From positions 837,985-901,984 of the forward strand of contig NW_006768783.1 in NCBI RefSeq assembly GCF_000204055.1: DNA of 64,000 nt. Reading direction: 5' to 3'. Every line of letters starts with the position of its first letter. Positions within the stretch are counted from its first letter, which is position 1. A program made the position numbers and the translations under genes. Source of the DNA: Melampsora larici-populina 98AG31. Its lineage: Eukaryota; Basidiomycota; Pucciniomycetes; Pucciniales; Melampsoraceae. Shown piece after piece: positions 1 to 64,000 of this stretch. A model generated the notes under the pieces. That model worked only from the letters and a program-made list of their open reading frames with translations. It ran no database searches and was not told the origin of the DNA.

Positions 1-388
1 CGCCAGTCGCCAGAGCACACCAAAAAAGGAACTTCTGGTGTTCTGGAAAAAACCTTCTGGAAATTTCCAAAAAATATTTTTATACCCTAACTGATGACTT
101 TTACTCTAAACTATTGGTCTTTGTTATTTTTTGCTTTCTTTCTTCTTTTATATATTCCTTTCTTTCTTTTTTTGCTTTTACTGGAGATTGAATATTTTAA
201 CTGATAGTCTTGCTAGTATCCTAAATAAAGACATTGCAATATGTAATGGCTCCACTGAAGGATAGGAGCAAGAAGGACCGGTTGTGTACATAGTTGATAA
301 GATTGCAATGTGAGGATCAAAAGGTACAACTGGCTTCAGAGCTCAAAGCTAATATCTAATGTGTAGATGTTACAGTATGAGCATATGT
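1..388. other. no gene seen, T-rich
   Basis: T-rich DNA with no convincing coding frame. It lies downstream (3' side) of the minus-strand small secreted protein, so it probably holds that gene's terminator. Confidence 0.4.
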
Positions 389-667
389 TTATAGAGAGCT
401 CAATACACATACACCACTTGTACTACAACCATCGCATCCACGTGCGCGACATTGTGCGTCTGAGCTACAGGCTGTCCCTGAACACCCCTCGCAATCCCCA
501 CCTCGCGAGCCGTCATCATCATCTTCAAGAGAAGTATGTGATTTCCTAAGACTTTTGAGCCCTTGAATATCTTCTGAATCCTCTATAAATTCACACATCA
601 TGGTTATAATCAAAACACCTAATATCAAGCTAAGTGAAACCATCTTTCTTAATTGGATACCAATCAT
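389..667 (-). CDS. small secreted cysteine-rich protein (candidate effector)
   Basis: An intronless 92-residue frame on the minus strand. Residues 1-26 look like a signal peptide: a basic start (MIGIQLRKM) and then a hydrophobic core (SLSLILGVLIITMM). An acidic Ser/Asp linker follows, then a C-terminal Cys-rich module with spacing C-x2-C-x4-C-x5-C-x4-C-x2-C-x5-C (seven cysteines in the last ~35 residues). Small size, a signal peptide and disulfide-type cysteines in a short compact tail are typical of rust secreted proteins and of small knottin-like fungal peptides. I do not recognise a named family. A second Met at residue 9 could be the real start and would leave the hydrophobic core intact. 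Function is unknown; a host-facing effector role is inference. Confidence 0.55.
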   Translation of the reverse strand: MIGIQLRKMVSLSLILGVLIITMMCEFIEDSEDIQGLKSLRKSHTSLEDDDDGSRGGDCEGCSGTACSSDAQCRARGCDGCSTSGVCVLSSL

Positions 668-2168
668 GATTGATGTGAACCAAAAATCTCAGTATTGATT
701 TACCCAAAAGAAAATGCTGGTTGTGCAGGAAGAAAGCTGCTTGAAGGTGAGATATTATTTGGACCAAGCTTCAGTTATAGGAAGCCGTGATGGAGGTTGG
801 TAGATCAAGAATCCCTAGACTCACCAGGAAGCCAAAGCAATGAAATTTCGATAGTTGTGTATGGGTTCGGTGTTGAGGAAACCAATAGTATCTAGATCAA
901 TCAAGAGGCAAAATAGAGTGGCCATATGTAAGCTCAATATATTGTATATAGCCAGTTGGCTGACAAAGAGTGCAGGGAAACATACCAAGACAATTGTGCG
1001 CGGCAAGCAAAAAATTGATGAGATGCTTGGCTAGTGAGCAACTGGTCAGCAAATGAGGTGCCCTTTTATTTTTGTTGAAGACCGGATATCTTGCTCTCTG
1101 TCCAACACTTCCTGACCATCAAGTCATGGAACATGATGCTGCGTTCCCTTCCATTGTCTCCACATAGTGGTATTGTGTTGGCATTCTGTCAAGTTTTGCA
1201 TTGTGGAGATGCTGATGTTGTGTCCCATTTTTGTTCTCATTGTCAAGATGCTGATGTCATGTCCCTTGATGTAAACTTATCAGTCCCCCCCACCTGCCTC
1301 AACTACTTGGGCGGGGGACTTTGATAAGAGGCGGGCAAGGGGGGCTTTGATAAGCTTACCCTTGACGTTTTGTTCTCCGCTTAGATTGCGTAAACCGTTT
1401 GGTGTTTTGTATCCCCTTTGACTCATACATACCACGACTTGGATGCAATAATGTACTTGGCTCTTGAACCTGGTCAAGAGTACGCAAAAATGCAGGAGTC
1501 TGGAATACAACACTGTTTGAATGCTGTGGGGGCCACACCCGCTGATGTCCAGAAATTGTGCTGGGCCTCTGCAAAGATGACAAGTACGTGATATGATATG
1601 TAGCAGCCTGTGCGGCGGGTCATGAGGCTGGGTTGGGTGTTGCTGGTATACCAAACCGTCTACAATTATGTACATGTTTTGATTGGGATCTCTATCACAT
1701 TCATTAATACAAGGAAATACAAAACACCAAATAGTTTACATGATCAAGGCGGGGAACAAAACATCAAGGGACGTGACCAGAGCGCCGCCATCTTCTCCAC
1801 AACATAAAACTTGACAGAGAGCCAATACAATACCACTCTTTGGAAGGGGATGCAAGTGAATGCAGTATCATGCTCCATGACTTGATGCCAGCAAGGCTCT
1901 GAATATACTGGCATCTAGATTCTGAGTACGTAAGATGGATCGGAAACCAGCATTGTATCTTACACCGATTTATTCAAATGCACGGAAGAAGTCTCTTTGT
2001 AGGTAACAGGAAGCAAAGTATATGTTTGATCAAACACGTTTAGAGTAGATTAAAGAGAGATTCTGAATAAGCCAGCTGCTAAACTTTTGAGGTTTGGGAT
2101 GGAAGGCATTGGACCCTTGTATTTGAGTTGGATTATGGCCTATGCCGGCAACTTGATCAAGACCAATT
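668..2168. other. intergenic, degenerate repeat DNA
   Basis: No supported gene. The stretch contains the inverted repeat pair listed separately (1360-1413 and 1713-1770) and a G/C-run hairpin near 1282-1321. It looks like decayed transposon DNA. Confidence 0.4.
1360..1770. repeat. imperfect inverted repeat pair (arms ~55 bp)
   Basis: The arm at about 1360-1413 is the approximate reverse complement of about 1713-1770. Both share a core reading ACAAAACACCAAA and GAACAAAACRTCAAGGG on one strand, with roughly 80% similarity by eye. The arms enclose about 300 bp. This could be a MITE or two opposed fragments of one repeat. No target-site duplication was found. Confidence 0.45.
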
Positions 2169-2471
2169 GTGCATTCCAATTCAAGTGCTGATGGTCATGA
2201 TCTCGATTTTGGATATGCTACGGCGGACGCAGACTCAAGTAATGATGCCAAAGAAACTTCATCCCCTGAGATGAGCTCACCAAAAGAGTCAATTTGGAGG
2301 CGCGTGAAATCTAAACCGAGTTCCACATCAAACCAAGTACGAAGCCAACACAACACAAAGACAATTCCAAGTGAAAGATTGGAACTGACCATGTCAGGAA
2401 AGCTGCAAGCTCTGGAACCCAATAATGAGGAAATCCTCATTGGAGGCAAGTATGATGTCTCACCAGTCTGA
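2169..2471 (+). CDS. hypothetical small ORF
   Basis: A 100-residue frame starting at an ATG, Ser/Asp/Glu-rich and polar, with no motif I recognise. A second frame (about 2425-2694) overlaps its end and encodes a hydrophobic helix-like stretch, so a frameshifted or spliced membrane protein is conceivable. No splice sites joining them stand out. Chance open reading frame remains likely. Confidence 0.15.
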   Translation: MHSNSSADGHDLDFGYATADADSSNDAKETSSPEMSSPKESIWRRVKSKPSSTSNQVRSQHNTKTIPSERLELTMSGKLQALEPNNEEILIGGKYDVSPV

Positions 2472-3250
2472 TAAAAACACCTATCACGCTCATACCGCTG
2501 TCTGCATCAACAAATTTGATCAGCTGGGCTTTGTGATGCTCTTCATTTCTGCTATGGCTATGGCCCTGATCTTTTACAATATACAATTCTTTTCACTGCA
2601 TTCTTCATCACTAGCCCGTGCTATCCTCTCCTCAAAGCTTGTCTCTGCTCACTTGTGGGCAGCCTACCAAACAAGCCAAAAACCCCATCCATAATGCAGC
2701 CTCTTTAAACCACTTCCCTTTACAATTTTAGCATCCAAAATATGAAACATAGAAATTAAAAAAAGAGAAAAGGACCAAAACTAGAATAACATATAGCAAG
2801 AGAGTTGCGTAAATGATCATTTATCTCAGTGAGAATTGCATTTGTCCAAGTAAGTTTTAAGATGATTAAATCTGCATGTGTCTTCAATATAATCTGCTAA
2901 ATATGGAAAAACTGCTGATGTGTCCAACAATTTGACTGCTGAATTAATATCAACTTTCATCTTCTCCTTCTTGATCTTTGTCCTGAAAGCTTGTCGTTGT
3001 TTGTTGAATTTTCTGCAAAACCTGCAAGATATCAAATCAAGAAGTGGGTTGGTCATGGTGTTGCTTTCACTTTGCAGAATTCACAGTTGTTGTCCTTGTA
3101 AGCTCCTATTCAATGTTGATTTACATATTAACAGATTTAATAGGTACCAGGCGCATATTCAATGGTATTTTTAGTAATAAAATGAGTTGTTTTTGCTTCT
3201 GATCACATTCATGTCTCAAAATTGGCTTATTTATCCATTTGAGACGCTAT
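2472..3250. other. no gene seen
   Basis: AT-rich DNA with short open frames on both strands and none convincing. The left edge of the MULE-1 inverted repeat begins at 3251. Confidence 0.35.
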
Positions 3251-3770
3251 CACTACACCAAATGACATCTTTACCCAGGGGTATAGAAAAGTAGTGCAGG
3301 CATAGAAAACTATGGGCAAAGTACTTTTCTATGACCATAGAGATAGTATCCTCTATGCCTAGACAAACCATTCTGTTCTATACCCACAGATGAAAATATC
3401 CACATGACCACAAGGACTGAATATAAATCTAGACTTGAAGCCCTTCTTGAGTCTTGTCCGATGGGAAAGCATGTTCCATCAGTCATATTGTACGTATGTA
3501 AAAGGTGTCTGTCAATCTGTGTAAGATTGTGCACACATACTCACATACATTGCTGAACATGGTTGAGGATCTCTTTTAGGCAATTGATAAACCACGCCGG
3601 GCAGAAACAAAGAACAACGCCGGGTTTCCTTAGCTCGGACTCTTATGGAAGTTATACAGTGTGTATACAGAGGCGCATTGCCTCTAAAGCTGTCTAAAGG
3701 GTGTGAAGCTTCCGTAAGAGTCTGAAGCCGGGTTTTGGGATTGAAAGTGGGCGTCATCCCTTTCAAATTG
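3251..3770 (+). repeat. MULE-1 left terminal inverted repeat
   Basis: The outer ~90 bp and an inner ~77-bp block (3574-3650) match the right end in inverted orientation. The middle has diverged by insertions and deletions. Just inside the arm there is a perfect 15-bp stem, AAAGTGGGCGTCAT at ~3745-3758 with its complement at ~3781-3794. Confidence 0.65.
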
Positions 3771-5219
3771 TTATAAAGCTATGACGCCCACTTTTCCTGA
3801 CATTGAAAGAGAGATACAAGTGGTACCCCTTGCTACTTCTCAGCGAGATATGTATCATAAAGGTGAGCAATCGAGCAAATTTTTCTGCAAGCTTGAGCAG
3901 GAACACTCATGGCATTCATTACAAACTGCAACCCCACCATGCACCCAATTGAATCTATGGAACCTCAACCATCAAGCCTGAGTAGCTATCCAGCTTTAAG
4001 CGTGTATCACAGTCATCATGATCAAAGACCAGATCCGATGCTCTTCAACATCACCACACCTGTTTATCCCAATTTTTACAACAATCAACAACTTATCAAT
4101 CAGTCTATCCCGGATATTGCTTCATCCCAGCTAGCTGCACCTTATCCTTCTGACTACTTACCATCTCATCAATTCAGTCAATCAATTGCAATCTCAACAC
4201 ACTTCAATTCAGCTCCTAATGATTCAAATAGTGCAACAGCATCTCACCACCCAAATTCTACTGTAAATAATCACATCCTTCACAACCACGACTCAAATTT
4301 AGGACATCAAGATCAGACTGAAATGGGAAGTGAACAAGACGCAGATGGCGAGACAGATGAAGATGAGAATACCAATGAAAACAAAGATTGCTATGAGTTC
4401 ATCAGAGAAGAAGAGACAGAAGGAGAAATGTCAGATGATGAGTCTGAGGAAGGGGATCATCAATGGGGCGATTGTGTGTTCCTAATCTTTTATATAAGGA
4501 TGACCTTGAGCTGATCCTGTCTTTTTGGTCAGATGTAAGCAATAGTCAAGACGATGTAAGGCAAAGTGTTCGGATTGATGAAGACTGGCCTCCTCAAGGT
4601 CCGTTTGACCTCCACAAATTTTGATTTGTTAACCGAACTGTTTATCAATCTGATATATGTCTGATACCTTATCAGGAGTCAAACCAGTGCGTGAACTGTG
4701 TCCACCACGCGAAGGCAAAATCTTCAAGGACAAAGAGCTTGGCCAACAATACCTCGAGTGTGTTGCAAGACATCAAGGTTATGCCATTGTCATCAAGTCC
4801 GATAAAGGCCCTCGTTCTCAGAGCCGATACTTTTATTGCACTCGTGGTCACCAGAACACCAAACGTGGTGCAACAGCTGAAAACGCATCTGTATCTGGTC
4901 AAGCGTATAAAGTCTCTGACACATCAAGTTCCAAAAACGACTCAAAAAAAACAAGAAAGAGCAGCACAGCCAAATCTGGCTGCGAGTTTGGAGTTTCTTT
5001 AAACTACTGGTCAAAGCAAGGTCATTGGAAAGTGAAAGTTCAACATGCACGTCATAATCACACACCATTTCGGAGACCAAATGACTTACCTCGCCTTCGT
5101 CGCTTCAAGCAACCGGAGGAAGAACTTCTTCAAACTATGTCCGAGGCCAATGTTCCTCCTCGCACAATTCGAACCATGCTTCCAGGAGAAAGTGCCCATC
5201 GTCCGATGCGAGATATCTA

Positions 5220-7238
5220 CACCACGGGGCAGCTGGCACGTGAGATTCACGTGAAATAGTTCTCTGCCAATAAATCACGCGCTGTCCACAGTGCGATACC
5301 CGTTGTGAGCTACACATGACAGCCAGGGTGAGCAGCTAAAGCGTGGTGGCTCACCTGTCCATTGGGTGAGTCATCTCACATCATAACAGTGTGAAATGAC
5401 TAATCCAATGAGCGGTGTGGAAATCAATTTAGATCTCACTCTAAGAAACAATTTTTTATTTATTCTTTAATGTGTTCCTTTAAAATTCAGAGTCGATTTC
5501 ATTGGAAGATCTATTAAAATCAATTTAATTGCAATTTACAATTCTCAGTTCAAGATTCTCTATTAATCATATTCATTATAACTTATTTATTTCACAATTT
5601 GCATAAACATTAGTCTTTATTACATTCAATTCAAGATAAAAGATAATAACATGATGAGATTCAAAATCAAAAAACAAATAATCAAGAAAATCAACAAGTT
5701 AGTATGAAATCGATCGATCTAAAAAAATAAAGAATACAAACCTAGATTTCAAATGAGGAGAGAAGAACAAATGATTAATTAGTTTATAGATAGATCGAAC
5801 TAAAAGAAAGAAGATATAATAAAAAAAGAAGAACTTACAAATTTGAACTTAGACTTGAATCGATCAAAAGAAAGTAAGAGAAGAAGCTAAAGAATCAAAG
5901 AAGACACATAAAAATATAAAAGAAGATTAAATGATCACTTAGTCTATGAAAGACTTGAATTGAAAGAAAATTGAAGAACCTACAGATTGAACTTTGAAAT
6001 CAGATCGATTTATCAATTTATGAAAGCTAGAATTCAAATTAGAAGATAGAAGAAGAACAAGTGATTAGTTAGTATATGAATGATCAAACTAAAAGAAGAA
6101 AAACAAACAAAGAACTTACAAATTGGATTTCAAAATCGATTGATCTGAAAGCTAAAAGAACATTAGAATCAATATTTGAAGATGAAAGAAGAATAAAAAA
6201 GAACCAATAAGTGTATGAAATGATGGATTAGGATTGAATAATCAAAAGAGTTAGAAAATAGAAAGGACTTACGTTAGATGCAAAGATAGAACAGGATCGA
6301 TCCAAGATTGAGTGACGTAATCGATCAGATTTGAAGGATTGGAATAAGAGGAAATACGAGGTTGAGATTGAGGTGGAAGGTATAAGAAGAGTGAGTTGAA
6401 GAGTTGAAGAAGGGGTCCGGGAGGGTGTGTGTCGATCTTTGAGTCTTTTTGTTAGTGTTATTTTAAAGTGTTATTGAGTTTTTTCTCTGTTAAACCCTTA
6501 TAAGGGTAATAGTGTTATCTTTTTTATTTAATTCAAGAGTCAAGAGTCTGTCGCGTGAAATTTGTGTGTGTGTGAAAGTTCTACCTGTGAAATTTGCTAC
6601 AGTAGTGCGTTAATTTTGGCATTTCAACAGTTTTAGAGATATTCAAATACTTTTTTTAGTAGAAAATTTAGTAGAATTTTTATAGTTTAAAGTTCAGTAG
6701 TCGGATGATGAAAGACAATGAACAAAGAGGACTGTGAATGACTGTGGTTCTTTGACTGTGGTTCCTGTGACATGTACTGTACCTGTGATGTCGGACTTGA
6801 CAGTGATCATCATACCTTTACCCAAATCTTGGTTTTGAGAATGACACCAAGATGTGGTACAGCCTGATTTTCAAAAGGGCGGGCTTCAAAGTAAATTTAT
6901 TTGTGGACAAGTCCTTTTGATTTTGTCAAGAAGTGGATGCTTTTCAAAGGAGAATAGCCACATGATCAGCACTCGATGTGAGCTTGGATGAGCTCATTCG
7001 CATGCTGAGCACCTGGCTGGCAGGTTGCGCTCGTATGACCCAGCTCACCCACTCATTGGCTGGTAAGTCACGCCATGCCAACGTGGTCTTTCTCTCCATG
7101 TGTAAGATACGTGAAAGGCCATGGGTGAAGGCCACGTAGCCGCACTCACACTGCTACCACCTGTTCTACACAACCACTCAGTGTGGTCATACCCAACTTA
7201 CATTTCACGTGGTCCCAGTTCAAAGTTGCCCCGTGGTG
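5220..7238. mobile_element. nested non-autonomous TIR element (TA target site)
   Basis: A 2019-bp insertion in the MULE-1 transposase. The ends are a perfect 12-bp inverted repeat, CACCACGGGGCA at 5220-5231 and its complement at 7227-7238. Subterminal ACGTGAAAT motifs occur in inverted orientation near both ends. TA lies on each side (5218-5219 and 7239-7240). Removing the element plus one TA restores the MULE-1 frame as Asp-Ile-Tyr-Asn, matching Asp-Ile-His-Asn in MULE-2, which proves the boundaries. No transposase is encoded. A TA duplication suits Tc1/mariner or PIF-type enzymes, but the TIR is not one I can name. Confidence 0.8.
5737..6290. repeat. degenerate ~140-bp tandem array inside the nested element
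   Basis: A-rich units recur with anchors near 5737, 5830, 5972, 6111 and 6263 (spacings ~93, 142, 139, 152). Each unit contains a form of AGAACTTACAAATTGAACTT followed by a CGATC-type motif. Read on the minus strand, the ACTTAC core is GTAAGT, a consensus 5' splice donor, recurring once per unit. Confidence 0.45.
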
Positions 7239-9866
7239 TACAATCAGATTGCCCGCTCTCGAAAGATTGAACTTGAAGGGAAAACACCTATGGTCCATCT
7301 TATTACATGCTTACGGAAAGAAAACTGGTTTTATCGAATGAACCTTGGACCCAGTGGCACCGTCAAATCCCTATTTTTTGCTCATCCAAAAGCAATCAAG
7401 ATGGGCCGCCGCTTTCCAAATTGTTTTGGAATAGACTGTACATATAACACCAACAAGCACCGGTTGCCTCTCTTACACATTGTGGGCTCGACTTGCTTCA
7501 ATTCTTCTTTCTCACTGGCATTTTGCTTCTTGGACAAGGAAGATCCCCAGGAGTACACATGGGCCCTCCAACAGCTCGACACACTCCTCAAACCCTACAT
7601 AACTTGGCCAAATACATTTGTGACCAATAAAGAACAAGCACTGATTGGAGCAATCTGTGATGTTTTTCCAGGAAGCAGTCATATATTATGTATGTGGCAT
7701 ATCAATAAGGCCATCTTAACTAAATGTCAAAATATCATCACGGTCAAAAAGGAGTGGGATGAATTTTACAATTGCTGGCATACTTTTGTAGCTTCTCGTA
7801 CTGAAGATGAGTTTCATGCGAACAAGAAAAATCTCATCAAAATCTCACAGCGTCATTCACCAACAATCCTTCAGTATCTCGAATCTCACTGGTTTCCGAT
7901 AGTAGAAAAGTACATTAAGCTATTTGCAAATAATTTCCTACACTTTGGAAACCAAACGACTTCACGGGTGGAGGGCTCTCATCATTTTATCAAGAGCTTC
8001 CTTGAAAGTTTGCTTCAGGATCTATTATCCTGCTTTAAAGCTTTCAAACTAGCAGTCCAACATCAAAACATCGAGTTTGAATGTCAATTGTCCAATGAAC
8101 TTCAACGAACACTCAATAACATTCATGAATGCTTTAGCTTATTACATACCAAGATCTCTCAATATGCAATTGGATTGGCAACTGAACAGTATGCGTTGAT
8201 TGGAAAGCCGAGTCAAAATTCTTGCACCAAATCATTTTCAACCTCTTATGGAATTCCTTGCTCACATCAAATTGAAGCCTATATCATTCTCGGACAAAAA
8301 GTTCCGATCAAAGTCTTTCACGACCAGTGGCGACTTACTGCTGACCCCATTCCAGAATCTTTGGAGGCATTGAAAGCTGACTTACAAAGTCAAGCCGAAA
8401 TCCTATGTACTCTTCCTGAAAATGCATTACAAAGGGCATATGATGAACTCGCCAAACTTCAAAGTGGCGGATACGAACTTGTACCAGTCGGAGCTCCTGA
8501 AACTAAAACAAACACACGAGGTCGACCAACTGGTTCCAAGAAGGATAGGTCAAAATCTAAATTGACTCCGCGAGATCCTTCAGGTTTTGAGTACCTAAAG
8601 ACTTGCAAACCACCTCCAACGACTTCCAAACCCCCTGTGAAGACTTCCAACCCCCCTGCAAAGACTTCTAAGCCCCCCCGCAAATGTAGTGAGTGTAAAG
8701 AGTCCGGTCACTACAAAAACAAGTGCCCATTGAAACCTTGTCGACACGACCCAACTCTAGAGGAACTTCAGCTTGATCTAGAAGCAAATACACAAGTTTG
8801 CAACACCGAAGTCAATCACTCGATCTCTACATCAGACATTGATGATCCCAATCTTGAGGATGATGACTCTCGCACAGAAACAAGCCAAACAGTTCTTTTG
8901 AAGACAGCGGAGAATCATAGTTCAGATGACCAAGACACGTCCGATTCGGACAAAGACGACAATGAGTGTCCTTTCTGCGATGAGCCTCTCCCATCACAGC
9001 CTTCACAGAAGCTTCAAAACACCATGCAAATGCTTCTTGAACGACTCAAGGCAAATGATACAGTTTCTCTTCCAGTAAGTCTTCTGTTGGTTAACCAATG
9101 CTCTCATCCCGCTTCGATCCTTCAAGTACAATCAATTTTGTCTAAAATGTCTTTTCATTTCATCAGATGTCTGAGACGATTGGCTTCTGTGGAATGCACC
9201 TTGCTGAGTCCAAATATGTTCCCATCGAGAAAAAGAATGGTTGGCCCTTATCAATCAATTTTCGAGATCTCTCGAGGTATGTTGATAATTGAACTTCTGA
9301 TTACCACTACATATCGTGCGGCTTCCAAGTTCGATGTAGTTTCTCTAACACATTTCATATCGGGCCCTGGTCCCAGTCGCGTAGAGCCGTACATCACCGA
9401 TCTGAAGCAGATCATCGATCACCAAACTGAAAGCACTTATTTGATCAGTGCGTTGAACATCTGTAAGGCTCATGGTACACGTCGAATGGATAGTGTATTG
9501 CATGGAGATCTCACTTTTGAGCTTGAACAACCAGGGTAGTGAGTATCTCATTGTTCAACTCGGTTTCTCATCTTTTGGTAGCTAATTTGGAACTGTAGCT
9601 ACGGTGGCAGAGGCTTAGAAATCATATATCGAACTCTTCATTGGCACTTCCTGCGATCCCAAGCTCCAAATTGACTTGTACACACCAAAGCTGAGCCTCT
9701 CAGTCCCGAAGGCTTTGTCCGTACAGTTTTAGTTCCCGAAGTTTCTTTGAGACTGATCGCGGACGATCTGAAGCTGTCCATTTTTGACCCCAAAGCTAAA
9801 GATACGCTCGAGAGCTCTCGAGCATACGGGATGGCTATGTTTCCAGCTGATAATGATGACTTTTGA

Positions 9867-10989
9867 GATCACACTTCAAAGCGTTCAATACTAGATGATA
9901 AAGCTGTGCATCGCAATCAAGGTCCGGTAATATGTACATAGATTTTGCTCTACAACTTTCTCTTTTTTTTGTTTTTACTTCTCATTCAAGTGGAACTTTG
10001 AAAGAAATACTTCAATTCTTGGCCCAAGAGGTGTTCTCTATGTTGATGATGTTTATCGACACGAGATCGTGTAGAAACGAACCCAAACCTGATTGTGTTT
10101 GACCACTGGCAACAGTGTCACAACTACTACACTCGGCGTCGCATACTCCAGGAAGTCGGTGTCAGAGAGGTTTTCACCGACTGAAAAGGGGGAACGGTGG
10201 AGGATCCAACCTGGGGAGAGAGGGAGACTACAAGAGAGACTACCAGAGAGACTTTAGAAATAAATGCTGTATCAAAATGCATTTTCATTCAAAAATGAAA
10301 TAACATCCTTTGCCACATTCCTCCACATTCTCGATATTTCCTCAAGACCTAAGCCTAAGCCCAAACCCCTAACCCCCCTAACCAGGCCTAACCAATCGCT
10401 TTTTATCAATTTTCTCGTGTTTATGTCAACGATTTCAAGTTTTTATCCTCATGTTTTCATCACTGTTATCCTGTTTTTGACATTGTTCTTGCATTGATTA
10501 TCTCTATGTGCATCTTTGACCCTTGTTACTGTATCTTTGATCTTCATTTTTGTATTTTTATCGTTGTTTTGACATTTCTTATCGTTGTTCTGGTATATTT
10601 TATCATTGTTCTTGTTTGTTTTTGTATTGCGTCTCTCTTCTTGATTTTGATTAGTACCTTTTTGTGTTTCTTTTTCATTTTTTTATTTATCGTTCTCATT
10701 TTTCCCGTGAATGATTTTTTTGCAAGAAGACTCTATGATCGGCTACTGTGATCACACCTGATCACACGGTGACAATTTTATCCTCATATGGGCGTAGATT
10801 GGTGCAATCATCAAAGAGTTTTGTTGAATGACATACAAATTGATTGAAGTGTTGATTTGCGAGCTATACATCATCGTACAGGACCGTAAAAGGCCAGATA
10901 AACAAAGCCAAACGCCTCACAGCGCCTTTTTTTCTCAATTTTTGAAGTCTCTTGGATAGTCTCCCGCCAGGTTGGATCCTCCAACTTAC
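9867..10989. other. MULE-1 3' region without genes
   Basis: No supported gene. It contains an inverted pair around GAGGATCCAACCTGG (arms ~10203-10255 and ~10944-10990), a telomere-like stretch (10348-10393) and a T-rich low-complexity run (~10440-10720) that gives long but meaningless Phe/Val/Ile-rich frames. Confidence 0.5.
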
Positions 10990-10990
10990 C
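10203..10990. repeat. inverted repeat pair, ~50-bp arms
   Basis: GAGGATCCAACCTGG followed by GGGAGACTA-type sequence at ~10203-10255 recurs in reverse complement at ~10944-10990. The span of about 790 bp could be a MITE nested in MULE-1, or part of its extended inner TIR. Confidence 0.45.
10348..10393 (+). repeat. degenerate interstitial telomere-like repeat
   Basis: About 46 bp of CCTAAG/CCCTAA-like units (for example CCCCTAACCCCCCTAACC). It resembles fungal TTAGGG telomere repeats on the complementary strand, but irregularly. Chance C/T/A richness is possible. Confidence 0.4.
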
Positions 10991-11374
10991 GTGAAAAGGA
11001 TGCCCTCACTTGTAATGCTCAGAATCCGGCTTCAGAATGTTCCTGAATCCTCTTCAGAATGTTTCTGAACCTTTACAGGCAAATCCAACCTGTATAACTT
11101 CCATAAGAGTCCGAGCTAAGGAAACCCGGCGTTGTTCTTTGTTTCTGCCCGGCGTGGTTTATCAATCGCCCTCTTTTATCAGCATAGAATTGTATTTCAG
11201 GATAAAAATATCAAAAAACAGAAAATTGAGATTCCTCAATTTCTCAATCTCAAATATCTTACATAGGTGTATCAAAAGCATTGTTTATTGGTATAGAAAA
11301 GTACCCTACCAATAGCTTTCTATGCCCACACTACTTTTCTATACCCCTGGGTAAAGATGTCAATTGTTGTAGTG
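10990..11374 (-). repeat. MULE-1 right terminal inverted repeat
   Basis: Reverse-complement partner of 3251-3770. The outer match is 11285-11374, the inner match 11091-11168, and a weaker one contains CTGAAGCCGG near 11025. It ends GTAGTG at 11374. Confidence 0.65.
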
Positions 11375-11908
11375 TGAAGAGCATGACATGATGGGGATGG
11401 TAGGTTGGATTTCCAGATGGTCAACAAGCTGGAAATTGTTCTTATGTCTCATCAAAGCAAATATCTCTCTTTTCTCTCTTCTTGCTCTTTTTTCACACCA
11501 CTTGATTTTCAACCTCTTTTCAAAAGAAAGACTTTTCTACATGCTGTCCCTGAATGTGATTTCTAGAAATCGTGGCTGTGAACGCGTTCTTACCATCAGA
11601 ACAAACAGGGTTGATGTGCTTTAAGATTTATGGTGGTTCTAAAGAAAATTGAGAATCCCGCTGGATGGTGATTAAGATTGAGTGATGAGTCAGATAAGCG
11701 ACGGAATGAGATAAAAGAGATTGAGGTTGGATGAGCTTTAAAGCTTGTAAATCGATAAACTCACACTCTGATGACTGAAGCGGTGATCGAAGTGATCATC
11801 CAAAGTGAAACGGTTCGGTAATCAAATTGGAACCGGAAATTCAATCTGATCCTTTGAAAATTGAAAAATTGGAAACAAACCAATATCAGTTTACCAGAAA
11901 TATCCAAG
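11375..11908 (+). other. upstream region of the coiled-coil gene
   Basis: No gene seen. It probably holds the promoter and 5' UTR of the following gene. No clear TATA box was picked out. Confidence 0.35.
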
Positions 11909-14900
11909 ATGGGATTAGCAAGAACACCACCACCAACTAAACTAAACATCAAACTATCATCACCAAAACAACAAGAACAAGAACACGAAGAACGCGGACA
12001 AGAAGAACACGAACAAGAACTAGCACAAGTAAAAGAACAAAAACAAGTAGAAGTCGTCAATCCACCAATCATATCACCAACACCAACAACAACCACAAAT
12101 CATAAACCTAAATTTGATTTCAAGATCAAATCATCTACCTCAAAAAAACCCATCAAATCATCATCATCATCGAGTAGTACATTAATACCAAAACCAACTA
12201 TACCACCTTCAACACCAGATCATCCAAAACGATTTGTTTCAAAAGATTTAAAAAATCAAGATCCATTTAAAAAGATATCAAAACTTCAAAGATCTCCTAC
12301 AAATACTAACTTATACCAACAACCACAGCTACAAGATAATCAAGAAGATAATCAACAAGATCACCAACAACAACAAGAAGATCATCAAGAAGAAGAAGAT
12401 CAAAAAGCTCTTTTACTTTCACCACCTGCTATTTCAAACTTTCAAACCCAATCCACTTCTTCTACTATACCACAACCGATTCCTGGAATCGGTCCTTCTC
12501 ATCATCATCATCATCATCATGCGATCAAGCCATCTTCGATACCTGTTTTGATTAGACAACCATCTCCAACAAAGTTGATTCAGGACGAACGTGTTCCGAT
12601 TCCATCCACTTCAACACTTCAAGATCATGGGATTCGGTTTCATGATCATCCTACTGATCTGACTGAACGTCTTGATCATCATCATCAATATGTTGAACTT
12701 CAATCTCCGGCTAAACATTCCTCATCTTCACCACCATGCCTTACCCATCAACCTTCTGGTTCAACTGGTAAGCATTTCAACAATATTCCCCATTCAAGGA
12801 TTCTATATGATAAGCTTACTGAGCTTGTTTTGTTTATGTGTGCATACATGATTCTTGTTCTTTGATCTTTTACCACAACTAATCTATAATGATCCCATCA
12901 ATCTCTAAACACAAAAACCACTCAGTCGGAATTTATCTTCATCCACAAGCACCACAACCTATACCAGATCCATCCCAACATTTAAAAGAAGAATTAATCA
13001 AAACCCAAATCGAATCCAAACTTCAAACGGAAAGATTATTAGAAAGTCAAAACAAATTCATAGAACAATCCAAAGAACTTTTCAAAGAGATTGAAAAAAG
13101 AAAACTCAGTGAAGAAAGATTAAATCAGATCGAAGTTGAATTAAAGGAAAAGATCAAACTCATTGATGAATTAGAATGTACTCAATCATTGATGATGATG
13201 AAGAAATCAACAAGTCATCGAAGATCGTTAGATGATCAAACGACTACTGAAGTGAGTGTTGATCGAGATTTGGTGAATGAAGGCCTAGATGAAAAAGAAA
13301 GGAGAATGTATGAAGATCGAATCAATGAAGTTTTATCTAAAGTAGATTCATTAGAATTTATAAATCAACAAAATGATGTCAGACAAGAAATTAAAGAATC
13401 TGAAATCCAACAAAAAGCGATATGGGCAGAGACCGGATTCAATTTGGAATCTGATGAAGATCGTCAAAATGAATCGAACCGATTGATGAAGATGAGGCGT
13501 ATCGAACATGAATATGATTTAGTGAAATTGAAAACATCACTTGAAAATTTAAAATGTCAATTAAATTTATCATTATTAAATCAAGACTTATTGAGAACAA
13601 GACTAAAAGGACAAGAATCAGAACAAGAAAGGATTCAAGAAAGCGTGATGAGATTTCAATCTGAGATGAATTCACAACACCAACGATTGCTAACTGAATT
13701 GAATGGATTGAATATTAAAGATCAAGAATGGGCTAGGATCGGATCCGAGTTCGAAGGTTTGTTGGAGATTGAAAGAAGAGAAAAAGAAGAAATCAAACAA
13801 AGATTAGAGTTGGATCGGATCGAACCTAAGATTGAATTGAATTCATTGAAATATGAGATGAGTAAGATCGAAAGTCAATTGAGTTTGAATGAAATCGAAA
13901 TGAAAAAAGTAAAAGAAAAGTTACATTTATCGGAAATCGAAATGAAAACAGTCAAAGAGAAATTAAATTTATCGGAAATCGATATCAAACAGGTCAAAGA
14001 GAAATTCGATTTATCTCAACTTGAAGTTAACAGATTGAAGACTGATTTAATCAATTCAGAGAAACAAAATCAAAGTTTACAAGAAGAGTTGATGAATTCA
14101 AAACAACAATTCAATGAACTTGTCACCGAAAACGAGTCACTTCGTCATACTCATCAGTAAGCATTTGATTTCTATTGTTTCAATCTTAATTAATGAAGGA
14201 ATCTTTCTGATGAGTCGTCATCCTGATAAATTTTCCTTTTTTTTCTTCTTAACTTCACTTTGTTTAAAAAAAAAGAAAATTAAATGAAACATATGAATTA
14301 ACTTTAACCGAATTAAATGAATCACATTTAACAGTTAGTGAAATGGAAGAACAAATCGGAACACTTAATAGACAACTAAGAATTTCACATCGAGAATCAA
14401 GAGAACATTCGAATTCGTTTCAATCCAACAAGAAATCTTCTGAATCGAATCATCCAAGTGGATCTAAAACCCATCAAACCGAACCTATAGATTCTTTAAA
14501 GAAGAATCGATCTGATGAGGTTTCAGATGAAGGTTTGAAGAAATCTGAAACAGTTAAACGGCTTAAGAAATCCAATGTTTTAGAAAAAAAGAAACCGATT
14601 GGAAGGTCTAAAAAACCTATATCCACTCAGGTTCGATCAGTAAGTGTATTTCTAGCATCAGACAGGTTTCTTTGTTCGAAGCCCCGCCCCTCCAAAAAAA
14701 AGAAATCGTATAGATAACTTATCTGATTCGAATTTGTCGATGAAACGAAATAGAAGACAAATGGATGTGAAGAAGTGATACCAGATTCGGATCTTGAAGA
14801 AGAAGGCATCGATTTGAATCGAATGATCACCAATGATGGATGGATTTCAATCAGTGGATGTATTAGTAAACCAGATCGAGTGAGCAAGGATGAAGAAAAT

Positions 14901-16083
14901 CCAACTGATTCAGAAAAAGATCTAGAAGATGAACCTACCCCACCATCACCACCTGCTCCTAAGCCGACTAGAGGAAGAAAGAAAGGTGTGAATGCAAGTC
15001 GAAAAGTTACTACTAAACCGATCAAAGCTAGATCACGTAAAAACTTACCGGATCCGATCGTTATTAAGGATGATGATGAAACCAGTACGATTGAAGATTT
15101 AGGAAACATTTCAACACCTTTGATGGATGGTCATAGTCCGATATCGGAACCTAATCCGATCCCTTCATCTAGATCACCTGCTGCATTAAACTTGAGTGTG
15201 AAGAAAGCTAAACTCAATTCAACTGAACTTAAAGGAAAAGGAAAGGCAAAAGGAAAAGGAAAAGCAAAAGCTGATGTTATAGATTCAGATGATGATTATG
15301 ATGGAGGAAATGTAGGACTTGGTAAAAGGGATCGAGATGATGAAGATTATGAAGCGGTGGTACCATTAAAGAAGGTAAAGGGTAGAACCAAAAAACAGAA
15401 ACCTGATGAAGAAGAAGAAGAAGAGCCAGTGAAAAAAGTGGTGAGGAAAGGTAAAGTGAGTAAAAAGAAAGCTTTGGAAGAAGAAGAAGAAGAGGAAGAA
15501 GAAGAAGTTGGAAAAGGAAAATCGGTTAAGAAAGCGAATGTGGTGATTACTAAGAATGTGAAACCTAGAGCTAGAGGAAAAGTAGGAAAGAAGAAGATGA
15601 AGGATGAAGTCGAAGAAGTCGAAGAGGAAAAAGGAGAAGTAGTAGTCGAAGAAGAAGGTCAAGAAGAAGAAGAAGGAGAAAGTTTGGGTGGAGGGACTGG
15701 AAAGCTTAATATCAAAAAGTTTGTTAACTTTTTTTTTGTTTCGAATTTCACATTAAACAGTTTTCATTGAGACTCAACATATTTTTTTGTTTTTTCCTTT
15801 CTTTTTGGTGTTTGTGTGTGTGGGGTGGGGTATAGACGTAAGATTTTTAATGTTAAGAATAGTCATCGATTGATGAATGGAATCGGAAGTGGTCATCGGG
15901 TTTTGAATTGGTCAGCAGGAAAGAATGAAGATTTAGATGTAAGATTTTCTTTGTGACTCTTCCATCTCTGTCTCTCTTTTTTCTTTTACATGATTTATTT
16001 TGATTTTTTTTGTGATTTTTTTTTAGAATGATCAAAATATGTTGGGTTTACCACCTGAACTTAGTCCGGTTAAGAAACATTAA
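11909..16083 (+). CDS. coiled-coil protein with basic/acidic nuclear-type tail, function unknown
   Basis: Six exons by frame continuity: 11909-12767, 12926-14156, 14276-14639, 14754-15718, 15836-15938 and 16027-16083, predicting 1192 residues. The start is the first in-frame ATG (MGLARTPPPTK). N-terminal third: Pro/Gln/Ser-rich and disordered, with an eight-His run near 12500. Middle: a long heptad-like coiled coil (~residues 290-720) with three near-identical ~16-residue repeats of the type LSEIEMKxVKEKLxLS (~13880-14020). C-terminal third: alternating Lys/Arg clusters and long Glu runs (~15410-15690), then a conserved-looking end, HRVLNWS and LGLPPELSPVKKH, with an SP site of CDK type. A structural role at chromatin, spindle or kinetochore would fit, but I do not recognise the family. 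The last two exons are duplicated downstream. Confidence 0.75.
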
Positions 16084-16816
16084 AAAAGGTTTTTTGATAT
16101 GAAAAAAAAAGTTTAAAATTTTGGATTGGAATGTAATGTAATGTGTTTTTTGATTAGGTAGAAGAATTAAAGAAAAGGTATCAAGGGGAAAAAAAGTATA
16201 TCTTAAGGGAAAAAAGAAATGTATGAAAGAAAACATTGAAAAGTTGAGATATGAATTTTTATTTGTTGTGTATTCTGTGGAATGGAGTCAAGAAGAGTAA
16301 GAGTAAGAAGGATTATAAAGAGATTTGACCAAAAAAAGGTTTCTTTTATATCAGTTTGTGTATTATAATCATCAAGAAAAAAAAACTAGTATGATTGTTT
16401 TTGTGGGTTATTTGATTGGTTTAGTTTGTGTGTGTGTGTGGTTTTTTTGATTAGTAGTTTTAATTTTTGATTTGGGTTTATGGTTTTATGAAATAATCAT
16501 GTGTAAGATTGGATTGAATGAGTTTTTTTGGAGGGGTCTGGGGAGTTTATGAAGTATCAAAAAAGTATATGTTTGACTTTGAGTAGGTTTACATGAATTA
16601 GATTTTTCAAAGCAAAAATGGTCACTGAAAATTGGATTTTACATTGAAAGAATTGTTTCTTACACAATCCTGAATGAATGGTTTGGGAAGATGATAAAAC
16701 AAGATAGAGGAAGGGATCTGGATTTTCAAAACCCGGTATACCAAAAAAAGTAAATTATTTTATGTTCTTGTGATTTTAATGAAGATTTCATTTATCATTT
16801 GGTTTTTTGAAAAATC

Positions 16817-17045
16817 TAGATAAGATTTGTAAATTTTTAAGAATGATGTTGTGTTAGGTCATCAAGAGTTTTGAATTGGTCAAGAAATAATCAAGATCAA
16901 GATGATCTCAATGTGTAAGTTCTTTATACATTGATTTCCTTTAAATTGAACATCTAGCTGATTTTCTTTTGGGTTTGTATTTGATCATACAGATACAAAG
17001 AATGATCAAAGATGTGTTTACTGAATCCAGTAAAGAAAAGTGGGT
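16817..17045 (+). pseudogene. decayed duplicate of the last two exons of the coiled-coil gene
   Basis: The segment at ~16817-16915 reads as the upstream gene's exon 5 (a TAAGATTT...TTTTTAAGAAT stretch, then a CATCAAGAGTTTTGAATTGGTC core encoding SRVLNWS). It ends at a preserved GTAAGT donor. After an intron-like gap, ~16992-17045 matches exon 6 (AATGATCAAAGATGTGTTTAC and CCAGTAAAGAAAAG) but the frame and stop are lost. It lies about 0.9 kb downstream of the originals, so it is a local 3'-end duplication that has decayed. Confidence 0.6.
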
Positions 17046-18134
17046 AAACCAATGATATTGTGAAATGATTTGATTAGGCACAAAGTCAGAAACCTTTATA
17101 CAACTTTAGTGGGTTGTAGGATTTTTTTTCTCTCAAAGTGTTGGGTTTATGTACATGAATGAATTTCATTGATATATAATTTTATTTCTGACAAAGACTT
17201 GATAAGAATTTAGGGCATTTAAATTGAGGGTTTTGTTTAAATGAGTTTTGTAAGTTGAGGGTTTACTTTTGCAGAGGTTGTTTAGAGGACTAAACTCGAT
17301 TAGTTTTGTTTTGTGAAAAAAATGAGGCTTGTGAGGATTGGATCATGAGTTATGACTCTGAGTAAAGAAGTCAAGAGTTTGAGAAGATTTGGATTCAAGG
17401 AATTATGAATGATATCATCACAAGAAATCTGGATAGACTCTGACAGATTTAATTCAAGAAATAGGTTCTTTGTTCATTAATTAGGATCAAATGCATTATG
17501 GGAAATGTGATTGAGATTTTATTGAGTATGTAATCAACTTGAATAATTCCCTTGCAAGTAAATTATAATCCTATCAATCTGTCAAGTGGGCTATGATCAT
17601 CAGATGGTCAGTGCCTGTTTGCACAAGAGACTTTAAAATGAAGATGACAGAGGTAGAAGCACATTGTAAGATAGTTTGTGTTACAAGTTTTGAAATCAAT
17701 CCACTACTTTGAACCCACTGCTCCTGGTCCTTACTATAAGTCAGAATGATTATATGGTACATGCAAGTGGGTGGGAAATAGATGCCCATATTTCCCAAAT
17801 CCACAGTCTGATTCAGAGCAGAATTTGGGGTAGCACTAGAGGCAATTTGAGTCACCAACCCAAGAAAGCACATTGCAATGGTGTCTCATAATTCAAAACT
17901 ACAGTCATTTTGTCAGACATGTTTTTTGAAATTTTCTTTGATGTGTATGGAAGAGCAGGGCCGGATCACATCCCATCAGTGCATGTACGGCCAGGACTCG
18001 CGGGGCTAGAAATGCCTGAACCTGCGGTGCGGCTCAGGCTCTGAGAAGTGTCGATGAGAATTGAGGCGACCATCACTTGAATTCGATCTGACCAACATAG
18101 CAAAATCAAACTCATTTGTTCAACCAAATCAATC
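17046..18134. other. intergenic, no gene seen
   Basis: AT-rich DNA with short frames on both strands near 17574-17890 that carry no recognisable motif or splice structure. The last ~150 bp is the likely 5' region of the V-ATPase gene. Confidence 0.4.
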
Positions 18135-18552
18135 ATGCCACTTGTAGGATCAGGACTAGGTAAGTCACCAGTAAAAGAAGACTAAACTCATACAATCACC
18201 TATTACTAACTTTGTTCTATGTATCTATCTAGCTGGTTGCTGCTCTGTACTATCTTCGATTGGTGTAGTCTTTCTTCTAGCAATCGGCATCGGATTTCAA
18301 AACCATGCCCATGTTTTGATGGGATCAGTGACATCGCCAGAGAATGGCACAAAAGTAGCAAGAGTCTGCTTCATGTCAGCTATCGTTTATGCAGTAATGT
18401 TAATCTTTTGTGGTTGTCAGGTAAGTTTAAGTTCCGGCTTTACTATTTTGGGTAGTCTTTCTTTATATCAACTTTTGACGTTTTGGTTTCGATTTCTTTA
18501 GTTGGGTGCAAATCGTAGAGTAGTACGAGGAGGTGGTCTACAGCTTCACTAG
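18135..18552 (+). CDS. V-type proton ATPase V0 subunit f-like protein
   Basis: Three exons (18135-18159, 18233-18420, 18502-18552) give 87 residues. The protein has two transmembrane helices, SVLSSIGVVFLLAIGIGF and ARVCFMSAIVYAVMLIFCG, joined by a short loop reading GSVTSPENGTKVA. It resembles the small yeast V0 protein encoded by YPR170W-B (the fungal counterpart of animal RNASEK) in length, the leading CC, the SxxSPEDG-type loop and the FCGxQ end of helix 2. That protein is a membrane subunit of the vacuolar proton pump. The gene converges with RPC7 about 400 bp away. Both splice donors are GTAAGT. I am fairly sure of the family; no symbol is assigned because naming varies. Confidence 0.8.
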
Positions 18553-18957
18553 TTCAACAACTTTCAAACTTCTCAACTCATCTGATTCCTTCACAGACTC
18601 TGTCATCGTCCTTTCATCTTTCATTTGATCAGGTGGTACTACAATAATAAATCTTTTCATGTTTTTTTTGGTCAGTACTTCATATGTATACATACTCTTG
18701 TCAATTTATGAATCAAACTACGAGCGTTTATGAAGAAGTGGGTATAAGGAAATGTTGAGAGAATTTCTATGGATAAAGTAGATAAAAGGAACAACACTTC
18801 ATGTCTGACAGCTCATTAGTTGCAATGGAAGAGATAAGAAGAGACAATATGAACAACACGATATACCATAAGACTTGGTTTACCTGATCAGAACACGCCC
18901 CCTGTGTGAAAGAATGTTGGGGATTAGCTTCTTACTCGATGATGTATCGAATGAATC

Positions 18958-19879
18958 TCAAGACAAACCTTCATCTCCACCTCCATCGCCCCCACTTCCC
19001 GCCCCATCGTCATCTTCACCATTATCAAAGTAATTGTTATCATAATCAGGCTAACGGCGCAGATCCGAGATTGGATCGGCAACAGAAGACGTATCAGTAA
19101 GAAGCAAAAGCAAATGCCCAGTGAGAAAACATTCAAATCTAAACTGAGTCAAAAATCAAAATTGGATCGGAGAAACAACTCACATCATCTTCATCAATCT
19201 CCTCTTCCTCCTCAATAATAGCTTCTTCTTCTTCTTCCTCTCCTTCCTTCTCCTCACCATCCCCATCATCTTCGAGTTGATCTAGGCCATTTGATTTGTT
19301 AACCTTACGCTTCTTGGTCTTTAAGATCGTCTTCTTGCCTTCAATATAACTTGTCCAAAGCTCAGTAGGAAAATATTTTTGATCTAGAAAAACTCTTGTA
19401 TCCGGTACATTCGTTTGTTTTGATTGTGAATGTGATTGACTAGTATTAGATTTATATCGATCAGAGTAAAGGAAATCTTGATTGTTCGATGATGATGATT
19501 GGCTTGTTGTGATGGTTGAATTCAGTCCGAGTCTAGAAATTTGATTTGTGATTCCACTACCATTTGATTTCTTTCTTTTCTTTAATTCACCTTCGACTAC
19601 CCATTTACTTCTTTCAGGTTTAACAGATGAAAATAACCAACGATCTACATCTAAACTAACTGATTTTTCTTCATGAAGTGTAGGTCCGTCTGTATTTGGA
19701 ACTTGAACGCCTTGAGTTGGATAAAGTACATCACCTACATCTGCTCTTGAGGTAGCTAATATATCAGCAAACGTTAGAGTACCAAGTGATAAATCTGCTA
19801 TGCCTCCTGAACGTCCTCCTCCCCTTCCTCCTCTCCCTCCTCCTCTTCCTCCTCTACCTCCTCCTCCTCGACCGGACAT
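18958..19879 (-). CDS. RPC31: DNA-directed RNA polymerase III subunit RPC7 (Rpc31 family)
   Basis: Two exons on the minus strand (19184-19879, then 18958-19050) give 262 residues. The N-terminus is a Gly/Arg-rich run (MSGRGGGGRGGRGG), followed by LTFADIL and LYPTQG, the conserved start of fungal Rpc31/RPC7. The middle holds KYFPTELWTSYIEGKKT (family form: FFPxELxxxYxxxKKK). The C-terminus is strongly acidic, with a Glu run and then DYDNNYFDNGEDDDG in exon 2, the typical RPC7 ending. The intron uses GTGAGT and TTAG with phase 0. Rpc31 is part of the Pol III-specific Rpc82/34/31 initiation subcomplex in the nucleus. Without exon 2 the protein would lack its diagnostic YFDNG tail, so the splice is well supported. 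Confidence 0.88.
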
Positions 19880-21883
19880 TTGTATCGAGTTTCTTGATGA
19901 AAAGGTTTTGATCCGACTCGGTTCCTGAAGATTATAGAAGCGATGATTACGAATCTAATGATGCTGAGAGAACTTATAAAGATAATAAAAGTCAAATGAG
20001 AGTGAATCTGACCTGTCCGTTCGAAAAAATTGGATCGGAAATTACAAATGTGAAATCGAGTTACATAAGTGAGCACATGTAGCTGTATATAACTGGTGTA
20101 ATCACATAGGCTTGCTGCACCATAACCCATAGAAAGTCTCAACATACTCCGAAGCTCCACTCAACTTTGTCTTTATACCATGGACTATTTGATTCCACTT
20201 CTGCAGTTATTTTCTTACCTCGCTTGTTCGGTAAAAGATCAAAAACTTGCTGTTTTAAAAAGATTGCTCATCTTCATTTTCCTGTTTTTGATTCCATGTT
20301 ACCTGTCCAATCACCTTTTCCAACTCTGCCGCGTTCGTACGTTGAAGCTACTTATAAGCCGCGCTAATGTTTCCCTTTTTGCAATATGCTGATGTAAAGT
20401 TCAATGCATATCATTCGCAGAGGAAATTTAACTTTAAATCACAGGAATCCTAGCCTTTTCCATCAACATCCACATTGTGAGTGTCGTATCGAATGACACG
20501 TGTGATCTTTGGTTTTGATTCCTCATCTATTCTCAACAGGAATGAACTTCAACATCATCCAACATCCATCAAATCTTGTCTATAGAAAAAGACCTATCAA
20601 ATCCATTCTATTCTTTCTTCTCAGTTTGTTAAAAGTTTATATACTCTCATCTTCTAATATGTCCAATCATTTCCATTGCCTCAATTACTATCACAGATCC
20701 AACATGCCTCTCAACTGCGGTTTGATTTGATTTCTTTGCCAATTCTGTGTTTACTTGAAACCACCTCAACAAACTCTGTAACTGCACCGGCTGGTTTTGA
20801 ACCATTGCGCTTCACCAATCAATTATTACACATTCTCCAAATTCATCTATAAGCCAAATCGCGACTGTTTTATTGAATACAATTAGAAAGTTTCTCAAAA
20901 AAAGTCTCACGCTGGCACCGTGTCCTTATGGCAGTCTCTCCACACGGACTGCCTTTGAGGCACAAAGGCGACTCGTGTGCGCTCGTTGACGGGCAAACAC
21001 CACACAGACATGATGTGGATGTTTGCCTACTACCGATGAAGTTTTGAATGAATTAACTCCCGGTTTACAGAATATTGATTTCACTAGCTTGATCACCAAC
21101 GCTAGAGAGACCAAGGGTGAATCAAATAACTTGACCAACAGTAGGCTTTGGTATTCTTGGATCACATTCTAAGATTGATAACTCTCAGCAAGAAGTTCAA
21201 TCAATTTGACCTAGATAATTCAGTCCTTGCATGTCCTATTGGGCTGGTACCAACAAATGTATTCTTAGTTCTTTCAATGGTCTTTACTTTGTTCCTTTCA
21301 TTGGATGTTCCATCAATATCACACTTATCAACAAAGAACAACATTGGTTATTGATCTCTATTTTTGTTTCCATCAATTTTTTTCACTAGATGGAATTGAG
21401 ACAAACGATTTCAGTAATTCCTTTATTCTTCATAATCATTTCATGACTTCCTAAGATTCGTAATCTTTTTTCAATAGTTCTCTTCATTTGAATTGTTGTG
21501 CAATCTACTTTTGAAAATTAATTTTTGATAATGAAATAACTTGATGATAGAATTTTGATAGTAAATTCCAACATCTTCAATCTCAATCGCCTGACATTCG
21601 TGTTTTTTTTCTCAAAAGTTTATAATTTTCACCCGGGGTAAAAGTTCATCTTCTCTTTGAGTTTCTATGCCTGTCGTCATGTGAGGTTCCGAGAGTGATA
21701 CAATAACGATTTGTGTGTTGGTGTAGGCATCAATTTCACCTGTGCTATCTCACAAGGCATGAGGTCTCCGAAGATTCGCAAGTTATAGCCTCTGGTTGAA
21801 GTTAAGCAGAGAGTAAGACATCTATACACATATAGAAAATCCAAGTCAAAGTCCAGGGTCGTGTACTGCAGTACGTCTTACAA
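19880..21883. other. intergenic, no gene seen
   Basis: Contains the RPC7 promoter side (19880-20160) and AT-rich DNA with only short unrelated frames. A hairpin-capable stretch lies at ~20990-21028 (GGCAAACACCACA against a near-complement ending TGTTTGCC). Nothing else is supported. Confidence 0.4.
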
Positions 21884-22587
21884 TTAACCGATAAGGTTTT
21901 CGAGCTGAGTTGTGCTATCCATTACCTTTTTTTGGGCTTCAAAGAATCCGATAGAGTTAAGCAATTCGTCTAGTTCAAGTTCACACCGGTTGATCAATTG
22001 TTGGCCTTCGGGCCGAGATTTAATTTCAGGGAGGTTTTCATTCATCTCCTTCCTGCCTAGCTGTTCGGTTTCTGGTCGGAAACGGAGTTTTGCTGTAGTT
22101 TGTTCTAAGCATTCGGGTAGCGGGTCACATCGGTTTAAATCGCCAATTAGCTTCCGAACTCTATCAATTCTTGGATCTTCTTTATCGTCTTCCGTGTTTG
22201 TGATAGTCAGAAGGAAGGATAGGAGTCCTGATGCTCGTCCGCGGAGGGTCCCAAGCTGTTTTCCAAGTTCGCATCCTTGACTAAAGCCTTCATCGAATCC
22301 CGCTTGAAGTGTTACAAGCTTTCCTTCGCTTATACCCTCACGATATCCTGCCTTTGAGAATGATGATGAGTATAGGAATTGGTTTTTATTCTGCTTTGGA
22401 GAATGTAAGGTCTTACCTGATGAAATGTTTCTGCCATTCGATCATATTCGATCTGTGATAATCGAGTTGCAGAAGAGGTTTGAAGATCTTGATGGTCTGT
22501 ACTGGTTTCAATGAAATCTTCTTCTAACCAAATATCTGAATCTGATTGTTGGAGGTCATTTGGCTGTTCTGTTTGAGGTAAGTTCAT
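21884..22587 (-). CDS. YAE1: Yae1 family protein (Fe-S target recruitment / ribosome biogenesis)
   Basis: Two exons on the minus strand (22417-22587, then 21884-22351) give 212 residues. Exon 2 opens with the Yae1 signature, deca-GX3-type repeats: AGYREGISEGK, LQAGFDEGFSQG and GKQLGTLRG. The acceptor chosen (AAAG before GCAGGATAT) is the one that keeps this motif in frame; the neighbouring CAG would shift it. In yeast, Yae1 with Lto1 links the cytosolic iron-sulphur targeting complex to the ABC protein Rli1 (ABCE1). The exon-1 part is acidic and low in conservation, as usual. The C-terminal half (~residues 110-212) has no motif I recognise. Confidence 0.87.
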
Positions 22588-23579
22588 GTTGTCTGTCTTT
22601 CTCGATATCTTCCTTCAGGTTATTCAAGCTCAACATGACGACCAGCTGCGACCAAACAAAATTCGACTCGCAAGGGGTGAGGTGTCACACGTGCCCTGTG
22701 AAATCTACTTGACAGCCCGTTTCACTCATGATTCCATGATCCATCTCATCATCTTCGATGATCAGGTCTTTTGTGCTACTTTCTCCCATACTCACCATCA
22801 TTTTAAACACCAAAATTCGCGTACGACAACATGATGTTCGAGCTTTTCAGGCCACGTACATATTCCGTTTCACGCGTAGCAACCGACAGCACTGGATTCC
22901 ACATCCAACTTTTCCCACGTCTACATACTGGAGACAACAATTTTCTAAGACCTTGTTAATTTCATTGAAATAGACCATTACAATACCCTAGTCCTCCGAG
23001 CTTGAGGAAGGGATAGGGGCTTGAATGTGATCAATTACTGATTTCCATCCAGAAACCGAGTTAAACATCGTGATTTCGAGAAGATAGGATCCTGTATAGG
23101 TATGATGATCGCATCCCGCTAATTTACGAGACTCGTTAGGAGACGATCAAGCTCAATGGCATGACACTTGGGTATTGTTGATTAAGCTTTAAGCTCCCGC
23201 GAGGCTGCATGATTAAGCTTGATGTATCCTACATGTTTTACATTCTTTGCTTTCTTCGTTGAATCCTTAGAGGTAAAGCCTTGATAAGATAGCACAAACA
23301 GAGATCCTCTACGATTCGCCAAACGAAAACTTCGGAGTTCTTCTTTCTTAACTATAATCGAATTCATTTCACCCTATTTCACCTTCATCTGATGATGTAG
23401 CGCAAAGCGCCGATGGTGGCCGAGACTGCTCGGCGCGTAAGCTAGTTTTGCATTACTTGAGATGACACAATTTACTTTATGGTGCGAGGTGCACTTGAGT
23501 AACCTGTAGCTTCAAGTCTTGAAAATGATCAAACTCACGACTAATAGACAACTCACATCCAACACCAAGCGACTCGTCC
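22588..23579. other. intergenic, no gene seen
   Basis: Divergent promoter space between YAE1 and the large rust protein. A GC-rich dyad-like stretch (~23398-23440, GCGCAAAGCGCCG...CGGCGCG) stands out but does not fold as a tRNA. Confidence 0.4.
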
Positions 23580-26500
23580 ATGGATTTGCTCAACAAGAAG
23601 TCATACCAGACCATAGCCTTGATTCTGAATTGGCCTATATTGCTGACGGCTATGGGCGTTTGGGATTTTTCCAAGACCATAGGTCACCCTATCTCAACCA
23701 CGGAAAGCTATGCGTCTTACTTGGCAAAAACGTTCGATCCGGCACTCCATGAGCAGGGTGTTTCTGAATTGGACAACGAACATGCCTCTGGCATACTCTT
23801 TGACGCGCCAGGAACTTGGACTGCAAACATTCCCGCTACGTCTATCGGTCACATCCCGCCAATTGACGAGTTTTACAATGATATATATGGGAAGAGTGTC
23901 AGTGAACAATTTGGATGTGTTTTCGCGGCGATCAAAACAAATAATAATATTTGACTCTTTTGTTTGTTTAACAACTCCTCTGCTACAAAGTATCTTCAAA
24001 GTCTTCAGTCTCTTGGGCAAATGAATACAGGTGTCTTCAAGACTCGCGATGGGGCAGTGATCGATCATTCGAGCGGAGCCGGAATCGAGATTCGGGAACA
24101 GCGTCCGATACTTCAAGGTACAGGGCAAGAAACCCAGTCCGACGTATTCCCTCCAGGTCCACAGATAGAACCCCCTTGGCGCGACTCGCATATCTTGACT
24201 TCTCCTTCATCGGAAGCTCTTATGGACAACCTTCGAGGAGGGCCATGGGATCACCTTGAAGTTGAACCCGAGAGCAACTGGTATCACCGCGAATCAAACC
24301 ATGAAATAAGTCAACCCCCAGAATTGAAGCCAGATTCTCCGTCTTGGTTCGAAGTGCTCGACCGACTACCTCCGGCGAGTACAGAGGTGACAGGCGCGAA
24401 ACCGCATTACGAATGGAGACCGGTCAATGCTCAAATAAGTCCAAGTAGTTCTGAAGAACCCTCTTGGCGCGACTCACATATCTTGCATCCCACATCGGGA
24501 GCCCTAATGGACAGCCTTGGACAAGGGTCATGGGAAAACTTTGAAGACCAACTCGAGAACAAAATGTATCACCACGAATCAACCCACACAATAAGCCAGC
24601 TTCCGGACTTGGAGCTAGATTCGTCTTGGCTCGAAGTGCTCAGCGGACTACATCCAGCGAGTCCAGAGGTGAGCGGCCCGAAACCGTCCTACGAATGGAG
24701 ATCGGACAATGTTCAAAGAACTCAAAGTATCCACGATCATCCGCTTAGAACCCCGAAGATATTCGGAACATCATCCCCAGAGTACGAACAGCCTCATCAT
24801 CGCGAAGTGTCCCAAGACGAGCTGTTTGACAAACTACCTAGCCCAGATCTGACTGCACCTCTGGCTCGACATGATCACTACACTCTATCAAATGACCACA
24901 TTTCACCGTCTACAACAGACCCATATGATGAAATTACCACGACAGTATACCCAGCTGAACATACTACAATGCACGACGAGACACACCCAATGCCATATCT
25001 TCAATATTCCTTTCCTTCATCATCTCCTGAGTATCAGTTTAATGGAGTTCTACGAAATGATAGATTCCACTCCAATAATCCCTCTGAGACCTTCAATAAA
25101 AAACACAATCAAATCGTAGATGACGCTTCATCGCGACCTCCCGTCTCTCCAGTCATCTCTTCTCTCTCGAACGGGAGACGGCCTCTTGGGACTCTCGAAG
25201 ATATGACAAATTTTCTTACTCATGACACAGCTCACAGCACACAGCCTATGATACCTGTTTTAGAGAGTCAGCAAGGGTCAGAGCGGTCTTCGAACTTGTG
25301 AGTGTCTCGGATGACTAATCAATAGGCAAAGCAATCTGTTTTTAATCCTTGATTGGTGTACAGCGGCTTCCGAGATTTTCCACCTACATCCCACCCACTG
25401 TTCCAATATCCATCACCGGCTAGTCATGCGCACAAAGACTTTCTGAATCAGGCAGAAGTACCATCGCTTGGTAGTAGCAGAAGTAAAAAGGGGGAAGAAC
25501 CTGAAAACCAAGCTGACATATTTGAGTTCGAACACCCCGAGGACCTCTTGAGATCCGGGGGATTGTCAATGCATCCTCATAGCTACAGTAGCACTCAGTC
25601 TGTTCCTCTTTCTGAACAAAGGCTCTTGTCAAAAGAACCCTCAAAGATATTTGTTGATAATGATGCATGGACTGACTTTGAAGCTACAAATGAAGCTGTA
25701 AGATCGGAAGGCTACGCGAGCTCGAGATTTCTTGAGAAAAACAATCAATGGAACCCGAGCCAGAATAATCCAGGTATTACCTTCTTTCTTTCTAGGCTTC
25801 TAGCGGTTAACCAGGTATCAATCCAGAGTTGACGCTTATACTCTGATGTCATGAAATTTTATGACTGACTTTCTTCTTTCGAGCGGTATAGATGACAGAA
25901 ATTTAGACCAAAAAAAGGACAGTTCAACCTCTCAGGGCAAGCGGTTGTTTTCTCAAGAAAGTGCGAGCTTATCAAGAACTACACATCTCGAGCGCCCAAG
26001 TCAGACTCATCAAGGAAATTCTCAATCCACCAAGCGAAAAGCTGCCGATGATTCTTCTTCATTTGCCAACGATTACGGCTTCATCAGCCAAGTAGAAAGG
26101 CTTCCCTCCTTTCTAGATGACGAACGTTTTACCTCGGACCCATCAAATCTCCCAAACCGACTCTCCTCTGAGTTAGTATCTAAACCTCGTAAAACTCTTA
26201 GAGGCCTCTCTAGGTCAACTTTTGTTTCAAAATCCAAAGAACAGCACCAGGAAGCTATTTCCAGCAATACCGATGATCTGCAGAAACATGACTCAAAACT
26301 TAGAGCTATAGAAATATATTACGGAGAAAACTGGCCTCATGAAAGATTGAAAAAGGCGCAATTAGCTTATTTGGTAAGTACACGTAAGATAAATACGAGG
26401 AACACCTTCGAGCAGACACGATCAAAACTCTACTCCCCTGTCGAAACCATCCGATTTGATTCAAAAAAGTCTGAGACAAGCCACACGGCAGCAGACACAA

Positions 26501-27264
26501 TTTCTCCTTTGAGTTCCACATCTCCACAACAAGAATCCGGCCTAGATTACGACAAGAACCATGGTCATGGTCTGGAACTGATATCAAATCTAAATCACAC
26601 ACCACTTCCGCCTCGCGCCTTGATTGATACATACCAAGATAAAGTTCTAGAATTTCTCAAGCCAATGGGTGCACATCAAATTTCGGAGCGGCACATGACA
26701 TATCTGGTTGAAAATATGAAGAAGACTTGGGATAATTATCTAGAGATGTTAAGCGTATGTTCTGAAGTGGTTTTGTCCAACGGTCTTCACACAGACATGC
26801 TAAAAGATCTCCAGGATGGGCATAATTGGCTCAAGGAAAAACTGGCCAAAATCACCTCGACTCGCTTCGAATGGCTGCCACTTCAAGGATTGAGACGTCC
26901 CCCCGAAAAAGCAGATAAGAGCAATGTTTTCAGGGCACAGTTTGACAAGCTTTCATTATACGACGGTACCATCTTTTGGCTGACTCACCGAATGTTTGAT
27001 CGAAGACGTGAACGTGTGGGCGCCATGTACGCATTGGAATTCATAAAGGATCAACGAAAAGACTGGATTGCTCATTTAACCCCATCAAGTGCTGATGAAT
27101 TAGTAGTCAGAACGTTGATGATTTTCACAAAAAGGGTGAGACCATTGAAATATCCAAACAGAGTTCAAACCAGCACCACAACTTTCAGAAAAGGAATGCC
27201 ACGCCTGAGCGGTAAGCAATCTGTTGGGGGCAAAAAGCATGCAACACGGAGCTTCAAGTTATGA
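23580..27264 (+). CDS. large rust-type protein with ~95-residue tandem repeat, possibly secreted; unknown function
   Basis: Model: 23580-23897, 23991-25297, 25364-25773 and 25892-27264, predicting 1135 residues. Introns 2 and 3 are well supported by frame (GTGAGT/ACAG and GTATTA/ATAG). Intron 1 (GTCAGT...AAAG) is the best guess that skips an in-frame stop. The N-terminus has a hydrophobic stretch (TIALILNWPILLTAMGV) that could be a signal peptide or anchor. Two tandem copies of a ~95-residue unit lie at ~24168-24454 and ~24455-24720, each with WRDSHIL, ALMD, a GPW/GSW motif, ISQxPxLxxDS and YEWR. The middle is Ser/Thr/His-rich. The last ~200 residues are compact, rich in Trp and charged residues (YYGENWPHERLKKAQL, FWLTHRMFDRRRERVGAMYA), and end basic. 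I know no family with this architecture. Confidence 0.65.
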
Positions 27265-28900
27265 TATAAAGAAATGTAGTTTAAAGAAGAATTCCAAGTT
27301 GTAGAAGCTAAGGAACTAAGAGAAAACAAAAGCATCTAGAGGATTAGATATAGACATAGATGAGGGTGACTCTGGACAAACTTGAGCTAGAATAATTAGA
27401 GATAACCACATGATATCACAAGAAACACACATCTAATCGCATCTCCAACCTGCTGCCCAAAACCATGTACAGAACTCCAAGCTGGGTCAAAATGCCAAGG
27501 TATTGATTGTTCAACATCATCACTGCACACATGTGTTATTCATTTTTGGGGTTGTAACTCGGCCAGATATGTATTTGCAACCTAATAATTGTGCATGGAA
27601 GTTTTTGATCCTTAAGAGGACACTTTGCAACCCATATATGTGACAAACTTGGTGATGATGTAATCCACATTTGGTCAATATGCCATCCTTCAAATGTCAC
27701 TTTAGGCCTCCAAGAGCATCTACATTGACATTGCATCACCATAATGGTATTGTTTGTGATATAAATGCAATGTGTATCTGATGTTCCAAGGCTGATGTTT
27801 AAAGAATTGCCTGCAGTGCATGTCAAAGGTACCACAAGGACCCTAGAATGCTCCTATGAAGGTGGGTGATGTAAAAAAGCCACTTTTGGTGGTGAACTTT
27901 GGACAAAATCTCAAATAATCCCCTTTGCACATATATCTGAGAGTCAAATCCAACATCCCAATCTCTGCAGAAACAGAAATCCTGAACAACAACCACTCGA
28001 GTCTCAAACATGCAATCACTAACACCGCTTTCGTGTAATGTACCCTGTCCTACCCTATCATCATCATGCGAACTCCTGATCGCACAAAACCCATTTGGAG
28101 GCATCAAAAGTATGATCAAACCCCGTGTTCCGAGATCCGGATCCACGGCAATTCATCTTTGAGCATTTGGTCTGGGTATTCCAGGCACCGCCAACAGCAG
28201 AATCGGCATGTGGGCAGTGGGAACTGAGTATCCTCCGGTAGGGCAAGGTTGCACCGCTCGCCCAATCCCATACCTTTGTGATCTGGGATGCAAAGATCAG
28301 GTGTCGTATGTGCATGTACATTGGTCTGAGATCATGAAAGGAAAGTTCGTCGATGGGCATTCAAAAAGTTGAAGAAAATTTTTTCCTTTAGGGCGCCAAG
28401 CTCGGCAAACACGCTCGGCACAAAGCTCAGTGTAAAGCTGTGCACAAATTGCATAAGTTCTTCCGAAGAACTTGAAAGGCTCTTGACTGCCATGAATTCG
28501 CAAGGGATTCGTGATCAATCCTACCAAAACAAGGACCTCATTGTTTATAACAATTCCGACCGAGTAAACGTCCTTGCACTACCTTTCGCTTGGGTCATGA
28601 GAGATGGTTCGCTTCACCTGTGATATGTGATGGGAGTCGGACTACGTTCAGCTCAAAATCAAAAAACAGGCTCCGATATCCAAGCTTACGTGTAAGCCTT
28701 GGCTTATCGATGGCTTTTGTAAACTCACAATCGCAATCCTGCACAGCTTGCCTTATCAATTCGTTCGACTTCATCTTTGTCGGAGATCATGAACAAAAAT
28801 AGACACCGTCCCCTAAACGCTTGAGAAATCAGGACATGATCACATACGAGAAGCTCCAACAGCAATCCAGATCCTACTCACCAAAACCACATCAGCACAC
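27265..28900. other. intergenic; possible relic of a Cys-rich protein on the minus strand
   Basis: Mostly without a supported gene. One minus-strand frame (28064-28360) ends in a Cys/Trp-containing stretch (CPHADSAVGGAW, KCSKMNC, KWVLC) that looks like the C-terminus of a rust secreted protein. No signal peptide or convincing upstream exon was found, so I treat it as a possible remnant. Confidence 0.3.
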
Positions 28901-28907
28901 TATATAA
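28901..28907 (+). promoter_or_regulatory. TATA box of the small secreted protein gene
   Basis: TATATAA lies 119 bp upstream of the ATG at 29020, in an otherwise C/A-rich leader. The position suits a core promoter with a ~90-nt 5' UTR. Confidence 0.5.
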
Positions 28908-29019
28908 ACCCGTCCTCTGATCGGCTCCGAAAAGAATCTTGATTGTCCATCACTCTTCCTAGAATATCATTTTCAAATCCATAAAAACACTCACATCTTA
29001 ACTAAAGCGTACCTTTACA

Positions 29020-29445
29020 ATGAAGCTCTTTATTCCACTTGTCATGGCTAGCGTACCTTTCACAGTGATCGGTGCTATTTCAGTGCTACCAACATGTAGC
29101 AGCAACTTGCGCGTTTGCGCTTCGACCATCCCATCGACTCAGGGTTTATACGGTTAGTATTGCAATCCCTTTGGGCTCATGTTGCAGCTCCTTTAGGTAT
29201 CTAATTCTCTGCTGACAACTCTTTGTGTATCAGGGGTCTATACAACCGGCACTTGTCTGTCCAATACTTCAAGATACTGCTGCCAGTCAGTCTCTCCTGC
29301 GGTAAGCATCCAAGCTCGCTATTATGAAGCTCCCCCGCGGTCGCTAAGCCGGCTGCTTTTTCTGTTATCTGAATGTCTTCACTTATGTAAGAATCCGGCG
29401 CCGGGTGCTTCGGTCTTGGGCCAAGGTTGTAAGGCAAACTCATAA
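29020..29445 (+). CDS. small secreted cysteine-rich protein, three exons (candidate effector)
   Basis: Exons 29020-29152, 29234-29301 and 29392-29445 give 84 residues. Residues 1-19 form a signal peptide (MKLFIPLVMASVPFTVIGA). The mature part has six cysteines in the pattern C-x6-C, then C...CC...C, with the core TGTCLSNTSRYCCQSVSP and a tail ending GQGCKANS. The CC pair and Thr/Ser/Gly-rich loops recall hydrophobin-like or other small secreted proteins, but only six Cys are present where hydrophobins have eight. Splice donors are GTTAGT and GTAAGC, with short introns typical of this genome. A clear TATA box lies upstream. I do not recognise a named family. Confidence 0.65.
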
Positions 29446-30657
29446 TGCAATCCAACACTTTGGCAAAGCTTTGGGGATCTTCTTCTTTTAGTATCAATAG
29501 CTAGGTCAAATATGTGTTGTCAGATTTTCATCATACTTTTCTTGGACTCTTTTATCCTTCCTTGTATCCTGCTGAAACGTTCAATATCTGCAAATCATTT
29601 GACCATCTTGACATACCTATAAAGTTGCTTTGAGGTTACATTGCTAGTGTTCCCAAAGCCCGCGGCGGAATACTGAGGTCCATCAACCAGAAGCAGTGTG
29701 AGCTGAAAAGTGCAGATAAGGATGATACTCCTCACAGGTGACAGAGAACACACTCCTGTCACAGGAGTCATGTACACTGAGTGGTGGAAAGAGACATGCA
29801 GATTTTTTCTACAACTATCCTCTGAAATTACTTGCTCAATAAAATCCTTTTCCTTTTCAAATTTCTTCTTCTGCATCATATCTATCCATAAATCAGCTAC
29901 CAAAATATTGTTGAATGTGGAGATAAATACTAAATGATTATACATCAAATAGAATGATCCGAGCAATCAAACAAACGGAAAAGAAGAAGAAAGCAAAAGC
30001 ATTAAAGGAGATAGAGCATGCGGAATCAAGGAGGGAACACACAGAGTCAAGAATTCCTCAACATCAGGAATAAAAGATGAGAATCATCACTGCCAAGTCA
30101 TCAACAGATTAGACATTTTTTTATCATACTTTCAATAGACCAACCGTTGTTATGTACCATCTAAGGCACAAAAATCCTCCAAACAGAATCACCAATTCAT
30201 TGACAGACAGACTTGTGGACGCGGTTGAATTGTGAGACATGGAGCTGGTAAGGATTCTATGAACAGTATTGGACTTCTACTTGAGTGTGATTTAACCTGT
30301 GAGTATCAGGTTATCAGCTTTGTAAAAGCTGCACACACTGAACAAGAAGGTCAAGATACAATCTGAAGGTAAAGAAGATTGTCAAGAACAAAATGTTGAA
30401 ATTTGATAAATAAAAAGGAAATAGGTAAACAGTGTCATGAATCTTTTATATATATACCAAACTCAAACATTAAGAACATGACCTAATCAAACATAACACA
30501 AATGCATGATGTCATAAGGAAAATAAAGAAAGAGTAAGAAGCCTATAAGATGATTAATATTTCAATTAAGACAGCAAATTTTACGATAAAACACTCCCAC
30601 CATAGTGGATGCTCTAAGGAGCTTTGAAGGTTTTCGAAATGGTGGCTCATATGATTA
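29446..30657. other. intergenic, no gene seen
   Basis: AT-rich DNA up to the left end of the Harbinger element. It includes a near-palindrome ACTCCTGTCACAGGAGT at ~29752-29768 next to CACAGGTGACAG, perhaps a small foldback repeat. Confidence 0.35.
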
Positions 30658-30685
30658 TGGTGGTCAAACTTCGAGAAGAAATTAT

Positions 30686-30745
30686 GCAAGTTCTGTGCAA
30701 CTTCTGTGCAACTTCTTGTAACATCTTGCACGGAACTTGCACCAA
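30686..30745. repeat. left subterminal GTGCAA/CTTGCAC motif cluster of the Harbinger element
   Basis: Repeats of the type GTTCTGTGCAACTT and CTTGCAC occur within 60 bp of the left end. A matching cluster with at least six CTTGCAC/GTGCAAG motifs lies at 34806-34886. Confidence 0.6.
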
Positions 30746-30852
30746 ATCTGCATACTTAAGACTTACATATGCTGACTTAACAAAGCCTCGTTGCTGAGGC
30801 CACCAAACTTATTTCAGTTTCCGTTTCCCAGAGGAGCATCAGTTGTACAGCC

Positions 30853-32790
30853 ATGCCTGAATCACCCCCACCCCCTGCAAGTCAATCCTACTTAACTCCC
30901 ATACACCTCGATCCAAACCTTCAAGTCCTATCGCCCCACGTTTCTGATTCAAGCACCACCACCCCCCTGCAGATCATATCGCCGGTCAACTGGGGTCAAA
31001 GCCCAAGTCAAATCACTGGGCAAGCTCTTCAGCTCGCAATCATCCCACCTTCAGTGAATGCTACTAGCTGGAATTTATCACAATCTAATAGTCTCACCCA
31101 ACAATTTCCGATCAGTAACTCACCTTTGATCACTATGGCTCCGGTTACTCCGGGTACTTCGACTCAAAAAGAGCCCAGTTCAGATGCACCAAAGAAAAAA
31201 CGTAAATACACAAGGAGGAAGACCTCAGATTCAACAACAAGGTCAGAGACCAAAAAAAAAACCCCTCAAGAATCAAATGAAGAAAAGAAAAACACTTCAT
31301 GGAGAACTGAACTTAATTCTGAGGGGAAAAGCGCTATTGTTCTAATAATCGAGTGGTTGGGAACCGCAACTACGACTGGTACACGATATGATTGGTGGAA
31401 GGGAGAGATGGATATGGATACGCGAACAATTTACAGCAAAAAGGATGTTGGGGAAAAAGTTGCTGAGTACTTGGCCGAACAAGGTTTACCAGGTCGAGAT
31501 GGGAAAGGTGTAGAGACACAGGTCAGTATTTGCACATCCTCTCGACTTTGAAGGTGCTGACTAAAGTATGCATCTGTGAATTTAATTTAGATCCGAACCC
31601 TTCAATCGACTTTCACCATTGCTCAAGACTTCCGAAGTGGAACTGGGCAAGGTATTTTGGAAGACTTAGAACAACAAGCACGACTTGAAAAAACCGAGAT
31701 GGGGTACTTATCTGATAGTGATGAATGGAAGGCAATAGAGCATTCAACCAAATCAAAGTTTGACCGTATGTGCCTTTACCTCCATGGCTGATCATACTTT
31801 GAAAGGTCAAATGCTTATGTACAATTGTGTATCACTCTCATTTAGAGCTTTTGTTCCAACGATGCGTCTACTACTACGATCTCTTACCTTTTATGTCAAC
31901 TCGCACTAATGTGATACCCCAGTCCGTACGTGAAAGTGGGGATGTTTTAGATGAAGATAGTGTTCTTCCTCTTCCCTCTACCAAGCGCACATGTAGCCAC
32001 TCTCCAGATAGCAATATATTGTCATTACACAAAACCCGAGATTTTGATATAAGTCCTTTGGAAAACAATGGCGAGCTTACCCAAGATTTAGACTTCACCA
32101 TCTCGTCCAACGGTCCTGATATTATTTCAATGTCCCAAGCCCGAAGATCTTCACCATCTCCAGACAAGTCAAGCAAAGGTGTAAGCGCTCACCGCCCACC
32201 TGGACGACCTGCCAAACGACCCAGATCAGCTCAAATCAATAACAATCAAGGTTTGAGGTCGACCTCTAGCTCAGCATCGGATGTACACAATCTCTTATCT
32301 TCTCAACTACCCTCACGTGAAGAAAAATCTGAGAGAATCAAGCTTGAGAAGGATCGATGGTTATCTGAAGAGAAGTACATGAAGGCTGAGCAAGATGCAC
32401 GACAGGAAGAGCTTAAGACTCAGGCCAAACTGGCGGATGCACTATCCCGTCACCTTTCCGGAGGAGACGATGCTTTGAAGGATTCCGAACGCACCGAACG
32501 TGCTCAAATCAAACTTGAGCAAGACCGAGTTGAACTCGATCTTGCAAAATCTCAGTTGGCTCGCAGCCGTGAAGATCTCATTACAGCTAGGAGCGAACGC
32601 AAGTTGGCTATGTTAGCAAAGTATAAGGCACTTGGTTTGTCAATGGAGGAAGCTAAAAAAGAAGTTGAAGAGCAAGAAGAACAACTTCGTAGTAAGTGTT
32701 CTACCCTCATATATTTGCATTATCAAATCAAAACGATTTTGGGCAACACTGACATGCGTGATTGCTGTGATAGGGGAACTTGAGGGATAA
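30853..32790 (+). CDS. Harbinger accessory DNA-binding protein (trihelix/SANT-like plus coiled coil)
   Basis: Four exons (30853-31521, 31591-31765, 31846-32691, 32774-32790) give 568 residues. The N-terminal ~100 residues are Pro/Ser/Gln-rich. A basic patch (KKKRKYTRRK) follows, resembling an NLS. Residues ~150-280 hold a SANT/trihelix-like domain with IVLIIEWLGT, YDWWKGE and the QGLPGRDGKGVETQIRTLQ stretch seen in many rust Harbinger-associated proteins. After that come an AT-hook-like RPPGRPAKRPR and a long charged coiled coil (ERIKLEKDRWLSEEKYMKAE), similar to the C-terminal region of NAM-associated proteins. The likely role is binding the subterminal motifs and recruiting the transposase, by analogy with PIF/Pong elements. 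No stop or frameshift was seen. Confidence 0.72.
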
Positions 32791-33141
32791 TACCCAGGGA
32801 GTTTGTTAAAAGCCTCTTTAGGCAATTTGTTATTTGTTTCAACCTCATGTGAACGATTTCCCAGTTTGATTCTTTTAAAACTTGAAATCAATTGTTGTTT
32901 CCTTTTTGTATTCTTTCCTTTGCAGTGTGCTTTACAAACTAAAATCCAAAAAAAAAACTTTGGAATCAGCTGTCTAGTTGTCTCGATAATAAGCAATCGA
33001 TTTCATTATTTTAATTCTAGCTCTCATTTGCTTATTACGCACAAGCGCTTTAACGAGCAGCAAACAAGAAAAAGGATATTTTCAAATTGCTACTACCTAA
33101 TAGCATCCTAAGCAGATAAACAAACAAAGAGTGTAAAAAGT

Positions 33142-34762
33142 TTACAACGATTCACAAAAAAGGCGGAATACACGCATTCTTGTGTCTTCATCATCGTCTT
33201 CTCGGATCTCATTCAAAATGAACTCGTCTTCGGGATCCACAGGAGTAGTGATATCATAATGAAAAGCACATCCCTCATTCTGATCCAACAGGAAGTTGTG
33301 CAGGATACAACACGCTGAGATCCAAGCATTCAAACGGGCTACACACTTCTTGTCCTTTAAGAGTAATCGTAGGTCTTTCAGAGATTGCCATCGAGATTTC
33401 AGCATTCCATTACAATGTTCGATTGCGACACGTAATTCACTCAAGAGTTTGTTGAATAACATCTTCTCGCGGGTCAGAGGAAGACCTCCCACTCTTTTGA
33501 AAGCTGGAATGATGAACGAGTTGGAGCTGTACCCAGAATCCGCCAGAAGATACTCTCCTTCTGAAAAAAAATTGTTTGGGTCCGACCACAACTTGACATC
33601 CAAATTCAAACATTGTAAGTGTTTTGAATGAATACCATACACCAGAAATAAAAAAATAACAAACTTACTGAAGATGTACGCATGACTCGCTGGTCATGCA
33701 CACTGCCACACCACCCATGCCGAGCAAACGTGATCCTACGATCATGCGTGCATACAAGCATGGAGTTGACTGCATAAAAAAACTTCCGAGTCCAATAATC
33801 CTCTTTGCACTTCGGAGGACCAAAAGCAAGCGGTATCAAGGTACCGTCAACAAAACCTACACAACCTTTGAAAGGACCGTTTTTGCCCACATTTTGTCAA
33901 ATCTTTGCTCGCTCCGTGGGGGTTGGCCAGGACAAATATTCTCTCTCCAATCGGACAATCGCAACCACACATCTCCATGTGTAATTTTCAACGCTCCCTT
34001 CTGAAAGCATCAAGTCAGTGAAAGTAACTAATTAAATAGCTTCAACCATGTCATTTTTGAAACTCACTTGAAATGCCAAATATATGGGCGAGAACATTCA
34101 GACCACCCCCATTTCCAGAAAGGCCAAGATTGGCCAGAGTCACAATCAGTTGCAGCTCGATTGGGGCCTGCGGACAGTTTGATTGATTCTCGAATAAGTC
34201 AGACGATGCGATTTTGTTCAGTAATGTTAAGAAGCTAGACCGATTCATTCGAGCCTAGATATGCAAGTGAAACCAACAATTAGCTTGTAGACAACTTGAA
34301 AATTCATACCTGGATAAGCAAACATACAAGGGTTAAAAAGGTTGTATCGTGTGATCCCCAAAATCTGTTGAACATCGTTAGACATGCTTGAGGTTCGCGA
34401 CGCCTGGATTCGAAGTATCGCTTTCGCTCGATCATGTCAATTGCGAGTGACCATAATCCCGGATTATCGAATAAAGCCAGTGGGTGTTGTTCAGCTTGGC
34501 GCGCCGATGATTGGAGCAAACGCTTCGGTCGTCGTTGAAATAGCATCCAGAGAGCCACACAAACATATGGTTCCAGATTGAACACCGATTGAAGTTGAGG
34601 AATCTGTAGTAGCTGGAAGAAGGCGGAGAAACCTGAACTTGAGCTGCGGAAACCCTTTCGCTTTCGCGTTAAAACAAGACTGTGAGAGGTATAAGGGTAG
34701 TCTAGATTGGCGAGTCGCTTGAACATTCGAATCACTTGTCTTCTGGATGAGACACGTGGCAT
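33142..34762 (-). pseudogene. PIF/Harbinger DDE transposase with one in-frame TGA
   Basis: Exons on the minus strand: 34310-34762, 34069-34254, 33668-34000 and 33142-33591. The protein matches HARBI1-type DDE_Tnp_4 transposases: an N-terminal HTH region (LIVTLANLGLSGNGGGL), SVENYTWRCVVAI, YLSWPTPTERAKI, then the catalytic Asp in GCVGFVDGTLIPL, the second Asp in LLADSGY, and the Glu in RVAIEHCNGMLKSRW. All three catalytic residues are present. The frame is broken only by a TGA at 33897-33899, between ERAKI and the VGKNGPFKG block. It is otherwise intact, so the damage is recent, or is a sequencing error or readthrough. It converges with the accessory gene 350 bp away. Confidence 0.8.
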
Positions 34763-35060
34763 GATGAGTGAAGTTTGGGTAATTACGGTGGGGTTGTGAA
34801 AAACATACTTGTGCAAGATCGGTGCAAGAAATCTTGCACGGATCTTGCGCGGATCTTGCACGTCGGTCTTGCAAATTTCTTGCACAGGTTTGACCACCAT
34901 AGATATAGTCTTACACAAAGTATGTAGTCATGTGATATGCTTATATGTAGTTGTCGATCGATTTTGAGTTTTGTTGTTTTTGGTTTCTGAGTTCCTCTGG
35001 GCCACTGCAGTCAATCGTTCAATACCTTCTCAAGCCCAATCCTAATCGTAATCAACGGTC

Positions 35061-38000
35061 ATGAGCTCAGCTTGGAATACGCCAAATCAAGATTCAAGAA
35101 AAAGAAACAGAGGTATTGTCAAATTCATCATCATTCTATCAATTCATCATCATCATCATCTAATTAATTCAATTTCTCAGACTCAGAAGATAATTTCACT
35201 CCAGATTCAGCAAGAAGAAGATACAATAACGATAACCGTTCCCAGCCACAACGTAGAGATAGAGGACCTCGTCGAAGTCATCCTCATCAAAATGGTGCAG
35301 GTGGTAATGCTAATGATATAGTAGATCAATTCTTTGCTACCGTTTGGAGATTAGGCGATTCGGATCGGTTTGATTTTCGTCGTGAGATTCCTGAGACAGT
35401 TCATCTGATCGAACAACACTTTCGTCATTGGCCTGCTGATGTCTTGACTGTCTTTCGTATCGCGTATGTTTTTGGTTTGATCTTTGAAACAAAATCCGAC
35501 CACAATCAATAGCTTACCAACCATTGACTTTCGAAACAGTACGGTGGAGCTTCCCCATAAATTACCACACTATGCACTCCTCATAGCCCTCCTTTCTACT
35601 CCTGCAGTCACTAAACCTACGGAAACTCCAATCGGATTACAAGTCATCCGTGAATTAGGCAGAGCTTTTCAACAACACATTGATAATCGTAGATGGAGAT
35701 CGACTAGACTATGTGTTCAACTCTTCGGACAACTCAATTCATTACAGAGACCACTCGTTTCTGATCGATCATTATTAGCTATCCTTCAAGCCTTTGTTCG
35801 AGTCTTGTCTGATGAATTAACTTGCTCGATCTCTCGGGCTGATGAATGCGTTCGGATTGCTACCGAAGGTTTAGTGAGGTCTGGACTTTGGGTCAGGTTT
35901 GGTCCAAATTCGGAGGATCATTCGAAACCTCTCAATCTAGATGAGCCATCTAAAACCGTTGGTACATCAAACGCCGAACATCAGGCTATCAAGTCAGATG
36001 GCGATGACAAAGCTATGGATGTTGACTCGTCCAACACTCAACCGGGGGATACAACAGCTACAGACACTGAAAAGCCAGACCTTGGGGAATCGAAAGAACC
36101 TGAATCTGACGAACTTAAAGCTATCACGACTGACCAGTCCGCCGATATGACCAAGGACTCTAAAACTGATGATATCGACGCAACCAAAACTGAAAAAACT
36201 TTGAGCCCAGAGCAAGAAGCTGAACGGGCAAAAGAAATAGCCGATATACGGACTGGAGTCACACAATTAGTTGATGCCATCAAAACGCATATGTCCAATC
36301 GTAAAATTGACCGATCGCTCTTCAATCAAGCAACTGCTCTGAATCAATATACCGATGTTGGTACTTTACGCACGCGCTTATCCATCTTCACTACTGTACC
36401 AGACCACTTATACTGATTAGACTCCTGTTCTTGTTGGTCTTGACTAGCCAATCGAGGAACTTGTAGCAGCACTTGACGAGCCTACCATCAGCGTCTTACC
36501 AATCCTCGATAGTCCATTCTCACCCCTAATTGAAGCTAGGATGAAATCTTACAGTGGGGTGGATGTACAATACCCTTCTCCGGTTGATTTACCTGTTGTT
36601 TTATTACCACCTGAAAATGATGATGATGAACTTGAGGACAGACCAGTGGTGTCGGTCAATGTCGCGGCTCACCATCATTCGTCGAACTCTGCGGCTCCTG
36701 GACGTCCTCTTTCGGCCGATTCAAAAGATAGGATAGGCTATACAGGTGTCAGAATGTTCTTGAAGATGTTTGTTGACAATGTTGAGTTTGGATTTCAAAC
36801 TAGAACAACGGCAAGGGGGGACAATAGAAAAAGTGCCGGAAAGGCTAACTCGGCATATTTTTCTTTTTCCTAACCTATAGAGCGTTCCTAGTCGCAGCAC
36901 AGCAGATGGAGTGGTCCTAAGGACTCTGATACACGATATCATTGACATCTTTGAAGTTAATCGCAAAGAATGTGCTAAGATTTTACTCGAATTACCTAGA
37001 TGGGTAGGAAGGGGGACTTTTAAGAGCAAAGCGACTAAGGATGTTGCTGAGACGGACGGCGGCCCAGGTTGGGTCTTGGAACACTCGATCATTGAGGTCA
37101 GCTGAAAGGATTCCTATTCCTCTCTTTCTTTTAGCATCAGGAAGGATCGGTTTGTGTTATGATTGCGTCATTTGGTATTCTATACTACACATCTCTCCCT
37201 GAAAACACCGCAAGGGTCCCATATTTCAACGAAGACCAATATCCTCTCCTCTCAGCTTCCCAATGTCACTTATCCGGCTTCTCGGGTAGGCCTCTGGAGT
37301 ACTAATTCTTGTCTCTCAACACGTTTCCAGACCATTGTCAGCTCGATATTCGGAATGCCAAGACCACCAATCAAACCATCGGTTTATTATTCCAGTCTAA
37401 TTGCAGAACTTTGTAAATTGTCGCCATCGACCGTCGCACCAGCCTTGGGGAAATGTATGAGAAGGTTATTTGGGGGGTTAGGAGCAAAAAAAGATACAAC
37501 AGATGATGAAGAGAATACTACGATTGTAGTTCTAGAGGCTGAAGCTATCAGAAGGTTTGCAGATTGGTTCGCAGTCCATTTATCGAATTTTGGATTCCTA
37601 TGGGTTTGGAAGGATTGGTAAGTCTTTCTGGATTTTGATATGTAAAATAGCTTTATGTTTTGATTGATGGTTCTTATTAGGACGGAAGTCACAGAATTAG
37701 AAGTTGATCATCCAAAACGAGTTTTGGTTTCAAGAATCTTGGAACTTGAGCTCAGATTAAGTTATTATGATCGAATTGTTGGTACTGTTCCAGCTAGTTA
37801 TGTGGAATCGGGAGTAATGGCTGGGAAAGCTCCAGGACCAGTATTTGTATTTGAAGACAAAGGTATATATTTTTCTATCTGATTCCCCTTATAATCTTGA
37901 CGAAACACTAAAGTTTCTCTTCTTTTGGATATGATGAAAAACAGAAAATCCACATCATTTAGCTAGTTCAGATATAGTTCAACTATTAAAACGTAAAGAA

Positions 38001-39351
38001 CCGGTGAGCCGATTGTTAGAGTATTTAAAGAAGATGGTAGAAAGATTTGAAGGTGAAGAAGGCATGAATGGATCTGAAGCACTTTCTATTCAACATCAAT
38101 TGACAATTGAAGCTATCCTTTTTGTTGGATCAAGATCTTTTTCACATTTCTTAAACGTTTTGGAAAGGTCGGTCTCAGAGTTCTCTTCCCACCTATTGGC
38201 ATTCAATGTTTGATGAATGCTTTTTTTGAATTGGATGATTGAATAGATATACAGAATTGTTAAAGAAGATGACTGAATCAAAAGAGAGTAGAAGGTTAAC
38301 ATTAAAAAGTGTGACAAGGGTTTGGAAAAATAATCCACAATTTGAATTAATCGTATATGAGAAATTAATGGAATATAGATTGATAGATCCGATTGATTTA
38401 ATTCAACATTTCTTTGATCATGAAGAAACTGGAGAAGAAGAAGAGAAAAATGGAAAGAAGAGAAGAGAAATAAAGTTTTGGGATGGGATCAGGTTATCGA
38501 TTGGCATGGTGAAGAATCGAGTAGGGATTGCAAGAGTTAGAGTGAACCGAATGAAGAAGGAAGATGAAGATGAAATGGATTTAGTTAGAGCTGCTGCTGG
38601 GAATGGAGATAATGGAAATGATCCAGATGGAAATATGACCGGTGGTCAGTTAACTTTTTTATGTATACCATGTTGAATTGAAATTCGCTGAGGAAGGAAA
38701 ATGATGTTGATTTTTGTTTTGGTTTGATTAGATAAAGAAATGGAAGACATACCTAAGGCAGAAGAAATGTCTAAAGAAGGAGAAACACTTAAAGAAAGTG
38801 ATGCATCTAAAGATGGAGAAGTACCTAAAGAAGGAGAAGGACTTAAAGAGGGACAAGAAACTAAAGAAGAAAACGAATCGGAAATCACAAAAGAATCGGA
38901 AGTTTTAAAAGAAGAAGAAATGAAAAAGTTAAAAAGGATCGAAAGAGAAAAATCATTGGAAAGTAAAATCTCTGAATTGAATTCGGAAATTAAAGAATTG
39001 ATTGAAGTGTTTTTAGAAGTGGTCAAATTGTTTGGAAAAGAATTGGAAGATATTAGTAAAGAAGAAGAAGAAGAAGAAATGAATGGAAAGGAAGATTGGG
39101 GAAAGTGGTGGGTTGAAGGTTGGACTAGAGAGTTTTGTAGATTAGTAAGTTTTGAATATAAGAATGTTTTGAAAATATAAAAGAGGATGTTAACTGATTG
39201 AATCAAATTTGTATCTTGATAGTTTGGAAATGAAATTGTAGAACATTATGAAGTTTTATTTAAAGAAGTTGAAGAATTAAAATTAAATAAGATGAAAAGG
39301 TATTTAGAATTAACTAAAGAATGGATTGAAAATATTGGAAAAGTTTATTAA
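35061..39351 (+). CDS. CBC1: nuclear cap-binding protein subunit 1 (CBP80)
   Basis: Eleven exons by frame: 35061-35112, 35181-35463, 35540-36395, 36448-36780, 36881-37096, 37331-37617, 37681-37862, 37945-38167, 38247-38644, 38732-39144 and 39223-39351, predicting 1123 residues. It follows the CBP80/NCBP1 plan of MIF4G-like helical repeats: ELGRAFQQHIDNRRWRSTR (first repeat), VLRTLIHDIIDIFEVNRKE and ILLELPRW (second), then YYSSLIAELCKLSPSTVAPA and DWFAVHLSNFGFLWVWKDW, which are highly diagnostic. With CBP20 it binds the mRNA 5' cap in the nucleus. Unusual features are long acidic Lys/Glu/Thr insertions in MIF4G repeat 1 (~35940-36230) and near the C-terminus (~38732-38935), where a ~7-residue KEGE-type motif is repeated. 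The 234-bp intron 5 is long for this genome. Confidence 0.88.
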
Positions 39352-40262
39352 ATTGAACCAAAAAAAAGTTGAAAAATAAAAAAAAGTAAACAGAAAAAGA
39401 AAGGGATAGTAAGCAAAAAAAACAATAACTGGTTTTTCCTAGTTGATTGAATTGATGAAAATTTTAAATTTCAAAGTATGTTTCTTTTTAAAAAATTGAA
39501 TGTTTGTTTGTATATGACCACAAAAAATGCAATTTGAAAAACAAATCAAAGAAATTTTATTTTACCATGCACACTAAATATAAAGGAGTATTTAAATGAT
39601 AAGATAAAGAGTCCAATTGAACAAAGAACCAAGTAAGTGATGGTGACTAAACTGGTGTGATTAGATTATGATATTTGGATCTTGTAACTTCAAGTCTGAA
39701 AAGGACCAGGTAGAAAACAAAGATGGATATGTACCTGGCATAAATGAATTTCTTCTTTTGAATGAACTAAAGGATGTATGTCATTCAGAAAAGTGTTATA
39801 TTGGATTTGTTTACAGCTGTTCCCTTAAAGGTTGATGAATTTTTCAATGTTTGCTCAAGTCCTGCCCCCTTTGGAAACTTGACATAAAACTTTTTCAACA
39901 AGAGCCCTGTAAGATACAATAAATAAAAATTGAATCAAATCAAAAACCCTTTGTATACCAGGCAGAAACCAGGACTGTTACTCACCCAGGTGACCTTTAA
40001 AGTTTCACTAACATTCCATACCCAGCCTGCTTCTTGACCCAGCTCCAATCAATCCACACACCCACTGATATCATTGTATCTCCTCCCACTTCTCCCCAGT
40101 ATCATGGTCTTTTGCAAATATTCTACCAACATGAAGGTTCTGTCTATACAAATGCTTATGAGCAGAAAATCTTACCCATCCATTGACCTCACCTTGCACT
40201 TAGATATTTTGGCTCAGTCCTTTGTTTGATGTGGCCAACTCTTTCACAACACTTAATCTGCC
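39352..40262. other. intergenic, no gene seen
   Basis: Contains the CBP80 3' end and AT-rich DNA with no convincing frame. Transposon scraps start at its right edge. Confidence 0.4.
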
Positions 40263-40571
40263 ATCTGTCATCTGTCATCATGATTTCTAAAAGCATTTTG
40301 GAGCTCCAACAATCCTATCTGTCATAGACAAGATTCTGGATATTGATCCAATTTTATATTTAGATGAGATGACCAAGCAATTTCTGGATGCTCATCAGAC
40401 CACTATCTCTTGATCTGTCATCTGTCATCTGTGATCATGATTTCTACAAGCATTGTGGAGCTTCAACAATCCTATCTGTCATAGCCAAGATTCTGGATAT
40501 TGATCCAATTTTATATCTAGATGAGATGAGCAAGCAATTTTTGGATGTTCATCAGACCACTATCTCATTGC
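40263..40571 (+). repeat. ~157-bp tandem duplication in a Tc1/mariner-like fragment
   Basis: Two adjacent copies (about 40263-40412 and 40413-40571) are ~95% alike. Each encodes a piece resembling the helix-turn-helix linker of fungal Tc1/IS630-type transposases (ILDIDPILYLDEMSKQFLD...TTIS; the family form is DPxLxLDEIQxxL). The rest of such a transposase is missing, so this is a fragment that duplicated locally. Confidence 0.5.
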
Positions 40572-40980
40572 ATGATCTTTGTAGCATTGGAAGGATTACA
40601 ACCTTTCATTCCTTGCACACAGAATTATGTCAGACCTAGATACAAAGATAAATATGTAAGCAAATGATGTTTTGAAAAAACTAGAAATAAATAAAAACTT
40701 ACCTTTTCAAGACATTGATCTACAAGCCATTGATAATCTGGCATCACCTGGGAGAAGGTGGGGTACTTGTGACCCTTGATCAACTTTATGACAACAGAAA
40801 GCAGAGCAAGAAAATGCAAAATACTTGATACAAGTTCTCACTCAAAGATGATGTGTGAGAATTTTTCAAGCAAATCATTACCTTCACATTGATACTTGAT
40901 GACTTTGTAAGTTTGTAAAAAAGTTTAAGTGAGGTGTCGGTTGAAGACAGCAGGTTGAGACTTTGTGAACCAAGCCAACC

Positions 40981-42708
40981 TTACAATCCAACTTCTGGAA
41001 AACTGGCAATAGCATTGTCAAGAGCCACCTTGAGCTGGCTGGAGTGTTTAACTTTCTTGTGAAAGCCATAGATCCAAGTCAGAATGCTACTGATGTTGGC
41101 ATGTGGGATAGGCTCAATGAAAAGAGGAACAGCAGGGGAATCTTGATGAGACCAGGCATGATCAAGGGTGTTCAGTGGTGGAGGGACAACTGTGCAATCA
41201 AATACAGACAATCCAGCTTTGGTAACAAGATTGATCACATGAGCAACACAACTATGTAAGTTTTTGGAAGCATTGGAATGGGCAATCATATTTTGAAGGA
41301 CTTGGCTCATGATCAAGTTATTGGGAGTGTTGTTGGCAACAATAGAACACATTCAATTGGTGAGTTTGAATCAATCCAGGGTATGCTTGAGGAGGGTGGC
41401 CAGATTATGGCCTGTGTGAGGACCTTTGATAGGTTTGAGAGCAAGGGTGATTCTGTAGATCTTGAAGTCTTTGGAGATCCAATGGGCTGCAACGCCAAGC
41501 ATCACAACATTTCTGGGAGCATTCCACCCATTGTGATATGACAAACAGAAGACATAAGACTGGTGATAGTGTTTCAAGTGGATCAAAACTGTTTAGCAAT
41601 GCCATTGGTGATACAGGTTTGTTTAGAAAAACAGTAAATGGATGTGGGAGTTGATCATGGTCATGAGCTTGCAGAATTCCTTGGTGTTGACTAGGGTGAT
41701 TGGGAGCTCTCAGTTCACAACAAGTCAAATTAGGTCTCCATTGAGATGAGCTTGGTTAAGAGTTTTGATCTGGTGACAACTTCAAGGATAAAAATAGAAA
41801 TGAGTAAAGAAACAATAAATGTAATGTAATACCTAAAGATGGAATTTACATTTGTCATTTTCCCATCAATGAAGTAAGCATTCATTGAGGACCCCGTAAA
41901 GCCCCTATTGAACCATCCAACAAAAATGGTATCAATTGGGGATCAAGACTTTGGCTATGTTACCGACAAAAGACGTATCAATCTGCAAATCTTGAAAAAA
42001 AAATAGAAAAAAACTTACCAACAAAAAACACCAATACAGGTATTAAATCTGTATCAACTGGCATGTCACAGAGGTAAAAGCCCAAAAAAGAACATGTTAC
42101 CAACGGAAAAGGTACAAAACTGCCCAAATCAAGGCAAAAACTGTTGGATGTTACCAACAAAATTGGTATCAAAAGCGTCAAAAACCCACTTTTTTGAGGT
42201 ATCAAACAGTCAAATTTTTGTAAATCCCCATTGGATGGTTCAACAGGAGCTTTCCGGGGTCCTATTCATTGCATGTTGATTGGTGATGACAGGAGTTTCA
42301 ATATGGTGACATCTCAACAAGTGATGGATCATTGACTTGGTGCTGGTGTGCTTATCAACAACCATTTGTTGGTAGCAGAGTGAAATTGGAGCATCAGTAT
42401 CTTCTTCACTGGCAGCCAAAACAGAATCAATGAATCTTTCCCTAGCTGTGCATGGATTCTTTAATATCCTCTCAATTTTTTACTGGGCAAAGTATTTCCA
42501 AATTACCCACACTGATTATGTAACTGGTAGCTGTGAGCTTGGAAATAATCTTGGAAACATAATCAGAGGGAGTAAGAATGGCCCAAGGAGAGTCCAGGAA
42601 AAGGGTATCAGCAGTGACAGATGCAGAAGAGTTGGGAATGATGAGTGTGAGAAAAATTAAAGTGCTAATTGGGGATAATCCTTTCAGGTAGTCTTTCAAA
42701 GGTAACAT
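40981..42708 (-). pseudogene. hAT transposase relic
   Basis: Scattered minus-strand pieces in N-to-C order. A BED-finger-like segment (~42300-42520) holds VIWKYFAQ, an in-frame TAA, ERFIDSVLAAS and then LLRCHH. Next comes an RNase H-fold part (41371-41586) with WNAPRNVVMLGVAAHWI and KGPHTGHNLATLL, equivalent to the hAT WxxxNxxxxLGIxAHWID and GxHTGxN blocks. Last comes CVAHVINLVTKAGLSVFD (40981-41352), the hAT CxAHxLNLxVK block. The pieces lie in different frames, and a MITE has inserted between the finger and core (41888-42263), so no functional protein can be made. Confidence 0.7.
41888..42263. mobile_element. MITE of hAT type, 376 bp, perfect 8-bp TSD
   Basis: The termini AGGACCCCG...(C)GGGGTCCT form an inverted repeat of ~33 bp with three mismatches (through TTGAACCATCCAA). 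A perfect 8-bp target duplication, ATTCATTG, lies at 41880-41887 and 42264-42271. The 8-bp size indicates a hAT transposase as mobiliser. The interior holds repeated GTTACCAAC/GGTATCAA motifs, probable subterminal binding sites. It is nested in a hAT relic. Confidence 0.82.
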
Positions 42709-44790
42709 CTACTAATCCTCTTTGTCCACATTGTTTTTATACTCTGGTATGCTCCAGGGCACCTTCAGGGCGTTTTTGAAAAAGAGAAAATACCAAGTTG
42801 CTTAATCACATATTACACTAACTAAAGATGATAAAATTGTAGACACTAGTACAGACATTTATCTAGTCAAGAACCCAAAGATGGTTTGTCTTTAGATCCT
42901 TTCCATTCTTTGTCTTTCATTTTTTGTTTTTCAAGTTCTTGTGTGGTGTAAGCATCATCATCATCCTTTTTTAAAAACAAAACTCTTGTTCAATTGAAGA
43001 TAAAGACCACAGCGTAAAACTGTCAGGTATTTGTTCTGTCAGTGTTCTTTCTTCTGAACTAGCAATTCAGAGGTTATTCAGTGACTAATCCATTGCCATA
43101 AACTCATCCCCATTCTAAAGTTGGAAGGTAAACCATCAGTGTGTGTGTATGAAGCCTTGGTGTTCTTTACCAACCACAACCTTACTCTTTTAACCACTTG
43201 CACCACTATAGTATCCTACACACTTGTCCCCCAGTCTAAGTAGGTGGCACTGGTGGTCTTATATTAGTGAAGGGCCTTGCTTTTGTGCTCTAATTCAAGG
43301 TAGGAGTTGGTGCTTTGTAGAGTTTGTTGTTGTGGTAATTTTGTTTTTGGAACTTGATTATGTTTCAAGAATGTATGTGACATGAAATGAAGGTCATTGC
43401 TTTTTTCTCTGGTTTTGTGGCTAGAGCTTTTGCAAGTGTTACAATGATGTTAGGTTTAAAGAGAGAGCACGTACCGTCTGCCTCCCAAGTAATGTCGGGC
43501 AGACTCGGCTGGGTGTGGTCAAGACCGGGTCATACATAGATAGCCTTACATTCACAATGAGGGACCTTTGCAAGAGAGGGAGCTTTCCATTCAGAATCCA
43601 GGGTGCTATTAGTATGATGAATTGATGAATCAGCCCAGAAAGCACCGCCCGAGAAAGGTGAATGGATGGAAATTCTAGAATTTGATTGTAAGACACATTA
43701 CCAAACCTGATTCATCATTCATCAAATCAATTGAAAAAAGGACCATGCAACACGGTCCAGTGCCACCATCCACACGTGATCATATCACATCACATCACCG
43801 TGCCACTTAATTCTCACCGCATTACCCACTAAAGGTTTTTTATACATTCAACTTCCACCTCCACCATTGAACCCATCAATTGATTTACTAGAAAGCTCTA
43901 TGAATCAGATAAAATTATGTAATGCTTTGTGGTGCTCGGTCGGGTGTGTGATTGATTTTGAATTTGTTGAAGTTGAACTTAAGTGGGGGTTTTACTTAAA
44001 AAACCACCGTGCTCACTCGGATGATTCATATATGTATCTTTATGATTCGAGTTTTCATTGATTTGTGCCTCAGCCCACTCGAGTTCAAGTGTTTTGAATA
44101 CTATGATAAAGTACTCTTGATGTATGAAGAAGTATATAATTTGGAATGATTTAGAACCTATTGCCTTGCCTTTTAACAATGAAGAAAGTAATTTGTATGA
44201 CCGTACATCAAATTAGTCTACTTTGGGAAATTGATGATTTCAATCAAAGAATGAGTCATCAAGTCTGTAGAAGAACTTTATGATATGGAATCCGATTTCG
44301 ATGATAGATAATTTTTGATGTTAGATATAAGTTAGAGTTAGAATCAGTTTTATGAGATCAGGTTCAAGGTACCAATTCCAATTCCCATTCCAATTCGAAT
44401 AAGATTAAGAATAAGAATAAGAAATCAAGATTAGATTTTAAGAAGAACGAACTAGTCTCTAGGACAGCAGATCAGAATCAGAATCAGAATCAGAATCAGA
44501 ATCAGAATCAGAATCAGGATCAGGATCAGGACATCGTCAAGAAAGTTAACTTTAAATCAAAATAATAATAAGATTAAGATAAATTAATTTATTTTATAGT
44601 TTTTTTAGTTTAGTTTAGTTTCTGAACTGATCAAAATCAAAATCAATCTACTCTCTCTTGACTTGTTTACCTTCTTCTCATCACCATCACCAAAACCACA
44701 TCCATCCATCAGACTTCAGACTTCAGACTCAGTTCAACAGTCAACTTACTTTAAAGAATTCTACTGACTTCATTAGATAGTGATCTCATC
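42709..44790. other. intergenic with no supported gene
   Basis: Degenerate DNA, probably including the rest of the hAT relic on its left. A short GC-richer stretch at ~43450-43690 gives open frames without recognisable motifs. The last ~100 bp is C/A-rich leader of the RGS-LOV gene. Confidence 0.35.
44470..44530 (+). repeat. hexanucleotide microsatellite ATCAGA / ATCAGG
   Basis: About eight ATCAGA units pass into three ATCAGG units. It lies ~260 bp upstream of the RGS-LOV start codon. Confidence 0.85.
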
Positions 44791-47700
44791 ATGTCTAATC
44801 CCATCAATATTCTTTCTAACCTTTCAAATCAAGATGAAGCTCATTTCAATATTGCACCTGAATTAGGTTAGTCTTCATTCTCTATCTTCATTCAAATCAT
44901 CCTTCAACTCAGTCTTCTCCAGTACATACAACTTTGATCGAAAACATTCCATGAACATTTTACGTACAATCCATCAAATCTCACTCGGTCACGTCATTGA
45001 GACTGTTGATCATATTCAAAGAGAATTGATGATTTTGAAATGACATTACCTAATCTCTCATGCTTTTCAGTGAGATGAATAACGAACCAATCCTATCATT
45101 ATCATAAAGTAAACTGATCTCAATGAATCCTCCTTTTGCTTGTTTGAATCTGATTTGGGTTCATGTTCAGTTTATCAGTCCTCTAATAATAATTACAAAT
45201 CCAGTTCATCTAACAACAGTCTTGGTTCTTGCTTTCAACCTCGTGTATTGGACTCTAATCGAAAGTCAAATATGGATTATTATCATCATTCTAGTAATTC
45301 AGATTCAGATGTAGTAGATCAAAATTTTATTAATCTTCAAATCACCAGAGATCCTAATTTTACTCCTAGTCTGGCTCAGCTATCAAGTCATCCTTCGATT
45401 GATTCATCTTTGCTTCATCATCAATCTCAACTGTCTCACAAGAACACTCATGATAGATCTTCTACTGCTCATCATCATATCATGACTTACAATCAGTCTT
45501 CTCATCATCGTCTCTCTCAACATCCTCTGGCTAGTCTAACCAAACACGAATCTGGATCACTCCATCACTTGCCTGCTACTCCTAGTCCATCTCCTCCTGC
45601 TTCAATTCATGAAACCCAATATAATCCTTATGAAACTGATCGAACTACCAGGAATGGATCTAATCATTCTTCCAATACTCATCATCATCAATTTGAGACT
45701 CCGATCACTCCTATCAGTCCTCTTGATACAAAGCATTCTGATGGTCATCATCATCTTCAATCTTATTCACAAGATCGAACTCAAAAACATCTTTCACTCT
45801 ACCCTGGTCCGGTCATTGGAGAAGCACATGGTCATCCTCCATCACAGCAATCACACCAGGATCATACCTTTTCATCTTCAATCTCAACACGTTCTATATC
45901 ACGTGAGCTGAACAAAAACTATCATCGATCAAACGATCAACTGTTAGCTGTTTTTCCTCAACCTCCTCGTACACCTCCTCGAACTCCTTCCAATGGGATT
46001 ACAAGTCGTTCTAAACTGTCTTCTGTCTCTTCTACTTCTCATCATCATAGTCCAGATGAAAGAAAACCATTTAGGCAGCATCCGCTTTCGAATGAACAGA
46101 ACCATCCGCTTGCTGACGATCGATCTGGTCGAGCTGATTCTCCTGAACCATTCCCTTCCAAGTCAAATCCTCAATATGCCGAAAAGTTGAGCACTTCTGT
46201 TTTTCTTTTTTTAGATCTTGAATTCAATCTATTTTGTATCTGATCATAGTTTGATTTTTTTAGTTTATCAGAATGGGCACCGACGCCTTCCTTTCCAACC
46301 AATGAATCTTCCTTTAGTCCTATAAGTAAATCTAATTCGGCGGCACCTAATTTACCAGATTGGAATGAAATTCGAAATGTGGAAAGCATGCAAACTTCTT
46401 TACCTATCACTTTAATTTCAAAAGATTTAGATTATTCGATGAGAAGATTATTAAATGAGAGTGTCTTTGAAGAATTATTAGATGATCCATTAGGTCGTCA
46501 TCGGTTTAGAGCTTGGTTAATCAAGAATGAGAAAGCTGAGAGTGTGGCTAAATTGGATATGTGGCTGGATACCCGTACCTATGGTCGTGTGATTTCTGCA
46601 GTCAAGAAAGGTTCTATGGGCATACATGGTAAATTCAGCGAAAAAAAAAAACAATACCAAGATTTTATTAATCTGTCATATCACTTGCATGTCTTACTCA
46701 TTCACACATCTTTTGTTGAATAGATATGTATCTTACGCCTAATAGGAATGGAACAGTAGCCTTACCACCCGATTTGAATGAAGACCTTTTCTTGGCACTT
46801 CGTCAAATCGTCTCCTTGAATGTTTCATTTCTTGGACCACAAAAACATTTACTCAACTCACTTTATCATCATGAGTTTCAACGGTTCGTTAAACAACAAG
46901 TCGTTTCTCAGGCTCATGTTCGACTTGGAAAATTTAATCTTAGGGATGAAGATCGTGATGGACTTGGTTGAGTTTCTCTTTGGATTGGGTTTTCCTACCT
47001 TTTTGGGGAGTGAAGTCTGACTTGATCTTCTTTTTACTTTGACTTTTAGGTGATTGTTTTTGTGAGTTTTATGGACATTCAGTGATCTCAAGATGAATTG
47101 TATTGTCTTTCGAATCCTTCCTTCATGCTGATCACGTCTGTCTTGTTGCCCATAGGTTTGACTAATCCCCGTATTCGGTAAGTCTCAACACCTCTCTCTG
47201 AATCTGAGATGGATAATCGATCTTCTCCTTCTCATGTTTCTCTTCTCTTGCCTCTCCATAGGGATCATCCGATCGTATTAGTCTCTGAAGGTTTTACTCG
47301 TGTGACTGGTTATGAGAAACATCAAATTGTAGGAAGGAATTGTAAGTTTCCTATTTTCCCTTTCTGGTGTGATGTAACCATGGGTCCTGATCTCTAATTT
47401 GGCTCCCTACAGGTCGTTTTCTCCAGGTTGGCATCTTCTTCACTCTGTTTTTTTGTTTGGAAATCACGAATCTCATGTCTTGATCATGTTTTTTTTTTCG
47501 TTTAGGGACCTGGTACGGCTCCACAGAGTGTACAGCGAATCCGAGATGGATTGAATTACGTAAGTATTGTGTATATATCAGACTGAAAGAGGAATCTGAC
47601 TCAACTAACATGATTTCATATTTTTATATATTCATCAGGGTGAAGGATGCACTGAATTGTTGCTCAAGTAAGATAGTTGTTTTTTGTTCTTTACAGTGTT

Positions 47701-49200
47701 TCTCATTTATCTGATTTTTTATGATTGATCTTTGTAGCTATCGTCGAGATGGAACGCCCTTTTATTGTTTATTGTGTATCATGCCATTACGTGATGCTGG
47801 TGGATCATTAGTGTGTAAGTGAACCGACCACACCATTTTTCTTTAAGTCTAGAACATGGATTGACTCGTCTCTTTTGATAGATTTCATTGGAGGACAAGT
47901 GAATGTGACCGGTTTATTATCAGGAAAGAAGGGTCTCTCATTCTTGATTGGAGATCCATCAGATGGAGCACCTGAAGTGATAGTAGGCAATAACGGATCT
48001 GATGAGTTTGGGAATGGAAAATATGCACTTTCACCTAGTATGCAAACCTTTAATCGAACAGAAGAATGTGCCGAGAGTGGAGCAACGATTCATGGAGGAT
48101 CAGTAGCGTCTGGAGGGTTGAATGGAAAGAAGGAAGTTTATTCGGCTGCTGGGTATTATCAAACTCAAAAAAAAGAAGAAGTCGCTACACCTGCTCCCGC
48201 TGGTTCGTTTGGTAAGAAGTTGGGATTTTTTCGTAGAAAGAGTGAGAAGGAGAAGGAAAACATGGTCGATGGGAGTGCTGGGGGTGGGGGTAGTGTTAGT
48301 CCTAGTAATGGATTGAAAGCTGGGAATCAACTTTTGTTGGGAGCTGAAGCCAACTTGAACGTACCTCGTTCACTTGATGATCAAATGAAAATCTTTGAAG
48401 CCACTTATTCTAAATTAGTAGTCTTTAAACGAGACACACGTGAAAGTGAGTTTTTTTGGATTTCACTTTTTTCTGAGTGTCTTTTCATAATCTGTTTCAG
48501 TTTTGATAAGTGACTGATTTTGGGTTTTCTTTGGTTTGTTTTTTTTTTGGGGTGAAATTTAAAGTTATCTTTGCAACTAAACCATTATTATTGTTTTTAG
48601 GATTACCTTGTTTAACACCTAAAGATTCGTATAAATCAAGTTTGATTCATTGTGATTTTGTTCAATTACTTTGGTCATTGAATCCGACTTCTAAAGATTC
48701 TAATCAACAGTTAAGACAACATGTTAAGAAAGTGATTCGATTGTAAGTCTTTTGTTTTTTTTTTTCGGGAAAGGGAGTTCTGATCTTTTGGTTGTTTTTT
48801 CAAGAGGGATGGTCGTTAGTCAAGAATGTCAGGTTAAAGCGGTTGAAAGATCGTATTTTTTGTAAGTTTGGTTTTCTTTTTGTTTATATATGATTTTGTT
48901 TTGGTTTCTTTGATTTTTTTTCTTGACTTTTTGAATTTTTGGATTTTTGACATTTTGGATTTTTGGGATTTTTTTGACACTTTTAGTTCATCTAATGAGA
49001 AGTTATCTAAACTTAAACCTACTTATGCTCATTTAACACCTATGGTCGTAAGTTATTTCTTGTGATACTTTCTTGGTGGTGGTGGTGGTGGTTGGTAGGG
49101 GATGGTTTGGTTTTTGCCTTGATTTGATTCTAAAATGGGTTTTTCTTTTTTTTAGGAACGAGATGGACAAACAGTTGCTTATGTTTGTGTGTTTGGTTAA
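44791..49200 (+). CDS. RGS-LOV protein: RGS domain plus LOV (blue-light) and second PAS domain
   Basis: Fifteen exons by frame (44791-44866, 45171-46185, 46264-46628, 46724-46966, 47156-47177, 47262-47341, 47413-47426, 47506-47559, 47639-47667, 47738-47814, 47882-48445, 48565-48742, 48805-48861, 48987-49047, 49156-49200) give 959 residues. The N-terminal ~370 residues are His/Ser/Pro-rich and disordered. The RGS-like domain (~430-560) contains FEELLDDPLGRHRFRAWL and FLGPQKHLLNSLYHHEFQRF. The LOV domain (~570-665) contains SEGFTRVTGYEKHQIVGRN, then the flavin-adduct motif NCRFLQ, LLNYRRDGTPF and YFIGGQVNVT. A Gly/Ser/Lys linker leads to a C-terminal PAS (IIFATKPLLLFLG to DGQTVAYVCVFG). RGS-LOV proteins are known fungal photoreceptors able to bind membranes in a light-dependent way. 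Odd: the FWN asparagine that contacts flavin is Cys here (codon 47766-47768). Confidence 0.85.
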
Positions 49201-50377
49201 AAGTTTAAAGCATGAATGAAAGAAAGAAAAACAATAAGTAATCCTTTGACATTGGTTTTGGTCTCTTTTTCTTTCCCTTTCTCTGTCTCTCTGTTTTGAT
49301 CTTTTTGTTTTTGTTTTTGTTTTCTTTTCGTTCATTGCAGTTTTTGTGGGTTTGTTTTTGTGATTCATTGATTTTTTCTCTTTTTTTTTTGAAAACGTTT
49401 TACTTGATCTTCATTCATTTCTCTTTTTTTTCCATTTTCTTTCTATTCTCTCTTTATTATTATGATAATTATTAGTGGTATATATACAAATGCAAAACAA
49501 AAAGTCGGTTTATGTTCTTTTTTTTTTGTAAAGTTTTTTTCAAGGATTTGAATTTGGATTTGTTGCTTTCTTGATTTGTTGCTTTTTCTTGATTTTTTTT
49601 TTCTTGATTTGTTTTTGTTTTGTTTGTGTGGTTGGTTTGAGAATCAAGAATTGGATTTTCTTTTTCTCACTTACATAAGGAATTAATAATAAAAAAACAA
49701 TGATTGATTGAATTTTTTCTTTCTTTAAGTGGGGTTTCCTTTTATGAGTTGGATTTGGGATCTTTGGTGGGGGGGGAGAATAGGGAGAACTTTCTCCTAC
49801 AATCTCAGAAATAGAGGCAAAAAGTCATTCAGATTTGATTTTTCTTTGAGATCTTTTTGAAACTGGTTGTTTTTTTTGATATAAATTTTTTTCTTTAGGG
49901 GTTCTCAAAGTTGGCCCGGTTTCAAGAAAACCCAGTTGACCCGGTTGCTTTTTGGCAGTAACCTTGTGTATTGAGTTGACATTTTTGGACAGATCACAGC
50001 CAAAAAGTCAACTGGGTCAACCGGGTTTTTACAAACCGGGTCTACTTTGAGAACCCCTTTTGAATTACATTTCAAGGAAATTAGGGAAAACAAGAAAACT
50101 TAACTTCAGATTGGTTTATGAAGAAAATCTTGATGACCAAAAAGAAGTAAAAGTAGTGATGTGAATCGGTTGTATTTATGAATATATATGAAATGAATCA
50201 GTTGAATAGATTTTCTAAATCAATCTGATCAGTGGTCAGTCATACTCATGAAGATCCAGGAAAGTTCTTGTATAACATGTTGAGGTTGAGGTTTCAACTT
50301 CGACTTGGTGTTGAAGTAAAAGTTAATTTGAGCTTCAAAATTTTACCTCATGTTGGTGTGGAAAACCATGAGGATTG
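49201..50377. other. 3' flank of RGS-LOV gene and intergenic DNA
   Basis: Very T-rich (long T runs ~49260-49640) with no gene. It includes the MITE at 49897-50058. Confidence 0.45.
49897..50058. mobile_element. 162-bp MITE with ~26-bp TIRs
   Basis: The ends AGGGGTTCTCAAAGTTG and the reverse complement of CTACTTTGAGAACCCCT match almost perfectly over ~26 bp, continuing into AAACCGGGT-type sequence. Further inside, paired GTTGACCCGG/CCGGGT motifs extend the foldback. TTT flanks both sides, a possible 3-bp target duplication. No coding capacity. Confidence 0.72.
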
Positions 50378-50433
50378 CAAACTTAACTAAGTCCCTCGCC
50401 GATACAGCCACGAGCGCCAGCGAGGGACTTACG
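50378..50433 (+). repeat. 56-bp hairpin repeat, copy A
   Basis: Identical to 60416-60471 over 56 bp. It contains a perfect 12-bp stem TAAGTCCCTCGC / GCGAGGGACTTA (50388-50399 and 50420-50431) around a 20-nt loop. See copy B. Confidence 0.8.
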
Positions 50434-50544
50434 GCTTATCTCGAAATCTTGGCATGAGTTTGCTCGGTCCTTTTTGCAAAAAAAGATCCTCATTATAAAA
50501 CTTTTTTGTTACATTTTCAACTCCCGCCAGCCCAAAGATAAAAA

Positions 50545-50581
50545 AGATGCGCCTCGGTCTTACCTAGACCGAGGCGCATCT
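50545..50581. repeat. perfect 16-bp hairpin palindrome
   Basis: AGATGCGCCTCGGTCT at 50545-50560 is exactly complementary to 50566-50581 across a 5-nt loop (TACCT). The stem is GC-rich in AT-rich surroundings. It could be a tiny foldback element, a cruciform or an RNA hairpin. Confidence 0.75.
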
Positions 50582-50663
50582 AGATATCTATCAATTGATA
50601 ACTGTTTATTGCTCAGGGGGCAGGAAAGGATGAAAGAATCTTATAGCTGTCCTTATATTCCAT

Positions 50664-53600
50664 GGATTCCACTATTTTGAGCCCGCGGATCAGTATCCGT
50701 AGCCCCATTCCGGGGCCGGACACCGGGCTACACCCATATTGCAGCCCGATTTTCAATAAAAAGGGCAAAAACGGGCAAGTGTAATTCTACAAAAGAAAAA
50801 AAACGGGCAACCTAAACTTTACTTACTTTACCTACCGTGACCATTTTGAGAGGCTCGCTTTACTGCTCTTGACAGACTCAAAAAAGACTCCCACTTGGGA
50901 TCGTCAGCTGAGGGAGCTGAGCGCATGGATAGCTTAAACATATCATATCATATCATTAGTCTTGAAAATAGTGTTCATAGCATAAGTCATAGCATAACAT
51001 AAAGGGGTTTATACGCATAAATCGAGATTACATAGATAGAACAAGAGACACTTCATACAACTTGTAGTTTACTAAAGAGCGACAGATAATAGAAGACCAG
51101 GGAAATACAAAGTGACTAAAGAGCGATAGAAAACCAATACAAAAGCAAATACAAAGAAAGTGAGAAAACAAAACTACGCTCCAAAAATGTACCACCTAAT
51201 TTCGTTTTGCCCACAAATCCATTTCAACTTGGAACTTTTTAATCCATTCCGGCATGTTGGAGAATGTGGCTGAGTGGTTCTGGTTGAACACTTCAGGAAA
51301 AGGTACGAGTCAATTACAACTACCCAAAGTAACGAAATGGTCACCATTGACGAATCCCAAGATTATAGGATTGTTAGAGTTGGGCAGTGTGCGATAAGGG
51401 AAAAACGTGTATGAGTTGACTTCAAGCGGATCATAACAGATGACTGGACGATTGTAAGTACTTGCGATGACGAAGCCAAGGTATGGCATTCGCATCCAGA
51501 ATTCCCGAGTGCACGTAGGTCCCTGGGGTTGAAGTCGATGAACCAGATCATCAACAACCTCGGTGGCGAATGGTTGCGTTTGCCGAGTTCTTATCCGATT
51601 CATTCTGGTGTGCATAGTTGAAAGTAAATGTTCATGGTCCTTTCGAAAAAAAGTAAGTTCCTCAAGCAATTGATGGCAAACTAATACATAAGATTCCTGG
51701 TTATATATGTTCAGCGCTTGGGCAATGGCATAGAAGCCACAGTTGCCCTGAGCGGGTGGATTGAAGACCGAGTTGATGAAAGGAATTATGAATTTGGGCA
51801 GTTGCTGCAATACGATCTGTTCCTCAGGTTTCACAACAGCACTTTTTTGCAATTGAATACATGTATTGACCTTTGTTTCACCTGTTGATTCTTTAACGAC
51901 GTTTTTTCGATTTGATTTGAATGAAGATTGTGAATCAATTGGAAATACAGCTGAGCCAAAAGACCGACTAGCTTCCAAAGTGGCTTGTACCTTGGGATTG
52001 CGTGGTTCCAAGTTGAGATCGGTGGCAATCAAGCAAAGACTGAGTTCTGGTATGAGTACCTGTCGCAGGTAGAAATCGGGTGTGAGAGGTGCGGCCTTCT
52101 TGGCATTGAGATGGTTATAGGAAGACGGGTCTTTCAAGAAAATAGACTCTAGTGTTTGAATGATAATCTCAAATCCTTGATACCCGTAACTGAAAGAGGT
52201 ATTCATCAGTCCCAGTGAGAAATACTTTGAGTCTTGGGGTGACTTTTAACTTACTAGCCAGGTATCTCAACGTCAATATTGTCCAAATCAATTCGAAAAA
52301 TGGATTTGCCCTTGGTCTTGAAATTATTCTTTGCATCGTCAAGGTAGGTAGAGCCTTTGACTTTGTTGACAATTTTGCTAAGAACCGCGGTATGACCCTT
52401 GATTCGTCTACGATGATCATCAAGGTCAGTGATAAGTAAATTCAAACTTTAGAGAGTAATCAAACATACTCTTCTAATCGTTCAAAATCAATTGTGGTCG
52501 GCCATCCGTTGCTAATTCCAAGTGGAATGATATCCTTCTCATCGTGATGAAGCTGGCAAAAGTCCACCGTCTGAATGAACTGTAAATCAACCAAGTAAAC
52601 AAAAACGTCAATAAACAATGTCAGTGAGAAGTTGAGCGAGATTACATACGGGAAGAGATTTAGCGCCAGTGCGTCCAACTCCCTGGCGAATATTTGGCTT
52701 TGCCAATAGTTCAGCCATCAAGTCGAGGAGTTTGGTGGAAGGCTGCTCTGGAAGGGGTTCATCACAAAACGGACACAGGTTTTCCTCATCTGATTCACAT
52801 TGATCATGTTGATCACTTAGGTTTGAGCGTGAAGAATCTTCATTTTTGGAGTCGGAGGACCCAGGCACTCCTTCATCTTCCTTGATGTCGGATAATGTCA
52901 GTGGTACAATATCAAAGTCATCGACATTAGAGGTTGACGAAGTGGTTGCTACTGGCTGTTTGTGTTTGGGAGCTCCTTTTGCGCTGGTCGACGTAAGTAC
53001 AACACCGTCAGATTGGGCCAATTGAGCAAGGCAACGAGGGCAGGTTGTGATTCGATGGCCACCGACGTTGCAGAAGCTACACTTGCAGGTACGAGGCTTC
53101 TTACTAGCCTCTTCAACTTCGACATTGGATTTCCATCGGGTGGTGTCATTTTCAGGGGCTGACCGTTTCCCATGAATTGATCGAGGTCGACCTCGAGTGT
53201 CAGTTTTGACCTCCGCATTGAGAATTGGAACCAGGGAGTAACGGCTTGTCTCCAAAAGGGTAACCTCGCTGAAAAGTTTTCGGAGGGAATGTTCAGGGAG
53301 CTCAAGCAAGCGGTTGAATTTGCGACGTGCAGCTCCAATAAGTCCGTTGTGGGTCGCCGGAGGTTCGTCCATCGCAAGTTTCCATTGTGTATGAATAAGA
53401 TCAGGCGAGATGGAGTCCTTATTATCTCTTTGTTGAGCTAATTCATGGCTACAAGGAAGTCCCCACGCGCCTCGGAAAGTGTTGGTGCACGGAGTTTGGA
53501 GTGAGTCAGGAAGCAAATCATATTGAAGTTTGAGCTTTTTGAGAGCGAAATGTGATACAACTCCTTTGAGATCCTTGAAAAACGCAGGCATATCATGAAG

Positions 53601-56328
53601 TGTCTTTGTTCTTTCGATACCTAATAAAATTGATATTTCACTCATTTGATGCTCTTCAAAACGCTTGAAGGAGTTGAAGCAGGTTAAAAAGTCGTTGTTA
53701 CGACCGTCTAGGAATCGTTTGGCTCGATAATGACTCCCTTCGGTTCGTGAGGTTGAAGAATTACCAAAATGAAGGGTACGAGACGTGTATAAGGTGACAA
53801 ATTTTTCACTTCGATGGAGCCAAGTGCTGTTCAAATAATCGAAGATATTATGAGCTCTGGCAACTTTGGTCACCGCGGCGAGATTGATATCGTAATCGCT
53901 TGGGGTGGAAGAGGAAACATATGTATTCCACAACTTCATGAACTCTGACCACTCGGCGTCTGAAAATTTACTCTTACAATTTTTGGCTATGTTAAGGTTG
54001 ATATGCCAAATACACAATATATGTACTGAGTCTGGAAAAATCGAAGAAATCGCGTTGAATAAGGCCGGTTCAGCATCGGTTGCAAAGGTCTGTGGGAGTC
54101 GAGTAGTGACAGTTTGGTCCTCGTCCTGGAATATAACTTCTTTGAGCTGGGTAAGAGCCCATTCGTACTGCGATTTGACTTTGCTATTGAGGAAGCACAT
54201 GGCCACGGTGAAGGACCGATTGGTTTTAGTAGTACCGACAATGTGTAGCGGAGGTAAATTGAAACGATTTGTCTTGTAAGTACAATCAAGACTAAGGACT
54301 GTATGGAATCTTCGAGTTAGGATGATTGCTGATGGGCTTGCGAAGAATAGATTGAGTAGGGTTCCTTCCGGTGAGGTGAGAGTCCGATGAGCCCAATGAC
54401 ACGCCGCAATCAAATCAAAAAGACCCTGAATTGGTGTTCGACCGTTCAGCCAAGTATCCCTGAGGCGATATCTTGCGTTGTGTATGTCCCGGACCAATGG
54501 CTGTGATCCGGTTTCGACCTTCAGGAGAGAGCGAATCTGGCCGGCTCGAACCCCAGCAGAAGACATGAAATCGATTGAGTCTCTAATAGCAGGTGGAAAT
54601 CTCCGGTAGATAGCCATATTGTGAGGTTGGTCGAATGGCGGGTGATTATGAGTAGATTTGTTAGGGTTCTTCTTGTCTTGAGTAACAAGCCATCTATCTA
54701 AACCTGAGCGATAGTTAAGTGAAATTTCAAATAAGCAGCCAGTTTTCTTCGAAGAAGTTGTCCGTCGCTGAGCCACTGATGAATGCCTGTGACCTAATGA
54801 ACATCGTATATAAACTCTATCTGTGCGCTGATGTTTGCCTTTGTGGCTCTTGATAGCCAAAGCATAGCCTTGATGGCGTGCAATCGCATTGAGATACATC
54901 AGGCCGTTTTCTAGTTCGATAAACGCTTTGCCAACCTTGGGTCCTTCTAACAAACGAACTGGTAGGACACCTAACACCAAAACATGATAATGTTAATTCT
55001 CCATTATCTTGAACAAAGATTAAAATGAAACTTACCAATGGGCGGCCAATCGGCGTCACGTTCATTTTGAATAAGTTCAACGGCCTCGGCAAGATCCTCC
55101 TCCCCAACATTATTGATTGTCGTGTCCGTGATTGATTGAACATCAAGGTCTCCAGCTGTAGTTTGGCTTTGTGTAGGTTCACGTAAGCTCGAGTTGATAG
55201 ACACTGTATTGGTACACGTTGAAGTCGGATTTTGAGATTGGGATTGGGAAGCTGGAGTTGGTTCATCAAGAGGACCTTCAGTCGGATTTCCACCGTTCAT
55301 CATGTATTGATGTGGAAGGGGGTAAGGGGGATAAGAAGTATTCGCAGCTGGTGGTTGTGGAATGAAAGTATTCGGAGGAGGTTGAGGGGTAACAAAAGTG
55401 TTTGAAGAAGGATGAGGAGGATAATAATTTGTTGGGTAAGAGTTGAAGGTTTGTTGAAATTGTGGAGGATAAGCGAGTTGCTGGTACGGGTTGTGTGGTG
55501 GGTAATGGTTTGGAGGTGGTTGAAAATGGTTTGGCGATTGTTGATAAGGGTTCATTGGAAAAGGTGGATGATTAGGAGGTACAGGATACACATGCTGAGC
55601 TCCGTGAGGGTGGTTTGAAGGGGGATAAAAGTAGGGAGGGTTTGTAGTAACATGAGGTTGAGTGAGAGTTGAAGTAAGAGAAAGAGGATTAGGTGAAGGA
55701 GGATAAAGGTCGGGAGTAACTTGAGGTTGAGTGGGTGTTGACGATTGAACAGGAAGTGGTTTAGAAAGTTGATCACGCTGATCACCTTTGGAGGTGTTTA
55801 TTAGTGAGTGTGGGGTTGGCGCGGACATGACACGATACGGAGGTTCAATTAACAAGTGTGGGGCTTGTGTGTGTGGGTAATTAAATGGTAGGTAGGGGTA
55901 GTTGAGTTGTTTGAATTGAGATTGAATTGTGAAAAGGAAACTTAAAAGGTCGGACGAAGGAAGAAGGGAACAGGGATGTCCAAGAAAGAGGGTTACCTTG
56001 ACCTTTGTATCCTCCATGGCCATATGGCCTGTGCATATAGGACATATAGGGGCCGGTCCGGGCGCAGGTGTTCTGTGGAGCCCTTTCGTAATAGTTGACG
56101 TGCTCTTTTGGAGTTTACGTTGATTTTGTAGCCCAAAGATGGGGAGTAGGGCATGAAATTTAAAATGATGGGCTGCGAAGTGTTTTCGAGCCCAAACAAG
56201 TAGCCCGTGGAGTCCGACTCAGGCTAAATTTGTCGAAGGAGCTTCGGGTTTTTGCGGGTATCTCGGGTAATACCCCAAAAAAAGGGGGCTACGGGTTATT
56301 TTCAACCGGGCTCAAAATAGTTGAATCC
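50664..56328 (-). mobile_element. MULE-2: Mutator-like transposon with intact TSD
   Basis: A 5665-bp element. The left end GGATTCCACTATTTTGAGCC matches the reverse complement of the right end (GGATTCAACTATTTTGAGCC) with one mismatch through AGCCCG, and similarity resumes at ATCCGTAGCCCC / AACCCGTAGCCCC. An exact 8-bp duplication TATTCCAT flanks it (50656-50663 and 56329-56336), within the 8-11 bp range of MULEs. It encodes one multidomain protein on the minus strand with no stop or frameshift, so it may be autonomous and recent. 50664-51309 is its 3' non-coding part. Confidence 0.85.
51310..55828 (-). CDS. MULE-2 transposase fused to RTC4-like and OTU-like protease domains
   Basis: Five exons on the minus strand (55036-55828, 52650-54970, 52470-52579, 52255-52407, 51310-52189) give 1418 residues. 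Order: Pro/Tyr/Gln-rich N-terminus (1-264); FAR1/WRKY-GCM1-like zinc domain (~275-375: IRCSLGHRH, GCLFEISLNY, THNHPPF); MULE DDE core with Asp493 (LDCTYKTN), Asp563 (FATDAEPAL), IFPDSVHILCIWHIN and Glu675 (SRTEGSHYRAKRFL); SWIM-like C759...GLPCSH (771-773); AT-hook (RGRPRS); CCHC knuckle 895-908; RTC4-like region ~997-1210 (CPFCDEPLP, FCQLHHDE, ERIKGH, PGYYGYQG, VLIPELSLCLIATDL, SRSFGSAVFP); and OTU-like domain ~1262-1418 with PAQGNCGFYAIAQAL (nucleophile Cys1276) and GFVNGDHFVTLG (His1410). RTC4 affects telomere capping in yeast; OTU proteins cleave ubiquitin or its relatives. The start at 55828 precedes the conserved part; an upstream in-frame Met at 56023 exists. Confidence 0.85.
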
Positions 56329-56336
56329 TATTCCAT

Positions 56337-58014
56337 ATGTACCTTTCACAGAAATCCACTTGCCTCTGATGAATGTGCTTCCAAAACCCATGCATTTTAT
56401 TTCTCATTTGAGCTTTCGAACCCTGTGCAAATCGTCCTTGAGGGAAAGATGCACAGGTTAAATCACTTCCACAAGTGCCGAAACCTAAATGTTAGCCTCG
56501 AAAATCGTCAAGTCGCAACGAATTCTTGAGATCCTAAAATTGGACCTCACGAAGTCGTTGCAATTGAGCGATGAGCAACTGGATTAAAAAAGCGAGTAAC
56601 ATCAAAGCCCCATAGTAGATGCGTGCTTGATCACGAGCCTCACTGAAACCATGGGAGGCTCAACGATAAAAAATCGTTTAACTCGCCTAAACGACGTTTG
56701 AAAACGCTTTTTAAGCCACTTTTGAAAAGATAGCTCTAAAACCCGATTAAAACGAGCCTACTAACGATACTTCTCTCACGACGACGACCTCACTTCCGCG
56801 CCTGGTCCTTATTATATAGGTCAACCAACTGCTTGGTACCGGGACTTTGCTAGAGGTATTTGAAAAGCTGAGCACCAAGACTTACAGACTCAAGTTTGAA
56901 AGAAATGGCGAATGAGTGGGCCTAAATTTAATTCTTATGGAAGTGCCATATGCAATGAATGATTTTTTGAGACTGATTTTTTGTTACGTATCTATCGGAG
57001 TAAGCTTCTTGTTCTGTGTGCAGCTTAAGTTCTTTTCAAAAGATCCTTCATACAGTTCTCATACGAACTTTTGACTATTTTTTGTAGAGATGTTCAGATA
57101 GGGGTTTGAAAGCTGTTCATTTTATTGCTGAAGATGTTGAAAAGCTGAGCACCAAGTCCTACAGAATCAAGTTTGAAAGAAATTAGACAAATGAATGGTC
57201 GTATATTCTTATGGAAGTGTCATATGCAATGATATTTTTAGACTGATTTTTTTGGTACGTATGTATCTATCGGAGTGAGCTTCTTGTTCTGTGTTGGGCT
57301 TCTTTTCAAAAGATGCTACAATTATCATCCGAACTTCTGACTGCTTTTTGTGAGGATGTTCATCTTAGATTTGAAATGAGGATAAGAAAAGAGTTTTGAA
57401 TGCTTCAAATGAGTCGAGCAAACGTGATGATGATGATGATGATCTGATTGATTTTGAGCACCATTGAGGCGAGAAGAGCGATGTCCATCAGCGTCCCGAG
57501 ATGAAAGACTTGATTCTTGATTTATCAAATGAAACGAAAATGAACAACAACTGCGAGAGTTACAATTTCTAATCTCAAAGATATCCAACTTGCAATCTGT
57601 CCACTTTGATCTTCTTCGCCAAAGTTCGTACTCCTTAGCTTCTCTCTACTTCAACCATTCATCTCGATCTTCTCGCATGTAAAATCGATGATCATCAAGT
57701 CATCTGAGCAGGATGATGATGACACTTCCGAAAGGTGTTGTTCCGCAGCGCAGTTCTTCTCGGCAAGGGACCGTTGATCATGATGTGAGTAGAGTAGCCT
57801 CTTTCTGCAGCTGGAATGGTCAAGGAGGCTTGGAGGAGTGAAATCAAAAGGTATAAAGATGCAATCAATTCAGCGGGGAAGTAATAATTCCTCAGAGCAC
57901 TTTACAACTTGAATCAGTCGTCTTCCTTAAAACTTTCTCCTTTGATTATCTTATAATCCTTCACTCTTGAGCTCATTCAATTTAATTTATTAGCACGCCC
58001 AAGTCTCATTCAAA
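56337..58014. other. intergenic with local tandem duplication
   Basis: No supported gene. It holds the 277-bp-period duplication at 56861-57378 and the pectate lyase upstream region (57600-58014), where the last ~100 nt is a C/T/A-rich leader. Confidence 0.45.
56861..57378 (+). repeat. two-copy tandem duplication (period ~277 bp)
   Basis: Copy 1 (56861-57111) and copy 2 (57138-57378) share TGAAAAGCTGAGCACCAAG, ATTCTTATGGAAGTG, CATATGCAATGA, TATCTATCGGAGT, CTTCTTGTTCTGTGT and CTTTTCAAAAGAT in the same order, with small indels. Neither copy has a conserved reading frame. Confidence 0.75.
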
Positions 58015-59523
58015 ATGAAACAAACTGTTGTCTTTTTACTCAGTGTGCTTTCATTCTTAAGTTACTTGGAAGCAGGACTTCCATACCATCATAACTCAAA
58101 CCAAAACCATCGTGGCTTCTTAACAAAGAGAAAAGCAAAAGTGATCCCAAATGCACCAGATGGTTTAGATGCTTCCAAGTATAATCCTGATCTTACTAGC
58201 GACTGTAATGTTCCTTCAATCTCGAAAACGATTACTGTTTCAACTCCCACCACTGTAGCGGCTGGAGAAACATTTGATTGTCAGTTTGCAAAGTATCAAC
58301 ATACCGATACTAGTTGTAATTTAGATAATGAAAAAGGTGATCAAGATGCCGTTTTTATACTTGAAGAAGGTGCTACTTTAAAGAATTGTATACTTGGTTT
58401 TTCCCAAGAAAGTAAGTTTAAGGTTGTCTCAGTTTCAAATCCATCAATTATTTCTATACATCTCGGGCTCGATGAAGATGACTGATCTTGATTTTTTTTC
58501 GTATATGCGTACCCAGGTGTACATTGCAAAGGTGGTTGTACAGTTGAAAATTCGCATTGGGTAGAAATTTGTGATGACGCTATCAACTTTCAAATGACAA
58601 GTGGTGAAGCAACTGTTAGTGGTTGTTCATTTGCAAACGCAGGTAACAAAGTAAGTCAATGTGATTTTCATTGAAATATACCTGGCACAGCTTTCTCAAG
58701 ATTCTTCTTTGATTTTGATTGCATTCAGGCTCTCCAATTTAATGGGTAAGCATCATGATTCAAGGTATAATCTGATTTGAATTCGGTCATGACTTTTTTT
58801 AATTTTCTTTCCTTAAACTTTAGTGGAGGGACCTTGAATGTGAACAATGCATGTTTTAGTAACGTTGACATTGCTTATCGGTGAGTCACATTCTTTTTTC
58901 AATCCAATCGCATCCAATCCAATCTGATTCTCTTGTGAGTTCATCATCAGTTCATGTGGTAATTGTAAAACGACTACCAAAAGAGCGGTCGTCTTTGATA
59001 ATGTTGACATCAAAGGTGTAAAAGTCTTGGCTGGTTATAATCATGCAGATGGTGATACTGTAGACATCAACAGTTATAGTGGAACTGCTGCGACGACTAT
59101 GTGTGAAGCTAAGGACGCCGGTACCAGCGAGGGAGAGGTTCCACCAGGGTAAGTCTTTCAATTCCAATCCAAAAGAAAGCAATATCAAGCTCTAATTTTC
59201 AATTTGGTCTTTCTGATATCCTTAGATGTACGATTAGCGGAGCGGGAAGTTCGAGCAATTCAACGACTTCGCCAACTGTTGGTTCAAGCAACTCTACCAG
59301 TGAGACAAACTTAACATCACCAACAACCGAAGGTACCAATTCAACCAGTTCTGAATCATCCTCATCCAGTGGAAATTCTAATTCGACGGATTATGAGTCT
59401 TCCACTTCATCCAAGAAAAAATACACTTCATCCAAAAAGAAATCGTCTTCCTCCAAAAAGAAATCAGGTTCATCCAAAAAGAAATCAGGTTCATCTAAAG
59501 ATAAGAAAAAGCAATCTAGTTAA
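58015..59523 (+). CDS. secreted pectate lyase, family PL3
   Basis: Six exons (58015-58411, 58517-58650, 58729-58745, 58824-58880, 58951-59148, 59226-59523) give 366 residues. Residues 1-20 are a signal peptide (MKQTVVFLLSVLSFLSYLEA), followed by a KR-containing propeptide-like stretch. The catalytic beta-helix shows the PL3 signature series: TFDC, EGATLKNCILGFSQ, VHCKGGC, WVEICDDAINF, ALQFNGGGTLNV and AYRSCGNC, then GYNHADGDTVDI. PL3 enzymes cleave polygalacturonate by beta-elimination with calcium, so this one probably acts on host pectin. The C-terminal ~95 residues are an unusual Ser/Thr/Asn-rich tail ending in about five SSKKK-type repeats, absent from typical PL3 enzymes. A 17-nt micro-exon (58729-58745) encodes part of the QFNGGG motif. 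Confidence 0.88.
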
Positions 59524-60027
59524 AGAAGATTTGATCAGGTGGTATTAGTAATCAAACCCGTTCAATTCCTGTTTGAACAACCAAACAGAATCTCAAATGT
59601 TGTCAACCTCTTTCTGCTTCTTTCCTTTGCTTATGATCTGAATGAGTTTCTTTGTTTAGTGATCTGTTTCAAGTCATCGCTGTGTGATGATGCTTCACCT
59701 ATCCTTCATCTTCTAGTCGCCTGTAGTGTTTTGAAAGCGCTTCATGATATCTTTGTATCCTTTTCAATTGGCCGTTCACAGAATTGATTGTAATCCAAAG
59801 TCTGAATGGCTATCTGTCGCAAAGTGTCACACATCTTACGCGAGCTCAACAGTTCAGTTCCCCCATGGCTCATATGTCTACTGGTATCCAGCACTATGTT
59901 AATCTGATGGTAGTAGCCATTCTGATGGCAGTAGCCATAGAGGCAGCGCGGGACGTTGGATGATGTTAGCGCTGCTCTACCCTCGCTGTCTGGCCAGTGT
60001 TTTTTTTGAGTGCGAATTGGCTTTATT

Positions 60028-60239
60028 TACGGTACTCAAAACAATCAGGTTCGTGCCACCTTTTTCAAAAAATGTCAAAAACATAGATTCAAAGTTGATC
60101 TTTTGGCGGGGGAATTCCTGGGAATTCGCTGGAACTTTTTTTTGGATTTTTCTACAGTTCATTTTCCCCACAAAAACAACATTTTGAAAGCAGGTTTTCA
60201 AGAAAGGTAGCACGAACCTGATTGTTTTGAGTACCGTAA
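60028..60239. mobile_element. 212-bp MITE with ~45-bp TIRs
   Basis: TTACGGTACTCAAAACAATC at the left end is exactly inverted at the right end, and the match continues through AGGTTCGTGC to about 45 bp with few differences. If the TIR proper starts at CGGTACTC, TA lies on both sides. Open frames across it merely mirror the inverted ends. No coding capacity. Confidence 0.78.
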
Positions 60240-60415
60240 TTGCATACAACACTAACAAAAATTTACAAATGAAATGACTTATGCCTTAGAAAGAGCTGTT
60301 TACTTCGAGCTAAACTCTTTCCTTGTCTTTTTTTCTTTTCCGTTTCTATACACATCCTCAAACTCTGGCGCTCAGCACAATTCAAATGTTGCTCCCTAGG
60401 AAATCGGTTTTGAGC

Positions 60416-60471
60416 CAAACTTAACTAAGTCCCTCGCCGATACAGCCACGAGCGCCAGCGAGGGACTTACG
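60416..60471 (+). repeat. 56-bp hairpin repeat, copy B
   Basis: Exact copy of 50378-50433, same orientation, with the same 12-bp stem and 20-nt loop. Flanking sequences differ immediately outside the shared block, as expected for a transposed or inserted unit. Confidence 0.8.
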
Positions 60472-60804
60472 AGGACCCCGGCTAAGTCCTATCAATCCTA
60501 GGTATGAAAAAGGAATGAATCGGTCCCTTGGGTTTTTGCTATGTTAGGGTTGAAAAAGGAATTATCCGCCCCGGTCCCGGCCACTTGTTAGGGATGTCAA
60601 GGAATGAATTTGTGTCGGGCCAAATTATGGTTATTTAATCATACTAATGTACCAGGAATGAATTGAAGCTTAATCATCCTGCATGAACCTCCGAAACAGT
60701 CCGAAAACACCTGAGAACTTTGCTACCTCACTTGATTTCAGCCGCTTTATCACCACAGATCACCACAAATCCTCACCAGATAGAAAAACAAAGTTATAAT
60801 CAAT

Positions 60805-63800
60805 ATGCGTTCATACGAAGATTTAAAGCTAGATATAATACACCTCTCACGTAACTGCGAGTTTATTCGCCCAGCCACCACCGAGGATCTCATATATACT
60901 GTCTTCAAATCACCACCTAAACTGTCTGATTCAGACCGCGACATAGGGATCTTCTGGACATTGAATACCAAAATGAACTTGATATTTAGTGTCAACAACA
61001 TTGAAAATGAACTATTTACTGGATGTTATGGTGTGGAGCATGTCATGGGCTGGATTGATGAAGCACGAGAACATACCACCTGGGATCAAAACTCGGAAAA
61101 ACTTCTCATAACAAAATTAGAAAGTATTCACCAGCATCTGATTGGTGTGTTAGAACTTCTTGTTCGAGGTTGAAACTTGATTGATCCTACTAACACCTCA
61201 TCTTTGGAACATTCAACGTCTTCAGATCATGGAGCTGTACTTCCTGACCCACCTTCTTGCCCATCCAAGACAAAGGCCAATGTAACCTCGGATCCTGTCA
61301 CAGAACAATCACCCAGCTCGACATCAAATTTAAACCGTAACTCTTCCGAAGCTAGTGTTCCAAAAGGCGTGAAAGGCTTACCTTCAAGATGCCCAAACTC
61401 TACACCAGGTGTCCCGTGTACTCTTTGTCAAGTAGTCTCGACTTCAGCTAAACATCTCTTCCGCTGTCACTGTGGTGAATCTATCTCTACACCTGGAGGT
61501 CGCACCCAGAATGTGGTAGTCCACTGGTCAAAGGGTCAGTGTCTTTTTCACAAAGTTTGCAGATGTAGCGTAATTTCTGACTATTTCTTATCTTTGTATC
61601 AGGCTTGTGTAAAAAAAAGGCTGAAGCCATGCGTCAACAGCCTCCGATTGGTTTGTTCTTTGAAAAGAAGCGACCAGCTCAAGATATCAGTCCACGAGCA
61701 CATGAAGCCAAACGCCAAGCTTGGCAGACACCATGTTGTGGATTGACTGATGATACTTGGCCACGGCCAAAGGCTAAATACCGAATTCATGACTGTATAA
61801 TCGGCTCAACATCTGTATACCATGGTGCTCCTAGACGTGATGTACTTGCTCTGTCGCTTTTCAAGATCCCCGAAGGCCAATTGAATACTGAACAGAAAGC
61901 GAAACTCACTCAAGAACGACATGCCCGCGCTACCTGGAAAATTGAAAGGCATGCTGAAATCAAGGCTATCTTTTCAACCAAATGTCTTGGGTCGATTCTC
62001 AAACAAGCCGGACAAGAATCACCTGTTTGCACTGAATGTCTGTCGATCCGAACCGACACAAGCCTTCTACATGCTCTCAACAAGTCTTATGCACGCCCTG
62101 ATTTCCGGAAATACATCCGCAATAATTACACTGCTGAGGATGTATATCATGCTGCTCGACAAGATTATCCCGACTTGGATGTAGCTGCTACTAGTCTAGA
62201 GAAAGCAACTAAACTTGGAGATAAAGAATTCTTCAAAGTGTTTGCTCATTGAGGAGCAAGCGGAGCATTCAATCACCTTGAAATCTTCAAAGGCCTCCTT
62301 AAAGCAGTTGCTGTACGAACTGAGCGGACCGCAGCTGGAAAGGGGACCACTGGGATGCAATTTCAATCTTACTTCGATGACTTTGTGATGACTCTTGCTG
62401 CTATGAGTCCAAAAGCTGCTCAATTCTTTACCGAGAACTTCGCTGGTCGTGGTTTACGCAGTCAGCGCCATTTAAGAGCTGCTACTGGAATGCAGCTTGC
62501 TCACGGTCTTTGTCAACAAAACTTTACTCGACTGGTGGAAGCTCTCAAGGCGATTGGTTATAATGGTCCTCTTTCATCTGGCTCTGATGAAACAAAGTGT
62601 GAACAGACGTTACGAGTCCACAATGACCATGTGGTGGGCGCTCATGGCGGACCTATCAAAATCACATCCACCGAACAATTGACAAAGATGTGTAAAGATC
62701 TTTTGGCAAAGAACGAGCTATCTTCAAAGGTGAATTTTTCAGCATTTCACTCTTGTTTCTCATGAACTCAAAACTGACTGTTGCCTTATGTAGATACGAT
62801 CATATGTCGTTCAGGTACCTCTGCTCAACATGCCAAGTTATGTAGTTGCCTTACTTCCTAGTCGAGGGAACGAAAATGCAAATGAGGTTGCACAGATGCA
62901 CGCCACATTCCTTTCTATGGCAGAAGATTGTGGTTTATCAATCTTGTCGATCGGAGCCGATGGTGCAGCAACCGAAGTCTCAGCACAGGCCAAACTGATC
63001 GACCAGGCCCTCAACCATCTGGAATTCTATTTTGAATCGGTGGACCTTTGTATCAAGATACCTCTGTTTGGACGCCAACAAAAACCACTTATTGTAGTTC
63101 AGGACCCTAAACATGCTCAAAAAACTGGTGCCAATCAAATTCTTTCAGGTGCACGACTCATCTCATTTGGTCTGTACTTTGTCACCATTGGACAACTTGC
63201 CCAAGTCATCGAAAGTGCAAACTCGTCACTCTACCAAAAGGATGTTTTCAATGTTGATCGGCAAGACGATGGCCGAGCATACCGAACGTTCAACAACGAA
63301 ACATTCAAGATTGCAATGGTCCGTGATGGATGTATTGGTCTTGCAGTTTATCTCTACATAATTGGCGAAGCTTGCGATGCTTGGTTGAATCAAACTATGA
63401 GCCATGAAGACCGGCTCTTATCGGTTTTTACATCATATTTTTTTATAGAACGGTGGGAAGAATACCTTCAGGAAAGGCAGAGGGATTCGCCAGGCCTCAT
63501 GTCCTTGGATCGGAATGGAATCTCACACGAGTCTTTCAAGACTTTCAAACATCTAGCGATCTCTTTACTCACATTAATAATAGCACATCGGGAGTATTAT
63601 CCTGAACATCCGCTCATGCCGTGGAAGCACGGAACTGAGGCATGTGAGCATATATTTGGATGGATGCGTGTCATCCTACCCAACTTCACTTTTCTTGATG
63701 CGATGCAGATGATGCCTAAGATCTTCACCATCATCAAGAATATCATGATGAAGAGAGTAAAAATTCCAACTGGTGAACACATCCACTCGGGTAAGTTTTG

Positions 63801-64000
63801 TCTGTGCATAAACTTCTGAACCTCACTGATGTTGTTGGTTTTACATTGGTCTAGGGTCTCAATACTCCTGGAATCAAGCAAGTACTGGTAGTCAATGTTA
63901 CGCTCATCTCACCACCTTTCCAAGTGATGAACGGATCAACATCTTGCTATCAATCGCAAAAAGCCGTGCAAAAACCCTCCTTGAGTTCACCGGCATGCAA
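60805..64000 (+). pseudogene. P-like/DDE transposase of basidiomycete type, two in-frame TGA codons, runs off the window
   Basis: Segments in one continuous frame with introns 61535-61602, 62730-62793 and 63791-63854. After an acidic N-terminus and a Ser/Pro-rich linker there is a Cys/His finger (CTLCQVVSTSAKHLFRCHCG). The core has ILSIGADGAATEV (possible first Asp), VVQDPKHAQKTGANQILSGA (second Asp), VFNVDRQDDGRAYR, IAHREYYPEHPLMPWKHGT and EACEHIFGWMR (possible Glu). This motif series is widespread and multi-copy in rusts and mushrooms, and looks like a P-element/THAP9-type RNase H transposase, though I cannot place it firmly. TGA codons interrupt it at 61171-61173 and 62250-62252; the frame stays open across both. 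The 3' end is beyond the window. Confidence 0.65.

Follow-up and report, generated by a model that had tools for sequence, protein, structure and literature searches.

A complete Mutator-like element (MULE) of 5,665 bp, whose gene lies on the minus strand, occupies positions 50664-56328 of the stretch of DNA analysed here (the window, 64,000 nucleotides; C19:837985-901984 of a 98.3-Mb assembly) from Melampsora larici-populina 98AG31, the poplar leaf rust. On balance, we consider it probable that this is a Mutator-like transposon whose spliced transposase joins a DDE core to a likely captured RTC4 cassette and a predicted OTU domain, and that the tail formed by these additions serves transposition. 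Such a protein would unite, in one transposase chain, a likely captured RTC4 module with a module of the deubiquitinase type; selection appears to have preserved both, and the older idea of ubiquitin editing in transposition would become testable with a single protein.

Ends, gene model and reading frame of the element

MULEs are recognized by terminal inverted repeats (TIRs) and a target-site duplication (TSD) of about 8-11 bp. The window element has both, with 22-nt tips and an 8-bp duplication (Table 1), as the first-pass annotation of this DNA had claimed; the duplicated 8-mer, TATTCCAT, is perfect and is present twice in the window. The 97-bp left end of the element has 18 matches in the genome. 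From its TIRs and TSD, the element appears to have moved by a cut-and-paste route. The span that the annotation had assigned to the transposase, 51310..55828, matches the coding sequence, and the element itself is longer, reaching from 50664 to 56328. Outside it, at a distance of 1.7 kb, a frame at window positions 57994-58485 matches pectate lyase (PF03211, E 1.6e-16), and its start looks signal-peptide-like by eye.

A canonical splice model with five exons on the minus strand yields a protein of 1,418 aa with one terminal stop. Its four introns measure 62-70 nt, with GTAAGT or GTATGT as donors and AG at every acceptor. Since enumeration gives 120 GT/AG splice models that leave the frame open, an open frame is by itself weak proof and is not used here as evidence. 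The canonical model is backed by the protein P0001, a 968-aa open frame from a source contig of 3,159 bp, in which MULE, RTC4 and OTU follow one another in one frame. According to our reading of the alignment, this frame runs unbroken across junctions 1, 3 and 4, where introns 1, 3 and 4 are absent; the segment linking the DDE core to RTC4, in which junction 2 falls, is missing from it. P0001 is likely a spliced transcript, and it could be an intronless copy instead. Its best match in the genome among the candidates scored (47 of 598) reaches 74% over residues 201-600, so P0001 probably comes from another species or from a missing copy, and the architecture is accordingly unlikely to be private to the M. 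larici-populina genome. Among the 42 proteins that a wider profile recovers, P0001 alone lists RTC4, which says little about the spread of the combination because the database holds few fungal proteins. The proposal of one spliced MULE frame with RTC4 and OTU-like parts is thus upheld by the canonical model and P0001.

Table 1. Positions in the window of the element, its termini and the parts of its gene
Feature	Position	Strand	Basis or remark
Whole Mutator-like element	50664..56328	-	TIRs at both ends, flanked by a perfect 8-bp TSD
TSD TATTCCAT, left copy	50656..50663	.	8-bp duplication
Left TIR tip, 22 nt	50664..50685	+	95% complementary to right tip
Right TIR tip, 22 nt	56307..56328	+	95% complementary to left tip
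TSD TATTCCAT, right copy	56329..56336	.	8-bp duplication
Exon 1: proline-rich N-terminus, start codon at 55828, no Pfam family	55036..55828	-	splice model
Exon 2: N-terminal zinc-like region, MULE DDE domain, CCHC-like knuckle	52650..54970	-	splice model
Exon 3: FCxLH motif (C1046, H1049)	52470..52579	-	splice model
Exon 4: RTC4, first part	52255..52407	-	splice model and Pfam
Exon 5: RTC4, second part (to ~1208), linker, OTU-like domain (~1258-1418)	51310..52189	-	
OTU-like cysteine protease region, Cys1276 and His1410	51313..51828	-	exon-5 alignment and comparison with L036

Modules of the transposase and their conservation

The catalytic pattern of MULE transposases is D-D-CxxH-E, and it is intact in the window protein (D493, D563, C584xxH587, E675), where PF10551 matches residues 489-590 (E 8.6e-21; 74.7 bits against a cut-off of 27.6); the complete DDE triad reported earlier is therefore confirmed. 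Across 28 loci, D493 is kept in 23 of 23 covered copies, as are the Cys and the His, and E675 in 24 of 24. D563 is present in 21 of 23 covered copies and is replaced by N in L009 and L023. At E<=1 the core matches MULE-type families only, with no Gypsy-integrase-type core, and the Ulp1 family is likewise absent among the Pfam matches of the window protein at this threshold. Of the three families named in the first-pass annotation, PF10551 and PF14474 score above their cut-offs in the spliced protein and OTU is without a match.

The RTC4 family (PF14474) covers residues 1092-1208 (E 3.2e-15; 56.8 bits against a cut-off of 23.7). Upstream of it, a CPFCDEPLP motif lies near the 3' end of exon 2, and together with the FCxLH motif of exon 3 its CPFC likely forms a zinc site. 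Of the 26 loci L009-L034, 14 have a strict CPFC-type motif, as do L037 and L038; in L035 and L036 it was looked for and is absent.

The C-terminal part of exon 5 is predicted to be an OTU-like protease. PF02338 is absent from the Pfam matches of the window protein at E<=1, and exon 5 has no OTU match at E<=10. In an exon-5 alignment of 16 rows (the window, P0001 and 14 loci with an open frame), one row has an OTU match, below the cut-off (E 0.16). The assignment is made because of three other observations. GNCG and HF are invariant in 16 of 16 rows, with the presumed catalytic Cys1276 and His1410 of the spliced protein lying where the annotation had placed them. In Pfam, the related loci L035 and L036 score 23.8 and 26.2 bits for OTU, above the cut-off of 23.3, and the window domain aligns with that of L036 along its full length (28% identity, E 9e-25). 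A Gossypium raimondii protein, P0031, matches the catalytic region over 53 residues (E 4e-9). In a profile search of solved structures nothing is significant: the best value, 0.18, belongs to a PPR protein, and two viral polymerase/replicase chains, which we take to be OTU domains, follow at 0.53 and 0.63. A second search of solved structures also returns nothing significant.

Selection on the modules was estimated as dN/dS by the method of Nei and Gojobori, with medians taken over pairs with dS <1.5 and saturated pairs dropped, from pools of 55 pairs for exon 2 and 105 pairs for exon 5. The median is 0.15 for the N-terminal region (4 pairs), 0.09 for the DDE domain (5 of 55 pairs), 0.11 for the C-terminal part of the MULE region (4 pairs), 0.15 for RTC4 and 0.17 for OTU (10 of 105 pairs each). 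For the two linkers, whose alignments are poor, it is 0.94 (3 of 55 pairs) and 0.76 (26 of 105 pairs). RTC4 and OTU thus look to be under purifying selection and to be kept much like the catalytic core, as judged from few pairs. In the pair formed by the window and L030, the linkers are at 0.27 and 0.23, versus 0.09 for RTC4 and 0.18 for OTU, so the contrast between modules and linkers is a tendency and no proof.

Copies, lineages and insertion sites in the genome

RTC4 has 118 matches in the genome. These were compared with 150 MULE places, from at least 154, and with 150 OTU places among the matches listed. At least 77 of the 118 have, on their own strand, a MULE match no more than 4 kb upstream together with an OTU match no more than 1 kb downstream. 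The remaining RTC4 places divide, among the matches listed, into 17 with OTU only, 13 with MULE only and 11 with neither, and the controls, namely MULE downstream, OTU upstream and MULE on the opposite strand, are each zero among these matches. In all, at least 107 of the 118 RTC4 places adjoin MULE and/or OTU, while 51 of the 150 listed MULE places have neither of the two other modules. An assembly join is ruled out by the identical order of modules at these places and in P0001, and the view that this is a real transposon holds. The RTC4 and OTU parts had also been described as the cargo of a single element, which they are not: they make up a C-terminal tail that recurs across a large family of transposases.

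Twenty-six loci (L009-L034) were fetched from the 118, comprising the 20 best RTC4 matches and six picked for their similarity to the window copy. All three modules are found in 14 of them, MULE and RTC4 in nine, RTC4 and OTU in two, and RTC4 alone in one. When the 27 stretches made up of the window and these loci were scanned with the window TIR tip, allowing up to 6 mismatches, both ends were recovered in nine, which are the window and eight of the 14 three-module loci, and each of the nine has a different perfect 8-bp TSD directly at its ends. Of the 18 unpaired stretches, four have one TIR end only (L027, L030, L031 and L033) and 14, including all nine MULE+RTC4 loci, have no end of the window type. 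The MULE+RTC4 lineage has different ends, seen in L016 and in the window at 3579-11170, each with TIRs and an 8-bp TSD; at L017 and L018 no 8-bp TSD was found at the ends tried, which are the ends of the matches and perhaps not the true ends. In the ten TSDs pooled from the nine elements and L016, A or T occupies 68 of 80 positions.

The second MULE of the window (3579-11170, plus strand), which belongs to the lineage with RTC4 and without OTU, has TIRs of the form GGC(A/G)ATTGATAAACC and a perfect 8-bp TSD, CTCTTTTA. A stop falls within its RTC4, the second catalytic D is replaced by N, and its matches to the N-terminal region and the DDE core lie about 2 kb apart. A third architecture, seen at L035:1566-4691 and L036:1834-4938, lacks RTC4 and runs from MULE to OTU in a single unbroken frame. 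At seven of the 150 listed MULE places, OTU follows within 5 kb and no RTC4 match lies within 4 kb. The existence of lineages with MULE and RTC4 but no OTU, and with MULE and OTU but no RTC4, means that neither module is indispensable. A sister copy of the window element, L029 (G000:C13:1249900-1258700), is 92-98% identical in most matched pieces and less so where a match spans extra DNA or an intron; it has its own TSD, TTTAAAAA, its element is longer (7,334 bp), and its frame is interrupted.

The first-pass annotation had also suggested that the tail could steer insertion toward telomeres, for which no support is found here. The assembly contains six (TTAGGG)4 sites, too few to decide the matter; compared by eye, all 118 RTC4 places are more than 20 kb away from these sites, the closest being at about 29 kb (on C40).

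Probable origin and proposed role of the tail, and related systems

One RTC4 place, on C5 (L038, G000:C5:995400-998300), stands apart from every listed MULE or OTU match and runs on into a long lysine-rich tail. It is a free-standing copy of the host gene RTC4 (restriction of telomere capping 4) and shares with the element the CPFC and CxxH motifs, the RTC4 domain and, in its splice models, the intron positions. From CPFCDEPLP to the end of RTC4, L038 and the transposon are 45% identical over 219 alignment columns. The three RTC4 introns of the transposon have phases 0, 2, 2, and the same phases are found in 24 of the 32 open splice models of L038, with 2, 2, 2 in the other eight; intron 4 is identical in 32 of 32 models and sits at the transposon's position, while for introns 2 and 3 the choice was guided by the window. 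The donors of L038 are less canonical. Since open splice models of L038 reproduce the transposon's three RTC4 introns in position and phase, the cassette was likely taken up as genomic DNA, and capture from an RTC4 gene, introns included, is the simplest reading. The opposite direction, in which the host gene on C5 derives from the transposon by domestication, would be compatible with the RTC4 and DDE trees, which have long branches and no safe root. We regard it as quite improbable. We know of no transposase carried by the budding yeast RTC4 gene. RTC4 is an ordinary gene in that yeast (PMC6162548), and the direction from host gene to transposon is drawn from its being a host gene there. The same source calls the function of yeast Rtc4 unclear and mentions a genetic link to telomere maintenance (PMC6162548).

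A biochemical role of the tail can be proposed. The DDE core would cut and paste the element, and the RTC4 cassette, with the likely zinc motif, would dock the protein on chromatin or on end-repair factors. The OTU domain would strip ubiquitin either from the transposase or from proteins present where DNA is cut or the element inserts, which could spare the complex from degradation or steer repair. In a related suggestion, the authors who described Ginger1 gave OTU and Ulp1 domains a possible part in transposition, with repair factors as one example of a target (PMC2836005).

Other readings of the tail were weighed. Pack-MULEs pick up pieces of host genes, and the tail may be such a passenger, taken up by a MULE and without function in transposition. 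MULEs and other transposons are known to capture genes (PMC13317346), the introns of the cassette can also be placed in a free-standing RTC4 gene, and some MULE lineages lack OTU while others lack RTC4. Against this stand the median dN/dS values of RTC4 and OTU, near that of the DDE core and below those of the linkers, the invariant Cys and His in all 16 rows of copies with an open frame, and the persistence of the three modules together at most RTC4 places, with OTU diverging down to about 40% identity, and we judge a mere passenger improbable. The invariance of the GNCG and HF columns also speaks against a loss of deubiquitinase function that would leave the OTU-like domain as a binding or structural module; this is doubtful rather than far-fetched, given the divergence of the domain, which goes unmatched in the window and is matched below threshold in one row of 16. 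Finally, the 3' exons might form a separate RTC4-OTU gene with its own transcript, beside the transposase gene within the element. Introns 2-4 do set the DDE core apart from RTC4 and OTU, the 17 RTC4 places with OTU have no listed MULE match within 4 kb, and the one-protein model of the window copy rests on predicted splicing. P0001, however, joins all three modules in one frame, MULE and OTU share a frame in the sister lineage of L035 and L036, and the RTC4 cassette already begins to show in exon 2, ahead of intron 2, with its CPFC motif at residue 997, so that two genes seem very improbable here. We thus continue to favor a single transposase whose tail likely serves transposition.

A more far-reaching history is offered tentatively, as something that may or may not have happened. 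A MULE would have taken the 3' half of RTC4, introns and all, in the form of genomic DNA, fused it with an OTU deubiquitinase and become a leading MULE family of rust fungi, and the rust "RTC4 expansion", interpreted as a trait of these pathogens, would be this transposon. RTC4 would be in this history a host gene linked to telomeres and DNA damage, and the outcome, if true, a transposase with a built-in tail for repair and ubiquitin editing. In work on switchgrass rust, RTC4 is counted among the enriched families, with 45 proteins in Puccinia novopanici and 15 in P. sorghi, and is tied to DNA-damage responses (PMC9370660). As most RTC4 places in M. larici-populina adjoin MULE and/or OTU, rust RTC4 counts may partly be counts of transposons, and the reported expansions may partly, perhaps in many cases, consist of transposases, on evidence that comes from M. 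larici-populina and not from Puccinia.

Among known systems, the Kaonashi (KIU) Vandal MULEs of Arabidopsis resemble the element in having captured a protease domain of the ubiquitin/SUMO class that has been conserved over time. They differ in that the domain is Ulp1 instead of OTU and lies in a VANC-type accessory gene, outside the transposase chain, and in being non-TIR elements; the passages that describe them do not mention RTC4 (PMC13317346). In Ginger1, a single protein combines a DDE transposase with an OTU or Ulp1 domain at the C-terminus, and most of the listed families have introns. Unlike the element, Ginger1 has a transposase of the Gypsy-integrase type and not of the MULE type, and RTC4 does not figure in the passages that describe it (PMC2836005). 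Hop-type MULEs, found in plants, Phytophthora, Puccinia and other fungi, include fungal MULEs with TIRs and a CCHC-type zinc motif as in the window element, and differ from it in that the main text of the source contains none of the terms OTU, ULP and peptidase (PMC6446971). The cotton protein P0031 (MULE/FAR1-like, named OTU domain-containing) also has MULE followed by an OTU-like domain; it differs by its FAR1-like N-terminus and by having no RTC4 match, and is known here from the protein alone.

The first-pass annotation knew of no described MULE with both RTC4 and OTU. In the open-licence literature searched, no description of the combination of MULE, RTC4 and OTU was found, nor was RTC4 within a transposase. 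MULE with OTU is known, however, from the cotton protein and from the sister lineage in this genome, and OTU has been described in Ginger1 and Helitron (PMC2836005). OTU in transposases is therefore no novelty, and the addition of RTC4 appears to be the new part. Elsewhere in the genome, 47 of the 150 listed OTU places have no RTC4 within 1 kb and no MULE within 5 kb upstream; many of them lie in frames of about 210-300 aa with 28-39% identity, and they are perhaps other OTU genes or parts of other transposons. Compared by eye, MELLADRAFT_58201 (P0005) reads the same as the terminal part of the L025 OTU frame (on C112).
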